Source: an uncultured Candidatus Nitrosopumilus sp. (lineage in GTDB: Archaea > Thermoproteota > Nitrososphaeria > Nitrososphaerales > Nitrosopumilaceae). Taken from it: a DNA stretch of 64,000 nucleotides. Below, piece by piece: positions 1-64,000 of this stretch. Location of the stretch: the NCBI GenBank assembly GCA_951812645.1, contig CATOSM010000001.1, positions 537,560-601,559 on the forward strand. Reading direction: 5' to 3'. How positions within the stretch are numbered: position 1 is the stretch's first letter; each line of letters opens with the position of its first letter. Below the pieces are notes generated by a model. The model worked only from the letters and a program-made list of their open reading frames with translations, ran no database searches and had not been told where the DNA came from. The translations under genes and the position numbers were made by a program.

Positions 1-2
1 TA

Positions 3-1220
3 AGGGCAACATGGAATGTAGAAACAGATGGCTCAAATAGCAAAATAGACATATCAAACAATGCCAAGATTTGGAATCCAACACTACAGAAATGGGAAAC
101 GGTTGGACCAGATGCTCAAGCAACCAGCAAAGTGACATTTGATTTCAAGTTCAGCAACTGGCATAATGGCGAAAAAATGGACATGAACGACATCATACAT
201 TCATTATATTTTACAATCGAATGGGGCACTCAAACAGATGAAGATGACAAAACATTTGATGCCGAATTCACACCAAGAGCCGCACAAAGCATACAAACAA
301 TCAAAGGAATTAATCAGATTGACGAGGACACAGTAGAAGTCTATGTGGATTATTGGCATTTTGATGAAGGAGAGATAGCTGAATGGGCAGCTTTGTGGAA
401 CACAATTCCATGGGAAATTACAGATGCAATGGAAAATGCAGTAATGGATGGAAAATTATCATTTTCCAGATCTGGAGCTGCAAACAAAAATGTAAACTGG
501 TTATCATTAATTGTTCCAAATGATGCAAATATTCTCAAAGAATACTTGCAAGAATTCAAAGAAACAAAGCACGTTCCAGAAGCATTAAAAGAAAATCATC
601 CAAATGCAGAATATTATCAAAACAGATACGAGTCATCAATCAAATGGATTGAGGATAGACAACATGCAGTCATAAGCAATGGCCCATTCTATTTAGAATC
701 ATACTCTCCAGAATCCAGAACAATCAAAGTTATAGCATTTGATGATGACACATATCCATTTCAAAAAGGAGAATGGTCAGAATTTGAAGAAATAGAATCG
801 CCATTAATTGAAAAAATAGATATCAAAAGATTGATACAAAAAGGAGATGAATTTACAATATCGATTGAAACAAAAAATGCAGATTCGATATTATATTTTT
901 TAACAAACAGTAACGGAGAGAGCATAATTTCAGAAACAGAAAAAATTCAAAATGATCACTCAGTCATAAAAATTACAGAGAAAGACTCAAAGAATTTAGG
1001 GATAGGGGCAAACAATATCAAAATAATCGCAACATCAGAATCAGTATTAAAGCCAGATTTTTATGAATCAAGTTTCATCGTTACAGAAAATAAGGCAGCA
1101 TTGCCAGAATCGCAAAAAAATAAAACCGAATTCGTTGAAAACAAAACAGAATATGGATTATTAATCATTCCAATAGCTGCAATAATTGTAATTGCAATAT
1201 ATCTAAAAAAGAGAAATTAA
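3..1220 (+). CDS. Extracellular solute-binding protein, family 5 (partial, 5' end outside window)
   Basis: The frame is open from base 3 with no stop, so the start lies upstream of the window. The visible part matches the C-terminal half of ABC-transporter binding proteins of the DppA/OppA/NikA type: a WHNGEKMDMNDIIHS segment corresponds to the family's 'W.DG..l.a.Dv..s' signature. After the ligand-binding domain there is an Ig-like stretch, then a single hydrophobic segment in the last ~20 residues (GLLIIPIAAIIVIAIYL) ending in KKRN. This is the usual archaeal way of anchoring a binding protein to the outside of the membrane. The substrate (peptide, nickel, other) cannot be told. It converges with and overlaps the next gene by four bases. 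Confidence 0.8.
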   Translation, partial: RATWNVETDGSNSKIDISNNAKIWNPTLQKWETVGPDAQATSKVTFDFKFSNWHNGEKMDMNDIIHSLYFTIEWGTQTDEDDKTFDAEFTPRAAQSIQTIKGINQIDEDTVEVYVDYWHFDEGEIAEWAALWNTIPWEITDAMENAVMDGKLSFSRSGAANKNVNWLSLIVPNDANILKEYLQEFKETKHVPEALKENHPNAEYYQNRYESSIKWIEDRQHAVISNGPFYLESYSPESRTIKVIAFDDDTYPFQKGEWSEFEEIESPLIEKIDIKRLIQKGDEFTISIETKNADSILYFLTNSNGESIISETEKIQNDHSVIKITEKDSKNLGIGANNIKIIATSESVLKPDFYESSFIVTENKAALPESQKNKTEFVENKTEYGLLIIPIAAIIVIAIYLKKRN

Positions 1221-1708
1221 ACCAAGCCATAATCTTTCAAAATCAAATCAATTTGAGACTCATTTTCAAGATTGACATATTCCTCTAAAAGATTTTGGTT
1301 GAGCTCATAAAATGTATGTCCCCACTTGAATTTGTCAAGCAATTCAAAAGCTTGATCCCCAGAATCTAAAATGAACAAGGATGCAGCTAATGCCTCAGCA
1401 GTAGTAAGTTTATTTAATTTTGAATAATTTACAGGGTTTCCTGCAAGTAAGGGCGGGAGTTTTCTTCTGATTCCTGAAAACTTTGTAGAAAAGGCTTGAT
1501 CAGCTAGATTCCAAGAACAGTCAATTCCAATTATAGAATGAATTAGAGATTTATCCTTTGAAAGTAATGTTTTTTCAGAAAAAGGATCCAACACCAATCC
1601 TTTAGAACCGATTTTTTTGATATTTTGTGCAAGACCAAATTTCACCATTTTAGCTGCCGTACATTTTTTTGGATCATCTTGATAAAACATCAAAACCTGT
1701 AATTTCAT
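1217..1708 (-). CDS. tsr3: rRNA aminocarboxypropyltransferase Tsr3 (DUF367)
   Basis: The 163-residue protein carries the Tsr3 core: CSWNLADQAFS, then RKLPPLLAGNPVNYSKLNKLTT with the conserved LLAGNPVNYG/S and 'L...EA.AA.L.I' helix. In yeast and archaea Tsr3 transfers the 3-amino-3-carboxypropyl group of SAM to a modified uridine/pseudouridine of small-subunit rRNA (helix 31). Length fits archaeal members (about 160-180). ATG start. The 3' end overlaps the convergent binding-protein gene by four bases, so no terminator space is left between them. Confidence 0.85.
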   Translation of the reverse strand: MKLQVLMFYQDDPKKCTAAKMVKFGLAQNIKKIGSKGLVLDPFSEKTLLSKDKSLIHSIIGIDCSWNLADQAFSTKFSGIRRKLPPLLAGNPVNYSKLNKLTTAEALAASLFILDSGDQAFELLDKFKWGHTFYELNQNLLEEYVNLENESQIDLILKDYGLV

Positions 1709-1841
1709 ATTAATTGGAAAATGAAATCAGGGTATTTTGAATTTACTCTAGAGTCTTGTATGTTAGCATGTTACAAAAATCCATAGTAATCTACTAAAAT
1801 ATGCATAAAATGTACAGAAAATATAATCAAATGGTCATTTG

Positions 1842-2333
1842 TTAAGGGCCATCAAACTTGACAAAACTGTATTTCCCATCATCATAGATTAAACCATGTC
1901 CTTGTTGGGATTTCAGATAGATATCAAACAATCGGGGAGGTAATGGATTATAATTTAAAGTTCCAACATTTTTTTGTTAACCCACCATAGAAGATCTTTA
2001 TAATGCAAATCATTACTGGTGTTATTTTGAAATACAAGATTAAACAACTCCAATACAGCATTTCCGTTTTTAAAATGAGGCTCAAAATAATCAATTAGGT
2101 CATCGTCAATTTTATCGAATTTTCTCAAACAATCTATTCGTTGAAGAATATGTAGCATGTCCCTTCCAGAACGAATACTGGAATCGAGATCAGTGGAATT
2201 GAATTGACGTTGTACCGTTTCTTGAAAATCATGTTGGAATGTCTCCAATAATTCTGTAAATCCAAGTTTCTGATCTGCATTTGTTGATTGTCGATGTAAT
2301 AAAACAGTAATTACTAAGCCTCCAATAGCAGAT
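1842..2333 (-). pseudogene. Membrane-anchored hypothetical gene, frameshifted and beheaded by IS copy 1
   Basis: A 97-residue ATG-less frame (TTG at 2248) is the intact-looking core. Read upstream, the same frame stays open to the IS edge and encodes a hydrophobic stretch (LSAIGGLVITVLLHR), i.e. a membrane anchor that loses its start at the IS boundary. Downstream, the frame stops at 1955, but shifting by one base restores a coherent tail (PLPPRLFDIYLKSQQ... to a stop at 1842-1844). So the gene carries one indel near 1965 and a 5' truncation. Its function is not recognised; the layout (one TM, then helical cytoplasmic domain) is common in thaumarchaeal hypothetical proteins. Confidence 0.6.
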
Positions 2334-2415
2334 AATCAACTCGTCTTAAAACTAACCATTTGGACAATATTTGATGATCATTTGGATCTATGAACCATTA
2401 GTTTCCAAACCGTAC

Positions 2416-2748
2416 ATGAAATTCACTGAAATAACAGACAAACAATGGGACATGATAGAGCCGTTGCTGCCAAAACCTGCCGCCACAGGACGTCCAAGAA
2501 GCAACGACCGAACGGTTTTAAACGGAATCATCTACGTGCTGGTTTCCGGATGCAGGTGGAGTGAGATGCCAAAGACATACGGCGATGACTCAACTGCCAA
2601 CCTAAGGCTAAGAAAATGGCAGGAGTTTGGCATATGGAAAAGGATTCTGGGACGTGCAATCAAATCCGCACACAGGCAGGGAAAAATCAACCTGGAAAAA
2701 ATATCGATTGATTCATCGTCAGTTCCCTCCAAAAAAGGGGCGACGTGA
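2416..2748 (+). CDS. IS427-like transposase, ORF A (DUF4096 N-terminal part)
   Basis: The ATG at 2416 gives MKFTEITDKQWDMIEPLLP, the usual start of these transposases, followed by GRPRSNDRTVLNGIIYVLVSGCRWSEMP and a first catalytic-domain segment ending IDSSSVPSKKGAT. The second S/D segment (IDSSS) holds the first DDE aspartate. ORF A stops at 2746-2748. Six A followed by four G at 2731-2740 allow the two AAA Lys codons to slip back one base, reading KRGDVIGFDG into ORF B. The same run is kept in copy 2, supporting programmed shifting rather than a mutation. Confidence 0.85.
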   Translation: MKFTEITDKQWDMIEPLLPKPAATGRPRSNDRTVLNGIIYVLVSGCRWSEMPKTYGDDSTANLRLRKWQEFGIWKRILGRAIKSAHRQGKINLEKISIDSSSVPSKKGAT

Positions 2749-3209
2749 TCGGATTTGACGGGTTCAAGAGAGTCACAGGCACGAAATTACATGTTGCAGT
2801 GGACGGTACCGGCTTGCCAGTATCAATCGTAATGAGCCCTGCAAATGAGCATGACAGTACGAAATTCGTAGATGTGATGGAATCAATTTCGGATTTTGCA
2901 GACGATTCCATGATGAAACAGATAGTTTCAGTCTATGCAGACAGGGGATACGGTTCAAAGCCAATCCGCAGTTATGCAAGATCAAGAAACATCATTCCGT
3001 GCATTCCCTTTGGAAAAAACGGCAGGACGGCAGATGATGATGCAGGCAAGGACAGTTACAACAGGACAAGGTTCGTAGTGGAGAGGTTCTTTGCCTGGCT
3101 GAAAAACGGGTTTCACAGAACAGGAATCAGATGTGAAAGAAACGTGGCAAACTATCTCGGGCTGGTTAGCATTGCGTCATTTTTGATGTATTGCAGGGTT
3201 TTAAGATGA
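2745..3209 (+). CDS. IS427-like transposase, ORF B (DDE catalytic part)
   Basis: 154 residues in the -1 frame relative to ORF A; made as an A-B fusion after the shift at 2731-2737 (a GTG at 2745 could in principle start it alone). It continues the RNase H-like fold: GFDGFKRVTGTKLHVAVDGTG, then VYADRGY with the second catalytic Asp, and FVVERFFAWLKNGFHRTGIRCER with the C-terminal 'Y-(2)-R-(3)-E-(6)-K'-type segment carrying the catalytic Glu. All expected blocks are present. Confidence 0.85.
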   Translation: MIGFDGFKRVTGTKLHVAVDGTGLPVSIVMSPANEHDSTKFVDVMESISDFADDSMMKQIVSVYADRGYGSKPIRSYARSRNIIPCIPFGKNGRTADDDAGKDSYNRTRFVVERFFAWLKNGFHRTGIRCERNVANYLGLVSIASFLMYCRVLR

Positions 3210-3408
3210 GTTGGTGATCAATTTAAACAGAATCATGATCAATCAACTAGAATGAAATGATCTTCAAGCTCTGTGCAATGTACAAAGTGACACTTCGTGC
3301 ATTAGAATATTATAGAATAGTAAAACTACAAACATCATAATTTTGTGAAAAATAAAGTAATCTGTACAGTGTTTTGGCTGTGTTATACTAAAACTGAACT
3401 TTGGTTTT

Positions 3409-6400
3409 TTACTCTAGGATCTTGTATGTAACTTTATAATAAAACCTAGAAACCTGATCATCTTTTATGACTTCGACATTCCAATTTGCATCAGGCAGGA
3501 ATTCTATAGGAGATTCAGGCAAAATACTAAATTTCTCAAGACGGACATCAGGTCCACTATATCTTACGTTTAGACCAAGTCCATCCACTTCAACAACATC
3601 ATAGATTTGTCCTTGTTTTCTAGTAGATTCTCGAACCAAACAATTAGCATCCTGACCAATAATACAAGTTCCAGTCACAGTAGAAACACGCAAATCAACA
3701 TTAGATTCATCCCCCCTAACAGGAGTTACTAGGGACCCAGATAGAACTCTAGGTGCCACAGTTATATCATCAGTTGTTGTCTCAGCAGTGGAAATAGAAA
3801 TGGTCTTATCAGCAATTCTATTTGATTTTTCAATCACAGTACTCAATTTTGGAGTATATTGTTTTTCCATAACAGGGAATGTGACAGAAGAAGTCTCAAA
3901 ATCAGCATCAACTACAACTTTGTATGTGCCTATTGCAGAAGGATCATCGGGAATTACAAATTGATGTGTAAATGATCCTGAAGGACTAGGTCTAATTACA
4001 GTTACAGGGCCATCATCAGTTCCACAGATAAATGAGCCACAGTCGATTTCGTCATCTTCTTGTTGTGAAACACTTACTTCAAATGTTTCAATGTAAATTA
4101 ATTTAGATGGCTTTCCAGTAATCACCACTGTATCACCAGGATAGTATTCGGATTTGTCAACTTCTAACAACAGAGACAGATCCGCATCACTGCCAAATAC
4201 AAAATCATTTGCTACACTAAATCGGGATTCAGATTGAGTATTTACATAGTTTGCACGAACTAGGTATTCACCTTCAGTAAAAATGGTGGCAGGTAATTCA
4301 AAGGTGCTAGAGAATTCACCACCCTGATTAGGATATACTGAGGATTCATGAAGTACTTTAGTGGCATAGACCCCATCAATAACTTTTAGATGTACTCTTT
4401 CAGGGACAACCAAACCTTCATCGCCCTGATAACGTTTGATAACGTCACCAAATACTTTTAATTTTTCACTAGCTTTGTAGATAGATTTTTCAGTTGATAC
4501 GAATAAGGGATTTTTTGATAGCGCATCATTCAAAGGATCTGCGGAGACCTTAAAGAAAAGGTCATAGCTTTCAGAAGCAGTAGAAACTTTGATTTTGTAA
4601 ATTCCATAATTCGAAGTTCTAACATCCCGCCCATCGTCATCCTTTAATTTTTGAGGTTTTTCATATACAGGAACATCCCAATTCCAAGAAAACCGTTGAT
4701 TTTCCACTAATGCGCCGGAATCGGTTCTAGTGCCATCAGGCCTAGTGACAGTGATAAATACCGAATTATCAGGAGTAGGTGGCATAATGCCAGTAAGACG
4801 TACAGTCTCACCTAAACCATAAACTTCTTTATCAATAGTAACGACGGCGCCATCTTCTAAAGCAAGGGAATCAATAATAGAAAACGTACTAGTTATTGTC
4901 TCAGAGCCATATTGAGATTTTACGACATAATTTCCAGCACTGAAAAGAATTTTAGATACATCAACATCTACAGAATATCTTCCAGAAGTTTCAGGAATTG
5001 CATTAAAGTCGTAACCAACAGTAATTCCCCCAGCAGATAATTTTTTACCGCCATCAGATAAGCCAATTATTTCTAAAGGTCTTCCCAATTCATCATAGAT
5101 AGTAACCTTAACTGCAGAAAGAGTACCATAACTTGAACTGGCATACGGATCCTTTACAAAACCGCTAACAGTAATAGTATCACCAAATTCATACAGATTT
5201 GCATTAGTAGAAACCGTAAGAGGATCATTAGAAACAACAAAATTATCAGGATCAGTTACAGCGGGAATCACAATAGTAGCAGAACCAACATCTTTTGATA
5301 CAGTGATTTTGTAATCGCCTAATCTAGTGTTACTGTTAGGAATAGTAAAAGAATAGTCAAAAGTGCCATCACCATTTATTGTCACACCATCCAAAATTTT
5401 AAACCCCGGGTCACTAGTAGAGGACATATCAGTAGAAGTTTGTTTAGTTTGGACAATTTCTAAATCCAAAGTACTAACAAAAACTTGGTTTAATCTACCA
5501 GTAATATGGACGACATCTCCTAACCCATAGGCAACTTTATCAGCCCAAAGAGATATTGGCACATCTTCTTTGAAATCTTCGACAACTTCAAAGGAAGTAG
5601 TGGCAGATTTGTCAAAATATTCAGCAGTTATCACAAAAGTTCCATAATTTGGAGAAACAGTAGTAAGGAAAAGAGTGGTTTTGAATTCATTGTCAGAAGG
5701 ATACAGATTTCCACTAGAAATCAGATTACCCATAGAATCATTTACAGTGAATTTTAGGCCTTCAAAAGGAATGATTTCTGTTGAAAATCCAGTGATTGAA
5801 ACTGTCTGCCCTGGAAGATATTGTGGATTGTCAGTGGCAATAGTCAGTTCCCCGTCTTGTTTTATCTCTTGTTCAATTATTTCATAACCCACAGAGAAAC
5901 TTGTATCAGCAGTTGCTCCAGCATATGATACTGCTACATCATAAACTCCTTCGTTAATTCCAAGCACCTGATGTAGACTAAGAGAGGCATCAAATTCAAG
6001 ATTAAGATCGGGGTACATTGTAATGACTTTGTTAAAATTCGGACCGGTGATTGTCATGGTAATTTGTTCAGGTTGAAAGAAAGGCCGATATGTAAAAACT
6101 TCTTCAGAAACACTTCCAGAAAGTATTGCAGTATCACCAAACAAGTAAGAAGGACTTTCAGAAGATACAGTTATGGCGATGCTTTCAGATCCTTGTGTTT
6201 CAACCAGTTTACCATTAGAAGAACCAGCAGTGGAGGTTACAAATTTCCAATCCCCATCAGTGTCTGAATCATATGCGTCATAGATTCTTTGCCAAGAAGT
6301 AAAATCATTTTGAATATCAGAAATGGTAGGAGTCTTGTCAATCACAATGTCGTTTTCGTCTCGAAGTTCTACAGATTCGTTTGCATCGGTGAACCAAACA

Positions 6401-6684
6401 TTTTGATAAGAATAAGTCAAAAATTGATCTGATTTGATTATAGTGCCAGAAGGAATAGTCATTGTTTTTTTAAGTATGGTTGTAGATGCAATCTCCCACC
6501 CGCTTAAATCAATATCAGAGTCAGTAGGATTGTAAAGTTCAATCCATTCAGAGATGGTTGTAGAGTCATCACCGGGAGGATTGATATCAACCTCGTTAAT
6601 TACAACATGATCAGCTGTTTGAGCATACACAGGCGCCGATAGACCTACAAAAAGCAATACAGATAGTAAGAGAGTGCGATTCAT
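3409..6684 (-). CDS. Large secreted protein: lamin-tail domain plus about seven Ig-like repeats
   Basis: 1091 residues. The N-terminus is a signal peptide (LLLSVLLFVGLSAPVYA before QTADHVV). Residues about 25-150 form a lamin-tail domain (VVINEVDINPPG, WIELYNPTDSDIDLSGW). Then come about seven beta-sandwich repeats, each opening with a 'Y..GDTV.I.G'-like signature (for example YLFGDTAILSG, YLPGQTVSITG, YGLGDVVHITG, YEFGDTITVSG, YGLGETVRLTG, YYPGDTVVITG; one degenerate). The tail lacks a hydrophobic anchor, so the protein is probably released or bound to the S-layer. Lamin-tail domains occur in secreted nucleases and cell-surface proteins of prokaryotes; no nuclease motif is visible here. A surface or adhesion role is inferred. 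Confidence 0.8.
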   Translation of the reverse strand: MNRTLLLSVLLFVGLSAPVYAQTADHVVINEVDINPPGDDSTTISEWIELYNPTDSDIDLSGWEIASTTILKKTMTIPSGTIIKSDQFLTYSYQNVWFTDANESVELRDENDIVIDKTPTISDIQNDFTSWQRIYDAYDSDTDGDWKFVTSTAGSSNGKLVETQGSESIAITVSSESPSYLFGDTAILSGSVSEEVFTYRPFFQPEQITMTITGPNFNKVITMYPDLNLEFDASLSLHQVLGINEGVYDVAVSYAGATADTSFSVGYEIIEQEIKQDGELTIATDNPQYLPGQTVSITGFSTEIIPFEGLKFTVNDSMGNLISSGNLYPSDNEFKTTLFLTTVSPNYGTFVITAEYFDKSATTSFEVVEDFKEDVPISLWADKVAYGLGDVVHITGRLNQVFVSTLDLEIVQTKQTSTDMSSTSDPGFKILDGVTINGDGTFDYSFTIPNSNTRLGDYKITVSKDVGSATIVIPAVTDPDNFVVSNDPLTVSTNANLYEFGDTITVSGFVKDPYASSSYGTLSAVKVTIYDELGRPLEIIGLSDGGKKLSAGGITVGYDFNAIPETSGRYSVDVDVSKILFSAGNYVVKSQYGSETITSTFSIIDSLALEDGAVVTIDKEVYGLGETVRLTGIMPPTPDNSVFITVTRPDGTRTDSGALVENQRFSWNWDVPVYEKPQKLKDDDGRDVRTSNYGIYKIKVSTASESYDLFFKVSADPLNDALSKNPLFVSTEKSIYKASEKLKVFGDVIKRYQGDEGLVVPERVHLKVIDGVYATKVLHESSVYPNQGGEFSSTFELPATIFTEGEYLVRANYVNTQSESRFSVANDFVFGSDADLSLLLEVDKSEYYPGDTVVITGKPSKLIYIETFEVSVSQQEDDEIDCGSFICGTDDGPVTVIRPSPSGSFTHQFVIPDDPSAIGTYKVVVDADFETSSVTFPVMEKQYTPKLSTVIEKSNRIADKTISISTAETTTDDITVAPRVLSGSLVTPVRGDESNVDLRVSTVTGTCIIGQDANCLVRESTRKQGQIYDVVEVDGLGLNVRYSGPDVRLEKFSILPESPIEFLPDANWNVEVIKDDQVSRFYYKVTYKILE

Positions 6685-6822
6685 TGCTAATTCCTAATTT
6701 GGTTGACTAAAAGACTCATTTTAGAATGGGATTGAGGAAAAGTTGAGCTAATTGTTAAAGTCAGATATCTTAAAGCCATCAAAAAACATGGTGATTTTTC
6801 AGTTTTAAGGCGCGCGTAGTAA

Positions 6823-7068
6823 TCATTCTGGCGCAGAGTCACAATTAGGGCATTTTTTTTCAGCAATTTTAGAGCCACATTCCATACAGATTCCCTCACC
6901 AACCTCGCGAGCGATAGATCGCCTTCGTTTTTCAGCATACAGTTTGATACTAAAATATAACGCAACCCCAATCATCACAGAATATTCAAATTGAATATAC
7001 TGTGTAATGCCAAGCACGATAAGAAAAGCACCAACAATTAAAACAATATCACGCCTCTGAAATTGCAA
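6823..7068 (-). CDS. Small membrane protein with C-terminal zinc ribbon
   Basis: 81 residues: two adjacent hydrophobic segments (about 8-45), a basic patch (AEKRRRSIAREV) and a C-terminal CMECGSKIAEKKCPNC knuckle (CxxC...CxxC). The zinc ribbon would face the cytoplasm. Such membrane-zinc-ribbon proteins are frequent in thaumarchaea and have no assigned function. Confidence 0.65.
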   Translation of the reverse strand: MQFQRRDIVLIVGAFLIVLGITQYIQFEYSVMIGVALYFSIKLYAEKRRRSIAREVGEGICMECGSKIAEKKCPNCDSAPE

Positions 7069-7212
7069 TAAATCCTAAAATCAGATAATTGATAAAAACA
7101 TGCCGGAGCTCAGACTCGATTAGTTACTTCATATCAAAGTCATTACTCTAACTCTTCTTCATAGCTCGGCAGTTAGTCTATGAAAGGATTTGATAATAAG
7201 ATAATGATGTGG

Positions 7213-7286
7213 TGGGATTGGGGAAATTTGAATTCCCGACCTCTGCGTCCCAAACGCAGAATCATACCAAGCTAGACCACAATCCC
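7213..7286 (-). tRNA. tRNA-Pro (anticodon TGG)
   Basis: Minus strand. Acceptor arms GGGATTG / CAATCCC pair fully with discriminator A at 7213. The anticodon arm CTGCG-TTTGGGA-CGCAG displays TGG. The T arm GGGAATTCAAATTTCCC is regular. No intron and no encoded CCA are seen. A TATA-like GCTTAAATT lies about 25 bases upstream on the minus strand (around 7305-7315). The gene overlaps the 5' extension of the next reading frame, which shows that the long upstream start of that frame is wrong. Confidence 0.95.
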
Positions 7287-7358
7287 AACAAATCCAAAGA
7301 ATTACCCAATTTAAGCTTCACAGATAATCATTTTAAAGGCAAAACTAGGATCGAAAAC

Positions 7359-8255
7359 GTGCAGACAGAGCAATACATCAAAGCAGGCAAAATTGCATCA
7401 GAAGTCAGAGAGATGGTCAGAGTAAAAGACTGGATAGGAAAAACAGTGTTTGAGATTTGTGAAGAAGTTGAAGGAGAGATTGAAAAAAGAGGTGCAAAAT
7501 GTGCATTTCCAGTGAATGCCAGCATTAATGAAGTTGCAGCTCATTATACAGCAGAACCAAATGATCCCATCACAATCAAAGATACAGATTTGGTAAAAAT
7601 TGATCTTGGTGCACAGATTGATGGGTATATTGCAGATACGGCAGTTACTGTTTGTTATGATGCACAGTTTGACGGATTAGTTCAAGCTGCAGAAGAAGCA
7701 CTGGGTAATGCGATGGCCATGATAAAGGCAGATGTAAAAGCAAGCGATATTGGAAGAACTATTGAAACAGCAATTAAAAAAATGGGATTCAAACCAATTG
7801 CAAATCTTAGCGGTCATTCATTAGATCAATATACAATACATGCAGGAAAATCAATTCCAAATATTTGGTCAATAGGAGGTTTTTCACTTTCAGATAGCTC
7901 AGCTTATGCATGTGAGCCATTTGTGACAACTGAGCAAGGGGGAGGATTTGTCAGAAATGGAAAAATAAAAAATATTTTTGCGCTAAATTCACGAAAAAAG
8001 ACAAAAAATCAGGAAGCAGATAAACTGCTGGATTTCATATGGGAAAACTGCAACATGTTACCATTTGCGTTAAGATGGATTACAAAAGAACGGGAAGAAA
8101 AAGAAGCAAGGGAACTGTTAGATTTCCTAGTAAAGAAAAAAGCAGTTACAGCATACCCGGTATTGATTGAAGTAAACGAACAAAGAGTTGCACAAGCAGA
8201 ACATACGTTCATTCCAAATGAGAACGGAGTCACAGTTACAACTAAAACAGAATAA
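7359..8255 (+). CDS. map: Methionine aminopeptidase, type II
   Basis: Removes the N-terminal Met from nascent proteins, using two metal ions. The ligands are visible in the order expected for archaeal type II enzymes: two Asp in VKIDLGAQIDGYIADTAVTV, His in SGHSLDQYTIH, Glu in ACEPFVTTEQG and Glu in AEHTFI near the C-terminus. I place the start at the GTG at 7359 (VQTEQYIKAGKIA), because the frame further upstream runs through tRNA-Pro; this gives about 298 residues, the usual archaeal length. Confidence 0.9.
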   Translation: MQTEQYIKAGKIASEVREMVRVKDWIGKTVFEICEEVEGEIEKRGAKCAFPVNASINEVAAHYTAEPNDPITIKDTDLVKIDLGAQIDGYIADTAVTVCYDAQFDGLVQAAEEALGNAMAMIKADVKASDIGRTIETAIKKMGFKPIANLSGHSLDQYTIHAGKSIPNIWSIGGFSLSDSSAYACEPFVTTEQGGGFVRNGKIKNIFALNSRKKTKNQEADKLLDFIWENCNMLPFALRWITKEREEKEARELLDFLVKKKAVTAYPVLIEVNEQRVAQAEHTFIPNENGVTVTTKTE

Positions 8256-8272
8256 GACCAAGGTTATGAGAA

Positions 8273-8389
8273 ATCACGAGTGAGGAAGTAAGACCGTGTC
8301 CAAAATGTGGCGGATTTATGTTCAGAGAGCAAGGAGAAGCAGTGACTTGGTTTTGTCCATCGTGCAATGTGAAATACAAAACAAAATAA
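8273..8389 (+). CDS. Tiny zinc-ribbon protein, start uncertain
   Basis: A frame with two well-spaced CxxC pairs (PCPKCGGFMF ... FCPSCNVKYKTK) closes at 8387-8389. The pattern is like the zinc ribbon of topoisomerase or RNA polymerase M-type proteins. In this frame there is a stop at 8267-8269 and no ATG, GTG or TTG before the first Cys pair, so either an unusual start (ATC at 8273 as marked) is used or the start has been lost. It follows map by 17 bases, so coupling is possible. Confidence 0.4.
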   Translation: MTSEEVRPCPKCGGFMFREQGEAVTWFCPSCNVKYKTK

Positions 8390-8397
8390 TTTGCAAA

Positions 8398-8580
8398 TTA
8401 TAGTTCTACAGTTTCACCAAAAATCTTCTCAATTCTAGTTAGACCATCACAAGAGGAACAGTTTGGTGCTTCTGCAAACAGAATATCAGAAACGTTGAAT
8501 TTTCGTTTAGTCAGGGTTTGGCATTTTGTACATTTCTCTAGAGTATAGGCAGTTGTGATTTTTTTCTTTGAAAAGATCAT
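8398..8580 (-). CDS. Small zinc-binding protein (60 aa)
   Basis: Contains CTKCQTL at residues 17-20 and CSSC at about 42-45, a four-Cys zinc site in an otherwise short basic-to-acidic protein. Its ATG overlaps the stop of the upstream DUF1512 gene by four bases (8577-8580), so the two are translationally coupled and probably work together. Function unknown. Confidence 0.65.
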   Translation of the reverse strand: MIFSKKKITTAYTLEKCTKCQTLTKRKFNVSDILFAEAPNCSSCDGLTRIEKIFGETVEL

Positions 8581-9659
8581 TGAGGGACTCCCGAAGTATT
8601 ACCTACGCCAATAACCACAACAGACTGTCCTGATTTGGTGTTTTCACGAATCATATCACGTACTTGATCATGAACATCCTCAGCAGCATCAGCAATATCT
8701 TTGGCCATCAGAGTGATTGCTTCTTTAACGGATTGTTTAATCACGATAGAAAATATCGGAATATTCTTTGTTGTTGCAATTGCTTCTATTTGGAATCGTT
8801 CAGTGCCGATTCCGCCAATGGCTGCGCCAAATCCTTGTGCAATGGAAGCAGAAGATTCACCTTCCATTTTTAATGCAGCGTCAATCATTATTATTGCATC
8901 AACATTATTTCCAGAAATGATTTTTTCTAATCCATCTGCAGGTCTTCCCACAGTGGAGCCAGGACCCTCGGCTTTTAACAGAAACAATTTTCTGTCTTCA
9001 AAATCAGTTTTTGCCAGCGATGTCTGAAATGCAATAGTTTCTTTTTGAACATTCAACATCATTTTTCCAACAACCATGGGACCGATACCATCACCCACAG
9101 GCTGACTTGCCTTAAATGCAGGGATTGCTTCCTTCATTGCCTCTGCTTGCTCCATGATAAAAGGAAGAATCATTTGTAAAGGCAAGATTAACGGATAGTT
9201 ATTTTGTTTTTTAGCAGTCAAAAACATGTGATTTATGATTTTGTAGATAATTTGTAACGAGGATGCCAATTCAAGCAATGTTTGGACTTTAGACAATTCA
9301 ACATCAGACATGCCAGGAGATAAGAGTTTCACATGCTCACGGGTATAACCCTCTCTAGCACGTACAGTGTGTTGAACTTTTTCAACAATGCCATTAGGAT
9401 CCATATCAACAGGCATTATGGTAAAATAATCTAAAAATTTATCGATTTTTTTTTCAGAAAGATCTTTTACACCAATGGTATTTTTGATATAACTAATTAA
9501 TTCAGCTTTAGATTCATTTCTAAAACTATCTAATTTTTTAATTCCTTTCTTAATTTCCCTAGACGTTACAAGTAGCTGAATCTGCTGACCATAAAATACA
9601 AAAAGAATTATCGGGAGAATCCAAACCAGCATCATAAGAGGATTGGAATCATCACTCAT
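8577..9659 (-). CDS. DUF1512 family membrane-anchored protein
   Basis: About 360 residues. The ATG at 9659 gives MSDDSNPLMMLVWILPIILFVFYGQ, one N-terminal membrane helix followed by a cytoplasmic domain. The C-terminal third is rich in conserved Gly motifs (GPMVVGKMML, GPGSTVGRPADG, IAQGFGAAIGGIGTERFQIE, VVVIGVGNTSGVPQ) that are characteristic of archaeal DUF1512 proteins. An in-frame TTG 48 bases upstream is a weaker start. The family has no assigned function; it is coupled to a small zinc protein downstream. Confidence 0.7.
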   Translation of the reverse strand: MSDDSNPLMMLVWILPIILFVFYGQQIQLLVTSREIKKGIKKLDSFRNESKAELISYIKNTIGVKDLSEKKIDKFLDYFTIMPVDMDPNGIVEKVQHTVRAREGYTREHVKLLSPGMSDVELSKVQTLLELASSLQIIYKIINHMFLTAKKQNNYPLILPLQMILPFIMEQAEAMKEAIPAFKASQPVGDGIGPMVVGKMMLNVQKETIAFQTSLAKTDFEDRKLFLLKAEGPGSTVGRPADGLEKIISGNNVDAIIMIDAALKMEGESSASIAQGFGAAIGGIGTERFQIEAIATTKNIPIFSIVIKQSVKEAITLMAKDIADAAEDVHDQVRDMIRENTKSGQSVVVIGVGNTSGVPQ

Positions 9660-9809
9660 CGAAAAGGACTGATCAAGATCAAAGTTAGTAAAATTCACTA
9701 GAATCAAGATCCCTCTAAACCAAATTAAAGCATTCGTCCCAATTTCATAGACAAAAATTTAGATCAAAGTAAGGAAATACCAGACCTGTAAGCCAGTAAT
9801 GGCGAGTGC

Positions 9810-9819
9810 TTTTATATAG
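9810..9819 (+). promoter_or_regulatory. TATA box of the TBP gene
   Basis: TTTTATATAG lies about 24-33 bases before the ATG at 9843, the spacing for a transcript that starts at or a few bases before the ATG. No Shine-Dalgarno sequence is present, consistent with a leaderless or near-leaderless mRNA. Confidence 0.55.
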
Positions 9820-9842
9820 TTAAAATACAAAAAAAGCCGAAT

Positions 9843-10403
9843 ATGCCACAAACAAAACCCATCGTAAGTTTAGAGAATGTTGTAGCTTCGGCAGATGTAA
9901 TGCAGAAGATGGATTTGAACGAAATCACTAGAACATTTCCAGACGTAGAATATCATCCGGATCAATTTCCAGGACTCGTTTTCAGATTAAAAACCCCAAA
10001 AACGGCAACATTGATTTTCACCTCAGGTAAAATGGTATGCACTGGTTCAAAATCCGAAGAAATGGCTAGAAAAGCGGTAAAAACAGTGGTACAAAAACTT
10101 CGCAAAGGCAAAATCAAAGTCAAAAAAGATGCCGTAGTAACAATACAAAACATCGTAGCGTCTATTAATTTAGGTGGGAAAATCCATTTGGAACAAGCTG
10201 CAAGAACGTTACCACGAAGTATGTATGAACCTGAACAATTCCCAGGACTAATTCATAGAATGTTAGATCCAAAAACAGTCATTTTGTTATTCTCATCAGG
10301 AAAACTTGTCTGCACGGGTGCCAAACAAGAACCAGACGTGTATCGTTCTGTGAACAACCTACACGCATTACTAGAAGAAAAGAAATTAATGATTTATGAT
10401 TGA
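9843..10403 (+). CDS. tbp: TATA-box-binding protein
   Basis: 186 residues made of two imperfect direct repeats forming the saddle: repeat 1 (IVSLENVVASADV ... FPGLVFRLKTPKTATLIFTSGKMVCTGSKS) and repeat 2 (TIQNIVASINLGGK ... FPGLIHRMLDPKTVILLFSSGKLVCTGAKQ). The DNA-contacting Val/Phe-type residues and the FPG(L)..R.. signatures are in place in both halves. Length is standard for archaeal TBP. It is the basal promoter-recognition factor. Confidence 0.97.
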   Translation: MPQTKPIVSLENVVASADVMQKMDLNEITRTFPDVEYHPDQFPGLVFRLKTPKTATLIFTSGKMVCTGSKSEEMARKAVKTVVQKLRKGKIKVKKDAVVTIQNIVASINLGGKIHLEQAARTLPRSMYEPEQFPGLIHRMLDPKTVILLFSSGKLVCTGAKQEPDVYRSVNNLHALLEEKKLMIYD

Positions 10404-10477
10404 TATCATAAGTCAAAAACTTATTTTCGTTAGTTTTTAATTTTCACATAATTGATTTTGGTATGTATGATTGTCAG

Positions 10478-10807
10478 TTATTTTATTGGGCTGCCCAAAG
10501 GAATTTCTTCTTTAACAGTTAACCAAAATGGTCTGTCATCTACGTCAGCTGCTAACAGCATTACATTTGATTCCACCCCTGCCATTTTTTTAGGTTCAAG
10601 ATTTGCAATTACTACCACAGTTTTTCCAATCATATCTTCAGGTTGATAATATTGTGCACCGCCGATAATTACATCCCGTTGATCATCCCCGCCCAAGTCA
10701 ATTTTTCCTTTAATGATTCTGGATTTGCCTTCAACTGGTTCAGTATCAATAACTTTTGCAACCCTAATGTCTAATTTTGCAAAGTCATCATAAGACACAG
10801 TAGACAT
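10478..10807 (-). CDS. tRNA-binding domain protein (MetG C-terminal/Arc1p-like)
   Basis: 109 residues forming one OB-fold EMAP/Trbp111 domain: FAKLDIRVAKVIDTEPVEGKSRI, VIIGGAQYYQPEDMIGKTVVVIANLEPKKMAGVESNVMLLA and a C-terminal LTVKEEIPLGSPI. In archaea this is often the free form of the C-terminal methionyl-tRNA synthetase domain (sometimes annotated metG beta), which binds tRNA non-specifically and helps the synthetase. Confidence 0.85.
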   Translation of the reverse strand: MSTVSYDDFAKLDIRVAKVIDTEPVEGKSRIIKGKIDLGGDDQRDVIIGGAQYYQPEDMIGKTVVVIANLEPKKMAGVESNVMLLAADVDDRPFWLTVKEEIPLGSPIK

Positions 10808-10846
10808 GGTTAATCTAAAGTTCTCCTGTTAAAATGAATTTCGAAA

Positions 10847-11044
10847 TCATTGTAATTCTTTTTTATTAATTCCACTAGTTTCAATTTCATAACGTAAGGC
10901 AGCAGGGAGTTCCAGGTATTGTTTATTGACTAGAATAATTATTTGATCTTCAGGGACATTGACTTTTTTTAATAATTTTCCACGTTGATGGGCATATGCA
11001 TTTTTCCAGAATCCTGCACCATCCAGTGTTTCAATTTTTGCCAT
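10847..11044 (-). CDS. Hypothetical protein (65 aa)
   Basis: ATG start, reading MAKIETLDGAGFWKNAYAHQRGKLLKK. No metal or membrane motif. It lies 39 bases upstream of the tRNA-binding-domain gene on the same strand, so co-transcription is likely. Not recognised. Confidence 0.5.
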   Translation of the reverse strand: MAKIETLDGAGFWKNAYAHQRGKLLKKVNVPEDQIIILVNKQYLELPAALRYEIETSGINKKELQ

Positions 11045-11182
11045 ATGCAGAAAAGAATCTGTTTTATTTTATATGTTAAGTGACTGTGACGGAAGAATGG
11101 CAAACGCCATTGGAACTGGAGTTAATGTTCCGGATTTTAGGCATATTACCCATCACAGTCTATTTCAATTGGATTCGGAATC

Positions 11183-11193
11183 TAATATATTTA
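11183..11193 (+). promoter_or_regulatory. TATA-like promoter element of the SRPBCC gene
   Basis: TAATATATTTA centred about 30 bases before the ATG at 11218, in a 173-base gap between divergent genes. The repeated GGATTTTA(G) words nearby (around 11135 and 11206) may be chance. Confidence 0.4.
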
Positions 11194-11217
11194 ATGGAGG
11201 GCACCGGATTTTAGAGC

Positions 11218-11634
11218 ATGGCTACAATCGAAGTAGAAATTGAGATTGATGCGTCAATAGAGAAGGTATGGGATGTGATATCAGACGTAGATAATGAGCC
11301 AAAATTTTGGAAGGGGACCAAAGAAGTCAGAAATATTTCCAAAGAAGGAAATACAGTCAATCGAGAAGTTACAATAGCTTTTAGAGATCAAAAATGCCTA
11401 CAAGAAGTAAAAATTTGCCCTAAAAAGAAAATACAAGCCAAATTCACAAAAGGGATCATCAAAGGCGAGAAAACAGTATCGATAATTACAAAAGATGGAA
11501 AAATAATTCTTTCGACATATTGGGATATCAAACTGACAGGAATGATGGGCATGTTTACAGGAATGATTAAAAAACACATCAAGAGCGGGACAGAGCAAGC
11601 CATGCAAAGTATCAAAAAAGAGATCGAGGGTTAG
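11218..11634 (+). CDS. SRPBCC / polyketide-cyclase-like lipid-binding protein
   Basis: 138 residues with the START-like opening VEIEIDASIEKVWDVISDVDNEPKFWKGTKEV and a long C-terminal amphipathic helix (GMIKKHIKSGTEQAMQSIKKEIE). This helix-grip fold holds a hydrophobic ligand. The gene sits five bases ahead of a glycosyltransferase, with which it is probably co-transcribed; together they may serve lipid or polyprenol glycosylation (inference). Confidence 0.7.
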   Translation: MATIEVEIEIDASIEKVWDVISDVDNEPKFWKGTKEVRNISKEGNTVNREVTIAFRDQKCLQEVKICPKKKIQAKFTKGIIKGEKTVSIITKDGKIILSTYWDIKLTGMMGMFTGMIKKHIKSGTEQAMQSIKKEIEG

Positions 11635-11639
11635 ACTTC

Positions 11640-12848
11640 ATGGATTTTGCAATGGATATTTTCAATTACATAGTGGCAGCAATTCTAATTGGAATTAGTG
11701 GAACATGGATATTTCTCATCAAAACAATGACAGATTCTTTTAGATTAACACCATATCTGGATAAATTTGAAAACACGTCAAAAGAAAACCCCAAAGTATC
11801 AATAATTTTACCAGCAAGAAATGAAGAAGAACGTATCCGTAATTGTTTGGATTCACTAATCAATCAGGACTATCAAAATTGCGAAATCATTGTTATTGAT
11901 GATTCTTCAGAAGATGCAACTGGAAAAATAATTGCGGAATACTCAAAAAAATATGAAAATGTTATTTCTGTAACAGCAAGACCCAAACCAGAGGGTTGGG
12001 TGGGAAAGAATTGGGCATGCATGGAAGGATATCAGAAAGCATCAGGGGAATTGCTATTGTTTACAGATGCAGATACAAAACATGAAAAAAAGGTAACATC
12101 ACTGGCAGTAAATCATTTGAATTCATACAGTTTAGATGCATTGTCTGCAATTCCAAAAATGCTCACATTTGATTTTTGGACAAACATTACACTTCCAATC
12201 ATATCTACATTTTTGCATACTAGATTTTCAGCATTAAATGTCAATAATCCAAAGAAAAAAACAGGGTATTTTTTTGGGAGTTTTTTTATTCTGAAGAAAA
12301 AAGCCTATCAAGAAGTCGGAATGCACGAAGGGGTCAAGCATGAAATAATTGAGGATGGAGCTCTAGGCAAAAAAGTCAAAGAATCAGGATACAAAATGAA
12401 AATGGTCAGAGGAGAACACCTCATTGATGCAATTTGGGCAAGAGACAAAACAACATTGTGGAACGCATTGAAGCGATTGATGGTTCCACTGTATCTTCAA
12501 AGTGGAAAGATTGCAATAGGAATATTTTTTGCAATAGTATTTTTGCTATTCATTCCATTTCCAATACTTGCAGCATCAATAGTCGCGCCAACAGAAACAA
12601 TATCATCCAAAGTACTCTGTATTACATCGGCAATAGCTTCAATTTTGATTTACATCGGGGCAATCGTAGAAGTAAAAATGGGACTGAAGTTAAAAGCAGG
12701 ATACGCATTATTTGCACCACTAGGAAGTTTGGTAGTAGTATCGGGATTTTTAAGTGGATTATTACAAGCCAAAACAGAATCAGCGGTAACATGGAGAGGC
12801 AGAAGTTATTCTATGAAAGACCATACCCAAAGTTCAATCAACGTATAG
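11640..12848 (+). CDS. Family 2 glycosyltransferase, membrane-bound
   Basis: 402 residues. One N-terminal TM helix (about 9-30) is followed by a GT-A domain: VSIILPARNEEERI (56-66), IIVIDDSSEDATG (84-95), WVGKNWACMEGY, and the metal-binding DAD at 143-145 (LLFTDADTKHEK). An ED motif (IEDGALGKKVKESGY) follows, and then two to three TM helices at the C-terminus (about 285-380). The WVGKNWA box and domain order resemble glycosyltransferases of carotenoid or lipid precursors (CrtQ-like). The acceptor is unknown. Confidence 0.85.
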   Translation: MDFAMDIFNYIVAAILIGISGTWIFLIKTMTDSFRLTPYLDKFENTSKENPKVSIILPARNEEERIRNCLDSLINQDYQNCEIIVIDDSSEDATGKIIAEYSKKYENVISVTARPKPEGWVGKNWACMEGYQKASGELLLFTDADTKHEKKVTSLAVNHLNSYSLDALSAIPKMLTFDFWTNITLPIISTFLHTRFSALNVNNPKKKTGYFFGSFFILKKKAYQEVGMHEGVKHEIIEDGALGKKVKESGYKMKMVRGEHLIDAIWARDKTTLWNALKRLMVPLYLQSGKIAIGIFFAIVFLLFIPFPILAASIVAPTETISSKVLCITSAIASILIYIGAIVEVKMGLKLKAGYALFAPLGSLVVVSGFLSGLLQAKTESAVTWRGRSYSMKDHTQSSINV

Positions 12849-12886
12849 CAAGCCTTTTAGATAGAAAATAGAGAATAGAAAATCTC

Positions 12887-14029
12887 TTGAACAAATCAGG
12901 ATTACTAGTTGGAGGAGCAACAGGATCAATAGTTGCAGTCATAATTGTCACATTGTTATTTATCTCACCATCAGAACCAATAAAGTCAGAAATCAATGTA
13001 GAAGATCAGCAAGCAGCCAATGCCATTGACAATACATCGACATTTTCAAATAGATTGTCATTGATTGAGATTTTTGAAAAATCAGAACCGGGAGTAGTTA
13101 GGGTTAATGTTCAAAAGGGAGAAACAGAAGACACAAGAGGCGGAGTAGGATCAGGGTTTGTTTTTGATAAAAAAGGGCACATAATTACAAATGCCCATGT
13201 CATAAAAGATGCAAACAAAGTAGTCGTAACTTTTCTTGATGGAAGATCCTACAATGCAGAAATTATCGGTACGGATGAATATACAGACATTGCAGTTATC
13301 AAAGTAGAGGTAGATTCAGATTTATTATATCCATTATCTATCGGAGATTCTTCAAATCTAAAAGTAGGTGAAGGTATTGCAGCTATAGGCAATCCATTTG
13401 GATTGTCAGGTTCAATGACATCAGGAATTATTAGTCAGCTGGGAAGATTACTCCCATACCAAGATTCAGGTTTCTCTATTCCAGATGTAATTCAAACAGA
13501 TGCAGCAATCAATCCAGGAAATTCAGGAGGTCCGCTACTTAACATGCAAGGAGAAATAGTGGGAATAAACACTGCAATACAATCATCCACAGGAGAATTT
13601 ACAGGGGTAGGATTTGCAGTGCCGTCACAGACAGTTGCGAAAATTGTTCCAACATTAGTAGAAGATGGAGAATACAAACACCCATGGATTGGAATTTCAG
13701 GCAGAGATATTGATCCAGATCTAGCCAAAGTACTGAATCGTACAGAAGCAATAGGATTTTTGATAGTTACCGTAGTAGAAGACGGTCCAGCATTTGATGC
13801 AGGCCTAATAGGATCCGATAAAACCATAGAAGTTGAAGGTAGAAACTATTCGATTGGAGGAGACATCATTCTATCAGTAGATGGGCTAGATATTAGAAAA
13901 ATTGACGATATTTTGATTCACCTACAAAGAGCAAAGTCAGTGGGAGACGAAATGATATTAGAAATTTTAAGAGATGGAAGGACAGCAGATATCTCAATCA
14001 TACTAGAAGAAAGGCCAAATGGAAATTAA
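12887..14029 (+). CDS. HtrA/Deg-type membrane serine protease with PDZ domain
   Basis: 380 residues, TTG start. One N-terminal TM helix (5-27) leaves the protease outside the cell. The trypsin-like triad is complete: His104 (TNAHV), Asp134 (YTDIAVIKV) and Ser213 (NPGNSGGPL). A single PDZ domain covers about 275-375. Extracytoplasmic protein quality control is the known role of the family. It follows the glycosyltransferase by 38 bases on the same strand. Confidence 0.9.
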   Translation: MNKSGLLVGGATGSIVAVIIVTLLFISPSEPIKSEINVEDQQAANAIDNTSTFSNRLSLIEIFEKSEPGVVRVNVQKGETEDTRGGVGSGFVFDKKGHIITNAHVIKDANKVVVTFLDGRSYNAEIIGTDEYTDIAVIKVEVDSDLLYPLSIGDSSNLKVGEGIAAIGNPFGLSGSMTSGIISQLGRLLPYQDSGFSIPDVIQTDAAINPGNSGGPLLNMQGEIVGINTAIQSSTGEFTGVGFAVPSQTVAKIVPTLVEDGEYKHPWIGISGRDIDPDLAKVLNRTEAIGFLIVTVVEDGPAFDAGLIGSDKTIEVEGRNYSIGGDIILSVDGLDIRKIDDILIHLQRAKSVGDEMILEILRDGRTADISIILEERPNGN

Positions 14030-14071
14030 TCCAGTACAAGCATAAATACTCCATATCAAGAAATTCTTCTA

Positions 14072-15241
14072 GTGAACAATCTTGTTTTTGAATCTGAAAG
14101 TTTGAATGGGATTTTAGAAAATAAACCGATATCACGTCAACAGGCAATAGGCATGTATCAAAAAGCAACAAAGTATCCAAATGAACTGTTTCAAGCATCT
14201 CAAGAACTCAGAAAAAAATATAAAAAAAACACAGTTACATTTTCTAAAAAAGCATTTTTCAATATTGTAAATTTGTGTAAAGACACATGCTCGTATTGTA
14301 CATACAAATCAGAACCTAATGAAGCAAAGATTTCATTAATGTCAAAAAAACAAATTTCAGAGCTACTAGCCTTAGCAAAAAAATACAGATGTACAGAAGC
14401 ATTATTTGTAACAGGAGAACAACCAGAACAAAAATATCAAGAAGCGCGAGACTGGCTTAAAGAAAATGGTTTCAAATCCACAGTGGAATATCTAGTTCAT
14501 TCTTCAGAACTGGCATTGGAAACAGGATTATTTCCACATACTAATGCAGGAAATCTAAATTATGAAGAAATGAAAGAATTGAAAAAAACAAATGTCTCAA
14601 TGGGGGTTATGCTTGAAAATATCAGTGAGAGACTAACAGAGAAAGGCATGCCACACCGTTTAGCAGCAAGTAAAAGACCAAAAGCAAGATTAGAAGTTTT
14701 GGAGAATTCTGGAAAACTAGGCATACCTATGACCACAGGAATACTGGCAGGCATTGGAGAAAATATGGAAGAGATTATTGATTCATTATTTGCAATAAAA
14801 CAACTAAATGAAAGATATGGAAATATTCAAGAGGTGATTTTGCAAAACTTTCAGCCAAAACCAGATACTAAAATGAAAGATGCGCCTGGAGCCGACGAAA
14901 AATATTTCAAAATTATTGTTGCGTTATCCAGAATCATCATGCCACAAATGAACATACAAATTCCGCCAAACCTATCACCAAAATCATATCAAGGTTTTCT
15001 ATCTGCAGGAATTAATGATTGGGGAGGAATATCGCCATTAACTCCAGACTTTGTAAATCCGGAATTTTCTTGGCCAGAAATAGACAAAGTGGATGAAAAT
15101 TCTAAAAATGCAGGATTTGATTTAAAATGCAGATTTCCAACATATCCAGAATATTTTTCGTTTATCAGCAAAGAGTTAAGAGGCAAGATATCAATTATTG
15201 AAAATGAGGAAGGATTTGTAAAGGAGGAATATTGGAGATGA
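14072..15241 (+). CDS. cofG: 7,8-didemethyl-8-hydroxy-5-deazariboflavin (FO) synthase subunit 1
   Basis: Radical SAM enzyme. The [4Fe-4S] cysteines are C69, C73 and C76 (NLCKDTCSYCTYKS). The SAM-binding GE motif follows (LFVTGEQPEQ), and the tail has the CofG signatures PPNLSPKSYQGFLSAGINDWGG. With CofH it builds FO, the chromophore of coenzyme F420, from tyrosine and 5-amino-6-ribitylaminouracil. GTG start, 389 residues. It overlaps cofH by four bases. Confidence 0.92.
   Translation: MNNLVFESESLNGILENKPISRQQAIGMYQKATKYPNELFQASQELRKKYKKNTVTFSKKAFFNIVNLCKDTCSYCTYKSEPNEAKISLMSKKQISELLALAKKYRCTEALFVTGEQPEQKYQEARDWLKENGFKSTVEYLVHSSELALETGLFPHTNAGNLNYEEMKELKKTNVSMGVMLENISERLTEKGMPHRLAASKRPKARLEVLENSGKLGIPMTTGILAGIGENMEEIIDSLFAIKQLNERYGNIQEVILQNFQPKPDTKMKDAPGADEKYFKIIVALSRIIMPQMNIQIPPNLSPKSYQGFLSAGINDWGGISPLTPDFVNPEFSWPEIDKVDENSKNAGFDLKCRFPTYPEYFSFISKELRGKISIIENEEGFVKEEYWR
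15221..15227 (+). promoter_or_regulatory. Strong Shine-Dalgarno site deciding the cofH start
   Basis: AAGGAGG inside the end of cofG, ten bases before the ATG at 15238. It favours this ATG (in an ATGA overlap with the cofG stop) over the TTG two codons upstream. Most first genes in this window have no such site, so internal operon genes here use SD-led translation. Confidence 0.6.
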
Positions 15242-16494
15242 TTAGCAACATAGATTCGCTTTTTAAAAATGTAGATCCCATAATTGCAGAAATTCTAAAT
15301 GATGCATTGTCTGAAAAAGAAATTTCTGCAGATGATGGATTAGCATTATTTGATGCTCAAGGAATCGACTTTCATCTAGTAGGAATAGTTGCAGACGAAT
15401 TAAGAAGAAGGAGAGTAGGGGATATTGTATCATATGTAGTAAATAGAAACATCAATTTTACAAATGTCTGCATCAAACAATGTGGTTTTTGTGCATTTAG
15501 TAGGGATTTCAGAGAAGAGGAAGGATATTTTCTTCCAAATGAGGAGATTGTTCGCAGAGCAAAAGAAGCATATCAATTAGGTGCAACAGAAGTATGCATT
15601 CAGGCAGGATTGCCACCAGACATGGATGGAGGCCTGTATGAGAAGATATGCAGAGATATCAAAAAAGAGATTCCAGACATCCATATTCATGGATTTTCTC
15701 CCGAAGAGATACTATACGGAGCAACTCGTTCAAATGTTTCAATTGAAGAATTTTTGAAAAGAATGAAGCAAGCTGGAGTGAATACGCTTCCAGGAACATC
15801 TGCAGAAATTCTAGATCAGAAGCTACGAGATAAAATATCCCCAGGCAGAATCAGTGTAAAAGAATGGGAAACAGTCATCAAAAATGCTCACAGAATGGGA
15901 ATCAACACAACATCAACTATGATGTTCGGACATGTAGAGACATTAGAAGATAGAGTGAAACACATTGCAAAACTAAGAGAAATCCAAAAAGAAACAGGAG
16001 GATTTACAGAGTTTGTTCCGCTAAATTTCATCCATACAGAAGCACCAATGTACAAACACGAATTACATGAAGGCATAAGACAGGGAGGTAGTGGAAACGA
16101 TGTTTTACTTACTCACGCAGTTGCAAGAATAATGTTGAATAATTTTATTGACAACATTCAAATGTCATGGGTCAAAGAAGGCCAAAAAATGTCACAGTTA
16201 CTACTAATGTGGGGAGCAAATGATTTCGGTGGCACATTAATCAATGAAAGCATTTCAATATCAGCAGGTTCAGAATACGGTCAGTTACTTAGACCGAAAG
16301 AAATCAGAAGGATGGTAAAGGAAATCGGAAGAATTCCTGCAGAAAGAAACACCCATTATAACATTCTAAAAAAATTCGAAGGAGATGAAGAAGCAGAGGA
16401 TAAATTAGATAATGTTGCAGATACGCAATTCGGATCATATGTAGAATTGATTAAAATTAATAAATTTAATTATGAAAACCCTAGAAAGCAATAA
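15238..16494 (+). CDS. cofH: FO synthase subunit 2
   Basis: Second radical SAM half of FO synthase, which makes the tyrosine-derived intermediate. From the ATG at 15238 (418 residues) the cluster cysteines are about C78, C82 and C85 (NVCIKQCGFCAFSRDF). The body has the CofH/MqnC family motifs IQAGLPPDMDGG, LPGTSAEILDQKLRDKISPGR, TSTMMFGHVE and WGANDFGGTL.NESIS. It is translationally coupled to cofG, and its last 23 bases overlap the start of the broken pmbA-like gene. Confidence 0.9.
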   Translation: MISNIDSLFKNVDPIIAEILNDALSEKEISADDGLALFDAQGIDFHLVGIVADELRRRRVGDIVSYVVNRNINFTNVCIKQCGFCAFSRDFREEEGYFLPNEEIVRRAKEAYQLGATEVCIQAGLPPDMDGGLYEKICRDIKKEIPDIHIHGFSPEEILYGATRSNVSIEEFLKRMKQAGVNTLPGTSAEILDQKLRDKISPGRISVKEWETVIKNAHRMGINTTSTMMFGHVETLEDRVKHIAKLREIQKETGGFTEFVPLNFIHTEAPMYKHELHEGIRQGGSGNDVLLTHAVARIMLNNFIDNIQMSWVKEGQKMSQLLLMWGANDFGGTLINESISISAGSEYGQLLRPKEIRRMVKEIGRIPAERNTHYNILKKFEGDEEAEDKLDNVADTQFGSYVELIKINKFNYENPRKQ

Positions 16495-17849
16495 TTTGCC
16501 AACATTAGAAAAAGCACTACAGCATTCAAAAAAATAGGAGTTGATGAATGCAATATTGTCAGAATTAAGAAAAAAATCACGTCAGTTAGAATTACAGATT
16601 CTGAAATTGCAGAGATAAAAGAGAGTTTTGATCAAAGTTATGAAATTAGGTTAATTCATGATAAAAAAATCACGTCAAGAGAAACAACAAATGAAAATAA
16701 AATAGAATGTACAATTGATAATGCATTCAAAAGACTGTCAAATCTAAAACCAAGGGAATTTTGGGAAGGATTGCCATACAAAGATGATCATAATTTATTA
16801 AATCGAGCATTTGATCAAAAATTAGAGAAGATATCAGGCTCCAATTGTACGGATATCGTACAAAATATGTTTAATTCGTCAAATTACACTAAAGTTGATA
16901 CGATTATGGGATCACTTAACATCATATCAGAAACTTTTGAGTTAATGAATTCTAACTGATTAGAGTTTAATGAAAAAGATACATACATTTCAGGAATAAT
17001 TAATGCCGAATCAGGGCATGGGGAAATTCCAGTATCAGGAATTGGACATGCCAGTGGAAGAACACAGGAGAATTTTTCTTCAGAACAGATAGGAAATGAT
17101 GCCAAAAACGTGTATAGAATCAATTAATCCACAAAAATTAATTCAGACATATATTCGATAATTTTTGAGCCATATTCAGTAGGGGGATTATTAGCATTTG
17201 TAGTTGCCGCAAATTTTAATTTTAAAGTATTTTCAGAGAAAAAAGTTGTTTTTCAAATAATTTTGAAAAAGAAATGGCAGTAAAAGAATTTAGCTTAACT
17301 GATGATCCACATGTTCCAGAAGAAATAGGAACAAAAGTAACTGATGATGAAGGAATAAAAACAGAAAAAAACAATTTGATAGAAAAAGGAGTTTTCAAAA
17401 ATACATATTCAAATTTATTTGATAGATACAAAGAAGGAAAGCAATCAACAGGAAATCCATCACGTCCAGATTAATCAACGGGTAGAAGTTCAGAACCAAT
17501 TCCAATGGCAGCATCACACAATCTATTAGTAACCCCGGGAGATCATTCCGAGGAAGAGATGATGGAATAGACCAGGCATGGATTGTCAGTAGGAAGATTA
17601 TGGTACACATATGCAGCAAATCCAATCAAAGGAGGTTTCTCATGTACGGCAGGAAGATGGATTAGAATCATATAAAATGGAGAGATGGTTGGACCAGGCA
17701 AATCAGTTAGAATAATTTACAATTTACCAGCAATGATGAAAAATATTTCGAACATTGGGGACAATCAAATAAACGTCATCCAATGGGCATCATTACCATC
17801 AGCTACACCATCAACAAAGGCGGAAAATATCGCAGTAAATTCCATTTAA
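16472..17849 (+). pseudogene. PmbA/TldD-family metalloprotease-like gene, multiply frameshifted
   Basis: Stitching frames recovers the whole length of a PmbA/TldE-type protein (about 459 codons). An ATG at 16472 overlaps cofH; the frame breaks at 16535 in a run of seven A (eight would keep it open); an in-frame TGA lies at 16957 before LEFNEKDTYISGIINAESG; further stops follow before FEPYSVGGLLAFVVAANFNFK (about 17166-17225). A piece with DDPHVPEEIGTKVTDDEG and NTYSNLFDRYK (17274-17474) follows, then EPIPMAASHNLLVTPGDHS, then a scrambled end. At least five lesions make this a true pseudogene. TldD/PmbA proteins process peptides (microcin B17, CcdA) and quinone-cofactor-like peptides in bacteria; the archaeal role is unclear. 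Confidence 0.8.
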
Positions 17850-17868
17850 GCCTAAATTTAGGCACAAA

Positions 17869-18804
17869 TTACTTGAAAAATATGATTGTCAAGTATGCAG
17901 CATAACCGACGGCCAGACAAACACCCATAGTCCTGCCAACAAGTTTGGTTTTTAGTGCAACAAGTAGTGCCAAACTAAAAGCAATCATAATTGCATAATC
18001 AACATAAACATCAACACCAATCATCACACCACCAAGAGCTGCACCAACGCCCATAATCATCAGAATATTATAGATATTACTGCCAATTATATTGCCAAGG
18101 CCAATATCGGTATGACCCTTTCTAATTGCAGCTATAGAAGTGATTAATTCTGGAAGAGAAGTTACAATTGCTACAACAGTTAAACCGATTATTTTTTCAG
18201 ATAATCCAAATTCAGTTGCTAAAACTACGGCATTATCAACAGTGAGTATAGCGCCAATATACAAAAGAGCAATACCAAGAACAATCAATCCAGCAGATTT
18301 TAGATAAACATTGTTTTTGCCTGGTTCAGTCGGTTCTTTGCTTTCTGATCTTTGTTTCATTGCATCCTTGAATGTATAAATTCCAAATATTCCCAATCCA
18401 ATCAGTAAAAATATCCCATCATGGTAAGAGATTTCACCATCAAGAGAAAGTAAAACAAGCAGTAAAGAAACTCCCAGCATTATTGGAATTTCTTTTCTTA
18501 AAACGGATTTACTGACAGCAAGTGGAACAAGTATTGCAGAGATGCCAATAACCATGCCAACATTTGCAATATTGCTTCCAATAATATTACCAAGAATAAT
18601 CGCACCGTGTTCTCCAGCTGCTGCAATGCTTGCAGCCAGTTCAGGGGTTGAAGTACCATAAGCAACAATAGTCATTCCAATTACAAGATTACTGATGCGG
18701 AATTTTTTTGCAATGTTGACACCGCCGCTAACTAACCAGTTACCGCCAAAACAAAGCATAGCTAATCCAACTACAGTCAACACTGCACTTATTGCAATCT
18801 CCAC
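17869..18804 (-). CDS. Sodium/calcium exchanger family (CaCA, YrbG-like) antiporter
   Basis: 311 residues, about ten TM helices, with the two inverted alpha repeats that bind the cation: YGTSTPELAASIAAA...GNIIGSNIANVG (about 49-83) and IVTSLPELITSIAAI...GNIIGSNIYNIL (about 212-247). The acidic PE residues in both repeats are kept. A hydrophilic loop with KQRSESKEPTEPGKN sits between the halves. It probably exports Ca2+ or another cation in exchange for Na+ or H+. Confidence 0.88.
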   Translation of the reverse strand: MEIAISAVLTVVGLAMLCFGGNWLVSGGVNIAKKFRISNLVIGMTIVAYGTSTPELAASIAAAGEHGAIILGNIIGSNIANVGMVIGISAILVPLAVSKSVLRKEIPIMLGVSLLLVLLSLDGEISYHDGIFLLIGLGIFGIYTFKDAMKQRSESKEPTEPGKNNVYLKSAGLIVLGIALLYIGAILTVDNAVVLATEFGLSEKIIGLTVVAIVTSLPELITSIAAIRKGHTDIGLGNIIGSNIYNILMIMGVGAALGGVMIGVDVYVDYAIMIAFSLALLVALKTKLVGRTMGVCLAVGYAAYLTIIFFK

Positions 18805-18967
18805 AGATTGGTTTTGGGATTTGGCTGTTTAAATCAGGTGATATACCATAATTTCACAAAGCAAACAATTCGAGCTAATTCTAAAGAGAGCAAATAGGCA
18901 TGATCGGGTGTAAAAAAACCACCCGAGAAGATCAATAAAGCTCAAGTTAAAGACTAATAAGGTAATG

Positions 18968-18984
18968 TACCGTACTATACGGTA
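18968..18984. promoter_or_regulatory. Perfect 17-bp palindrome over the start of a wHTH gene (likely operator)
   Basis: TACCGTACTATACGGTA is a perfect inverted repeat (7-3-7) whose last base is the A of the start codon at 18984. A TATA-like ACTAATAAGG lies at about 18953-18962, putting transcription start inside the palindrome. A dimer bound there would block initiation, so autoregulation by the downstream winged-helix protein is the simplest reading. Confidence 0.55.
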
Positions 18985-19340
18985 TGATGCGAGCAAGACT
19001 AACCTATGTGCCATTAGAAGTGGCAGATCAATTCGAGGATTTTATCATACATAGGGATGAGCAAGTTCTAGATGCAGTCAAAGCAAGAACACGAGATTAC
19101 AGTACATTATCTCTATTGAAGTTGTTGTATCAATTAAGAGGAAGTCCCATGACGTTCTCTGATTTGTATTCGAAATCAAAGATAAGGATGAAAAAGTCGT
19201 TTCTGAATTATTTGCACCTATGCGTTGATTACGAATTTATCAAAAAAGAAGCGGTAGGGCCAAATGTGATCTATACAATCACAGACAAGGGTAGAACCAT
19301 GTTGAATCTCTTTATACAAAAGAACAATTACGTAGAATAA
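18984..19340 (+). CDS. Winged-helix DNA-binding protein (PadR/MarR-like)
   Basis: 118 residues. The central part is a winged helix: STLSLLKLLYQLRGSPMTFSDLYSKSKIRMKKSFLNYLHLCVDYEFIKKEAVGPNVIYTITDKGRTML, i.e. three helices plus a wing ending in the typical YTIT.KG..ML. The start is one of two adjacent ATGs (18984 or 18987) overlapping a palindrome. The target set is unknown; the gene stands alone, divergent from the cation exchanger. Confidence 0.75.
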   Translation: MMRARLTYVPLEVADQFEDFIIHRDEQVLDAVKARTRDYSTLSLLKLLYQLRGSPMTFSDLYSKSKIRMKKSFLNYLHLCVDYEFIKKEAVGPNVIYTITDKGRTMLNLFIQKNNYVE

Positions 19341-19415
19341 TACTGGATTTTTTTATTTTTACATCCAATAAACCTAGTAACAAAAGTAATTAATCAGAAC
19401 AAATCGACGTAAGCA

Positions 19416-20141
19416 GTGCCAAAAGAATTTCCAGAAGCTGCAGTTTTTGAAATAAAAGAAACCCAATTAAAAAGTCCAATAATTTTTGCAGGATTTGTTG
19501 GTGCAGGATTAGTAGGGCCAGTTGCCATCAATCACATCATTACGGAATTAGAGATGGAAGAGATAGCAGTGATGAGATCAAAATATCTTCCACCATCCAC
19601 AGTATTCATGAGGGGTAGATTGCGACATCCATTTCGATTTTATGCAAATAAAGAAGGGACAATTTGTGCAATAATTTGTGAAATAACGCTAAAGCTTGAT
19701 GGATTATACACGCTAGTATCATCAATTCTTGATTGGGCAGCACGGAAAGGTTCCAAAGAAATTGTGATTTTAGACGGAGTTGCAAGCACAGAACATGATG
19801 ATAAAGCATATTGTGCAGCAGAGGAGGATCTAGTAAGAACAATGGCAGATAAAGATATCAGCATGATTCCTCAAGGATTCATCACAGGAATTCCAGGAGG
19901 CATACTAAATGAGTGCCTGGTAAGGGAGATTCAAGGATTGACATTATTGGCAAAAGCAGATAAAACGGCACCAGATTCTGAGGCAGCAAAGACATTGATT
20001 GAGGCAGTAAATCGGTTTTACGATATGGAAATAGATACATCAGAATTACAAAAAGAAAAAGACAGAATCCATGCAGAATTTAGCGAATTATCGCAAAAAT
20101 ATGCAGAACATAGAGAAGAGATATCTGGCATGTACATGTGA
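19416..20141 (+). CDS. PAC2 family protein (proteasome-assembly-chaperone-like)
   Basis: 241 residues, GTG start. It has the PAC2/DUF75 signatures FAGFVGAGLVGPVAINHII, YLPPSTVFMRGRLRHPFRFY, LVSSILDWAARKGSKEIVILDGVAS and FITGIPGGILNECL. A C-terminal coiled tail (IDTSELQKEKDRIHAEFSELSQKYAEHREEIS) is rich in Leu and Glu. Archaeal members are homologous to eukaryotic Pba1/2; some act as ATP-independent proteasome activators. Confidence 0.85.
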   Translation: MPKEFPEAAVFEIKETQLKSPIIFAGFVGAGLVGPVAINHIITELEMEEIAVMRSKYLPPSTVFMRGRLRHPFRFYANKEGTICAIICEITLKLDGLYTLVSSILDWAARKGSKEIVILDGVASTEHDDKAYCAAEEDLVRTMADKDISMIPQGFITGIPGGILNECLVREIQGLTLLAKADKTAPDSEAAKTLIEAVNRFYDMEIDTSELQKEKDRIHAEFSELSQKYAEHREEISGMYM

Positions 20142-20190
20142 TCGAAACAATAGGCAAATTCTTTTATTCATAACACAAGGGCAACAAACT

Positions 20191-21213
20191 ATGACTCTAA
20201 CTTACAAAAAGGCAGGAGTGGACATTTCCAAAATTAAACAAAGTCAAAAAGCAATTGGGAAATTAATTGCATCTACGCATAAACTACAGAAAAAAGCAAA
20301 GATGACACACGGTTTTGGTCATTATGCAGGAATAGTAGAAATTCCCGGAGGTAAATTATTAGCTGCCCATACCGATGGAGTGGGAACCAAGGTAGTAATT
20401 GCAAGCATGATGAAAAAATACAACACGGTCGGAATAGATTGTGTTGCAATGAATGTTAATGACATAATCTGTATTGGCGCAACACCGATTTCATTTGTAG
20501 ACTACATCGCAGCAAACAAAAACGATGTCCCAATACTCAAAAAAATTGTGGAAGGACTAGTTACAGGCGCAAAAAAATCAGCGATGCCAATTGTAGGAGG
20601 AGAGACAGCAATAATGCCAGATGTAATCGAAGGGAAAGGATTTGCATTTGATTTAGCAGGAACGGCAGTTGGAATGCTGGAGAAAAAGGAAATGGTTCTT
20701 GGAAATAAAATAAAAGCAGGAGATGCAATTATCGGAGTAAACAGTTCAGGCATTCACTCAAATGGATATTCACTTGCAAGAAAAGCACTTTTAACAAAAT
20801 ATTCAGTTAAAGACAAAGTCAAAGGGGTGGGAGTAATCGGAGAGGCACTACTAAAACCAACTGAAATCTATACAAAACCAGTGCTAGAGATGAATCAAAA
20901 ATGCAAAGTCAGCGGATTTGCCCACATAACAGGAGGAGCATTTACCAAATTATTACGCCTCAAGGACATAGGCTATGAAATTGATTCTTTGCCAAAAATC
21001 CCACCAATTATGGGACTGGTAGAAGAGCAAGGAGTAAAACCAGAAGAGATGTACAGGACGTTTAACATGGGAGTGGGATTTTGCGTGGTGGCACCAAAAG
21101 ATCAGGCAGCAAGAATAAAATCAATATTCAAAAAGCACAAAACCCCAAGTCAAGAGATTGGACAGATCATTTCAAAGAAGGGAGTTTTTGTAAACTCTAC
21201 AAAAATTGCCTGA
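20191..21213 (+). CDS. purM: Phosphoribosylformylglycinamidine cyclo-ligase
   Basis: Closes the imidazole ring of AIR, step five of purine synthesis. Motifs: YKKAGVDISKI at the start, TDGVGTKVVIA, NVNDIICIGATPISFVDYIA, GGETAIMPD, GVNSSGIHSNGYSLARK, HITGGAFTKLLR and FNMGVGFCVV. The start is the ATG at 20191; the frame stays open 120 bases further upstream but that part overlaps the PAC2 gene and lacks homology. 340 residues, standard length. Confidence 0.95.
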   Translation: MTLTYKKAGVDISKIKQSQKAIGKLIASTHKLQKKAKMTHGFGHYAGIVEIPGGKLLAAHTDGVGTKVVIASMMKKYNTVGIDCVAMNVNDIICIGATPISFVDYIAANKNDVPILKKIVEGLVTGAKKSAMPIVGGETAIMPDVIEGKGFAFDLAGTAVGMLEKKEMVLGNKIKAGDAIIGVNSSGIHSNGYSLARKALLTKYSVKDKVKGVGVIGEALLKPTEIYTKPVLEMNQKCKVSGFAHITGGAFTKLLRLKDIGYEIDSLPKIPPIMGLVEEQGVKPEEMYRTFNMGVGFCVVAPKDQAARIKSIFKKHKTPSQEIGQIISKKGVFVNSTKIA

Positions 21214-21283
21214 TTTAATAAAAAACAATTTTCGATCTAGTATCACCTTATATGACAGATTTTTTGTCAATTATTAGGAAAAG

Positions 21284-22540
21284 ATGGCAGCTGAAGCGCA
21301 TTTTATTGAAACAATCATAGGGGTAGGCATACTTCTATTTGCAGCCAAATTGATGGCAGAGCTTTTCCTCAGATTAAAGCTGCCAATCGTATTAGGGGAA
21401 CTGCTTGCAGGAATGATTGTGGGTCCATTTGCATTAGGACAATTTTTCATACTTGATGGAAAACATCTTTTACACATCAACGATGAAATCAAGATTTTAG
21501 GAGAAATGGGTGCGATTGTTATTTTGTTTATGGCAGGATTGGAAATGACGCCAAAAGAGTTTCTCAAAGGGGGTAAAGCGTCATTTACGGTGGGGACACT
21601 GGGTGTGGTAGTTCCATTCTTTGCAGGCCTTGCGGTATTTGGATTTTTTGGGTTTGAAGCGTTAGAATCAATGTTAATTGCAACAGCACTCACTGCAACA
21701 AGTATTGCAATTTCAATTCAAGTGTTAAATGAATTTGGAAGAATCAAAACGCCAGAAGCTAGACTTATCATTGGTGCCGCAGTAGTAGATGACATTTTAG
21801 CAATTGCAGTATTGTCAGTAGTAATATCAATCACAGGTTCAGATGCAGGAATAGACAGCATAGACATTACAGAGGTAGCAATAACAATTCTCAAAGTATT
21901 AGGATTCTTTGCAATTATGTTAGTGACAGCAGTAGTAATAATTCCAAAGGTAATCACACCAAGATTATGGAAAGCAAAAGGAAGCGTAGAAGGAATAGCC
22001 ACTGCGGCGTTCTTTGGAGCAGCGGCATTAGCAGGATCAATTGGACTATCTCCAATCGTAGGAGCGTTTGCAGTAGGGATGGCACTTTCAACCACCAAAG
22101 TATTTGAAAAGGTAGAAAATTTCATCGGTAAGATTGGATTGATTTTTGCGCCGTTGTTCTTTGCAATTATTGGAGCACAGGTAGACCTAAGAGCAGTAGA
22201 TATCAATATTTTGATGTTAAGTGGCGCAGTCATTGCAGTAGCTGTTGTAACAAAACTGTTTGGATGTGGATTGCCAGCAATGTTATTTTTGAAAAGCAAA
22301 GCACAGGGAATGAGAGTAGGAATCGGAATGATTTCAAGAGGCGAAGTGGGATTGATTGTTGCAGGTGTAGGAGTAACAGCAGGGGTTCTATCATCAGAAG
22401 TGTATTCAACAATTGTAATTATGGTTGCAGTGACAACTATCATTACTCCAATATGGTTAAAGATGGAATATAGAAAAGAACAAAGAAAAGACGGAGACGG
22501 TGGCACGAATGCAAAAGGCATAGAAACAAAATCAGAATAA
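21284..22540 (+). CDS. Kef-type cation/proton antiporter (CPA2)
   Basis: 418 residues, about twelve TM helices. CPA2 features are GELLAGMIVGPFALG, EMGAIVILFMAGLEM, TATSIAISIQVL and the ion-site helix AAVVDDILAIAVLSVV with the double Asp. GMISRGEVGLIVAGVG sits in the last helices. There is no C-terminal RCK/TrkA-N domain: the protein ends with a short charged tail, so regulation by nucleotides would need a separate subunit. It exchanges Na+ or K+ for H+. Confidence 0.9.
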   Translation: MAAEAHFIETIIGVGILLFAAKLMAELFLRLKLPIVLGELLAGMIVGPFALGQFFILDGKHLLHINDEIKILGEMGAIVILFMAGLEMTPKEFLKGGKASFTVGTLGVVVPFFAGLAVFGFFGFEALESMLIATALTATSIAISIQVLNEFGRIKTPEARLIIGAAVVDDILAIAVLSVVISITGSDAGIDSIDITEVAITILKVLGFFAIMLVTAVVIIPKVITPRLWKAKGSVEGIATAAFFGAAALAGSIGLSPIVGAFAVGMALSTTKVFEKVENFIGKIGLIFAPLFFAIIGAQVDLRAVDINILMLSGAVIAVAVVTKLFGCGLPAMLFLKSKAQGMRVGIGMISRGEVGLIVAGVGVTAGVLSSEVYSTIVIMVAVTTIITPIWLKMEYRKEQRKDGDGGTNAKGIETKSE

Positions 22541-22587
22541 TTTTGCAATAAATTTTAAATTGCATAGAAAATTCTTCAGGTCAATTA

Positions 22588-22767
22588 ATGTCAGAAACAA
22601 ACAATGACTCATTTAATGCCAAAATGATTGCAGAAATTAAAAAAATGCAAGCAGAATTAAATGAATTAAAAAATAGCAAAGAACCAACAAAGAAGACCGC
22701 TAAAAAAAGAGTAGCCAAAAAGCCAGCTAAAAAGACAACTAAAAAAGATACAGTCAGGCGCAAATAG
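22588..22767 (+). CDS. Small lysine-rich protein with histone-H1-like tail (59 aa)
   Basis: ATG at 22588 in a 283-base gap. The first 30 residues are a short acidic/neutral helix (NAKMIAEIKKMQAELNELKN). The rest is an AKKRVAKKPAKKTTKK type Lys/Ala/Pro-rich tail like that of histone H1 or bacterial HU tails. The helix could form a small coiled coil, with the tail binding nucleic acid. Coding is supported by the clean start and the elp3 gene following 57 bases later on the same strand. Confidence 0.65.
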   Translation: MSETNNDSFNAKMIAEIKKMQAELNELKNSKEPTKKTAKKRVAKKPAKKTTKKDTVRRK

Positions 22768-22823
22768 GTACAAAAATCACCAAATTATCTAACGAATTTA
22801 TGTCTAAATCAAAATGAACATTC

Positions 22824-24410
22824 ATGAACAAGCTTGACCCAGTCATCTCAAAAGCATGCAATGAGATTACTCAAAACCTTCTAACAATTCAGGAGCCAAG
22901 TAAAAAACAGGTCAAAAAAGAAATTATAAAAATTTGTGCAAAATACGCATTAGAAAGAATTCCAAAAAATTATGAGATTCTGTCAATGGCAAAAGAAGCA
23001 GATTTTGATAAATTAAAAAAAGTACTGATAAGAAAGCCAGCTAAAACAGCGTCAGGGGTATCAGTAGTTGCATTAATGCCTAAACCATATGCGTGTCCAC
23101 ATGGACGTTGCACGTATTGCCCAGGAGGAATCGAATTTAATTCCCCAAACAGCTATACGGGAAAAGAGCCATCATCGCTAAATGCCATAGAAAATGAGTT
23201 TGATCCAAAATTACAAATCACATCGAAAATTGAAAAATTGGTTGCTTTTGGACATGACCCATCAAAAATGGAGATAGTGATTGTCGGAGGAACGTTCCTA
23301 TTCATGCCAAAAGATTATCAAAAAGATTTCGTAAAATCTTGCTATGACGCATTAAATGGAACAGGTTCAAAGACATTGGAAGAAGCAAAATCCAACAACG
23401 AACATGCATCCATACGAAATGTCGGATTTACTATTGAGACAAAACCAGACTACTGTAAGAAGGATCATGTGGATTGGATGCTAAGCTATGGGATTACAAG
23501 AGTCGAGATAGGAGTTCAATCACTGCAAGAACGAGTTTACCAAATAGTCAACAGGGGTCACAGCTATAATGACGTGGTAGAATCATTTCAAATTTCAAAA
23601 GATGCAGGGTACAAACTAGTGGCACATATGATGCCAGGATTACCAACAATGAAACCAGAAGAAGACATTGAAGATTTTAAAAAATTATTTTTGGACCCAC
23701 AATTACGTCCAGACATGCTGAAGATATACCCATCACTAGTAATTGAAAACACTCCATTGTATGAAGAGTACAAACAAGGAAAGTATACACCATACTCGGA
23801 TGAAGATATGATCAAAGTGCTAACAGAAGCGAAAAGAGACGTACCAAAATGGGTGCGAATAATGAGAGTTCAACGAGAGATTACGCCGGGAGAAATCATA
23901 GCAGGTCCAAAATCAGGCAATTTAAGGCAGATTGTGCATCAAAACCTAGCCAAACAGGGACTATCATGCAAGTGTATCAGATGTAGAGAGGCAGGACTGA
24001 CAAACAAGAAAACAGGTGGAGGGGAAGCTAAACTAGATAGAATAGATTATGATTCTTCTGGAGGCAAAGAAGTGTTCCTATCCTATGAAGACAAAAATGG
24101 TTCCATTTACGGATTCTTACGACTAAGAAGACCAAGCAGTGACGCACATAGGGATGAAATTGATGAAAATACATGCATGGTACGCGAAATTCACGTTTAT
24201 GGAAAATCACTAAAGCTTGGGGAAAAAGAAGAAGATGAGATTCAACACGCAGGGTTAGGAAAAAACCTAATGAAAGAAGCTGAAAAAATATCTAAAGAAG
24301 AATTTGGTGCAAAAAAACTTCTAGTAATTAGTGCAGTAGGAACAAGAGAGTATTATCGAAGATTAGGGTATTCGTTATATGGGCCATACATGTCCAAGAC
24401 ATTGAATTAG
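22824..24410 (+). CDS. elp3: Elp3: tRNA uridine(34) acetyltransferase (radical SAM + GNAT)
   Basis: 528 residues. The radical SAM cysteines are C91, C96 and C99 (ACPHGRCTYCPGG), the long CX4CX2C spacing typical of Elp3. The ETKPDYC and GVQSL segments follow, then a zinc site (CKCIRCRE, about residues 380-388). The C-terminal GNAT domain (about 400-528) has the acetyl-CoA loop QHAGLGKNLMKEAE. Archaeal Elp3 acts alone, without Elp1/2, to make the cm5U precursor at the tRNA wobble position. A basic small protein lies just upstream and lysS ten bases downstream. Confidence 0.95.
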   Translation: MNKLDPVISKACNEITQNLLTIQEPSKKQVKKEIIKICAKYALERIPKNYEILSMAKEADFDKLKKVLIRKPAKTASGVSVVALMPKPYACPHGRCTYCPGGIEFNSPNSYTGKEPSSLNAIENEFDPKLQITSKIEKLVAFGHDPSKMEIVIVGGTFLFMPKDYQKDFVKSCYDALNGTGSKTLEEAKSNNEHASIRNVGFTIETKPDYCKKDHVDWMLSYGITRVEIGVQSLQERVYQIVNRGHSYNDVVESFQISKDAGYKLVAHMMPGLPTMKPEEDIEDFKKLFLDPQLRPDMLKIYPSLVIENTPLYEEYKQGKYTPYSDEDMIKVLTEAKRDVPKWVRIMRVQREITPGEIIAGPKSGNLRQIVHQNLAKQGLSCKCIRCREAGLTNKKTGGGEAKLDRIDYDSSGGKEVFLSYEDKNGSIYGFLRLRRPSSDAHRDEIDENTCMVREIHVYGKSLKLGEKEEDEIQHAGLGKNLMKEAEKISKEEFGAKKLLVISAVGTREYYRRLGYSLYGPYMSKTLN

Positions 24411-24419
24411 TGAAAAGAG

Positions 24420-26009
24420 ATGACAGAACAAGAAACTATAGGCAAAGGAACCTGGATTGACAAATTAGCTTCAGAATTGCTTGAACGGGAAAAAACACTT
24501 GGAAGAAACACGGATCTATTAAGAGTGGAAAGTGGATTAGGGGCATCTGGAATTCCGCATATCGGAAGCTTGGGAGATGCAGTAAGAGCATACGGGGTCA
24601 AACTGGCATTGGAAAATCTAGGACATAAATCAGAATTAATTGCATATTCAGATGACCTAGACGGATTAAGAAAAATTCCAGAAGGAATGCAAGAGTTTGG
24701 GCTGGAAGAACACATTGCAAAGCCAGTATCACTAATTCCCGATCCGTATGGATGCCATGATTCCTATGGGATGCACATGAGTGGCATATTATTAGAAGGC
24801 CTAGACAAAGTAGGGATAAAATATGAATTTAGAAGAGCAAAAGATACATACAAACAAGGATTACTAAAGGATCAAATACACACAATCTTACAAAACAGTA
24901 CAAAGATTGGCGATAAAATTTCAGAACTGGTGGGACAAAAAAAATATCAAAAATATTTACCATATTTTCCAGTATGTGCAAACTGTAATCGACTATACAC
25001 GGCAGAGGCATCAGGGTATATCGCAGATGAAAAGAAAGTAAAGTACACCTGTCATGATGCAGAAGTCGGCTCAAAAATGGTCAAAGGGTGTGGTCATGTT
25101 GGAGAGGCAGACATAGGTAAAGACCTCGGCAAACTAGCCTGGAAAGTAGAATTTGCAGCTAGATGGACAGCGTTTGACATCAGATTTGAAGCATATGGGA
25201 AGGATATCATGGACTCGGTAAAAGTAAATGATTGGGTGGCAGATGAAATTTTAGAATTCCCACATCCTCACCACGTAAAATATGAAATGTTTCTTGATAA
25301 AGGAGGGAAAAAGATTTCAAAATCACTAGGCAATGTCATCACAGCACAAAAATGGCTGGAGTTTGGGACACCAAAATCAATTTTGCTATTACTCTACAAA
25401 AGAATTACCGGTGCACGAGAATTAGGATTTGATGATATTCCATCATTAATGAGTGAATATAATGAATTAGAAGACATCTATTTTGGACGAATTAAAGTAG
25501 GCAATCAAGCAAAACTAATCAAATCCAAAGGATTGTATGAATATGTAAACCTTCTAAACCCTCCAAAACAATCAAGCATACATGTTAGCTATAGATTGTT
25601 AGTCGAATTGGCAAAAATATTCAAAGAAAACAGAAGCGAAAGAGTAATGAAGAAATTATTAGATTATGGAGTAATAAAAAATCCAGAACCAGAAGTCGAA
25701 GAACTCATAGAACTTGCAGGAAACTATTCAAACGAATTTGATGAGCAGGAAAAAACGGAAGTGGATTTGGATGAAACAGCAAAAAGGGCGTTGAAACTGC
25801 TCGTAGATGCATTAGATGGAGACGAAGAATTAGAAGATATTCAAAATACGATATATCAAATTGCAAAAGCCAACGGTGTACAACCAAAAGATTTCTTTAA
25901 AATGTTATATCAGATAATGCTCGGAACATCCAGAGGACCAAAAATAGGACCGTTGATTTCAGACATGGGAAGAAAACAAGTAGCAAAAACAATCTCAGAG
26001 TACATCTAA
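24420..26009 (+). CDS. lysS: Lysyl-tRNA synthetase, class I
   Basis: 529 residues. Class I signatures: PHIGS at 46-50 (the HIGH box) and KISKS at 298-302. A zinc-binding insertion has C186, C189, C211 and C224. The C-terminal helical anticodon-binding domain ends in KMLYQIMLGTSRGPKIGPLISDMGRK. Class I LysRS is the form in most archaea. It follows elp3 closely, grouping two genes of tRNA function. Confidence 0.95.
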   Translation: MTEQETIGKGTWIDKLASELLEREKTLGRNTDLLRVESGLGASGIPHIGSLGDAVRAYGVKLALENLGHKSELIAYSDDLDGLRKIPEGMQEFGLEEHIAKPVSLIPDPYGCHDSYGMHMSGILLEGLDKVGIKYEFRRAKDTYKQGLLKDQIHTILQNSTKIGDKISELVGQKKYQKYLPYFPVCANCNRLYTAEASGYIADEKKVKYTCHDAEVGSKMVKGCGHVGEADIGKDLGKLAWKVEFAARWTAFDIRFEAYGKDIMDSVKVNDWVADEILEFPHPHHVKYEMFLDKGGKKISKSLGNVITAQKWLEFGTPKSILLLLYKRITGARELGFDDIPSLMSEYNELEDIYFGRIKVGNQAKLIKSKGLYEYVNLLNPPKQSSIHVSYRLLVELAKIFKENRSERVMKKLLDYGVIKNPEPEVEELIELAGNYSNEFDEQEKTEVDLDETAKRALKLLVDALDGDEELEDIQNTIYQIAKANGVQPKDFFKMLYQIMLGTSRGPKIGPLISDMGRKQVAKTISEYI

Positions 26010-26011
26010 TC

Positions 26012-26212
26012 ATGGTTCACGCAGAACATAACAGATCAAAAAACAGCGGAGGATTTGTATTAATCATACTTGGTGCATTATTGTTATTTTTAGCACCAAA
26101 CATCTACCAAGACATGCGTGAATTAGGCACAATGTCATTGATTGGAGGAATAACAATAGGAAGCATGGGATTCTATTTGAAATTCCTGAGAGGACGCGTA
26201 AAAAAAGCATAA
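26012..26212 (+). CDS. Small two-helix membrane protein (66 aa)
   Basis: Begins two bases after the lysS stop. Basic N-terminus (HAEHNRSKNSGG), then two TM helices (about 16-31 and 41-57) and a basic tail (LRGRVKKA). Same-strand spacing implies co-transcription with lysS. Function unknown. Confidence 0.6.
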   Translation: MVHAEHNRSKNSGGFVLIILGALLLFLAPNIYQDMRELGTMSLIGGITIGSMGFYLKFLRGRVKKA

Positions 26213-26248
26213 GAAAGGTTCATCTTTTGGGAAAAATCGGAGACAGAT

Positions 26249-27016
26249 ATGGGATTTTTTGGTAAAAAGAAGACAGACGGAGAGACGGCAGAGAAGACAG
26301 ATGAATTAATCCTAAAAAATGAATTAGAAACGGAGGTTGAAAAATTACAAACAGAGTTTAGAGAAAAACAAGAGCAACTCGATGAAATTACAGGGAGAAT
26401 TACCTCAGTAAAAGAAGAGTACGATTCAACAGTAGGCAGTCTAATGCTGGTCAAAAAAGAACTCAACCAAAAAAAGATGGAATTGGGCATAATCCAACGT
26501 GAACATAGAGAGATTAGAGAAAGCAGGAAAAAATCAGAGTTAATCAAAGATAAGGAAACAATCCAGGAATTCAACAAGACAGAAGGAGACCATTCAAAAA
26601 TCAAAGAAGAATTGGATGAATGCACAAGAAAACGGGATGAGATAAAAGAGAAAATAGCACAAGAGCAAGCCACATTACACGACATTAGGAAGCAACAAGT
26701 TGAAGTCGAAAAAGAACTGGAAGAAGCAAATTCTAGATTATATAATGCAAAAGAAGAATTAGATAAAAAAGATACATTTGAGGATACAAGTATTCTAACA
26801 CCATCCGAGAAAGAATTCATAGGCGTAAACAAAGAGAATGAGAAAAGTTCTGCGGGAATCATAGAAGCGGCAAGTGCAGTAGTCGGTTCATTAAAATCAA
26901 AACTTGGCACAACCCAAAAAGAACTAGAAACAATGCAGTCATTATTAGAAAAAGAAATAGACGAACATGAGAAAACAAAAAAAGAACTAGAGAATCTAAA
27001 AAGAACCACGCGATAA
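26249..27016 (+). CDS. Long coiled-coil protein (255 aa)
   Basis: After a short basic start (MGFFGKKKTDG) almost the whole chain (about 20-165) is heptad-patterned Leu/Ile/Glu/Lys coiled coil. A linker with FEDTSILTPSEKEFIGVNKENEK follows, and a second coil comes after GSLKSKLGTTQKELE. No membrane segment. It could be a scaffold or SMC-like accessory. The antisense strand keeps a long frame as a by-product of the skewed composition, but the sense protein has a clear ATG and a coherent structure. Confidence 0.65.
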   Translation: MGFFGKKKTDGETAEKTDELILKNELETEVEKLQTEFREKQEQLDEITGRITSVKEEYDSTVGSLMLVKKELNQKKMELGIIQREHREIRESRKKSELIKDKETIQEFNKTEGDHSKIKEELDECTRKRDEIKEKIAQEQATLHDIRKQQVEVEKELEEANSRLYNAKEELDKKDTFEDTSILTPSEKEFIGVNKENEKSSAGIIEAASAVVGSLKSKLGTTQKELETMQSLLEKEIDEHEKTKKELENLKRTTR

Positions 27017-27020
27017 CAAA

Positions 27021-27461
27021 CTATAGATTTGCAAAGTGATTTTGCCATTTAGATTTTATTTCATCCTCAGAAATACCAAGATCATAAAGAGGGGAAGCGA
27101 CCTCTGAAACATTTTCGACATCAACTAAAATAATTGAGTTGATTGGACTTTTAATTCCCTTTTCTCTATAATGGTTCAAAATTTCCTGATAAGGAGAACC
27201 GTTTGCAAGTATTCTAGATTTGCCTTGAAACAAGTATCCCTTACGAAGAAGAGGATCAATGACATTGATTTCCACATAAGGGTTGATTTTTAAATTTTTT
27301 ATTGTGTCAGGTGAACGAATATCTGCAAAAGCCAATATTTCAGAGGTCCAACCGATTATCGTACCCTTAGGAGAAATGTTGGGTTTACCGTCCGATGAAA
27401 CAGTTGCAACATAACCCAATTTTTGTAAATCTAAAAAATCCTTAATTGCTTTAGTAATCAT
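27021..27461 (-). CDS. Pyridoxamine 5'-phosphate oxidase-like FMN-binding protein
   Basis: 146 residues with the split-barrel opening IKDFLDLQKLGYVATVSSDGKPNISPKGTI and the following ILAFADIRSPDTIKNLKINPYVEINVID. Members of this family bind FMN or F420. The neighbouring cofGH genes show that the organism makes F420 precursors, so an F420-dependent reductase role is possible but not proven. It converges with the coiled-coil gene with a four-base gap. Confidence 0.8.
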   Translation of the reverse strand: MITKAIKDFLDLQKLGYVATVSSDGKPNISPKGTIIGWTSEILAFADIRSPDTIKNLKINPYVEINVIDPLLRKGYLFQGKSRILANGSPYQEILNHYREKGIKSPINSIILVDVENVSEVASPLYDLGISEDEIKSKWQNHFANL

Positions 27462-27499
27462 GAATATTATTTTAAAATTGAACGTATTTAGTTTTCACA

Positions 27500-27598
27500 C
27501 TAACGCATAAATTCAGCCATTTCAATAGAAAAGAAGAAAAACCCTATTCCACCGCCAATAATTGCAATCCAGGCTGCAATTTGTTTAATCTTAGACAC
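27500..27598 (-). CDS. Tiny single-helix membrane protein (32 aa)
   Basis: GTG start, reading SKIKQIAAWIAIIGGGIGFFFF and ending SIEMAEFMR. One hydrophobic helix with a GGGxG face and charged ends. It lies just upstream of the PNPOx-like gene on the same strand. Too short for firm gene calling; the helix and clean stop make it plausible. Confidence 0.4.
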   Translation of the reverse strand: MSKIKQIAAWIAIIGGGIGFFFFSIEMAEFMR

Positions 27599-27675
27599 AT
27601 AAAAAAATCATTCAAACTCATTATTGAATCTAATTACCTAGACAGTTATAACTAGACGGAAATTAGCATAATGCT

Positions 27676-27825
27676 GTGGCCAGTATCAAAGACATTGGGA
27701 AGTTCTTCTTATTCATAGCAGGGGGGTTGGTAGCAATAATTGTTGGTTCGTTTATGATTAGAGGTACAATGCACATGTGGGATAAACCAGGGGAAAACAA
27801 AAAAAACAAACAGGAAAAGGACTAA
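27676..27825 (+). CDS. Small single-helix membrane protein (49 aa)
   Basis: GTG start, reading ASIKDIGKFFLFIAGGLVAIIVGSFMIRG: one TM helix, then a very basic hydrophilic tail (DKPGENKKNKQEKD). The next gene follows 28 bases later on the same strand. The topology suggests a membrane peptide with a cytoplasmic tail. Function unknown. Confidence 0.5.
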   Translation: MASIKDIGKFFLFIAGGLVAIIVGSFMIRGTMHMWDKPGENKKNKQEKD

Positions 27826-27852
27826 AACCGACTCGATTAAATAAGAAATGGA

Positions 27853-28152
27853 TTGTTACAAGATTCAACAATTAGAAAATCATTAGATCAGTACATTCAA
27901 AGACGGATTTTAGAGATACCAACTGAAATTAAACAAACATTTCCAGCAATCAAACAGATTTGGAAATGTGAGAACGAGATAGATTTTCTCTATGGGTATT
28001 ATGTGGGTAAAATAGAAGAGGGAGCGCTGCATTATTTGTTAAAAGCAACCCGTGCATCGGCCGGAGGATATGTAGACACATTTGAAATTAGAGGGATAAT
28101 TGAAATGCAAAAAATGGAACTACAAAAAGCAATAAGAACCGCAATTAATTAG
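27853..28152 (+). CDS. Conserved-looking hypothetical protein (99 aa)
   Basis: TTG start. Soluble alpha-helical protein with aromatic/charged blocks (WKCENEIDFLYGYYVGKIEEGALHY). No known motif. It belongs to a run of small same-strand genes from 27676 to 28360. Confidence 0.55.
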   Translation: MLQDSTIRKSLDQYIQRRILEIPTEIKQTFPAIKQIWKCENEIDFLYGYYVGKIEEGALHYLLKATRASAGGYVDTFEIRGIIEMQKMELQKAIRTAIN

Positions 28153-28186
28153 TGAGGTAAAAATAGAACCTCAATTCAGCAAATAC

Positions 28187-28360
28187 ATGGTAGGACCGCA
28201 AGATGGAGGATTCGGGTTTGATCAATCAAAAAAATATACCAGCCTAGACAACATGGAAGAAATTTGTGTCCAATGTCAGGCAGGACAACATAAAAAATGC
28301 CTAAAGAAATCAAAAGAGCAGGAAGTTTGTGAATGTGAACACTGCATGATCTACGGCTAA
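28187..28360 (+). CDS. Small Cys-rich zinc-binding-like protein (57 aa)
   Basis: ATG start. Cysteines are arranged CVQCQAGQHKKC...VCECEHC, up to seven Cys/His ligands, enough for one or two metal sites. The frame remains open a little upstream but without a standard start codon. No family recognised; it may bind zinc or an Fe-S cluster. Confidence 0.55.
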   Translation: MVGPQDGGFGFDQSKKYTSLDNMEEICVQCQAGQHKKCLKKSKEQEVCECEHCMIYG

Positions 28361-28373
28361 ATTTAGAAAAAAC

Positions 28374-28692
28374 TCAAAGGGCGGATAATTTATTTTCTAG
28401 TTCTTGAATTTGCTTTTGACGTGAATCAGATATGTTTTGAGCAAATTCTCCACATGCAGAAATAATGGAAGTCAAAGCTTCTTTGTACTCAGAATGACCT
28501 TTCTTTAACACGTCGTACGATTCAAGAGATGTGATATGTCCAGGTACAGTTGCAATCGCATTTTTTTTTTTGATTAAATTTTACCATGCCGCCAAATGCC
28601 TCAGTGAACATGGGTGCAGAATCCGCTTGGCGTTTGTGGGCAACTCTGCCAGCATCAGTATTAAATAATTGAGTGATACCACCGGGTTTATA
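28374..28692 (-). pseudogene. Hypothetical helical protein gene, frameshifted in a poly-A run
   Basis: Two frames on the minus strand join into one protein: GGITQLFNTDAGRVAHKRQADSA... up to FGGMVKFNQKKK, then NAIATVPGHITSLESYDVLKKG to ELENKLSAL and stop at 28374-28376. The switch falls in an 11-base A run (T run at about 28560-28570 on the plus strand), a typical slippage site. No ATG/GTG/TTG is seen upstream of the first part, so the 5' end may also be damaged. Could be a sequencing indel; function unknown. Confidence 0.55.
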
Positions 28693-28746
28693 GTCACAGT
28701 AACAGAAGAATTGAAAATAAAGCAGTGTTAATTATTTTACAGATAA

Positions 28747-29262
28747 TTATGCTCCAGGATCTTCTGGAGCGGCAGCATCGGTTGCAAGAATTTTATCAAT
28801 CTCATTTATTGCAAGCTTGTCTCTTCCAATAAGATCAAACTTTTGTAACAAAGTTTCAAATTTTGTCTCTTCTTGAACTTGCTCATTTACAAACCACTCA
28901 AGGAATACATTGGTAGAATGATCTTTTTCTTTTTGGGCAATTTCCACCATCTTATGAATGGCTTTGGTCACAGCTTGCTCATTTTTTAAGGCAAGTCTGA
29001 TTAATCCTTCAAGGGATTTGTATGTGTTAGTAGGAGATTTAGTTGCAGGAATACTTGCAGTAGCTCCCATATCGTTTAGGTAATGAACAATTTTTAACAT
29101 GTGAGTTCGTTCTTCGTCAGATTGGACATAAAAGTAATTTGCAGCTCCTCGATATCCAGTTACTTCACACCAGGATGCCATTGCCAAATAACCATTGGAC
29201 GCAGAAGCCTCGAGTGCAACTTGATCATTTAGTGCTTTTTTCATCTTAGAGGAGATTTTCAT
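28747..29262 (-). CDS. Ferritin-like iron-storage protein
   Basis: 171 residues, four-helix bundle. Iron-site residues are visible: Glu in ALEASASNGYLAM, the EERTHM pair (DEERTHMLKIVHYLN), and Glu residues in KNEQAVTKAIHKMVEIA and EWFVNEQVQEETKFE. This is the prokaryotic (FtnA-like) non-haem pattern, storing iron as Fe(III). The tail DAAAPEDPGA is extra. ATG start. Confidence 0.9.
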   Translation of the reverse strand: MKISSKMKKALNDQVALEASASNGYLAMASWCEVTGYRGAANYFYVQSDEERTHMLKIVHYLNDMGATASIPATKSPTNTYKSLEGLIRLALKNEQAVTKAIHKMVEIAQKEKDHSTNVFLEWFVNEQVQEETKFETLLQKFDLIGRDKLAINEIDKILATDAAAPEDPGA

Positions 29263-29294
29263 AATGCAAGTCAGATTTTGGTAAATTTAAAGGG

Positions 29295-30569
29295 TTAGGA
29301 ATAAAACTTGGTCATTAAAAAGAACAATGCAAATCCAATTAAAAATACAACTCCTGCAAAGCTAATGATTTTCATAACTACAGAAGGATGGTCTAGTTTT
29401 GGGAGATATTTCCCAGTAACTAGTCTAAAATTGAAAATAGCAATCATCGGGGCAACTACAAAAGATAGAACAGTTGCAAAATCAACCAGGGCCTTAAGAT
29501 TACTACCGAATTGAAATATTATGATCAAAGAGCCGACAGCGACGACCAAAAGAATTGCAACATACAAAACTCGAGATTTCACGCCATCAATATTTTCATT
29601 TTTAGTAAAAAGCAACTCAATAGTTCTCTTCAAAGACCTAGAATACCCATCAAATACTGCAATAACAGTTCCAAACATTATTGCAAACGCAGATGCAGAA
29701 ATAAGGACATGGCTCCAGTTACCTATTGTTTTAGTGTACAGAGTAATGACTTCATTTGCAAATTGAGCGTTGTTATTTGGAAGTACTTCCCCAGAACCAA
29801 AGAAAATGTAAGAACCTAAAGTTACAAACATTATCGCAAGTACGCCAGTGACAAAGTATGCAAATTTAAATTCAAATATTGTTTCTTTTAATCTTGGCTT
29901 GTAGTTTGATTGTTTGATTCGTTCTAATGTCCACAGACTATTCCAACTAGAAATTTCCAGCGGTGCAGGCATCCATCCCATCAGTGCCAACAAAAAGAAA
30001 ACACCTGACACCGTCAATAATTCTTTAGGTACAAACCCATCTACAGGTTCTATTGGTCCATTGTATAATACAAGAAGAAAAGCAGTCACAGTAGAAATTA
30101 ACATCACTATTGCAACAACTTTGATTAAACTATCAAGAACGTTATATTTTCCAATCATCAATACTGCAACACATACAATAAACAAAATAACCACGGCCCA
30201 TTCTCCAAGAAAATCAATTCCGAAAAGATTTTCAAAAAATCCAGCAGTTACGAATCCAACCGCACCTGTGACAAAAAACATCGAAGTGATTATTAAAATG
30301 AAATATAGCAGTAATGCAGGTTTGCCAAGTTTTTTGTATCCATCAATAATGCTAGTTTGGGTGGAATTTGCATATCTAGAGCCATATTCAAAAAAAGGAT
30401 ATTTCAAAACAATGGCTAAAATCACAAAACCCACGATTACCAATCCAAAATCAGCGCCTGCTCGTGTGGATTGAATTAAATGAGATACGCCTATGGCAGT
30501 GCTAGCAAAGAGTATTCCAGGGCCAGTGGTTTTTAAAAAACTAGAAATTTTCTGATTCGTCAAATTCAA
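29295..30569 (-). CDS. Divergent Nramp-family transporter lacking the canonical metal site
   Basis: 424 residues, about eleven TM helices, with the Nramp first helix TTGPGILFASTAIGVSHLIQS (14-34). In true Mn/Fe transporters helix 1 has DPGN and helix 6 has MPH; here the matching places read GVSH and MPAP (around residue 200). The aspartate, asparagine and histidine ligands are therefore gone, so the substrate is probably not a classical divalent metal. It lies 33 bases upstream of ferritin in the same direction and is probably in one unit with it, which still hints at metal or iron physiology. Confidence 0.75.
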   Translation of the reverse strand: MNLTNQKISSFLKTTGPGILFASTAIGVSHLIQSTRAGADFGLVIVGFVILAIVLKYPFFEYGSRYANSTQTSIIDGYKKLGKPALLLYFILIITSMFFVTGAVGFVTAGFFENLFGIDFLGEWAVVILFIVCVAVLMIGKYNVLDSLIKVVAIVMLISTVTAFLLVLYNGPIEPVDGFVPKELLTVSGVFFLLALMGWMPAPLEISSWNSLWTLERIKQSNYKPRLKETIFEFKFAYFVTGVLAIMFVTLGSYIFFGSGEVLPNNNAQFANEVITLYTKTIGNWSHVLISASAFAIMFGTVIAVFDGYSRSLKRTIELLFTKNENIDGVKSRVLYVAILLVVAVGSLIIIFQFGSNLKALVDFATVLSFVVAPMIAIFNFRLVTGKYLPKLDHPSVVMKIISFAGVVFLIGFALFFLMTKFYS

Positions 30570-30571
30570 AA

Positions 30572-30943
30572 CTAAAGGGGATTAACATTCCATGCATCAT
30601 CAACCCAAACACCAATGACTTTGACATTTGAATTCCATGCAGAAATTATTTCAACGCCTTTTTTGATTTGGTCGATGTGCTCATCGTCAGATACAGGGTT
30701 ACCTGCACAATCATAATGACCAGAGATTACAATCAATTCAGATTTATGAGCATTGATAGATATGTTCATTTTATGTTTGACGGATTCAAGATCTAAATTT
30801 TCCGAAACTAGCTTGTCAACTCCTGGCTCAGTAATTGCATCAACATAGTCAACAGAGAATTTTTCTTTAATCCAATTTGCCAAAGGTATCTGAATTCTAC
30901 CATCCATGCACGTAACAGATGTTGCAAATTTTCCGTCTGCCAT
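30572..30943 (-). CDS. Minimal beta-carbonic-anhydrase-like protein (123 aa)
   Basis: Zn site of beta-CA: C12, D14 and R16 (CMDGR, the CxDxR motif), then H76 and C79 (GHYDC, HxxC). The Asp-Arg dyad is kept. At 123 residues it is far shorter than usual beta-CAs (about 180-230) and lacks the flanking helices, so it may be a structural homologue with another role or a compact CO2 hydratase. Bicarbonate is the carbon substrate of the thaumarchaeal 3-HP/4-HB cycle, which makes a CA plausible. The Nramp-like gene starts two bases after its stop. Confidence 0.65.
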   Translation of the reverse strand: MADGKFATSVTCMDGRIQIPLANWIKEKFSVDYVDAITEPGVDKLVSENLDLESVKHKMNISINAHKSELIVISGHYDCAGNPVSDDEHIDQIKKGVEIISAWNSNVKVIGVWVDDAWNVNPL

Positions 30944-30979
30944 GAGTTAATCGAAAACAGGCTTCCTTAAAAATTATTT

Positions 30980-31528
30980 TCAATGACGGAAACAATCAAC
31001 AGTGTGATCGTTTACCATGCCTATGGCTTGCATTAACGCATAGCAAATAGTGGGGCCTACAAAGCTAAATCCACGTTTTTTGAGATCTTTACTTAATTGT
31101 TCAGATAATTCAGTTGATGCAGGTAATTCAGAATAATTTTTGAAGTGATTTTTCATTGGTTTGTGATTAACAAATTCCCACAAATATTTGTCAAAAGTTC
31201 CAAATTCTTCTTGAATTTTTAGAAATTGCTTTGCATTGTTAATTGCAGAATTTATCTTGAGTTTATTTCGTATAATAGAGTCATCTTGAAGTAATTTTTC
31301 GACATGTTTTTTGGTATATTTTGCCACTTTTTGGGCGTCAAAATCAGAAAAAGCCTTCCTATAGCCATCCCTGTGTTTGAGTACAGTAGTCCAAGAAAGA
31401 CCGGCTTGTGCACCTTCCAATATTAAAAATTCAAACAATTTTTGATCATCATGTTGGGGAGTGCCCCATTCTAGATCATGGTATTGAATATCAGGTTCAT
31501 CTTTGGCCCAAAAACATCGTTTCTTCAT
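30980..31528 (-). CDS. tag: DNA-3-methyladenine glycosylase I
   Basis: Base-excision repair of 3-methyladenine. Family landmarks: MKKRCFWAKDEPDIQYHDLEWG at the N-terminus (Cys/His zinc ligands C, H), FEFLILEGAQAGLSWTTVLKHRDGYRKAFSDFD with the catalytic-pocket Glu, KRGFSFVGPTICYALMQAIGMVNDHTVDCF with the C-terminal H and C ligands. An ATG five codons upstream (31543) is possible; MKKRC is the family-like start. Confidence 0.93.
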   Translation of the reverse strand: MKKRCFWAKDEPDIQYHDLEWGTPQHDDQKLFEFLILEGAQAGLSWTTVLKHRDGYRKAFSDFDAQKVAKYTKKHVEKLLQDDSIIRNKLKINSAINNAKQFLKIQEEFGTFDKYLWEFVNHKPMKNHFKNYSELPASTELSEQLSKDLKKRGFSFVGPTICYALMQAIGMVNDHTVDCFRH

Positions 31529-31575
31529 GGTTTGATTTATCATACGATATCAAATAACAGTTATCAAAGAGACGT

Positions 31576-32001
31576 ATGAAATTAAATCCGCAATTATTAC
31601 AGATTAACAGGAATTTTCTAATTTGTTTTGTCATATCGGCATCACTGTCTGCCATAGTGGCACAGCTTTTAGGAGATCAAGAAAACTACCTCAACACAAC
31701 AACCACAATAATTGTGGGATACGTAATTTATTTTGGAATTTTTTCAGTTTTGTTTTATTGGGACAATAAGAAACGATACAAATCAATGGAGAAGGGTTTA
31801 ATTAAAAAAGAATTACTTGCGTTGATTTCATCATTTGGCGTGGGAGAAATAATTTATTTAGGAATCAGATGGCCAACACTCTATTATTTTCTGGAAATTG
31901 GCATTGAACCATATTTGGCATCGTTGATTTCAGAAGTTACTGCAACGGGATGTTACATGATATCAGTTACAGTATTTCTTAGAAAAACAAAAACATTCTG
32001 A
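31576..32001 (+). CDS. Hypothetical membrane protein (141 aa)
   Basis: Four predicted TM helices (about 14-32, 45-62, 79-99, 113-136) and short loops. ATG start, divergent from tag. The stop abuts the convergent CBS gene with no gap. Not recognised. Confidence 0.65.
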   Translation: MKLNPQLLQINRNFLICFVISASLSAIVAQLLGDQENYLNTTTTIIVGYVIYFGIFSVLFYWDNKKRYKSMEKGLIKKELLALISSFGVGEIIYLGIRWPTLYYFLEIGIEPYLASLISEVTATGCYMISVTVFLRKTKTF

Positions 32002-32400
32002 CTATTTAGCAAGTTGAGTTACTAAATCAGTAGAAGTGATTATTCCAACAATTTTACCATTTTCAGTTACCGCTAGTTTTCTAATTTTTTTACTGGTCAT
32101 TCTTTCGGCAGCTGCAGAAATTGGTTCGTTGTGATTTATTGTAATCAATGGAGAAGACATTATTTTAGAGACGGACATATCAAAAGGTAAGTTATTTGCA
32201 GCTACACGAGTTGCAAAATCTCTATCAGTTACAATCCCTATAGGATTATCGTTTTCCTTTACAAAAATGGCGCCTATCCCACCTTGCTCCATCATCTTTG
32301 CTATTTGTAATGCAGTGGTAGAGGTATTGACAGTGATTAATGCCTTAGTCATAATATCTTGTACCAAAATAGAAGAATAGTTGAAATCTTCTCGACTCAT
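32002..32400 (-). CDS. CBS-domain pair protein
   Basis: 132 residues made of two CBS motifs: VQDIMTKALITVNTSTTALQIAKMMEQGGIGAIFVKENDNPIGIVTDRDFATRV and VSKIMSSPLITINHNEPISAAAERMTSKKIRKLAVTENGKIVGIITSTDLV. Such stand-alone pairs (Bateman modules) bind adenine nucleotides and regulate partner proteins. The partner is not evident here. Confidence 0.9.
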   Translation of the reverse strand: MSREDFNYSSILVQDIMTKALITVNTSTTALQIAKMMEQGGIGAIFVKENDNPIGIVTDRDFATRVAANNLPFDMSVSKIMSSPLITINHNEPISAAAERMTSKKIRKLAVTENGKIVGIITSTDLVTQLAK

Positions 32401-32461
32401 TATTTGATTAAGAGATCGTGATATTTAAGACGTTCACAAAAATAATTTCTAATTACGCACA

Positions 32462-32989
32462 TTAAATTTTGGAGAGGATTTTCTTTTTCTTATCTTGAAA
32501 TTCTTTATTTGTGATTACACCAGCTTTTTGTAAATCAGATAATTTTTTTAATAATTCAAGATCATCATATGATGAAGATTTAAGATTCTTGCCAGATTCT
32601 ATACCAGTTCGTATACTTGATTTAGTTTTCTTTTTTAATCTTGAGCCAAGAATGCTTCCCTTTGTTAAAAAATTTTCGCTAATTTTGTATCCTTTTTTCT
32701 TTGCTTGTTTGATAATTTCTTCAGACTTTTGCCGGGTAACATCATCAACTAGTTTGTATTTTTTTGCCATAGAACCTAATTCCTGAGTTTTCTTTTTAGC
32801 CAAACGAGATTGCAATTTTAGATCTTTGATGATTTCATTTTTTGTTTTACGTTTGAATCGTCTGGTATATTCTTCTATAACTAATACGGGAAATGGGCTA
32901 TACTCTACATCAAGATAATATTTGATAATTGTATCGTCAGGCAATGTTTGAAGATATTCTTTGATGGATTTCTCTGACTTTAATTCCAT
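32462..32989 (-). CDS. SHOCT-domain hypothetical protein
   Basis: 175 residues. The C-terminus is a SHOCT motif (DDLELLKKLSDLQKAGVITNKEFQDKKKKILSKI, residues about 141-175), a short oligomerisation element found at protein ends. The middle is a very basic helical segment (KRKTKNEIIKDLKLQSRLAKKKTQ). No membrane segment. Function unknown. Confidence 0.65.
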   Translation of the reverse strand: MELKSEKSIKEYLQTLPDDTIIKYYLDVEYSPFPVLVIEEYTRRFKRKTKNEIIKDLKLQSRLAKKKTQELGSMAKKYKLVDDVTRQKSEEIIKQAKKKGYKISENFLTKGSILGSRLKKKTKSSIRTGIESGKNLKSSSYDDLELLKKLSDLQKAGVITNKEFQDKKKKILSKI

Positions 32990-32998
32990 ATTTGTGAT

Positions 32999-33712
32999 TT
33001 AATTCTTAGTCATAAAAAGATTCAAGAAGCAATGATAGGAATCCCCCACCTGAGGAAGATTTTTGAGTTGTCCATCTACAAAAACATGACCAAGAATACA
33101 AGATTTGCCATCAATGTAGGCATCAATAGGAATAGGTATTTCTTCAGAGTTTAGAAACTCCTGTGTTTGATTTTTTAAACCGTTGACTATAGTAGCCAAG
33201 AATATTTCCGAATGCCGGTTTGTCTTTATCAGATGAATCATCATCTATTTTTTCACCATATCTGTCATAGGATGATAAATTTGAGGAGCTGCAAAAGCAA
33301 AATCATCCCCATTAAATGCAGATATCAAAGCAAACCCATGTTCTCCAGATGATTTTTCATATTCTTAAAAAGGTGCATTCTCTTTGAAATAATAACACCT
33401 ATTGTGCTGTATACGCACATTGGGATCTTAATAGAATCATCATCAAATAATTCAGCATGAGTCACATCATAATTTTGAAAGACGGTATTTTTGGATTGTA
33501 ATTTAGATTGTTTGTTTTTGGATATTTTGATCATGGGTTCGAATGCATCAAGTCCCCAACGGTAGACAGAATCACCCAAAACATCAGATAAAGAAAACAA
33601 CACCCGTCCAGTTCCTGAACCTAAATCAATTATAGTGTATTTTTGATCTGGCTGTATAAAATTTTTACAAATATTGGCAATAATTCAAATTTCTTTATCA
33701 ATATAATTAGAA
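32999..33712 (-). pseudogene. Class I SAM methyltransferase gene, multiply frameshifted
   Basis: Minus-strand frames join into one methyltransferase-like protein: ELLPIFVKIL (near 33680), then after a shift the SAM motif I YTIIDLGSGTGRVLFSLSDVLG (33575-33640), then YDVTHAELFDD...CVYSTIGV, then SAFNGDDFAFAAPQIYHP in another frame, a stop in KK* near 33245, and a final 81-residue frame ending at 32999. At least three frame breaks and one stop. The N-terminal hydrophobic part and motif I fit thaumarchaeal membrane-linked methyltransferases of unknown target. The gene lies at the outer side of the putative island edge. Confidence 0.65.
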
Positions 33713-34102
33713 ATGACAAGATCATGGTTTTTTCTACACATCCATCATATGCTAATGACATATCATCCATGCATCACCATACATGACAAATACCAAGTGA
33801 GCATCTTAATGAATTTTGTAAAAAGCGGACACGACCGGATTCGGTGCTGCAGATTTATTTTTTCGTATCTTTTTGGGATTTTGCAGGGTCCACTACTCGG
33901 CAGTTGTTTAATTGTGGTTAGGGTCCGCCACGGTAGATTTGGTTTTATGTAAATTATGGTCACATTACAGTAATTCTTTTTCATGGTATACTCGTTCGGT
34001 ATTGCAATGAGGGCAGGATTCACTCATTCTCTCATTTTTGAATATTATCATGCAATCTGAGAAGTTAGTGACGCATTTTTTAAAATTTCTTTTTCGATTG
34101 CT
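33713..34102. other. 390-bp stretch without an intact gene; tRNA-like remnant inside
   Basis: No convincing CDS. On the minus strand at 33965-34027 a 20-residue frame MSESCPHCNTERVYHEKELL looks like a zinc-ribbon fragment. At 33824-33843 there is a copy of the tRNA-Arg 3' end (separate entry). At 33886-33898 the opposite strand reads GAGTAGTGGACCC, close to the GAGTAGCGGACCC found at 40321-40333. The region therefore looks like debris at an island boundary. Confidence 0.5.
33824..33843 (-). repeat. att-like repeat: partial copy of the tRNA-Arg 3' end
   Basis: AGCGGACACGACCGGATTCG matches 40325-40344 (AGCGGACCCGACCGGATTCG) in 19 of 20 bases and the same orientation. The matching part is the T-loop/T-stem and 3' acceptor strand of tRNA-Arg(GCG). 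A direct repeat of a tRNA 3' end 6.5 kb away on the 3' side of the tRNA is the classic footprint of an element integrated by a tyrosine recombinase. Alternatively it is a decayed tRNA pseudogene. Confidence 0.55.
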
Positions 34103-34324
34103 TCAGGCACGATAATCTGTTTTGATTTTTTTAAATCGATCAAGTTGCTGTTGTGTTTGGTGTACATTAAATTCATGCAATCCAAAAATATCTTCAAATC
34201 TTTTCCTATGTTTAATTAGAAAACAATTATGACGTTTAAGATAGATACAATCTACTTGCTTTTCAACAATTAAAATTTCTCCACTTAGTGTAACTAAACC
34301 TTGGTTCAAGTTAGAAGAACGCAA
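34103..34324 (-). CDS. Hypothetical ORF (73 aa), possibly a 3' fragment
   Basis: TTG start. The frame is open further upstream to about 34399 and there encodes CVFICHGTCQSW, a CHGTC cysteine motif seen at the N-terminus of small zinc proteins, but no start codon precedes it. The C-terminal part (EFNVHQTQQQLDRFKKIKTDYRA) is helical and basic. Likely a damaged gene; no function can be given. Confidence 0.35.
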   Translation of the reverse strand: MRSSNLNQGLVTLSGEILIVEKQVDCIYLKRHNCFLIKHRKRFEDIFGLHEFNVHQTQQQLDRFKKIKTDYRA

Positions 34325-34422
34325 GACACCAAAAAGAGCTGTCGGGATTATCCAAGATTGGCATGTGCCATGACATATAAAAACGCAACGGATGATAAAA
34401 GAAGGTATCTAAAGGTTCCCTG

Positions 34423-36195
34423 CTAACTGCAGGAACCTGCAAATGATATTATTTCACGTATCTGACTGTCCGGTCCGGTTGCCTTGCCTGTCAGGTCAAG
34501 GGTGAACTGCAAATCCAGCTTTTCATCGGTGTCCGGTGCCGGAAGGTTGGCATTCATGTCGATTCCGTCAGGGTTGGTGCTTAGCAAGTCCAAAAAGTTG
34601 CCGACAAGTCTGTCAGCCACAGTGGTCTTTGCCCCAACTACCAGATTGTCTTTCTCATCAAGCCATCCGTCTGTCTGTATCTTCACCCCGGTAAGTACTA
34701 TGTCACCGGTGTTAAGCACGGCATTTGCCTCTGCGGAGGATTCTGTTCCCCATGCGGCGTCATCAAAGTACAGGTTGTATTTTTCAAGGCCGATTGAGCA
34801 GATGTCGGTCCGCTGTACGTCAGCAAGTGACTGCTGCTTGGCAGGCCCCATTGCGCGAAGCTCACCTCCAACATAGTCGGCATAGTACGGCGAATACTGT
34901 ACCGGTCCGCTTAAGGCGGCAGCAAAGTCAGGCGAATCCCCGTAATAGTTCAGAGGGGCTGGAAGCACATAATTTACAACGGCATTGATAATATCAAATC
35001 CTCGGACATTGTCAAACGTGTTCTTTGTTATCTTGGCAGTAGGCTTGCCCGAATATGAAGAGGTGTCAGGCTCGAATGTTGTCGCATGGCAGTCCCCATC
35101 ACATAGAATTACACCGTGTCTGCTGTCTCTGATAACATTATTCTCTACCACAGTATCAAGTGAGGATGAAAGGCTGATTGCGCCCTTTAGATTGTCTGCA
35201 ATTAAGGCGCCGCCTCTGTGTTTTGAGTCGGCAAAGGTTGCATTGGTTATGGTGTTGCCCGATATCGTATTGTTGACACTTTCCCTGTATGCGATCTGTA
35301 TTCCGTTCTTTGGCACGTCAGAGATTGTGTTGCCTGAGATTGTCAGGCCTGTCACCCTGCCCAGGTTTATTCCGGACCAGGTTGTCTTGTCAATGATGTT
35401 TCCGGATATTTCAGAGTCGGCAAGCCAGTCAAAGTATATGGCAGTCATGTCATGCTGTGAGGCCTTGTCGCCGTTTGCAAACAGCGGCTTTTTACCATCA
35501 GGTGCATTGTACCCTATATGCTCAAAGGTGTTTCCAGTTACGCTGACTTTGATTGTGTTGCCAGAACTGCCAGCGCCTGTTATGCCCTGTTTTTGGGTAT
35601 TGTTGACGTAGTTGTTCTCAACGGCAATGTCGGACCTTGGACCGCTGACATGTATTCCATGCACTGGCGCATCCACAATCTCCATTCCCTGAATCCTTAC
35701 ATTATTTGCGGTAATTTGGATTCCGGTGCCGCTAAAAATTACGTCATCCTGGGCATGGTTGCCATTAGTAGACTTTAGGGTAAGACTCTTGCCAATGGCA
35801 TAGTAATCAGATCCCGGCTTGAGATAGGTGCCATCGGCGATGACTATAACGTCGCCTGAGGTTGCGTTTGTAATTGCGGCATCAGGATTCTTAAACCTTG
35901 TTCGATCATTGCATGTGCCGTTATTGTCGTCATCCGGACATGATGAATCCACATGAAGTGTAGCGGCATGTGAGGAAGGAACCGCAACCAGCACGGCAAG
36001 TGCCGCAACCATAAACATCGTATATTGTAAGGCGGTCAATCTTTTCAATATACGCCTGTGATCACTTGGATTAATAAACTGTTGGTTCTGCAGAGGCCAT
36101 TTGTTTTTGGCCCAGATGCGGTGCATTATAGCTGATCTACTGGGATGCAGGTTTTGCCACCAGGTATCAAATCGTTTCACACCAGGATGTGCCAT
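34423..36195 (-). CDS. Secreted right-handed beta-helix (pectate-lyase-like fold) protein
   Basis: 590 residues. A hydrophobic signal (FMVAALAVLVAVPSSHAA, about 60-78) is preceded by a long basic stretch, so the true start may be an internal Met (residue 24 or 60) rather than 36195. The mature part begins TLHVDSSCPDDDNNGTCND and then runs through parallel beta-helix rungs (ISGNTI, ITGNTF, VENNVI, ITKNTF repeats: NosD/PbH1 type). Related proteins bind or cleave polysaccharides; no lyase active site can be assigned. Composition is clearly richer in G+C than neighbouring genes, with different codon choice, a sign of recent transfer. Confidence 0.75.
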   Translation of the reverse strand: MAHPGVKRFDTWWQNLHPSRSAIMHRIWAKNKWPLQNQQFINPSDHRRILKRLTALQYTMFMVAALAVLVAVPSSHAATLHVDSSCPDDDNNGTCNDRTRFKNPDAAITNATSGDVIVIADGTYLKPGSDYYAIGKSLTLKSTNGNHAQDDVIFSGTGIQITANNVRIQGMEIVDAPVHGIHVSGPRSDIAVENNYVNNTQKQGITGAGSSGNTIKVSVTGNTFEHIGYNAPDGKKPLFANGDKASQHDMTAIYFDWLADSEISGNIIDKTTWSGINLGRVTGLTISGNTISDVPKNGIQIAYRESVNNTISGNTITNATFADSKHRGGALIADNLKGAISLSSSLDTVVENNVIRDSRHGVILCDGDCHATTFEPDTSSYSGKPTAKITKNTFDNVRGFDIINAVVNYVLPAPLNYYGDSPDFAAALSGPVQYSPYYADYVGGELRAMGPAKQQSLADVQRTDICSIGLEKYNLYFDDAAWGTESSAEANAVLNTGDIVLTGVKIQTDGWLDEKDNLVVGAKTTVADRLVGNFLDLLSTNPDGIDMNANLPAPDTDEKLDLQFTLDLTGKATGPDSQIREIISFAGSCS

Positions 36196-36677
36196 ACCAT
36201 CCTCAACATGATTAAAAGATGCCAGGATTCCACGTTATCTGCATGCTGATACAAGAAAGACGGGCACATCTGCAACCATTCCAACAAGATTTTCTGATGT
36301 TCCAATATACAGAACAAGCGGAACTCGCAGAAAGGAGGTGAAGAGAAACTTTCCAAGGCAGTTGTATTCCCAGAGAAACAAATCAGAGACGATCTTTTTT
36401 GCCGTAAAGACAACGATGTCAGGAGATATTACATCAAGGAACGGTATCACGCAAGACGATGAAATATTGTTTAGGTTAACTGCATACAATACTTGTCGAG
36501 TTACTAAACTAGAATGTGTTATTTTGACATGGTTTCTACAAGGCCAATACAACGTAAAAAAATGAAAAAATGTATTAAAAAAATTATTCAATCCAAACAT
36601 GAAATTGAAAATGAATTAGAATATACTTCTGCTGTTATTTTTGATAAATTAGAACCAATTTTGATGATCTCTAAAAA
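36196..36677. other. 480-bp gap with gene debris only
   Basis: Several short overlapping frames, none convincing. On the plus strand 36219-36341 reads a 40-residue helical fragment (IQERRAHLQPFQQDF, FQYTEQAELAERR). The plus frame 36562-36708 (MKKCIKKIIQSKHEIENELEYT) runs into the 3' end of the RNase H gene on the other strand. I regard the stretch as remnants. Confidence 0.4.
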
Positions 36678-37409
36678 TCACCCTTCAAAGAATTCAGATA
36701 TCTTCTGATTGGATTTTTCTTGCAATAATTTTTCAACATTGCTCCATTTTTTTCTTACAAATGAAGGGAGTTCTTTCTTTGGATGAATCCTCATGAATGC
36801 CTCCAAATATTCCCTGGTTTGTGGATTGCCTGCGTTGCCAGAATCAGGATAGATTATTTTTCCAGATTCATCCCGTATCTTGTATTTCTCATTGTTGCTT
36901 TGCACCTCTTCCAATCTTTCTTTTCTTGCAATGACTGATGCTGCCTGGCATGCGGCATATTTTTCATCGGCCCTGTTTTCAACGATTATTGTGTTGCCAT
37001 CTGACTGCAGTCTGTCCAAAAATGATTTTAGTCCTCTCTTAACTCCATAGTCATCAATGATTATACACGCGTCTTCCTTTCCAGAAGTTGCACATGTAAT
37101 CAATTCCTCATATTTTTGATCAAGAAGCGTGTTTTTGCCAACCCTGTCAATTTCCGTTGCCTTGCACTTTGTATGAAAAAGTTCACAATCTTTTCTGATC
37201 TGTTCGTATTTGTCCTGTATTTCAAATTCTTCCAGTTCCTTAATGTTAGGATTATCAAAAATTTGCTTGATGTTTTGTAATTTTTCAGCCTCTATTGCCA
37301 CACATCCAAGAAACATCGAGCCGAATGTTTCCCCTGCACCGGACTCGTCACAGCCTACAACATATTTCACATTCGACGGAATCAAAGCAGGATGAGGTTT
37401 CAATTTCAT
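36678..37409 (-). CDS. RNase HII-like protein, second-copy type
   Basis: 243 residues with the type 2 RNase H active site: D21 and E22 in GCDESGAGETFG, D119 or D120 in CIIIDDYG and D148 in RADEKYAACQAASVIARKER. The canonical GSGYPSD segment is replaced by YPDSGNAGNPQT. It lacks the N-terminal TBP-like domain of RNase HIII. The DESGAGE form resembles HIII more than housekeeping archaeal HII (DEAGRG), suggesting a specialised enzyme cutting RNA in RNA-DNA hybrids. Its ATG overlaps the helicase stop by four bases, so the two are made together. Confidence 0.8.
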   Translation of the reverse strand: MKLKPHPALIPSNVKYVVGCDESGAGETFGSMFLGCVAIEAEKLQNIKQIFDNPNIKELEEFEIQDKYEQIRKDCELFHTKCKATEIDRVGKNTLLDQKYEELITCATSGKEDACIIIDDYGVKRGLKSFLDRLQSDGNTIIVENRADEKYAACQAASVIARKERLEEVQSNNEKYKIRDESGKIIYPDSGNAGNPQTREYLEAFMRIHPKKELPSFVRKKWSNVEKLLQEKSNQKISEFFEG

Positions 37410-39085
37410 TTAGATGTCTCACCCCATCCAAAGACATCATGATAGGATTTTGGAACCAGGTTTTTTGAATTATTTAGCAGAGGTTCTATTGCCGAATCCA
37501 AAACATAAGTTGCGGCCCAGTCGTCTTTGCTTCTTATGGAACGGCCAAACCCCTGTAAGATTTTGTTAATTGTTTGAGAGGAATACCAAAGAGGATATCT
37601 TTCCATTTTGGATTCTACCCATTTTTCAGCATAATTTGGGTATGGGGATTTTGCAATTATTTGAAATCTTGACAAACCGTCCTTCAAGTCAGCCCCTTGC
37701 CAAAGTGATGATGATATCAAAACACCGTTTTTTGAATTGGCATGTTCGTTTATTACATCATCTTGCGTTTTTCCATTTGGATTTCTAGCATGACAGATTC
37801 TTAGCCTGCTCTTATTTTTTGAAGAGAGATTTTTTACAATATTTTTACATCTGGCACGGGATGAGGTAAGAATCAGACCTCTTTGATCCCTGTGCTTGGA
37901 TAGTATATCGTCAATCTTTAGATATGCCCTATTCTCATTTATTTGAGGACTGTTATGCGCAAGTCTGGCTGCATTTACAAACTCTACTTTGCGATTCTCT
38001 AAAGGAAATGGAGAGCAAGGAGTATCTACAAAGGCAACATCGTCATTTGAAAATCCCATGTTTTGACAAAAAGAGTCCTTGCTGATTGTTGCAGACATGA
38101 AAATTTGAAACGGAGTTATAAAAAATTCTTTAACATATTTTGATACATCAAGTGGTTTTATGGTGATTGATTTGAATTTGCCTTTCTTGTATTCTGGCTC
38201 ATTTATGATGAAATTTTCAGGATCTGATGATACTTCAATTCTTATTCTTGCAAATCTTTCATAGTTGCCATCTAGTTTGTTCATTAAAGTATAGTCTGGA
38301 TTTTCTTGATATGCTCTGCTTTCTCTGATCTCCCTTACTTTACGTGCATAAAATTCTGTAATGTCGCCTAGTAATTGTATGATCATTTGGATATCTGTCA
38401 AATCATATGATTCAATTCTGATTTCACATTCTTCAATGTGTTTTTTAATAATTTCAATTCCAACAAATTGAATTATTTGGTCTTCAATTGAATGCGCCTC
38501 ATCAAAAATAGAGATGTTTCGATTTAGATATTCTCCGTATATCACTCGATTGTATTTGACTGTCTGAAAATAAGAGTGATAATTCCATACAGAGTGATCT
38601 GTAATCAATGCAGAGTATTTTTGTTCATAATAGGGACAAACAATTTCTTCAAATGTCTTTTCTTCGAATGCCTGTATGGGTGGCTTGAATTTACAGTTTT
38701 GTCTTTTACCTTCTTTGTTTCTTTCTTGACATTCACCTTTATCACAAGAGAGACCTTGGTTCATGGCCACATCATATTCTTGCAGATCAATACCCTTTTG
38801 CTCCATAGATTTGAAACATGGGAAGTTGGATTTTCCTTTAACGGGGACTAGCATTTCAAAATCATCAACATATTGATCTTGAAGACTTTTTGAATAAGTG
38901 ACTACAAAGGAATTCTCATAACTTTTTGCCAGAGTCATTGCAATTGCAGATTTGCCTATTCCTGTAGGTGCAGAAACTATGATTTTTTTGTATCCTGACT
39001 TTAGGCTTTCCTGTACTTCATCAAGGATTTCTTTTTGAGCATCTCTTGCTTGTAAATGGGATGGAAAGTTATCTAAAAGGCTCAA
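37406..39085 (-). CDS. DinG/XPD-like Fe-S superfamily 2 helicase
   Basis: 559 residues. Walker A APTGIGKS at 39-46, DEAH at 195-198, motif III-like SATISK and motif VI QGFGRSIRS near the end. Between motif I and DEAH sits the Fe-S region: C90, C114, C119, C131 and C150, five Cys from which the four cluster ligands of Rad3/XPD/DinG come. These enzymes move 5'-3' on single-stranded DNA and open forks, R-loops and D-loops. It is an extra helicase, coupled to an RNase H; the pairing points to removal of R-loops or hybrids (inference). Confidence 0.87.
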   Translation of the reverse strand: MSLLDNFPSHLQARDAQKEILDEVQESLKSGYKKIIVSAPTGIGKSAIAMTLAKSYENSFVVTYSKSLQDQYVDDFEMLVPVKGKSNFPCFKSMEQKGIDLQEYDVAMNQGLSCDKGECQERNKEGKRQNCKFKPPIQAFEEKTFEEIVCPYYEQKYSALITDHSVWNYHSYFQTVKYNRVIYGEYLNRNISIFDEAHSIEDQIIQFVGIEIIKKHIEECEIRIESYDLTDIQMIIQLLGDITEFYARKVREIRESRAYQENPDYTLMNKLDGNYERFARIRIEVSSDPENFIINEPEYKKGKFKSITIKPLDVSKYVKEFFITPFQIFMSATISKDSFCQNMGFSNDDVAFVDTPCSPFPLENRKVEFVNAARLAHNSPQINENRAYLKIDDILSKHRDQRGLILTSSRARCKNIVKNLSSKNKSRLRICHARNPNGKTQDDVINEHANSKNGVLISSSLWQGADLKDGLSRFQIIAKSPYPNYAEKWVESKMERYPLWYSSQTINKILQGFGRSIRSKDDWAATYVLDSAIEPLLNNSKNLVPKSYHDVFGWGETSK

Positions 39086-39170
39086 GGAATAGACTTTATT
39101 TGTTTATCTAAAGAAGATTTCTATTTCGATATATCATAAATTCTTATTTTTACCTAAAATCATCACAATT

Positions 39171-39863
39171 ATGGCAATAATTTATGGCAGGGCAGACAGT
39201 GAAAAACAACTTTTGGATTTGTATCCAAAAAGAGTCAAGGAAATTGATGATATTGAGAAGGTTGAGCTTGAAATGCAAGAAGAACTTAAGACTGAGACCA
39301 GAGGATTTCTAGGCAAGTTTCAAAGATGGAGATTAAAACGACAATATCAAAAATTTGAACAAAAAAGGGATGATCCTTTCCATGCAGGAGCAAAGGGAGA
39401 GAACCAAGTAATTGAGAAATTATCCCAACTTGGTGATGAATATCATGTCTTATGCGGGGTAAGGTTGGGATTATCACACCATATCTCATACAATCAAAAA
39501 AAGAATCTAAAATCTGCTCAGATTGATTTTGTCGTAGTCTCAAAAAAAGGCGTATTTGCAATCGAGGTAAAAAACTGGAGTGATAATTTTGTTAACCAAA
39601 AAAATTACTTTAGTCCACATGAACAAGCAGGAAGAGCAGGCAGATTGTTGTGGCATGTCTTAAGATCTTGGAGAAAAGCCCCCCGAGTCACCAGTGTGGT
39701 GTTATCCATCAAAGGAAACATCCAACATGATCCAAAATACAAAACGGTTTTTGTGTCTGATATCAGTAAAATAAACAATCTTCTTGAAAATCAAGAAGAC
39801 GCACTGTCTGATAAAGAAGTAAAAAGGATTGTGAAGGAATTGAAGGATCATGTTACCAGATAA
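39171..39863 (+). CDS. NERD-domain nuclease-like protein
   Basis: 230 residues. A basic coiled N-terminus (about 15-70) is followed by the NERD domain AGAKGENQVIEKLSQL...IDFVVVSKKGVFAIEVKNW. The PD-(D/E)XK-type residues are D119, E132 and K134 plus E77. NERD domains are predicted nucleases often joined to helicases or found in defence loci. The gene is divergent from the helicase with an 85-base gap that can hold both promoters. Confidence 0.8.
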   Translation: MAIIYGRADSEKQLLDLYPKRVKEIDDIEKVELEMQEELKTETRGFLGKFQRWRLKRQYQKFEQKRDDPFHAGAKGENQVIEKLSQLGDEYHVLCGVRLGLSHHISYNQKKNLKSAQIDFVVVSKKGVFAIEVKNWSDNFVNQKNYFSPHEQAGRAGRLLWHVLRSWRKAPRVTSVVLSIKGNIQHDPKYKTVFVSDISKINNLLENQEDALSDKEVKRIVKELKDHVTR

Positions 39864-40107
39864 GGGCAGACGGTAACCAGATTTTTCAGCACGTCTAGAA
39901 TCATATTTGTCAATGTCAAGAAATGGCAAATATTCGGAATATGAAAAAATTATTTTAAATCCAATGTCAAATAACCAAGAAAAAGTGGCGATAGCACATA
40001 ATATCAGCATCCCAAAAATGGTTCCTCATGTGATAGTGATGGAAAGATTCAAGAAAATGAACAATTCAACCCCAAAGTCTTCTTTTCACCGAATATTCTC
40101 CATCTGC

Positions 40108-40236
40108 TCATTTACATCCACATCCTAATTCTTGTACTGTCGGTTTAAACACAAAATCTAATTTTTCATCTGTTTTTTCTCGGATTTCACTACCTTCAAA
40201 ACCAATACTAGAAATAATAAAACATGTTTTTATCAT
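40108..40236 (-). CDS. Possible small protein with CGC motif (42 aa)
   Basis: ATG at 40236, reading a hydrophobic start (IKTCFIISSIGFEG) and a charged end TDEKLDFVFKPTVQELGCGCK. The 244-base space between the NERD gene and this ORF holds no other convincing frame. Too short to be sure; could be the 3' end of a lost gene. Confidence 0.3.
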   Translation of the reverse strand: MIKTCFIISSIGFEGSEIREKTDEKLDFVFKPTVQELGCGCK

Positions 40237-40326
40237 AAAACAATACTTTCAAAGATGCTTTAAAACGCTATTCTAATCAATTGATGTCAAAACGGACTAA
40301 ATCACAAAAAGCCAACTACAGAGTAG

Positions 40327-40401
40327 CGGACCCGACCGGATTCGAACCGGCGACCTAACGCTCCGCAAGCGTTCGCACTATCCAAGCTATGCAACGAGTC
40401 C
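40327..40401 (-). tRNA. tRNA-Arg (anticodon GCG)
   Basis: Minus strand, 75 nt. Acceptor GGACTCG pairs with CGGGTCC (one G-T wobble), discriminator G at 40327. The anticodon arm AACGC-TTGCGGA-GCGTT shows GCG; the T arm is GCCGG-TTCGAAT-CCGGT. No intron. Its 3' end is repeated at 33824-33843. Confidence 0.95.
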
Positions 40402-40439
40402 AAAAAGTTTGGGAGATTTACGCTTAATTTGGATTGCTA

Positions 40440-41261
40440 TCAGATAGATTTTGCAAATATGTAGAGAGTCTCATCAGGTTCGTGTAATGTCCATGCAGTA
40501 GGTAAGAAAATATTTTCAATGGTTTCTAAATCACTGTTAGCAATCAAAGTTCCCCAACCAGCCTCATTTTTAGGATCAGGAGCATATTTTTGAGATAATG
40601 TACCAGCAAATACCCAACCTGTATTTTTCTTCAAAGTTGAAATAGAATTTATTTTTTCTAAGATCTCATTGGCAAGAAATGTACCACCCATTTGAGCAAG
40701 ACCTCCAATAAAGAAAACAGGACAGGATAGATTTAACGAAGAATAATCAAATGAAATTGCATCAGAGCAATGGGGATGAAAATCCAATGTAGAGGTAAGA
40801 GTGTTTTGTAAGTCTACCAACGAATTATCAATTTCAATACTAAAGGATTCCATACCGAGAATTTTTGCACAATATGCAGTTCGTCCATCACCGGAACCAA
40901 TATCGAGAACTTCAGAATACCCTAATTCTTTTGCACACATTGCACCAACATATCCAGACATTATCCATGTGGGAGAAAAAGGGGCCTTACTAGAACCATG
41001 TTGAATACTGTTCAGCCAATATTTGTTAATGTCTCCCTCATACACAATACAATCAATGGAGTTAATTTTTTTTTCAAATGAATTGTAATAGATAGGGTTT
41101 TTTTTAGCAAATTGATGTAGCAAGTCAAAATGAGATTCTTCAATTGGGAATGAATCAGATTTGGACATAGGAATTAATTCTTGAATTTGGCTTGTCCCGT
41201 CATAGGTTTTAACAAATTCTTTTTTTAATTCGACTAGATTTTTTGCAATGTCTTTAATCAT
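40440..41261 (-). CDS. SAM-dependent methyltransferase-like protein
   Basis: About 273 residues from the ATG at 41261, which overlaps the upstream stop by eight bases (an ATG at 41291 is further in). SAM motif I is VLDIGSGDGRTAYCAKILG, followed by an acidic residue in FSIEIDNSLV. The C-terminal half has GGLAQMGGTFLANEIL. Target unknown; coupling to the 143-residue helical protein suggests a two-protein unit. Confidence 0.7.
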   Translation of the reverse strand: MIKDIAKNLVELKKEFVKTYDGTSQIQELIPMSKSDSFPIEESHFDLLHQFAKKNPIYYNSFEKKINSIDCIVYEGDINKYWLNSIQHGSSKAPFSPTWIMSGYVGAMCAKELGYSEVLDIGSGDGRTAYCAKILGMESFSIEIDNSLVDLQNTLTSTLDFHPHCSDAISFDYSSLNLSCPVFFIGGLAQMGGTFLANEILEKINSISTLKKNTGWVFAGTLSQKYAPDPKNEAGWGTLIANSDLETIENIFLPTAWTLHEPDETLYIFAKSI

Positions 41262-41685
41262 TAGAAATGCCATTCTCGTATTGTTGAACAAATTCTTTTG
41301 TACTCATATTTTGACGCAATTCCTCAAATCGTTTAGCATCTAGTTCGGTTTGTTCTCTTGATTTTTCACCAGAGTTTCCAGATTGCAAAGTTTGAGTTAA
41401 TTCTTGAATCGAGATAGATAATTCATTCATGACTTTGGGATGAATAACAGTATTGAATTTTTCAGAAATTACCGTTTCAATTTCTTGTATTTTTTGGAAT
41501 TCATTGGATTCAGTAATTTGTTGTTTAAGCATGATAGCCATAGAAGAAACATTCATGACTTGATAATAGGTCTCAACAATCTCATCTACATTCATATCAT
41601 TTTTAGCATCAACATCATCAATCATGTTTTGAAGTTTTTCAGATTCAGAACTAAACGCTTGAAAAACATCATCAGAAGAGGTCAT
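41254..41685 (-). CDS. Helical hypothetical protein coupled to a methyltransferase
   Basis: 143 residues, acidic and almost entirely alpha-helical with coiled-coil pattern (SSESEKLQNMIDDVDAKND, QELTQTLQSGNSGEKSREQTELDAKRFEELR). No known domain. It overlaps the methyltransferase start, so likely a partner. Confidence 0.6.
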   Translation of the reverse strand: MTSSDDVFQAFSSESEKLQNMIDDVDAKNDMNVDEIVETYYQVMNVSSMAIMLKQQITESNEFQKIQEIETVISEKFNTVIHPKVMNELSISIQELTQTLQSGNSGEKSREQTELDAKRFEELRQNMSTKEFVQQYENGISND

Positions 41686-41724
41686 GTAACAAATTAAAAT
41701 TTCAAATTTTTAAAAACCTTAGGA

Positions 41725-42438
41725 TCAGGCTTCTTGTTCTGCAGGTTTGGTGTAGATATAATTCATTATTACACCAGCAATAATACCACCTACAATTGGA
41801 CCGACCCAATAGAGCCATTGTACTTCCCACAATCCAGCATCTCCAGCAAATAAAGTTGGAGACAGTGATCTTGCGGGATTCATTGATGCGCCAGTTAATG
41901 GAACGCCCACCAGGTGAAGTAAGAAAACCATTCCACCAATTACTGCACCACAAACACTCTTTGGAGCCTTTTTGTGGACAGCGGTCATAAAGATAACAAC
42001 CACTAAGAAGAAAGTCAAAATTATCTCAACTGCCAATCCAGACATCATACTATTATTGATTAATTCACTTGGGCCACCATGCGCACCCCAGAAAACACCT
42101 TTACCAATTTCAGGGAATAATGCAACCAAAGTACCGGTTGCAACAACGGCGCCAATTATTTGAAATATAATATATGCAATTCCATCTGTAATTCCAATTT
42201 TTTTAGTAATCATCATAGGAATGGTAACTGCGGGATTAATGTGAGCACCAGATACATGTCCAAATGCATATACCATAAATGCAATCGCTGCACCGTGCCC
42301 CAAAGATATCATGATAATTCCTTCAGTAGTTAGACCGTCACCAAAGGCAGTTACAGCAAGAATTACAGACAACGGACCAAAGAAGACCAAAGCGAAAGTT
42401 GCAATTGCTTCTGCAAGCCAATTTCGAGGACTAACCAT
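41725..42438 (-). CDS. Aquaporin (MIP family channel)
   Basis: 237 residues, six TM helices and both pore NPA motifs: NPA at 68-70 (HINPAVTI) and NPAR at 187-190 (SMNPARSL). H61 and R190 fit the selectivity region, with AGAH-type loop B (HVSGAH). It passes water or small neutral solutes; for an ammonia oxidiser, ammonia is a tempting guess but not shown by the sequence. Confidence 0.92.
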   Translation of the reverse strand: MVSPRNWLAEAIATFALVFFGPLSVILAVTAFGDGLTTEGIIMISLGHGAAIAFMVYAFGHVSGAHINPAVTIPMMITKKIGITDGIAYIIFQIIGAVVATGTLVALFPEIGKGVFWGAHGGPSELINNSMMSGLAVEIILTFFLVVVIFMTAVHKKAPKSVCGAVIGGMVFLLHLVGVPLTGASMNPARSLSPTLFAGDAGLWEVQWLYWVGPIVGGIIAGVIMNYIYTKPAEQEA

Positions 42439-42537
42439 GAAGCAAAGCCCCGTCAGTTTCCATATAAAAGATTCGGACTGGCATAGGATCTAATCAAGTC
42501 AAAAAGTAATTAATTATAGAGAAAAAGATCTGAAGAC

Positions 42538-43002
42538 ATGGTTTCTGAAGGAGATTCTGTTCCAAAATTTACAGTAAATGATGCAAATGGAAACAAAGTA
42601 AAATCAAGTGATTTCAAGGGGAAAAAACATGCAATCTATTTTTATCCAAAAGACTTCACACCGGGATGTACCACAGAGGCAGACGAATTCTCAAAAGATT
42701 ATAAAAAATTCCAAAAAGAAGGGATTGAAATTATTGGAATAAGCCCAGATGATGTAGACTCACATAAAAAATTCTGTGACAAAATGGGAATCAAATATCC
42801 TCTATTGGCAGATGTAGATAAAGAAGTATCAAGCGTGTTTGGAGTTTGGGGAAAGAAAAAATTCATGGGCAGAGAATACATGGGCGTGATGAGAAGTACA
42901 TTCTTAGTAAATGAAAAAGGAAGAATTTTCAAAATATATCCCAAAGTAAAACCAGCAGGACACTCTAAAGAAGTACTAGAAGAATTTCTAAATTTAAAAT
43001 AA
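42538..43002 (+). CDS. Peroxiredoxin, BCP/PrxQ type
   Basis: 154 residues. Peroxidatic Cys44 in DFTPGCTTEADEF. Position 49, where the resolving Cys of E. coli BCP lies, is Asp; Cys80 (HKKFCDKMG) is at the place of the alternative resolving Cys of other PrxQ proteins. It reduces H2O2 and organic peroxides. Divergent from the aquaporin. Confidence 0.92.
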   Translation: MVSEGDSVPKFTVNDANGNKVKSSDFKGKKHAIYFYPKDFTPGCTTEADEFSKDYKKFQKEGIEIIGISPDDVDSHKKFCDKMGIKYPLLADVDKEVSSVFGVWGKKKFMGREYMGVMRSTFLVNEKGRIFKIYPKVKPAGHSKEVLEEFLNLK

Positions 43003-43028
43003 AAATAAGTAAAAAAAAGATTCTGAAA

Positions 43029-44003
43029 TTAGAAACCTTTTGGAAGTGTGCCTCTAGATTCTTTTGGTGCTTTAGGTTCTGGTTCAAAACCTTTTGGCAA
43101 AGTGCCTCTACTAGCTGTAGCTCGAGATTTAGCTTCTGTTTCAAGCAGTTCCTGGAATGCTTTTTCTTCTTCTATCTTTTGTTGTTCTAATCTTTGCAAG
43201 TAATCTGCTTCATAATCTGCAAGTTTTTCTTGTCTAGACTTTCCATCTGCAACATACGTTGATTGTTGTTGTGGCGGTGGAGCTTGTTGTGTTTGTTCCA
43301 TACCTTTTGGAAGTGTACCTTTTGCAGGCTTTGGCGGTTCTGGAGTTGTAGTTTGTTGTGCTGGTGCATCGACACCTTCAACTGACATGTTAATTCCACT
43401 AAAACTTCCAAATGTTTTATCAGACGGATGGTATGCAAGTCTTGCTCTTGTTGCATAGTACTGGTTTGATACTGCAGTATAGCCAGTAACAGTTGCTTTT
43501 TGATCATTCCAATTTTTGGTTGGAACTTTTCCCACAGGAGCAGTTAATCTAACAAAGTATCTGTTAGGAGCTGGAGAATAGCCTGTTACTTTTGCCCTAT
43601 AATCATGGAATGATGTCATAGGTGCAGTCATGTATGCATTCTCTAGTGCGTCCTGCACAGTTGCCGGAGGTTGTGATGTAGTTTCAGCTGGCTTTGGAGA
43701 TTCTGCAGGTTTTTCCTCAAATCCCTTAGGCAGAGTGCCTTTTGGCTTGGTATTTGCTGCGGGTCTCTCGGATGGTTTTGTCTCAGCTGGCTTTGGAGAT
43801 TCTGCAGGTTTTTCCTCAAATCCCTTAGGCAGAGTGCCTTTTGGCTTGGTATTTGCTGCGGGTCTCTCGGATGGTTTTGTCTCAGCTGGCTTTACTTCAG
43901 CTGGTTTTGATTCTAGCTGAGTAGAAAGTTTGTTTAGCTTTGCTTCTAATTCGGCAATCTTGTTTTCAAGATCTGCTTTAGTTTGCTTTTTAGCAGCGGC
44001 CAT
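43029..44003 (-). CDS. Repeat protein with GTLPKG(F/M) motifs
   Basis: About 324 residues from the ATG at 44003 (MAAAKKQTKADLE); an ATG 33 bases upstream is less likely. A short coiled coil (ADLENKIAELEAKLNKLSTQLE) is followed by Pro/Lys/Glu-rich linker with two identical 33-residue units. Two similar beta-type segments come next, each with an AKVTGYS/ATVTGYT core (about 135-200), then a Gln/Glu-rich helix. The motif GTLPKG(F or M) occurs five times, the last being the very C-terminus (RGTLPKGF). No signal peptide or TM. Repeated short motifs joined by disordered linkers suggest a multivalent scaffold; function unknown. Confidence 0.7.
   Translation of the reverse strand: MAAAKKQTKADLENKIAELEAKLNKLSTQLESKPAEVKPAETKPSERPAANTKPKGTLPKGFEEKPAESPKPAETKPSERPAANTKPKGTLPKGFEEKPAESPKPAETTSQPPATVQDALENAYMTAPMTSFHDYRAKVTGYSPAPNRYFVRLTAPVGKVPTKNWNDQKATVTGYTAVSNQYYATRARLAYHPSDKTFGSFSGINMSVEGVDAPAQQTTTPEPPKPAKGTLPKGMEQTQQAPPPQQQSTYVADGKSRQEKLADYEADYLQRLEQQKIEEEKAFQELLETEAKSRATASRGTLPKGFEPEPKAPKESRGTLPKGF
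43684..43881 (-). repeat. Exact tandem duplication, 2 x 99 bp, inside the GTLPKGF gene
   Basis: Units 43684-43782 and 43783-43881 are identical by eye at every base; a 12-base start of a third unit follows. Each encodes 33 residues with one GTLPKGFE motif. The lack of silent differences means a very recent duplication or ongoing copy-number change. Confidence 0.9.
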
Positions 44004-44090
44004 AGTCTGGATTGTCAATCTGGGGTTTATGTACATTTGGGTTGATTACGCTAACCAATTTTGATGAAGTTTTATATGCTAATTTAGATC

Positions 44091-44474
44091 ATGGATCTCA
44101 TGGATGACTTTGAAAAAGAATATCCAGAATTTGATTGGAAGAATACTCCAGCCTACAAACATCCAGGAGGTAAAAATTGTCCATGTCCAAAACACGAATA
44201 CATCAGAGAACAGATCAATTTTACAAAACAAGTAAATGAAAAAGGCAAAGAACCATCCAAAGTCACTTTGAAATTCTGTCCAGATCACTACAGAGTATAC
44301 ATGGATGAGGTAATTCCGGCCATGCCATTAAAGTATAAAATTCTGACAAAAATTGCACTCAAACTTGGCGCAATTCAAGTTGAACAGCTAAAATACATGG
44401 AATCAGAATTATGCTTTTACTGTAAATTTGGTTCAGGCGGACATGACAAAAAAACAGAATTGCCACCAATGTAA
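44091..44474 (+). CDS. Cys/His-rich hypothetical protein (127 aa)
   Basis: Cysteines in three clusters: NCPCPKHEY (about 29-34), FCPDHY (about 63) and CFYCKFGSGGH (108-118), enough for one or two metal sites. Soluble. Divergent from the repeat protein with an 87-base gap and 41 bases upstream of the UbiD gene. No family recognised. Confidence 0.6.
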   Translation: MDLMDDFEKEYPEFDWKNTPAYKHPGGKNCPCPKHEYIREQINFTKQVNEKGKEPSKVTLKFCPDHYRVYMDEVIPAMPLKYKILTKIALKLGAIQVEQLKYMESELCFYCKFGSGGHDKKTELPPM

Positions 44475-44484
44475 AATCGAGTTA

Positions 44485-44493
44485 AGCTTATAC
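44485..44493 (+). promoter_or_regulatory. TATA-like element before the UbiD-family gene
   Basis: GCTTATACT lies 23-31 bases before the GTG at 44516; with this spacing the mRNA would start about at the GTG. Weak by itself. Confidence 0.35.
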
Positions 44494-44515
44494 TTGATCT
44501 GACTAGAGAATCAAC

Positions 44516-45958
44516 GTGGGAATAGAAGACATTAATGATTTCATTTCAGAACTTGAAAAACACGGAGAATTAAAAAAAGTAAAAACAGAAGTGGACCCTG
44601 ATTTAGAAATTGCCGAAATTATGAGAAGAGGGATGTACTCCAATGGTCCGGCAATGCTATTTGAAAATGTAAAAGGATATGATATGCCAGTTTTAGGAAA
44701 TGCCTTTGGATCTATGAAAAGATTAGAAATAGGATTAGAAATGACAGACTTTACTGAAATCGGTCAACGTATCGCAGATATGACAAAGATGGATGTCCCA
44801 TCAGGATTACTAAATAAAATTAAAAAACTTCCAGAACTCTCAAAGATGACAGCATCATTTCCTAAAGCTGAAACAAGTGGGCCGGTAACAGAAATCACAT
44901 CTACAGATGCATCATTTGATGATTTACCAATAATAAAATCATGGCCTGATGATGCCGGACGATTTATCACTTTGGGATTAGTTGCAACCAAGCATCCAGA
45001 AACAGGAGTTAGAAATCTTGGAACATATAGAATGCAAATAGTAGACAAGACACATGCATTGATGCACTGGCAAAAACACAAGAGAGGTGCACATCATGGA
45101 GAAATTTCAAAAGACAAAGGAGAAAAAATCCCAACTGCAATAATCATCGGAGGAGAACCAGCCACGATATTTTCATCAATTGCGCCAGTACCAGAAGGAT
45201 TAGACAAATATCTTTTTGCAGGAATTACAAGAAAAGAAGGAATCAAGACAGTCAAATGTAAAACAATTGATTTGGATGTTCCTGCAAATGCAGAAATTGT
45301 TTTAGAAGGATATGTAGATCCTGCAGACCTCAGAGACGAAGGACCGTTTGGAGACCATACTGGATATTATACGCCAGTGGAACCTTATCCGACATTTACA
45401 CTGACCGGAATTATGAGAAGAAAGAATCCAGTTTATGTTACAACAGTTGTAGGAAAGCCAATTCTAGAAGATGCATACATTGGCAAAGTCATTGAACGTT
45501 CGTTTTTACCATTAATTCGGATGTTTCATCCAGAAGTAATTGACTTTAGCATGCCAGCTGCAGGATGGTTCCAAGGATTTGCAATAATATCAATCAAAAA
45601 AAGATATCCAGGTCAGGCCAAAAAAGTCATGATGGGATTATGGGGAATGGGACAACTATCACTTACCAAAATGTTTGCAGTGGTAGATGAAGATGTCAAC
45701 GTTCATGACATCAACGATGTGATTTGGGCAATTACAACAAGAGCAGATGCTGCAAGAGACACAATAATAATCGATAATGCACCTACAGACACTTTAGATC
45801 CAGCATCACCATTAGTTAATTTAGGATCTAAAATGGGAATTGACGCTACACAAAAAACCAAAGAAGAAGGATATCAGAGAGAAATTCAACAGCAAGTCAA
45901 GGTAGATGAGAAAACAAAAGATCTGGTTGATTCCAAATGGTCCAGTTATGGATTATGA
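44516..45958 (+). CDS. UbiD-family prenyl-FMN decarboxylase (probably menaquinone pathway)
   Basis: 480 residues, GTG start. UbiD landmarks: LGTYRMQIVDKTHALMHWQKHKRGAHH (prFMN/metal binding), ELVLEGYVDP-type AEIVLEGYVDPADLRDEGPFGDHTGYY with the catalytic E-R-E elements, and ADAARDTIIIDNAPTDTLDPASP. UbiD enzymes need prenylated FMN from a UbiX partner elsewhere. Because the next gene, convergent and overlapping by six bases, is MqnC-like, the substrate is likely the 1,4-dihydroxy-6-naphthoate-type acid of the futalosine pathway (MqnL/MqnP role), though 4-hydroxybenzoate-type substrates cannot be excluded. Confidence 0.82.
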   Translation: MGIEDINDFISELEKHGELKKVKTEVDPDLEIAEIMRRGMYSNGPAMLFENVKGYDMPVLGNAFGSMKRLEIGLEMTDFTEIGQRIADMTKMDVPSGLLNKIKKLPELSKMTASFPKAETSGPVTEITSTDASFDDLPIIKSWPDDAGRFITLGLVATKHPETGVRNLGTYRMQIVDKTHALMHWQKHKRGAHHGEISKDKGEKIPTAIIIGGEPATIFSSIAPVPEGLDKYLFAGITRKEGIKTVKCKTIDLDVPANAEIVLEGYVDPADLRDEGPFGDHTGYYTPVEPYPTFTLTGIMRRKNPVYVTTVVGKPILEDAYIGKVIERSFLPLIRMFHPEVIDFSMPAAGWFQGFAIISIKKRYPGQAKKVMMGLWGMGQLSLTKMFAVVDEDVNVHDINDVIWAITTRADAARDTIIIDNAPTDTLDPASPLVNLGSKMGIDATQKTKEEGYQREIQQQVKVDEKTKDLVDSKWSSYGL

Positions 45959-47071
45959 TACAGAAATAGGGTTATAGAAATTATCTCTCTCTTCTACCTG
46001 ATAACCGATTTGATGTATGGCATCCATAATTATTTTATCAGTAAGTTCTGTAGAACGAGCACCAGTACAAGATACAACTTCTTCACCAATCAAGGTACCG
46101 CCAAAATCATCAGCGCCATATTGTAATGCAAGTTGAGCCATACCAACACCATTAGTTAGCCAAGATGACTGAATATGAGGAATTAGTCCGTCAAACACAA
46201 GCCTAGAAATGGCAATCATTTTCAAAAGCTGAATTCCACCTGTTCCGTATTCAACAATTCCTTCCTCATGCATCAAAGTGTTATTTGGTTCAAAATTCCA
46301 CGGAATGAAAGCCATGAAGCCTTTAGTTTTTTCTTGTAGTTTTACAATTTTAGAAAAGTGTGAAACGATATCATCATTATTTTCAACATGACCGTACATC
46401 ATTGTGGCAGAACCGGGAATTCCAAGAGAATGGGCCTCGTCCATAATTCTTATCCAAGCATCACTAGAAATTTTCTTTGGACTGACAATTTCTTTAACAG
46501 AATCAGTTAAAATTTCAGCACCAGCTCCCGGAATAGATTGCAACCCAGCATCTTTTAATCGAGACAGGATTTCTTTTGTTGAGGATTTTTCAACTCTTGC
46601 AATCATATCAATTTCAGAAGTAGACAAACCATGGACACCAACATCAGGGAATTTTTCTCTAATCATCTTAAAAGCATCTTCATAATATTCAATTTTCAAA
46701 TTTGGATTATGTCCCCCCTGAATCAAGACTTGACGAATTTTGAACATATCCCATGAAGTTTTAACTCTAGTTTGGATTTCATCAAGAGATAATGTGTAAG
46801 AATCATCAGATCCTGGGGATCTATAAAATGCACAGAACTTACAATCAGTGATACAGACGTTAGTGTAATTCAAAATTATGTTGTTTACAAAGGAGGCTTT
46901 TTTGCCAAATTGCTTTCTAGTCAAATGACCGGCAGCAAGACCCATCAGATGAAGATCATCCGATTCCAACAATCTCAAAATATCATCAGGTCCAGGCCTC
47001 TTGCCATTAAGAGAGTTCTCCAAGACGTCTTTGATGTCGCTTTTTTGTATTTGTTCAGCAGTCTGACTCAA
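45953..47071 (-). CDS. mqnC: Cyclic dehypoxanthinyl futalosine synthase-like radical SAM enzyme
   Basis: 372 residues. Cluster cysteines C73, C77 and C80 (NVCITDCKFCAFYR). Motifs shared with CofH/MqnC: LIQGGHNPNL, IPGAGAEILTDSVKEIVSPKK, GSATMMYGHVENNDD and YGADDFGGTLIGEEVVSCTG. The FYRSPG text after the cluster and IQGGHNP separate MqnC from the CofH found at 15 kb (FSRDF, IQAGLPP). It makes the bicyclic futalosine intermediate of menaquinone synthesis, starting from chorismate. Confidence 0.85.
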   Translation of the reverse strand: MSQTAEQIQKSDIKDVLENSLNGKRPGPDDILRLLESDDLHLMGLAAGHLTRKQFGKKASFVNNIILNYTNVCITDCKFCAFYRSPGSDDSYTLSLDEIQTRVKTSWDMFKIRQVLIQGGHNPNLKIEYYEDAFKMIREKFPDVGVHGLSTSEIDMIARVEKSSTKEILSRLKDAGLQSIPGAGAEILTDSVKEIVSPKKISSDAWIRIMDEAHSLGIPGSATMMYGHVENNDDIVSHFSKIVKLQEKTKGFMAFIPWNFEPNNTLMHEEGIVEYGTGGIQLLKMIAISRLVFDGLIPHIQSSWLTNGVGMAQLALQYGADDFGGTLIGEEVVSCTGARSTELTDKIIMDAIHQIGYQVEERDNFYNPISVS

Positions 47072-47228
47072 GTGATCTTCATCTTCTAGAATTTCTATTT
47101 AATCCTTGATAGAAATATCGAACAAAAAAAGAAATAAACAAAATAAGTGATTTGTGCTCAATTTTTGAGAAATGCGTGTTCTAATATTCACGTTATTTTT
47201 AAGTAGGGTGCAAAAATCAGATCAGATC

Positions 47229-48011
47229 ATGGTATCAGGTAATCAAATCAGACTTAATCGAATTATCAGAAAAGGACGAATGTTGTGTATTCCAATGGAT
47301 CATGGTATTTCAGATGGACCGATGGAAGGTCTTGAAGATCCAGCATCCACAATTTACAAATGTGAAGGGCACGGACTCACAAGTGTAATTATCAACAAAG
47401 GAATTCTCAAAGCACTACCAAAACCAACCAAAATAGGAATTTTAGTTCATTTTTCAAGCAGTACAGCATTATCTCTAGCACCAAATCGTAAAATGCTAAC
47501 AGGAACTGTAAAAGAAGCAGCTGCGATGGGAGCTGATGGAGTTTCATTACACATCAACATCGGAGGTAAAGAGGAACCAGAAATGTTAGAACAACTTGGA
47601 ATGACAGCAGACCAATGTCACAAATGGGGAATGCCTCTTTTAGCAATGATGTATCCAAGAGGAGAAAATATCAAAAATCCACATGATCCAGAAGTTGTAG
47701 GACATGTTGCAAGAATTGGAGCAGAATGCGGTGCAGACATTGTAAAAACACTGTACACGGGAGATATTGATTCATTTGCAAAAATTGTAAAGAGTACGCC
47801 GGTTCCAGTAGTAATTGCTGGTGGACCAAAAGCTAAAACAGATTTAGATATTCTTCAGATGACAGAAGATGCAATGACTGCAGGTGCTAAAGGAGTCACA
47901 TACGGTAGAAACATCTTTGCACATAAAACACCTGAAAAAATGGTAGAAGCATTAGCTGAAATAATTTTCAGGAAAGGAACCGCAAAGGAAGCAATGAAAA
48001 AAATTGAGTAA
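47229..48011 (+). CDS. 2-amino-3,7-dideoxy-D-threo-hept-6-ulosonate synthase (AroA', ADH synthase)
   Basis: First step of the archaeal shikimate route, condensing a deoxyhexose phosphate with aspartate semialdehyde. A FBP-aldolase class I fold is visible: [56 protein letters not shown] with the Schiff-base Lys, and PVVIAGGPK. The ATG at 47229 is the family-like start; a TATA-like TATTTTTAAG lies about 30 bases upstream. It overlaps the next gene by eight bases and heads the aro cluster. Confidence 0.9.
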
Positions 48012-49062
48012 AACAAGAGAATTGATAATTTCACCTAAAGGATCACAAGCACAGTTATCTAAACTTCTTCCCCAATTACAAGAAGAAGGAATCAAAATGG
48101 TACATCTTGATCCAAAAAAAATAGGTAAGAAAAAAACTAAACTCCAAACAGTTTTTGCTTCAAATGCAGCAAACTATGTGGTATTAGACAAAGAAGGTCC
48201 AAAACCAAAGGGCAAAAAAGTTGGACGGAAATTCGAAATACTGTCAAACACGGATATTGAAAACGTTCTCACAATAGCAAAAAAAGGATTAGATTTTGTA
48301 ATCGTAGAAGTAAAAGATTGGAAAATCATCCCATTAGAAAACATCATTGCAAAACTACACAAAATTCACACAAAAATATTTGCCATTGCAAAAACGCCCG
48401 AAGAAGTTAGAAAAATGTTCTCAATCCTAGAGGTAGGTGTAGACGGAGTAATTTTCAGTACATCATCAATCAACAAAGTACGTGAAGTCATGGTATATCT
48501 AGGAACCAAGAGTTTTGATATGAAACCTGCAAAGATTACAGAAATCAAAGAAGTGGGAGATGGAGAACGAGTTTGTGTAGATACCGCATCCATGTTACAC
48601 AAAGGAGAAGGTATGTTGATCGGTAGTAGATCAAACTTTTTGTTTTTGGTTCATAATGAATCAGTAGGATCATCATTTACATCACCAAGACCATTCAGAG
48701 TTAATGCAGGTGCAGTTCATTGTTACACGTTATCACCAGATGGAACAACAAATTATCTATCAGAAGTGGAAACAGGTTCAGAAGTATTAATTCTAAATTC
48801 AAAAGGCAAAGCAAGAAGAGCCACTGTAGGAAGATCAAAGATCGAACGCAGGCCAATGCTAATGATCAAAGCATCGGTAGGAGAAGAAGCAGGTGGAATT
48901 ATAGCACAAGATGCAGAGACAATTCGTTTTGTAAAATCAAATGGACAACTAGTTTCAGTTACACATCTAAAGAAAGGAGATACGGTTATGGTCCATTCAA
49001 AACCTGCAGCAGGCAGACATTTTGGAATGGAAGTTTCAGACGAATATATTTTAGAAAAATGA
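48004..49062 (+). CDS. 3-dehydroquinate synthase type II (AroB')
   Basis: 352 residues, TTG start coupled to AroA'. It has the archaeal DHQS-II signatures FVIVEVKDWKIIPLENIIA, EVGDGERVCVDTASMLHKGEGMLIGS, PRPFRVNAGAVHCYTLSPDGTTNYLSEVE and the ending THLKKGDTVMVHSKPAAGRHFGM. It oxidises and deaminates the AroA' product with NAD to give 3-dehydroquinate. Confidence 0.95.
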   Translation: MSKTRELIISPKGSQAQLSKLLPQLQEEGIKMVHLDPKKIGKKKTKLQTVFASNAANYVVLDKEGPKPKGKKVGRKFEILSNTDIENVLTIAKKGLDFVIVEVKDWKIIPLENIIAKLHKIHTKIFAIAKTPEEVRKMFSILEVGVDGVIFSTSSINKVREVMVYLGTKSFDMKPAKITEIKEVGDGERVCVDTASMLHKGEGMLIGSRSNFLFLVHNESVGSSFTSPRPFRVNAGAVHCYTLSPDGTTNYLSEVETGSEVLILNSKGKARRATVGRSKIERRPMLMIKASVGEEAGGIIAQDAETIRFVKSNGQLVSVTHLKKGDTVMVHSKPAAGRHFGMEVSDEYILEK

Positions 49063-49730
49063 GATACAAAACATGTGTTTCCATAGCAGAAAAAACACCG
49101 AGTAAAACTAAAAAAGTTCTAAAAATAGCACTGGCCAAATCAGATTTTGTAGAAGTTAGATTGGATTTTCTAAAAAGTACACAAGTTCCAGAAACATTAG
49201 AAATGATAAAGAAGAATCTTGGAAGAGTTGTGTGCACAATAAGACCTAAAAATGAAGGAGGTAAATTCAATGGAAGTGAAAAAGAAAGAATTGCAATTTT
49301 GAAATTAATTGCAGAATATAATCCATTTTTACTAGATGTGGAATTTAACACATTAAAGGGAAACTTGGTATTGACAAAATATTTGAAATCAACAAAAACA
49401 AAATTGTTGGTTTCATGGCATGATTTCAAAAAGACGCCAAGTTCTGTAGAGTTGAAAAAGAAAATGAGCCAGATGAGTGAATTTTCATCCAATGTCAAAA
49501 TAGTAAGTACTGCAAAATCAACAGATGATTCAACTAGAATGTTAGAGCTGTATAGTAAAAAAGGAAAAAACAACCTAATTTCATTTGCAATGGGGGATTA
49601 TGGACGGATTTCAAGAATTTTGTGCCTGTATTTGGGTAGCCCATATACTTACGCATCATTAGGAAAGGCAATTGCCCCAGGACAATTCAGTGTTGATGAG
49701 GTAAATAAAATCACAAATTTAAAAAAATAG
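49059..49730 (+). CDS. aroD: 3-dehydroquinate dehydratase, type I
   Basis: 223 residues; the ATG overlaps the AroB' stop (ATGA). Active-site blocks: VEVRLDFL, LVSWHDFKKTPS with the general-base His, and VKIVSTAKSTDD with the Schiff-base Lys, then SFAMGDYGRISRI and AIAPGQFSVDEV. The frame is open upstream within AroB' but the ATGA start is the natural one. Confidence 0.93.
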   Translation: MRYKTCVSIAEKTPSKTKKVLKIALAKSDFVEVRLDFLKSTQVPETLEMIKKNLGRVVCTIRPKNEGGKFNGSEKERIAILKLIAEYNPFLLDVEFNTLKGNLVLTKYLKSTKTKLLVSWHDFKKTPSSVELKKKMSQMSEFSSNVKIVSTAKSTDDSTRMLELYSKKGKNNLISFAMGDYGRISRILCLYLGSPYTYASLGKAIAPGQFSVDEVNKITNLKK

Positions 49731-49780
49731 CAACATCAAAGTTGAGAGTTTAAATCAATCATAATACCCAAGAAAATAAG

Positions 49781-50602
49781 ATGAGCAAATCATTTGCAGT
49801 AATCGGAGATCCTATCGATCATTCATTATCTCCAAATATCCACAGCGCGGCATTTAGAGAATTAGGTTTGGATTCCTCATACATTGCATATAGAATTCCA
49901 AAAGGAGAATTAGAAGAAGGAATCGAAGGATTAAAAAAAATAAAAATCAATGGTTTTAACATCACCATTCCACACAAAATTGAAATGATGAAGTATCTAG
50001 ATAAAATCGATGAATCATGTAGTCTCATCGGAGCTGTAAATACAGTAGCAAACAATGATGGAATTTTAAAAGGATACAACACAGACATGGATGGATTTTT
50101 AGAACCATTTAAGAAAAAGGGATTAAACATTGCAGGAGACAAAGTTCTTTTAATTGGGGCCGGAGGAGCTGCAAGGGCAATAGTTGCAGGATTTGCAAAA
50201 GAAAAAGCAAGAAGCACAACCATAGCAAACAGAACGATAGAGAATGCAACTAATCTCTCAAATTTTGCAAAAACAGTCGGATTGGATGCAACGCCAATAC
50301 ATATTACAGATGTTGGCAATACAGCGAAAAATTATGACATAATTGTAAATGCAACGTCAATAGGACTCAAAAATGAATCAAGTGTGATTTCATTAGAAGG
50401 GATCAATGAAAAAACAGTTGTGTATGATATCGTATACATGCCAATGAATACAGATTTTATTAGAAAAGCAAAGAAGCAAAAAGCAACCATCATTTACGGT
50501 TATGAAATGCTGCTAGGTCAAGCAGCAAGGGCGTTTGAGATTTGGCATGGCGTAGAAGCGCCTTATAATGCGATGAAAAAATCACTGTTGGGAGGATTTT
50601 GA
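49781..50602 (+). CDS. aroE: Shikimate dehydrogenase
   Basis: 273 residues. Substrate site GDPIDHSLSPNIHSAAF and FNITIPHKIEMMKYLD (catalytic Lys and Asp), NADPH-binding LIGAGGAARAIVAGF, and NRT in IANRTIENA. It reduces 3-dehydroshikimate to shikimate. The stop TGA overlaps the next ATG (TGATG at 50600-50604). Confidence 0.95.
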   Translation: MSKSFAVIGDPIDHSLSPNIHSAAFRELGLDSSYIAYRIPKGELEEGIEGLKKIKINGFNITIPHKIEMMKYLDKIDESCSLIGAVNTVANNDGILKGYNTDMDGFLEPFKKKGLNIAGDKVLLIGAGGAARAIVAGFAKEKARSTTIANRTIENATNLSNFAKTVGLDATPIHITDVGNTAKNYDIIVNATSIGLKNESSVISLEGINEKTVVYDIVYMPMNTDFIRKAKKQKATIIYGYEMLLGQAARAFEIWHGVEAPYNAMKKSLLGGF

Positions 50603-51453
50603 TGGCAAAGGTAAAGGCTACAGTCCATGGGGCAGTATCAATAGTAAATGCAATTGCAAACCAAAAAGGAGCTACATTAGGAATTGCGTTAAAAGTAGAG
50701 GCCACAGTAGAGGCAAGTCCAGGAAAAGGAATATCAATTCAATCTGAAAGGAGCCTCAGTTCACGCCTAATCAATAAAACAATAGAAAAAGTTGTTTCAA
50801 AAAAAGATTTAGAGCAAAACAAAATATCGATAAAACTAGATTCAGAAATCCCAACAGGATACGGATTGAAGAGTTCAAGTGCAATTTCTTCAGCAGTCGC
50901 ATTAGCATGTGCAAAAATATTCAGACCAAAGTTAGCTGATCAACAAATTTTATTGGCAGGAGTAGATGCATCAATCGAATCCAAAGTAAGTATTACCGGA
51001 GCATATGACGATGCATGTTCGTGTTATTACGGAGGATTCAATGTTACAGACAATGCAAAGAAAAAAAGAATTCAGTTTGAAAAAGGCCCATCAAACTTGA
51101 TTGCAGTGATATTTATTCCAAAAAATAGAAAAAGAGGAAATCTAAAAAAACTCAAAATTCTTTCATCAGTATTTGAAAATGCGTGGGAGTTATCTAAAAA
51201 AGCAAACTATTGGGATGCAATGATAATAAATGGATTAGCTACGGCATCAATTTTAAATTCAGAACCTAAAATTATTACAGGCCTGATTGAAAAAGGGGCA
51301 TTAGGTGCATCGGTTTCAGGGAATGGACCATCTATTGCAGCAGTTACAAAAAAAGAAAATGAAACAGCAATTAAAAAAGTATTTTCAGCATTAGAAGGAA
51401 ACATCATTGTTTCAAAAATTAGCAATGAAAAGGCAGAAGTTCATGAAGTGTGA
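50602..51453 (+). CDS. aroK: Shikimate kinase, archaeal GHMP type
   Basis: 283 residues, from the ATG at 50602 in a TGATG coupling with aroE. GHMP-kinase motif 2 is IPTGYGLKSSSAISSA; motif 3 is GALGASVSGNGPSIAAV. This is the archaeal replacement for bacterial AroK. Product: shikimate 3-phosphate, the substrate of the broken aroA that overlaps its 3' end (ATG at 51443). Confidence 0.93.
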   Translation: MAKVKATVHGAVSIVNAIANQKGATLGIALKVEATVEASPGKGISIQSERSLSSRLINKTIEKVVSKKDLEQNKISIKLDSEIPTGYGLKSSSAISSAVALACAKIFRPKLADQQILLAGVDASIESKVSITGAYDDACSCYYGGFNVTDNAKKKRIQFEKGPSNLIAVIFIPKNRKRGNLKKLKILSSVFENAWELSKKANYWDAMIINGLATASILNSEPKIITGLIEKGALGASVSGNGPSIAAVTKKENETAIKKVFSALEGNIIVSKISNEKAEVHEV

Positions 51454-52204
51454 AATAGATAAATCAAAAATTTCAGGTCAAATAGTTTGTCCCCCAAGCA
51501 AGAGATATACGTACAGGGCTGTTTTTCTGGCATCGCTTGCAGAGAAAAAACAGTATTGTTGAAAATGTATTACTTTCTGCAGATACAAAGGCAGCAATTG
51601 AAACATGTAGAAAATTTGGAGCAGAAATAGAAGTCAAAGATACCTCAATTATTGCCAAAAATTCAATAAAAACAGGCACAAAAGTGCCTGAAATTAACAC
51701 AGAAAATTCAGGAGCCACGATTCGAATTGCATCAGGCATCGCCAGTTTGTTTTCTGATGAGATTATACTTGCAGGAGATTCAAGTTTACAAAAAAGACCA
51801 ATGCAGCCATTGTTAGATCCACTATCAAGTATGGAGCACAATGTGATTCAACAGATGGAAAGCCGCCAATCAAAATTAAAGGAAAAATCGTTGGAGGAGA
51901 TGTAAGAATTCCAGGAAATTTTTCAAGTCAATTTATCTCATCATTGTTGATTTCTGCACCACTGGCAGAAAAAGGAATCATTTTAGCTATAGAAGATAAC
52001 CTAGTATCAAAACCGTATCTAGATGGAGCAATATCTACGATGAGAAAGTTTGGTGTTACAGTTCAGACACTCATACCATACAAAAAATACAATCAACTCG
52101 TCTTAAAACTAACCATTTGGACAATATTTGATGATCATTTGGATCCATGAACCGTTAGTTTCCACGCTGTACATGAAATTCACCGAGATGACAGACAACG
52201 GGAC

Positions 52205-52501
52205 ATGATGGAGCCGTTGCTGTCAAAACCTGCTGTCACAGGACGTCCAAGAGGCAATGACCGGATGGTTTTAAATGGAATCATCTACGTGCTGGTTTCC
52301 GGATGCAGGTGGAGTGAGATGCCAAAGACATACGGTGATGACTCAACTGCCAACCTAAGGCTAAGAAGATGGCAGGAGTTTGGCATATGGAAAAAGATTT
52401 TGGGGCGTGCAATCAAATCCGCACACAGACAGGGAAAAATCAACCTGGAAAAAATATCGATTGATTCATCGTCAATTCCCTCTAAAAAAGGGGCGACGTG
52501 A
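52205..52501 (+). pseudogene. Transposase ORF A of IS copy 2, N-terminally frameshifted
   Basis: The normal start (ATG near 52172, MKFTEMTDN) runs into a stop after the 4-bp deletion; what remains open begins at an ATGATG at 52205. Otherwise it matches ORF A of copy 1 with scattered substitutions and keeps the six-A slippery run (52483-52488). It probably lacks the N-terminal DNA-binding residues and is inactive. Confidence 0.8.
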
Positions 52502-52962
52502 TCGGATTTGATGGGTTCAAGAGAATCACAGGTACGAAATTACATGTTGCAGTGGATGGTACCGGCTTGCCAATATCAATTGTAATGAGCCCTGCAAATG
52601 AGCATGACAGTACGAAATTCGTAGATGTGATGGAATCAATTTCGGATTTTGCAGATGATTCCATGATGGAACAAATAGTTTCAGTCTATGCAGACAGGGG
52701 ATACGATTCAAAACCAATCCGCAGTTATGCAAGATCAAGAAACATCATTCCGTGCATTCCTTTTAGAAAAAACAGCAGGACGGCAAGTGATGATACGGAC
52801 AAGGACAGTTACAACAGGACAAGATTCGTAGTGGAACGGTTCTTTGCCTGGCTGAAAAACGGGTTTCACAGAACAGGAATCAGATGTGAAAGAAACGCGG
52901 GAAATTATCTCGGGCTGGTTAGCATTGCGTCATTTTTGATGTATTGCAGGGTTTTAAGATAA
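52498..52962 (+). CDS. Transposase ORF B of IS copy 2
   Basis: 154 residues, nearly the same as copy 1 ORF B. The catalytic VYADRGY and FVVERFFAWLKN segments are intact. Reached only by -1 frameshifting from the damaged ORF A, so a full transposase is unlikely from this copy. Confidence 0.75.
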   Translation: MIGFDGFKRITGTKLHVAVDGTGLPISIVMSPANEHDSTKFVDVMESISDFADDSMMEQIVSVYADRGYDSKPIRSYARSRNIIPCIPFRKNSRTASDDTDKDSYNRTRFVVERFFAWLKNGFHRTGIRCERNAGNYLGLVSIASFLMYCRVLR

Positions 52963-53580
52963 GTTAAATATTTCTCCACAAATCTATAGAGTCAAAGTTT
53001 ACAGTTCCAATAGATTTTTCAAGTATTGCTCTTCTTCTTTCAGCAACAGTTCTAAATGGAGAGGACAATACAATGAAAGGAAACACATGAAATCTACCTC
53101 AAGGGGATGAAGTTTTCATAGATATTTGAGCAATTAGGAGTTGAGATTATAATGGAGGATGAACAAATTGGGATCAAATCTCCAGATAAACTAAAAGGAG
53201 GAAAATTTGATCTGAGCAACTCGCCAGATCTTCTCCCACCACTTGCAATTTTGACATTACGTGCATCATCACCAATTGAAATTTTCAATGTAAAACATGC
53301 AAGATTAAAAGAAACAGATAAAATATCAATTATTTCAAGAGAACTTGTGAAAATTGGAATTAAGATTCAAGAAAATGAAGACGGCATGATTTTAGAACCA
53401 TCGGAAAACACATCAGGGGCCAATTTGAATTCAGAATACCACAGATTATTCACGGCATTCTGTATTGCAGGAATGCATATACTGAATTGTACAGTTTCAG
53501 ATCCTGAATCAGTTAATGTATCATATCCAAACTTTATAGAAGAAATGAGTAGAATGGGCGCAAAAATTACAATCAAATAA

Positions 53581-53909
53581 TTTCATTTTTCAAAAAAACA
53601 ATACTGAGAGATAAAAGGCACGACCCCGTATATAGTGAAAAGCATTCTCCTCACTCACAACGCTTTTGCGTAGATAACATGGTTTTTCACAGAGCCGCGC
53701 AAATTATTCAGTATAATTTACATGATTTTGCACATATCTTGTATATTGTTATGATATTTAACAATACATTATAATTATTTGATAGAATATTCAACAATAT
53801 TAAAATTTTCAAACAGGTGTAAAAGAAAACAAAAAGAAACTAACCGTCTAATCAAAACCTAAGGAAATTTCAGAATGAGGAATTATAAGCATCGATTAAC
53901 TTTGATAGT
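53581..53909. other. 329-bp intergenic region between aroA remnant and aroC
   Basis: No CDS seen. At about 53632-53639 there is a TATA-like GTATATAG followed by a GC-richer 60-base patch (ACTCACAACGCTTTTGCG ... CAGAGCCGCGCAAAT) in which GTGAAAA at 53636 and TTTTTCAC at about 53685 can pair. This could be a small RNA, but no known family is recognised. From 53720 on it is very AT-rich. Confidence 0.35.
53881..53889 (+). promoter_or_regulatory. TATA-like element before aroC
   Basis: AATTATAAG lies 21-29 bases before the ATG at 53910. It would give aroC its own near-leaderless transcript, so genes below the broken aroA could still be expressed despite the IS insertion. Confidence 0.4.
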
Positions 53910-55007
53910 ATGTTGCCTGGAAGTTCTATTGGTCAGCGTCTTGTTCTAACAAGTTTTGGGGAAAGTCATGGAAAATCTATCGGAGCGGCGTTAGACGGGT
54001 GCCCAGCAGGATTAGAAATTGATGAAAAAGATATTCAAAAAATGTTAGACCTTAGAAGGCCAGGACAAAACATAATCTCTACACAAAGAAAAGAAGGCGA
54101 TGTAGTAGAAATTATTTCAGGTGTGTTCAGAGGACGCACTACAGGAGCACCGATTACAATGGTCATTTGGAATAGTGATCAAAAATCAGAAGATTATGAA
54201 AATTTGAAAACAAAACTGAGACCAGGACATTCAGATTATCCTGCTATGACAAAATATAATCATCATAATGATCATAGAGGAGGAGGCAGATTTTCTGGAA
54301 GACTAACAGCAACCCACGTTATGGGAGGAGCTATTGCAAGAAAATTACTCAAGGTTACACTAGGTATTGAAACAAATTCATTTACATCACAAATTGGAAA
54401 AATAAAGATGAAAAGAGAATTCAATGAAAAAATGATCAATTCAATTTATAAAAATGAAGTTAGATGTCCAGAAACAAAAACAGCAAAAGCAATGAGAGAG
54501 AGCATTTTAGATGCTAAAAAGAAAGGAGATTCACTCGGAGGAATAATAGAATCAGTTACAACAAAAGTTCCAGTGGGATTAGGAGAGCCAATTTTCAGTT
54601 CGTTAGAATCGGATTTAAGCAAAGCAATTTTTTCAATACCTTCTGTAAAAGGAATTGAGTTTGGGTCAGGATTCCAGGGTTCTGAATTATATGGTTCGGA
54701 AAATAATGATTTGTACACAGTTAAGAAAGGAAAAATTGTCACTCAAACAAATAGATCCGGAGGAATCCTAGGAGGAATTTCTAACGGGATGCCAATTACA
54801 ATGAGAATTGCATTCAAACCAGCTTCGTCGATTGCTCAAAAACAAAAGACAGTAGACATAAAGACAAAAAAAGAAACAATGCTACAAGTTAAAGGCAGGC
54901 ATGACCCATGCGTAGTACCTAGAGCCCCTCCAGTGGTAGACTCACTAGTAGCATTAACAATTGCAGATCATGCACTCATTTCAGGCGCAATAAAACCAAC
55001 ATTATAA
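53910..55007 (+). CDS. aroC: Chorismate synthase
   Basis: 365 residues. Signatures: SFGESHGKSIGAALDGCPAGLEI, RRPGQN, SDYPAMTKYNHHNDHRGGGRFSGRLTA, GSGFQGSELYGSENND, NRSGGILGGISNGMPI and KGRHDPCVVPRAPPVVDSL. It turns EPSP into chorismate with reduced FMN. It is fully intact although the gene making EPSP is not. Confidence 0.97.
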   Translation: MLPGSSIGQRLVLTSFGESHGKSIGAALDGCPAGLEIDEKDIQKMLDLRRPGQNIISTQRKEGDVVEIISGVFRGRTTGAPITMVIWNSDQKSEDYENLKTKLRPGHSDYPAMTKYNHHNDHRGGGRFSGRLTATHVMGGAIARKLLKVTLGIETNSFTSQIGKIKMKREFNEKMINSIYKNEVRCPETKTAKAMRESILDAKKKGDSLGGIIESVTTKVPVGLGEPIFSSLESDLSKAIFSIPSVKGIEFGSGFQGSELYGSENNDLYTVKKGKIVTQTNRSGGILGGISNGMPITMRIAFKPASSIAQKQKTVDIKTKKETMLQVKGRHDPCVVPRAPPVVDSLVALTIADHALISGAIKPTL

Positions 55008-55011
55008 AAAA

Positions 55012-56382
55012 ATGTCAGACATAAACGAACTTCGAAATAAGATGGACGAAGTTACTTTAAAAATGATAGAGTTGCTAAAGACAAGAACGGAAATTGCAAA
55101 AGAAATAGGGGAGGTCAAAAAAAATATTGGCAAGGTAGTAACAGATGAAGCAAGGGAAAAAAGTTTACGTGAAAAAGTAATTTCATTTTGTAGCAACATA
55201 GGAATGGATGAAGCGATTGCTACAAAATTTTTAAATTTTCTCTTAAACGAATCAGTAAAAGTTCAATCATCAAATAAACAAACACATCTTTCAATTTTCT
55301 TAAAGGCAAAAGAAATGGAAGAACAAGGGAAAAAAATCATCCACATGGAGGTAGGAGAGCCTGACTTTTTACCACCAAAAATTGTTAAAGATGCATTAGA
55401 AAAAGTATTTGAGAAAGGATTTTTAAAATATGGTCAAGCAAAAGGGATGCCAGCGTTTAGGGAGGCACTTGCAAAATATGCTTCAAAAAAATTCAATGCA
55501 AGCATTCAACAAGAAAACATCATTGTAAGTCCAGGTGCGCGATTTTCAATTTTTACAGCAATTACAACATTACTCAACCCAGGTGATGAAATGATTGTAA
55601 TCGAGCCTGCATGGCCAGCATACAAAGATTGTGCGTTAAATTCAGGGATTAAAGTTAGAACTATCAGCACCACATTTGAAGACAAATGGGATCCATCAAT
55701 AGAACAAATCAAAGATACGATTAACTCAAACACAAAAATGATTGTGTTAAATTATCCAAACAACCCAACAGGCAAAATTCTAGATGAAAAATTACAAGAT
55801 GAAATTATAGTACTGGCAAGAAAAAATAGCCTCTACGTGTTAAGTGATGAAATTTATTCACAATATGCAAAATCAAATTGGAAAAGCATACTTGGTTATA
55901 ATTATGAAAAGAGTATTGTCATACAATCATTTTCAAAATCACATGCAATGACAGGATTCAGAGTGGGGTATGGAATAGCAGATTCAAGGATAATTGAAAA
56001 AATGGCAGGGTTGGAGGCGTTATGTCTGACAAGCGTCTCAGAACCAATACAGTACATAGCCATGAAGGCCCTAGAGGCAGACATATCCAACAATTCTAAT
56101 ACAGTGCAAAACAGACTAGATATGTTGGCACAAAAAGCAACTGAAATGGGCTTAGATTTTGTTATCCCAGATGGTGCAATGTACCTTTTTGCTAGAGTTA
56201 ATCAAGAAGGGTTTGATGGAGTTCAATTTGCCAACAGTGCATTAGAAAAAGGATTGGCAGTGGCCCCTGGAGAAGGATTTGGAGATTACAAAAATTTTAT
56301 CAGACTTTCAGCATGTCAAAACGAAAAAACACTGATTGAAGGAATGAATATACTTGGTGATATAATGAGTGAGGGACAATGA
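55012..56382 (+). CDS. Chorismate mutase - aminotransferase fusion
   Basis: 456 residues. Residues 1-85 are an AroQ-type chorismate mutase (INELRNKMDEVTLKMIELLKTRTEIAKEIGEVKK...DEAREKSLREKV). Residues about 90-456 are a class I/II PLP aminotransferase with NYPNNPTG (247-254), SDEIY (278-282) and the PLP Lys309 in QSFSKSHAMTG. The fusion joins chorismate-to-prephenate with transamination of prephenate, phenylpyruvate or hydroxyphenylpyruvate. It starts four bases after aroC and overlaps tyrA by four. Confidence 0.92.
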   Translation: MSDINELRNKMDEVTLKMIELLKTRTEIAKEIGEVKKNIGKVVTDEAREKSLREKVISFCSNIGMDEAIATKFLNFLLNESVKVQSSNKQTHLSIFLKAKEMEEQGKKIIHMEVGEPDFLPPKIVKDALEKVFEKGFLKYGQAKGMPAFREALAKYASKKFNASIQQENIIVSPGARFSIFTAITTLLNPGDEMIVIEPAWPAYKDCALNSGIKVRTISTTFEDKWDPSIEQIKDTINSNTKMIVLNYPNNPTGKILDEKLQDEIIVLARKNSLYVLSDEIYSQYAKSNWKSILGYNYEKSIVIQSFSKSHAMTGFRVGYGIADSRIIEKMAGLEALCLTSVSEPIQYIAMKALEADISNNSNTVQNRLDMLAQKATEMGLDFVIPDGAMYLFARVNQEGFDGVQFANSALEKGLAVAPGEGFGDYKNFIRLSACQNEKTLIEGMNILGDIMSEGQ

Positions 56383-57230
56383 AGAAGATCACAGTAGTCG
56401 GTGCAGGAGGTCAAATGGGACAATGGTTTGCAAAATATTTTGCAAGTGCAGGATTTGAAGTAACAGGATATGATTCAGAAAACAGGGTTTCAGGAAAAGA
56501 CATTATTACATCAGAATCCCTAGTAGGGGGAATTCTAAAAGCAGATTATGTGGTTCTTTGTACGCCAACGAGAAGAACGCCTGAAATAATCAGACTGATA
56601 GCAAAAGAGATGAAGCGTGGAACGTATCTAATTGAAATCTCATCTGAAAAATCCAAAGTAGTTTCATCATTATCAAAAATGCCGGCAAAAATAAATCCAA
56701 TTTGCATTCATCCAATGTTTGGACCAGGTATAAAGACAATCAAAGGTCAAAATATTATTTCAGTACCGATCAAAGATGCTAAAAAAGAATTGACCGTAAC
56801 AAAAGCATTGTTTGAAGGGGCAAATTTTGTTACAATAGATGCAGTTGAACATGACAAAAAAATTGCAGTCATACTAGGCTTAACTCATTTAATGAATTTA
56901 GTTTTTGCAAACATCATTTCAAAAGATGAAAAGATGAATCTTACAGAAAAGATGTCAGGCACAACGTTCAGAGTACAAAAAACATTGGCAGAGAGTATAA
57001 TGACAGAATCCCCTGAACTCATTGAGACCATCATTGCAAATCCAGAAATTCGTAGAGTTGCAGAAGAGCTTTGGAAAGACATTGGCAGACTCTTAACATC
57101 TGTTCAAGAATCAAAAACAGAAGAAGTGATAAATTATATCAAGGAATGTCAAGAAAGACTGGCAAAGCATACCGATACGAATGGGTCATACAAAAAACTC
57201 ACAAAAATGGTAAAAGCAGTCGAAAAATAG
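56379..57230 (+). CDS. tyrA: Prephenate/arogenate dehydrogenase
   Basis: 283 residues. Rossmann motif VVGAGGQMGQWFAKYF at the start, then DYVVLCTPTRRTPEII and the conserved His in ICIHPMFGPGIKTIKGQN, LTHLMNLVFANII. It makes the tyrosine precursor by oxidative decarboxylation. Coupled to the mutase-aminotransferase (ATGA). Confidence 0.92.
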   Translation: MKKITVVGAGGQMGQWFAKYFASAGFEVTGYDSENRVSGKDIITSESLVGGILKADYVVLCTPTRRTPEIIRLIAKEMKRGTYLIEISSEKSKVVSSLSKMPAKINPICIHPMFGPGIKTIKGQNIISVPIKDAKKELTVTKALFEGANFVTIDAVEHDKKIAVILGLTHLMNLVFANIISKDEKMNLTEKMSGTTFRVQKTLAESIMTESPELIETIIANPEIRRVAEELWKDIGRLLTSVQESKTEEVINYIKECQERLAKHTDTNGSYKKLTKMVKAVEK

Positions 57231-57235
57231 GCGAC

Positions 57236-57640
57236 ATGCGTTTTACAAAGATTGTTACATCATTCATTAAAGATAGCGATAAAATATTGATCCTAAAACG
57301 GAGCGACAAAGTAAAATCCATGAAAGGATTGTGGGCAGGAATTAGTGGGATTGTTGAAGATGATGAAGATGCCCTAACCAGAGCAAAAATTGAAATTTTT
57401 GAAGAAGTGGGAATTACAGAAGATGAAATCACGCTGATCAAATCAGCTGAAGAAATGAGAATAAATTCACCACAATACAAAAACCACGAATGGGAGATAT
57501 TTCCATTTTTATTTGAAACAGAGAATCCCACAATCAAGCTAAATTGGGAAAATTCAGATTTTCAATGGATCAGCGTAGAGGAGTTAGGAAATTATGAAAC
57601 AGTGCCTAGTCTTCAGAAAGTATTATTCAACTTGTTGTAA
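57236..57640 (+). CDS. NUDIX hydrolase
   Basis: 134 residues from the ATG at 57236. NUDIX box GIVEDDEDALTRAKIEIFEEVGI: the catalytic EE pair is present but the usual Arg of REUXEE is Ile. It follows tyrA by five bases, so may be co-transcribed. Substrate unknown (NTP-type or capped nucleotide). Its end overlaps convergent thiC by 18 bases. Confidence 0.85.
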   Translation: MRFTKIVTSFIKDSDKILILKRSDKVKSMKGLWAGISGIVEDDEDALTRAKIEIFEEVGITEDEITLIKSAEEMRINSPQYKNHEWEIFPFLFETENPTIKLNWENSDFQWISVEELGNYETVPSLQKVLFNLL

Positions 57641-58951
57641 GTTTTCGTTTTCTTTATCATATTTTTTTTGTTGTGGCAACATCATGTAAACACAAGCGCC
57701 GCCACACATGGTACAGGGAACATTATTCCCAGGATGTTGACCGGCTCTACTGTGGATTTTAGCAGCTTCTTCAGGATCAATTGACAACGCAAGTTGTTTC
57801 TCCCAATCAAGTGTACGTCTAGCTTCAGTCATTTCCATATCCCATTTGATAGCTTTATCACGAATTTTTACAAGATCCCCCGCATGAGCTGCAATCCTGT
57901 ATGCAATTAGTCCAGCCTTTACTTCTTCAGCATTTGGTAATGCCAGATGTTCAGAAGGAGTAAGATAACATAAAAGATCAACGCCTTCACTTGCAGAAAC
58001 AGCTGCACCGATTGCACTAGCAATATGATCATGTCCAGATGCGACATCAGTAACCAAAGGACCAAGAACATAGTATGGAACATCTCCAATCAGAGATTTG
58101 GCCAATCTTACGTTTGCTGCAACTTCGTCAAGTGGCACATGGCCTGGACCCTCAACCATGACTTGGATATCATGCTCATGTGCACGTTTTGTCAATTGTG
58201 AAATGTTAATCATTTCCTGTACTTGTAATTCATCATGGGAATCTAAAATTGATCCAGGTCTTAATGCATCACCGAGGCTAAATGTAACATCATATTTTTT
58301 GGCAATTTCCATCAAATAATCATAGTGAGTGAGGTATGGGTTTTCTTTATCATGCTTTAACATCCATGCAGCAGTGATAGTTCCCCCTTTACTTACAACC
58401 CCGCCATATCTTTGAACTTTGAGAATTCTTTTTGCAATATCTTTGGTAATACCGCAGTGAATTGTAGTGTAATCAACTCCGTCTTTTGCATTATTTTCAA
58501 ATGCATTAAGATAATCATCTTCAGTTAAATTCAAAGGGTTTTTATGGACTTCAACGCCATAGTTGTAAGCTTCGTAGATAGGAACAGTTCCAAAAGTAAT
58601 TGGTGCGGCATCTAAAAGAGTTTGCCGTATTTTTTTAACATCCCCACCATCACTCAAATCCATCATTGTGTCTGCATGGTATTTTATTGCAACTTTTGCT
58701 TTTTCAACTTCTTCTTCCAAGTTTACATTTAATGTAGAAGTTCCAATGTTCACATTCACTTTAGTTTTCAAACCCTTGCCAATTCCAACATTGTGAATTT
58801 TTTGAGGTCTTACATTATTACCTGGGATAATAATAGAGCCTCTAGCAATTTTGGGAATCAGCCAATCAAGTGAAACATCTTCATCTTTTGCGACTTGCTT
58901 CATTTCATCAGTAGCAATTCCGCGCCTTGCAGAAGTCATTTGAGTTGCCAT
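57623..58951 (-). CDS. thiC: Phosphomethylpyrimidine synthase
   Basis: About 442 residues from the ATG at 58951 (MATQMTSARRGIATDEM), preferred over an upstream ATG at 59014. It makes HMP-phosphate from AIR by radical SAM chemistry. The C-terminal cluster motif CTMCGGAC is intact (CxxCx4C). Other blocks: DYTTIHCGI, VSRGG-like VSKGGTITAAWML, SLGDALRPGSI, VEGPGHVPLD and YVLGPLVTDVASGHDHI. No TPP-riboswitch consensus is seen in the 120 bases upstream. Confidence 0.96.
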   Translation of the reverse strand: MATQMTSARRGIATDEMKQVAKDEDVSLDWLIPKIARGSIIIPGNNVRPQKIHNVGIGKGLKTKVNVNIGTSTLNVNLEEEVEKAKVAIKYHADTMMDLSDGGDVKKIRQTLLDAAPITFGTVPIYEAYNYGVEVHKNPLNLTEDDYLNAFENNAKDGVDYTTIHCGITKDIAKRILKVQRYGGVVSKGGTITAAWMLKHDKENPYLTHYDYLMEIAKKYDVTFSLGDALRPGSILDSHDELQVQEMINISQLTKRAHEHDIQVMVEGPGHVPLDEVAANVRLAKSLIGDVPYYVLGPLVTDVASGHDHIASAIGAAVSASEGVDLLCYLTPSEHLALPNAEEVKAGLIAYRIAAHAGDLVKIRDKAIKWDMEMTEARRTLDWEKQLALSIDPEEAAKIHSRAGQHPGNNVPCTMCGGACVYMMLPQQKKYDKENENLQQVE

Positions 58952-59073
58952 AGCATAATCTGAGGTTTTACCTGATTTAAACAATAGTGAAAACGATAAA
59001 AAAATTGATCGCATGAAAATGATTTGGCACTATATTAAGAAAAACGATCTATCTTTTATGTGATAATCACGTA

Positions 59074-59184
59074 ATGGATCACATGAGAACAATTAGAGAA
59101 TGCAGACATTGCGGTAGAGAATTTTACAGTATGAAAGACGAATTTTGCTCATTTGATTGTGTCACTCAAACATCAGCCGATTAG
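59074..59184 (+). CDS. Tiny zinc-finger protein (36 aa)
   Basis: ATG start, MDHMRTIRECRHCGREFYSMKDEFCSFDCVTQTSAD: CxxC...CxxxC, a treble-clef-like mini zinc site. Preceded by an AT-rich stretch, divergent from thiC. Convergent with the next gene, overlapping it by four bases. Confidence 0.55.
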   Translation: MDHMRTIRECRHCGREFYSMKDEFCSFDCVTQTSAD

Positions 59185-59420
59185 ACTGGTTTTAGCTCAG
59201 TTTCTAAAACATGTTTTTCAGATTTCATTCTAGAAATTCTATTCAGAATAGGCACAGTAAGACGCTCAGAATCAGGAGAATTTGAAAAATTCTCTTTAAT
59301 CCCATAAGGACGCCGAGATAATTCAATTTCAGCAGAAACTAAGGATATGTAATTTCTGAGTCTTAGATTTTCAGATTTAAGAAGACCTAATTCAGAATTT
59401 GTCATCGGGGAGGACTCCAA
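59181..59420 (-). CDS. Hypothetical protein (79 aa)
   Basis: ATG at 59420; helical (ELGLLKSENLRLRNYISLVSAEIELSRRPYG), with a leucine-rich first half that could dimerise. It overlaps the 3' end of the zinc-ribbon gene upstream by 19 bases, so the two are coupled. Not recognised. Confidence 0.5.
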   Translation of the reverse strand: MESSPMTNSELGLLKSENLRLRNYISLVSAEIELSRRPYGIKENFSNSPDSERLTVPILNRISRMKSEKHVLETELKPV

Positions 59421-59596
59421 CTTTCTTCTATGTTATCACCAGTATTTTTAGAAATAAGATACTGTTTTCCACATTTGAAACACTGCCACAGAAATTTATC
59501 ATCTTTAATCATTTGGTATTGCATTGGCAATAAACAAGTAGTGCATTGAAGTGTTTCTGGAGCAGAATCATCAACCATATGAATTTTTGTCATCAA
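59402..59596 (-). CDS. Small zinc-ribbon protein (64 aa)
   Basis: CTTCLLPMQYQMIKDDKFLWQCFKCGKQYLI, a CxxC...CxxC zinc ribbon of the TFIIS/RPB9-like size. ATG start at 59596. Function unknown; first gene of a two-gene unit on the minus strand. Confidence 0.6.
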   Translation of the reverse strand: MMTKIHMVDDSAPETLQCTTCLLPMQYQMIKDDKFLWQCFKCGKQYLISKNTGDNIEESWSPPR

Positions 59597-59680
59597 AGTA
59601 GCAAAGAGATTCGAGTATAAAATAGATAGTGTGGCTAAAAAAAGGAAAAGCAGATTAGTATAGAAAAATAAGAAAACATA

Positions 59681-60982
59681 ATGAATTTGTTATCCATAGG
59701 AGGATCTGATCCGTCATCAGGGGCAGGGATTCAAAGCGATGTAAAGTCATTTGAGACGTTGGGTGCATATGGTTTAACAGTAATTACTGCAATTACAGGA
59801 CAAAACACGACAAGATTCGGAATGGTCGAGCCAGTTTCAAAAAAAATATTAAAAAATCAATTAGAATCAGTGTTAACTGATTTTAAAATTGATGGAATAA
59901 AAATTGGCATGGTTTTCAATTCAGAAATAATTAAAATTCTATATCAACAATTAGAAAAATTAAAAATTCCCATTGTGATAGATCCTGTAATCAAATCAAC
60001 AACGGGGGGATTACTAATAGAAAGTAAAGCAATTCAAGACTTTCAAAAATTCATCATACCACTTGCGACAATTATCACACCAAACAAGTTTGAAGCAGAA
60101 ATATTATCAAAATCCAAGATAAAATCAAAGCTCGCAATAGAGAGAATTGCAAAAAATATCCAAAAAAAGGGGGCCAAAAACGTGGTCATAACGGGCATTG
60201 AAGACAAAAACAACAAGATGTCAGATTTTGTATTGGAAGAAAAAGCAAAGTATTGGATAACAGGAGAAAAGATCAACAGTGCAAATCATGGAAGTGGTTG
60301 CGATTATTCGGCAGCGATATTATTTGCAATTTCAAATAAAAAGTCAATTCAAGAATCAGTAAAATTTGCCAAAGAACATACCCGTAATTCAATTAAGAAT
60401 GCAAGCAAAGTCGGAAAAGGAATCAAGATAACAGCAACACATAGTAAGGATGAAAGAAATTTGGAGTTAACTAAATCAATTAGTGAATTTACAAAAATTA
60501 AAGATATTTACAAAAATATTCCGGAGTGCCAAACAAATTTTGTATATTCTAAAAAAAATCCCAAATCTACAAAAGATGTACTGGGATTGGCAGGAAGAAT
60601 AGTAAAAGCGGGAACAGAAGTGATAATTGCAGGTAATCTAACATACGGGGGATCGAAGCATGTTGCAACTGCACTGTTAACAGTGAATGAAAAATTCCCA
60701 GAAATTCATTCTGCGATAAATTTAAAATATAAAGATTCGACAATTTCTAAAATTAAAAAATCAAAACTAACAGTATCAAGTTATGATAGAACACAGGAGC
60801 CCAAGAATATTAAAGGTAAAGGTTCAACAGTAGAATGGGGAATCAAAAGTGCAATTAAAAATTCAAAAACACCTCCAGACATGATTTTTCACAAAGGAGA
60901 TTTTGGAAAGGAACCGATGATCATACTTTTTGGACAGACACCAAAAAATATTTTAAAAAAAATATCAAAAATCTCAGGATAG
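59681..60982 (+). CDS. thiDN: Bifunctional HMP(-P) kinase / thiamine-phosphate synthase (ThiD-ThiN)
   Basis: 433 residues. Residues 1-255 are ThiD (SIGGSDPSSGAGIQSDVKSFETLGAYG, VIDPVIKST, NHGSGCDYSAA with the ATP anion hole GSGC). Residues about 265-433 are ThiN (FTKIKDIYKNIPECQTNFVYSKKNP, DVLGLAGRIVKAG, YDRTQEPKNIKGKGSTVEWGI, DMIFHKGDFGKEPMIILFG), the archaeal TMP synthase replacing ThiE. Together with thiC nearby it gives the pyrimidine branch and final coupling of thiamine synthesis. Confidence 0.95.
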   Translation: MNLLSIGGSDPSSGAGIQSDVKSFETLGAYGLTVITAITGQNTTRFGMVEPVSKKILKNQLESVLTDFKIDGIKIGMVFNSEIIKILYQQLEKLKIPIVIDPVIKSTTGGLLIESKAIQDFQKFIIPLATIITPNKFEAEILSKSKIKSKLAIERIAKNIQKKGAKNVVITGIEDKNNKMSDFVLEEKAKYWITGEKINSANHGSGCDYSAAILFAISNKKSIQESVKFAKEHTRNSIKNASKVGKGIKITATHSKDERNLELTKSISEFTKIKDIYKNIPECQTNFVYSKKNPKSTKDVLGLAGRIVKAGTEVIIAGNLTYGGSKHVATALLTVNEKFPEIHSAINLKYKDSTISKIKKSKLTVSSYDRTQEPKNIKGKGSTVEWGIKSAIKNSKTPPDMIFHKGDFGKEPMIILFGQTPKNILKKISKISG

Positions 60983-61036
60983 GATTCAAATTCAAATCGT
61001 CCTCGAACATAAATAGTCATATCTCAAATAGCATTT

Positions 61037-61738
61037 GTGAAAACGGTAATTTTGGCAGGAGGGCTTGGAACCAGATTACTTCCACTAACAAAAAAAACAC
61101 CAAAGCCAATGCTGCTTTTAGGCGAAAAGCCAATTTTAGAGCATCTAATTGAATGGAATAAAAAAAACGGGGTGAAATCAATAGTCTTGTGTGTAAGTCA
61201 TCTTCGAAAAACAATTGAAGATTACTTTGGCGACGGAAGGAAATTTGGAGTTAAAATCGAATATGCAATTTCAAATGAACCACTAGCTACCGCAGGTCAA
61301 TTAAAAACAGCAGAAGAATTCATCGATGACACTTTTGTTTGCATGTATGGAGATTCAATCTTTGATTTTAGCCTTAAAAGTATGATAAAACAACATAAAA
61401 CAAAAAAAGCATTTGTAACTATGGGTCTAAACGAATACAAAGCGAATTTAGCTTATGGAGTAATTGATACTGCAAAAACAGGAAAAGTACTAAGTTGGAA
61501 AGAAAAACCAGAGATTAAGGCAGATGTAAACATGGGATGCTATGTAATGGAACCAAATGTGCTCAATTTAATTCCAAAAAACAAACCATATGAGATGGAT
61601 GTGGTGATCAAAAAGGCCATGAGAAGTAAAAGACTAGTCAGCGGTTTTATTACGAAAAAAGGATTTACAGATATTGGCAACAAAGAATCATACAAAATGG
61701 CAAATGAAGAATATGATAAAAAATTAAAAAACAGATGA
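61037..61738 (+). CDS. Sugar-phosphate nucleotidyltransferase
   Basis: 233 residues, GTG start. N-terminal VILAGGLGTRLLPLTKKTPKPMLLLGEKPILEHLIEW (GGxGTRL..T...PK), metal-binding Asp in CMYGDSIFD, and EKPEIKADVNMGCYVM. It lacks a C-terminal left-handed helix, so no acetyltransferase part. It probably activates mannose-, glucose- or a related sugar 1-phosphate. The following acetyltransferase eight bases downstream hints at amino-sugar nucleotide synthesis. Confidence 0.88.
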   Translation: MKTVILAGGLGTRLLPLTKKTPKPMLLLGEKPILEHLIEWNKKNGVKSIVLCVSHLRKTIEDYFGDGRKFGVKIEYAISNEPLATAGQLKTAEEFIDDTFVCMYGDSIFDFSLKSMIKQHKTKKAFVTMGLNEYKANLAYGVIDTAKTGKVLSWKEKPEIKADVNMGCYVMEPNVLNLIPKNKPYEMDVVIKKAMRSKRLVSGFITKKGFTDIGNKESYKMANEEYDKKLKNR

Positions 61739-61745
61739 AAATAAA

Positions 61746-62183
61746 ATGAGCGAACCAATAATCAGGGAATTAAAAGAGGATGACCTCTGGAATGGGTTTT
61801 TAGAGTCACTAGATTCATTGAAACAGGCAAGCAATATTGAAAAAACCAAAGCAAAAGATATTTTTGAAAAAATTAATTCCAATCCAGATCACATCGTAGC
61901 AGTTGCAGAAATTGATGGCAGAGTTGTTGGCTCGGCAACATTATTGATAGAGTCAAAATTTATCCATAATGGAGGATTGGCAGGACACATAGAAGACGTA
62001 GTAGTCAATAAGGAATACCAGGGCCAAAGAATAGGCGAGAAAATTATGAGATATTTGGTTGAAAAGGCAAAAAAACGTGGCTGTTACAAAACAATCTTAG
62101 ATTGCACAGATGATGTTAAACCATTTTATGAGAAATTAGGGTTTAAACAAGTTGCAAATGAATTAAGGCTAGATAATAATTAA
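61746..62183 (+). CDS. GNAT acetyltransferase, GNA1-like
   Basis: 145 residues. The text KFIHNGGLAGHIEDVVVNKEYQGQRIGEKIM and CYKTILDCTDDVKPFYEKLGFK is close to eukaryotic glucosamine-6-phosphate N-acetyltransferase (GNA1), including the Q/RGxGxG-like loop QGQRIG and the CYK..LDC segment. Probable role: N-acetylation of glucosamine 6-phosphate for surface glycans. Such eukaryote-like GNA1 in an archaeon is notable. Convergent overlap of four bases with the next gene. Confidence 0.82.
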   Translation: MSEPIIRELKEDDLWNGFLESLDSLKQASNIEKTKAKDIFEKINSNPDHIVAVAEIDGRVVGSATLLIESKFIHNGGLAGHIEDVVVNKEYQGQRIGEKIMRYLVEKAKKRGCYKTILDCTDDVKPFYEKLGFKQVANELRLDNN

Positions 62184-62620
62184 AAATATTCCTTTTTTGG
62201 GCGTCTCTTTCTTTCTTTTGTTAGATATGCACCCACGCCAATTACGGGAATTGATAAAATCATGAACAGTAATGGCACATATTTTACAACATCTGTAAGA
62301 TAAGCATCATCAATATTTTCCAACATTAAATGGGAAACAGTCATGCCAGCTAACAAGATTATTCCACCCAGAATGATTAGTCCCCCAATAGGTTTTGAAC
62401 CATATTGTCGTTTCATAATAAACGGAACGGCAGCTAAAATACCTGCAGGAGCAACGCCAATAGAAATGAATTGGAATATTTTTGGATCAGGATCAAATGT
62501 AATTGTAAATTCTATAGCTTCAGGAACATCACTCATAAAATTATAAATCGAAATCATCTCGCCAGCAAACATGGCAAATAGTCCAACACTAGTTACTGCA
62601 AGCCATTTTTCTATTGCCAT
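62180..62620 (-). CDS. Hypothetical four-helix membrane protein (146 aa)
   Basis: Four TM helices (about 6-26, 50-67, 77-98, 111-134) and a basic C-terminus (TKERKRRPKKEYF). ATG start. Not recognised. Confidence 0.6.
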   Translation of the reverse strand: MAIEKWLAVTSVGLFAMFAGEMISIYNFMSDVPEAIEFTITFDPDPKIFQFISIGVAPAGILAAVPFIMKRQYGSKPIGGLIILGGIILLAGMTVSHLMLENIDDAYLTDVVKYVPLLFMILSIPVIGVGAYLTKERKRRPKKEYF

Positions 62621-62661
62621 GTCCTAACAAATCTGGATTGATAAATAAACCATTCAAAAAA

Positions 62662-63678
62662 TCACACGATGCCAACTAGGTTGGCTAATTCTTTCCTACA
62701 AGCTGCACCAAGCTTTTCTGCTGCCTGTTCAGGAGAAATATCGTTAAGGAATATCCCATAGCCGCGTTCTAATCCAGACCAAGGTTTTGTGATAGGATAA
62801 ATTTCAACATGCCAATGGATTTGTCTACTATTTTTCTTTTCAGGGGAAAGATGGAAAACCAGATTGTATGAAACATTCTTTACAGTTTTTGACAGACCGC
62901 CAAGTGTTGCTCTTAGGATTAATGATAAATCGTTAATTTCTTTTTGAGTGATTTTTGAAAAGCTTGTAGTGTGTTTTTTTGGAGATATCCAAAACTCGTA
63001 AGGATATGAAGGAGACCAAGGGCAAAATGCGATAAAGCCTTCGGTTTGAAGCACTTGGCGAGGACCGCTAATTTCCTCATTTACTGTTTGACACATAGGA
63101 CAAACACCTTTTTCATTCAAAATTTTGTGAGACGCTTCTGCTTCAGTCTCAATTACAGGGGGAATAGTTGAAAAGGTGAGGAGGCTAAGATGAGGGTGAG
63201 GATTCGCATTACCAGCCAAGTCCCCATGGTCACCGTAAATTGAAACATAGGTTACACCTTTTTGAGTGTAGAGCCAACGTAGCCTATCTTGGACGACTAC
63301 CAGCACGTTTGACCACTGTTCAGTGTCTATAGTTGCAAAAGAATCTTTTTCATTTGGAGATGCAACTACAATGTAGTGATATCCATATGCAGGTTCACTG
63401 TAGAAAGGTTTGTCACTGTAAGAATTTTCAGTTTCAACGGATACTATGGGATTTTTACTTTCAAAAACACGAATAGCCCAATCTCTTACATATTCGTCTT
63501 CATTATCCTGAAGACGTTGCAACATACCATCTTTTGCAACAAGTGACAAAACAGAAGGGTTTGTCATGGATTCATTGCCAGGTGCAAACGGTGCTTTTTT
63601 AGGATCAATGACTTTGTCGTCTTTTTTTGCGACAATCATAAAACGCTCAGAAACATAATCTTTACGCATATCCCCCAT
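62662..63678 (-). CDS. Galactose-1-phosphate uridylyltransferase-like protein
   Basis: 338 residues, HIT superfamily. Active-site HxH with the nucleophilic His in NANPHPHLSLL; a second histidine block in QIHWHVEIYP; zinc-type CPMC in KGVCPMCQTVNEE. The order and length fit GalT, transferring UMP between UDP-glucose and galactose 1-phosphate; ADP/other nucleotidyltransferase specificity is possible. An in-frame ATG nine bases in is an alternative start. Confidence 0.8.
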   Translation of the reverse strand: MGDMRKDYVSERFMIVAKKDDKVIDPKKAPFAPGNESMTNPSVLSLVAKDGMLQRLQDNEDEYVRDWAIRVFESKNPIVSVETENSYSDKPFYSEPAYGYHYIVVASPNEKDSFATIDTEQWSNVLVVVQDRLRWLYTQKGVTYVSIYGDHGDLAGNANPHPHLSLLTFSTIPPVIETEAEASHKILNEKGVCPMCQTVNEEISGPRQVLQTEGFIAFCPWSPSYPYEFWISPKKHTTSFSKITQKEINDLSLILRATLGGLSKTVKNVSYNLVFHLSPEKKNSRQIHWHVEIYPITKPWSGLERGYGIFLNDISPEQAAEKLGAACRKELANLVGIV

Positions 63679-63926
63679 AATGGTTAATGGAAGTAAAATG
63701 TATGTTAAAACGTTTACTAAGATCCATTCAAATCAATTCTAAAAATAATTCGTCGTAACTTTTCCATAGAGTTAAGAAAAATAATTCTGCAAAGGATGAT
63801 TACAAAAGATAAGAAAACATCGGTGAACAAATGTTTTATTTTGATCGCAAATTTTGTTGCAAGATTTAAAGCAGAGCATCAGACTTGAAATAAGCAGGGA
63901 ATATTTTGGATAATTCTGATATTCAC

Positions 63927-64000
63927 ATGATCTATGTTCTTTTAGACGGAGTAGGAGATTTACCACACCCAGATTTAGATGGAAAAACACCGTTAGAGGC
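63927..64000 (+). CDS. apgM: Cofactor-independent phosphoglycerate mutase, archaeal type (partial, 3' end outside window)
   Basis: ATG at 63927, MIYVLLDGVGDLPHPDLDGKTPLEA, the N-terminus of archaeal iPGM (ApgM), where the Asp of LLDGxGD binds metal. A TTG seven codons upstream is possible. The rest lies beyond the window. Glycolysis/gluconeogenesis, 3PG to 2PG. Confidence 0.8.
   Translation, partial: MIYVLLDGVGDLPHPDLDGKTPLE

Follow-up and report, generated by a model that had tools for sequence, protein, structure and literature searches.

Does a broken gene in an otherwise complete chorismate operon imply that an archaeon depends on its surroundings for the products of that pathway, or is the corresponding enzyme encoded elsewhere in its genome? 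This question is raised by a 64-kb stretch of DNA (G000:C1:537560-601559, hereafter the window) from a genome of the genus Nitrosopumilus, whose members are ammonia oxidizers. The source genome (G000) comprises 2.20 Mb in 7 contigs and has a completeness of 99.64% and an estimated contamination of 8.79%. We conclude, with a probability of about 0.88, that the native aroA in this operon is a pseudogene and that its function has likely passed to a distantly related EPSP synthase that was probably acquired horizontally and of which the genome holds two intact gene copies.

The native aroA and its operon

The chorismate operon spans positions 47172-57230 of the window (Table 1). Its eight genes other than aroA match their counterparts in the congener G035 essentially over the full length, and the native aroA, located between aroK and aroC, lies in pieces, as the first-pass annotation had claimed in naming aroA the sole broken gene of the operon. 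For the upstream part, the names ADTH synthase, DHQ synthase II, aroD, and aroE follow that annotation. Elsewhere in the window, a 335-aa ORF on the minus strand (43029-44036) contains repeated units of the KGTLPKGFE type and is a low-complexity repeat protein.

The aroA remnants extend over positions 51443-53577 and consist of five segments, matched to the congener protein across several frame changes and one in-frame stop, and an 872-bp insertion element of the IS5 family. Within the 3' part, a piece of 142 aa is still open (53152-53580). The first, catalytic motif of the fossil reads KRYTYR, as compared to KSY(T/S)HR in all 28 native homologues checked (23 from the genus and 5 from the order). 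The damage previously noted from the letters alone, i.e., indels, a changed catalytic motif, an insertion element, and further breaks, is thus confirmed as a whole. Homopolymer errors are ruled out as the full cause of this damage by the insertion and the changes in the catalytic motif.

Rates of change give a further, modest signal. On the G000 branch, dN of the fossil was 0.079 (0.050-0.111; 195 comparable aroA codons, matched segments with less than 60% identity left out) versus 0.025 on the G035 branch, and the eight other operon genes had dN values of 0.009-0.059 on the former branch; values for aroE (0.059) and aroD (0.056) are also raised, and the intervals overlap with that of the fossil. 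Judging by these values, the fossil aroA apparently lost its constraint at a late stage of the G000 branch. Separately, aroD and aroE (49059-50602) evolved faster on this branch than most of their neighbours, which hints that selection was relaxed or shifted outside aroA as well; selection may have been relaxed more widely than in this one gene.

Table 1. Coordinates of the chorismate operon, the aroA remnants, and the alternative EPSP synthase genes. Positions refer to the window unless preceded by the contig (C1).
Feature	Position	Strand	Description
ADTH synthase (aroA'), DHQ synthase II (aroB'), aroD, aroE	47172..50602	+	Intact; upstream part of operon
aroK (shikimate kinase)	50599..51453	+	Intact; upstream neighbour of aroA
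aroA pseudogene, 5' part	51443..52094	+	Three frame segments, catalytic motif altered; residues ~1-218
aroA segment 1	51443-51553	+	Congener protein residues 1-37
aroA segment 2	51510-51836	+	Congener protein residues 23-131
aroA segment 3	51818-52096	+	Congener protein residues 126-218
IS5-family insertion element inside aroA	52095..52966	+	872 bp; terminal inverted repeats and transposase ORFs
aroA pseudogene, 3' part	52967..53577	+	Frame change and in-frame stop; residues ~224-421
aroA segment 4	52986-53129	+	Congener protein residues 224-271; in-frame stop
aroA segment 5	53113-53574	+	Congener protein residues 267-421
aroC (chorismate synthase)	53910..55007	+	Intact; downstream neighbour of aroA
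Chorismate mutase-aminotransferase and tyrA	55012..57230	+	Intact; downstream part of operon
Alternative aroA, copy A	C1:1401758-1403155	-	Intact PF00275 gene
Alternative aroA, copy B	C1:1561595-1562992	+	Intact PF00275 gene

With the G035 protein as query, native aroA was matched in 91 of 95 genomes of the genus (the pieces in G000 counted) and in all 56 genomes with a completeness of 90% or more and a contamination of 5% or less; the four genomes without a match are 53-85% complete. G000 is the only one in which aroA is spread over several frames of a single contig with an insertion element inside. Other partial or split matches fall on two contigs each (G038, G036) or comprise one extra match (G128, G117). 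Matches in two genomes lie at the very start of a contig (G115, G001), and two matches in G055 are contained within one 469-aa open frame. The neighbourhood of the gene is conserved, with aroK adjoining aroA in 26 of 26 genus loci and aroC doing so in 23 (25 genomes; G012 counted twice); among the three loci without an adjoining aroC, two are cut short and that of G051 is not. The aroK-aroA-aroC order is probably ancestral, because it recurs at the loci L009, L015, L016, and L022, which represent other families of the order, and in G265.

A distantly related EPSP synthase encoded in two copies

The first-pass annotation had left two readings side by side, i.e., that a second, possibly acquired aroA exists elsewhere or that the cell imports EPSP or products of chorismate, and had proposed to search the remaining genome for another EPSP synthase. 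This search recovered two intact genes on the same 1.86-Mb contig (C1) as the fossil. The genes are identical, inverted relative to each other, and about 158 kb apart, and both are located in a duplicated block of 2,447 bp with a single mismatch, at the fourth base from an edge. The first reading is thereby borne out as far as a distantly related second AroA is concerned, and import loses its ground given the complete EPSP synthase that sequence and predicted fold point to.

The product of both genes, P0001, is 466 aa long from the longest possible start. It scored 378.8 bits against the AroA equivalog model TIGR01356 (cut-off 287.25), and its scores of 63.8, 58.9, and 31.5 bits against models of UDP-GlcNAc enolpyruvyltransferase were far under the respective cut-offs. 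P0001 also matches solved EPSP synthases. Its structure model has a pLDDT of 92.1, and the best Foldseek matches of this model were EPSP synthases (E 3.4e-48), with a TM score of 0.85 (query length) to 1g6s. Among the 20 active-site positions checked, which follow the list and numbering of the Escherichia coli enzyme, 18 showed no variation across all 31 proteins aligned. P0001 agrees with E. coli at the invariant positions K22, S23, R27, G96, T97, R124, S169, S170, Q171, S197, Y200, D313, K340, E341, R344, H385, and R386. Exceptions relative to E. coli are N336, which is Q in 31 of 31 proteins, K411, which is replaced by I or V, and the counterpart of D49, which varies. P0001 thus resembles known AroA in scoring at the equivalog level, in most residues of the active site, and in the fold predicted for it, and differs by its identity of 34-38% to the native enzymes of the genus and by a low-confidence C-terminal tail (residues 448-466). 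Judged by sequence and predicted fold, it is an EPSP synthase that is predicted to be active.

The alternative gene is not a copy of the native one. About 60 proteins listed by protein search are closer to P0001 (45-84% identity) than the native congener proteins are. The closest relative derives from a metagenome (84%), and further records bear the names Nitrosopumilus adriaticus and Nitrosotalea sp., at 82% and 52% identity; with the closest protein at 84%, no donor lineage was found by this search. A quick tree of 220 proteins grouped 60 of the 61 alternative sequences in one clade (SH-aLRT 99), with P0062 just outside, and placed 26 native sequences of the order together on another branch (SH-aLRT 100). 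This tree covered proteins of 380-480 aa with no internal stop, L007 excluded; P0061 and two of 28 native relatives thereby fell out. The terminal branch of P0001 (0.089) is similar to the branches of its near relatives (0.079-0.15), and P0001 thus shows no sign of decay.

Few genomes carry the alternative type. It was detected in 1 of 95 genus genomes (E<=1e-100) and 2 of 250 family genomes (E<=1e-90), G000 being counted in both, and despite the record labelled N. adriaticus no other carrier was found among the 95 genus genomes at E<=1e-100. Counts in broader samples, which take in more distant proteins, were 3 of 400 genomes for the order (E<=1e-90; G000, G306, and G088) and 4 of 400 for the class (E<=1e-85), the additional one being G265 (42%). 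Two of these were rejected as carriers: the G088 protein (L040/P0063) falls outside the 60-protein clade, and the G265 gene is of the operon type, as it is located between aroK and aroC. Neither of two pattern matches in viral contigs was related to the alternative clade, and the best match among those listed from species genomes had 43% identity. No genome with both AroA types was seen among the 120 best native matches, a list too short for proof. P0021 and P0022, which are 83% alike, have the same longest contig (2,171,158 bp), and one genome may thus encode two alternative EPSP synthases.

The second carrier in the family, G306, belongs to another genus and is a genome of 3.17 Mb in one contig, with 72% G+C at the locus examined. 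Its operon retains the gene order of G000, with ubiD, mqnC, ADTH synthase, aroB', aroD, aroE, and aroK upstream of the aroA slot and aroC, mutase-aminotransferase, tyrA, and thiC downstream. Between aroK and aroC lie 2.4 kb (L146:7100-9561) in which aroA was not detectable (best tblastn E 0.38). The single PF00275 gene of G306 is located about 1.6 Mb from the operon along the contig, and its product shares 99% identity with P0051, which belongs to the alternative clade. Together with the fossil in G000, two genomes of the family therefore have no working aroA in the operon slot and carry the rare type elsewhere.

Both types could in principle be old paralogues of a common ancestor, with nearly all lineages having lost the alternative gene and the G000 lineage the native one. 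Such differential loss would be in accordance with the depth of the alternative clade and its occurrence in a second genus of the family. It would, however, require a very large number of losses, given that the type is absent from 94 of 95 genus and 248 of 250 family genomes at the thresholds used, and it sits poorly with a gene outside the operon in IS-rich surroundings. We consider this explanation improbable.

Insertion elements and the order of events

The insertion element in aroA has 15-nt terminal inverted repeats that are 87% complementary and a transposase split over two overlapping ORFs (52205-52501 and 52498-52962). The best family was NF033580 (IS5 family, cut-off 110), with 112.8 bits for the second ORF and 78.5 bits, under the cut-off, for the first. 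In G000, this type comprises the element itself, 37 near-full-length matches at 84-94% identity, and 5 partial ones (best 40 of 185 candidates scored); the type beside the alternative gene comprises the element itself, 39 matches at 90-93%, and 5 weak ones (best 40 of 199 scored). Two IS5-family types have thus expanded as a burst in G000, each with at least about 40 strong matches. When the best five candidates in each of the 94 other genus genomes were considered, any match to the aroA type occurred in 14 genomes and none was full length; the longest covered 693 of 872 bases at 69% identity, and higher identity was confined to shorter pieces. At C1:1564518-1565392, some 1.5 kb away from alternative copy B, lies one of the two closest siblings (94%) of the element in aroA, and the loci of the fossil and of copy B thus share one pool of insertion elements. 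The window contains an IS5-family copy with 94% identity to the element in aroA at positions 2338-3212 (C1:539897-540771), which adjoins a 1091-aa ORF on the minus strand (3409-6684).

Both alternative copies are preceded by a 99-bp fragment with IS-like inverted-repeat ends; the edge of the duplicated block lies 2 bp beyond this fragment. Downstream of the gene, there is a full-length insertion element in copy B and a truncated one in copy A. IS-like repeat ends occurred 12 times per 20 kb in the real sequence versus 0.03 times in shuffled sequence, and by our own estimate a block edge would fall so near a repeat end by coincidence in about 0.3% of cases; insertion elements are so common in G000 that closeness to one is weak evidence. 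The alternative gene is thus flanked on both sides by IS5-type ends, one of them only 2 bp inside the limit of the duplicated block. This layout would fit an IS-bounded unit of the composite-transposon kind, and the gene was likely moved or copied by insertion elements. We infer this movement from the arrangement, as comparison of the flanks by eye revealed no clear target-site duplication around the IS ends.

These observations also bear on the possibility of an artefact, i.e., that the alternative regions stem from another archaeon, that the assembly is a chimera or a collapsed strain mix, or that the breaks in aroA are sequencing errors. The contamination estimate of G000 gives some reason for this concern, and two identical copies could stem from assembly. 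Yet the fossil and both copies reside on one contig of 1.86 Mb, both loci carry the same IS5-family types, the type inserted in aroA is not full length among the best five candidates of any of the 94 other genus genomes, and the damage goes beyond indels to an entire insertion element and an altered catalytic motif. An artefact is therefore, in our view, quite unlikely.

It is tempting to propose the following order of events. The alternative gene would first have arrived by lateral transfer and made the operon aroA redundant, which would then have decayed amid the burst of IS5-family elements of G000 itself, and insertion elements would have moved or copied the newcomer. A difference of about 6% separates the element in aroA from the nearest sibling scored (best 40 of 185), whereas the two alternative genes are identical, and duplication of the alternative gene is thus probably younger than the insertion into aroA, unless gene conversion keeps the copies alike. 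The replacement is predicted to be expressed and active, and no auxotrophy would be expected at the EPSP synthase step.

Loss of the pathway would, conversely, imply that EPSP, chorismate, or aromatic amino acids are imported from the surroundings. The operon aroA is certainly broken, but such a dependency is not needed to account for this, because two intact EPSP synthase genes are present on the same contig; moreover, the eight other operon genes are intact, unlike in a decaying pathway. We thus regard dependency as very unlikely. That the remnants form a functional split EPSP synthase, for which the 142-aa open frame of the C-terminal piece might be cited, is barely credible in view of the several breaks, the element in the middle, the raised dN, and catalytic residues that differ from those of 28 of 28 native homologues.

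Replacement of the native gene by an acquired one could also be part of a wider process, in which a rare, IS-carried EPSP synthase lineage is passed laterally between ammonia-oxidizing archaea and, on repeated occasions, drives the native aroA out of its operon. We put this forward tentatively, as a possible yet somewhat doubtful extension of our main conclusion. If true, an essential biosynthetic gene would travel as mobile cargo, with G000 representing a stage in mid-eviction (fossil and two fresh copies) and G306 a stage after eviction (slot empty of aroA).

Comparison with known cases of gene displacement and IS expansion

Xenologous gene displacement is the replacement of an orthologue by a horizontally acquired one. 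Such a displacement, with the fossil still in place, likely accounts for the locus in G000 in preference to dependency, because the rare clade is present and the native aroA is broken, and because G306 has the alternative gene only and no aroA in the operon slot. As in xenologous displacement generally, a distant orthologue is intact, the resident gene is defunct (broken in G000 and undetectable in the slot of G306), and the gene tree disagrees with the grouping of the species, with the newcomer forming a separate clade that was found in 1 of 95 genus genomes. In contrast, the remains of the evicted gene here still occupy their place in the operon, and the two identical copies of the newcomer are located away from the operon, next to IS-type ends.

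When a foreign orthologue has replaced a core enzyme, this is usually deduced from trees, after the resident gene has disappeared. In G000, the intermediate is still readable, with the old gene dead in its operon and the newcomer intact, duplicated, and flanked by IS-type sequences, and a second genus, represented by G306, shows what appears to be the finished state. The order of events, the donor, and the advantage of the replacement thereby become testable. The case also illustrates that a broken pathway gene in one genome window does not imply auxotrophy. Literature on archaeal EPSP synthase and aroA, insertion elements, and displacement, mostly at the level of titles, contained no report of this case.

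Expansion of IS5-family elements itself has precedent. Across 20 genomes of Thaumarchaeota, one species had 43 IS5 copies and others had few or none (PMC6563490), and many transposases have been described for some sponge symbionts (PMC7848895), as far as the parts of these two sources considered here extend. The terms 'shikimate' and 'EPSP' are absent from the examined text of the former study (PMC6563490). An expansion of IS5 elements is common to that study and ours, and the genome analyzed here differs from the part of it considered in that two types have each reached at least about 40 strong matches and that one copy resides inside a core biosynthetic gene.
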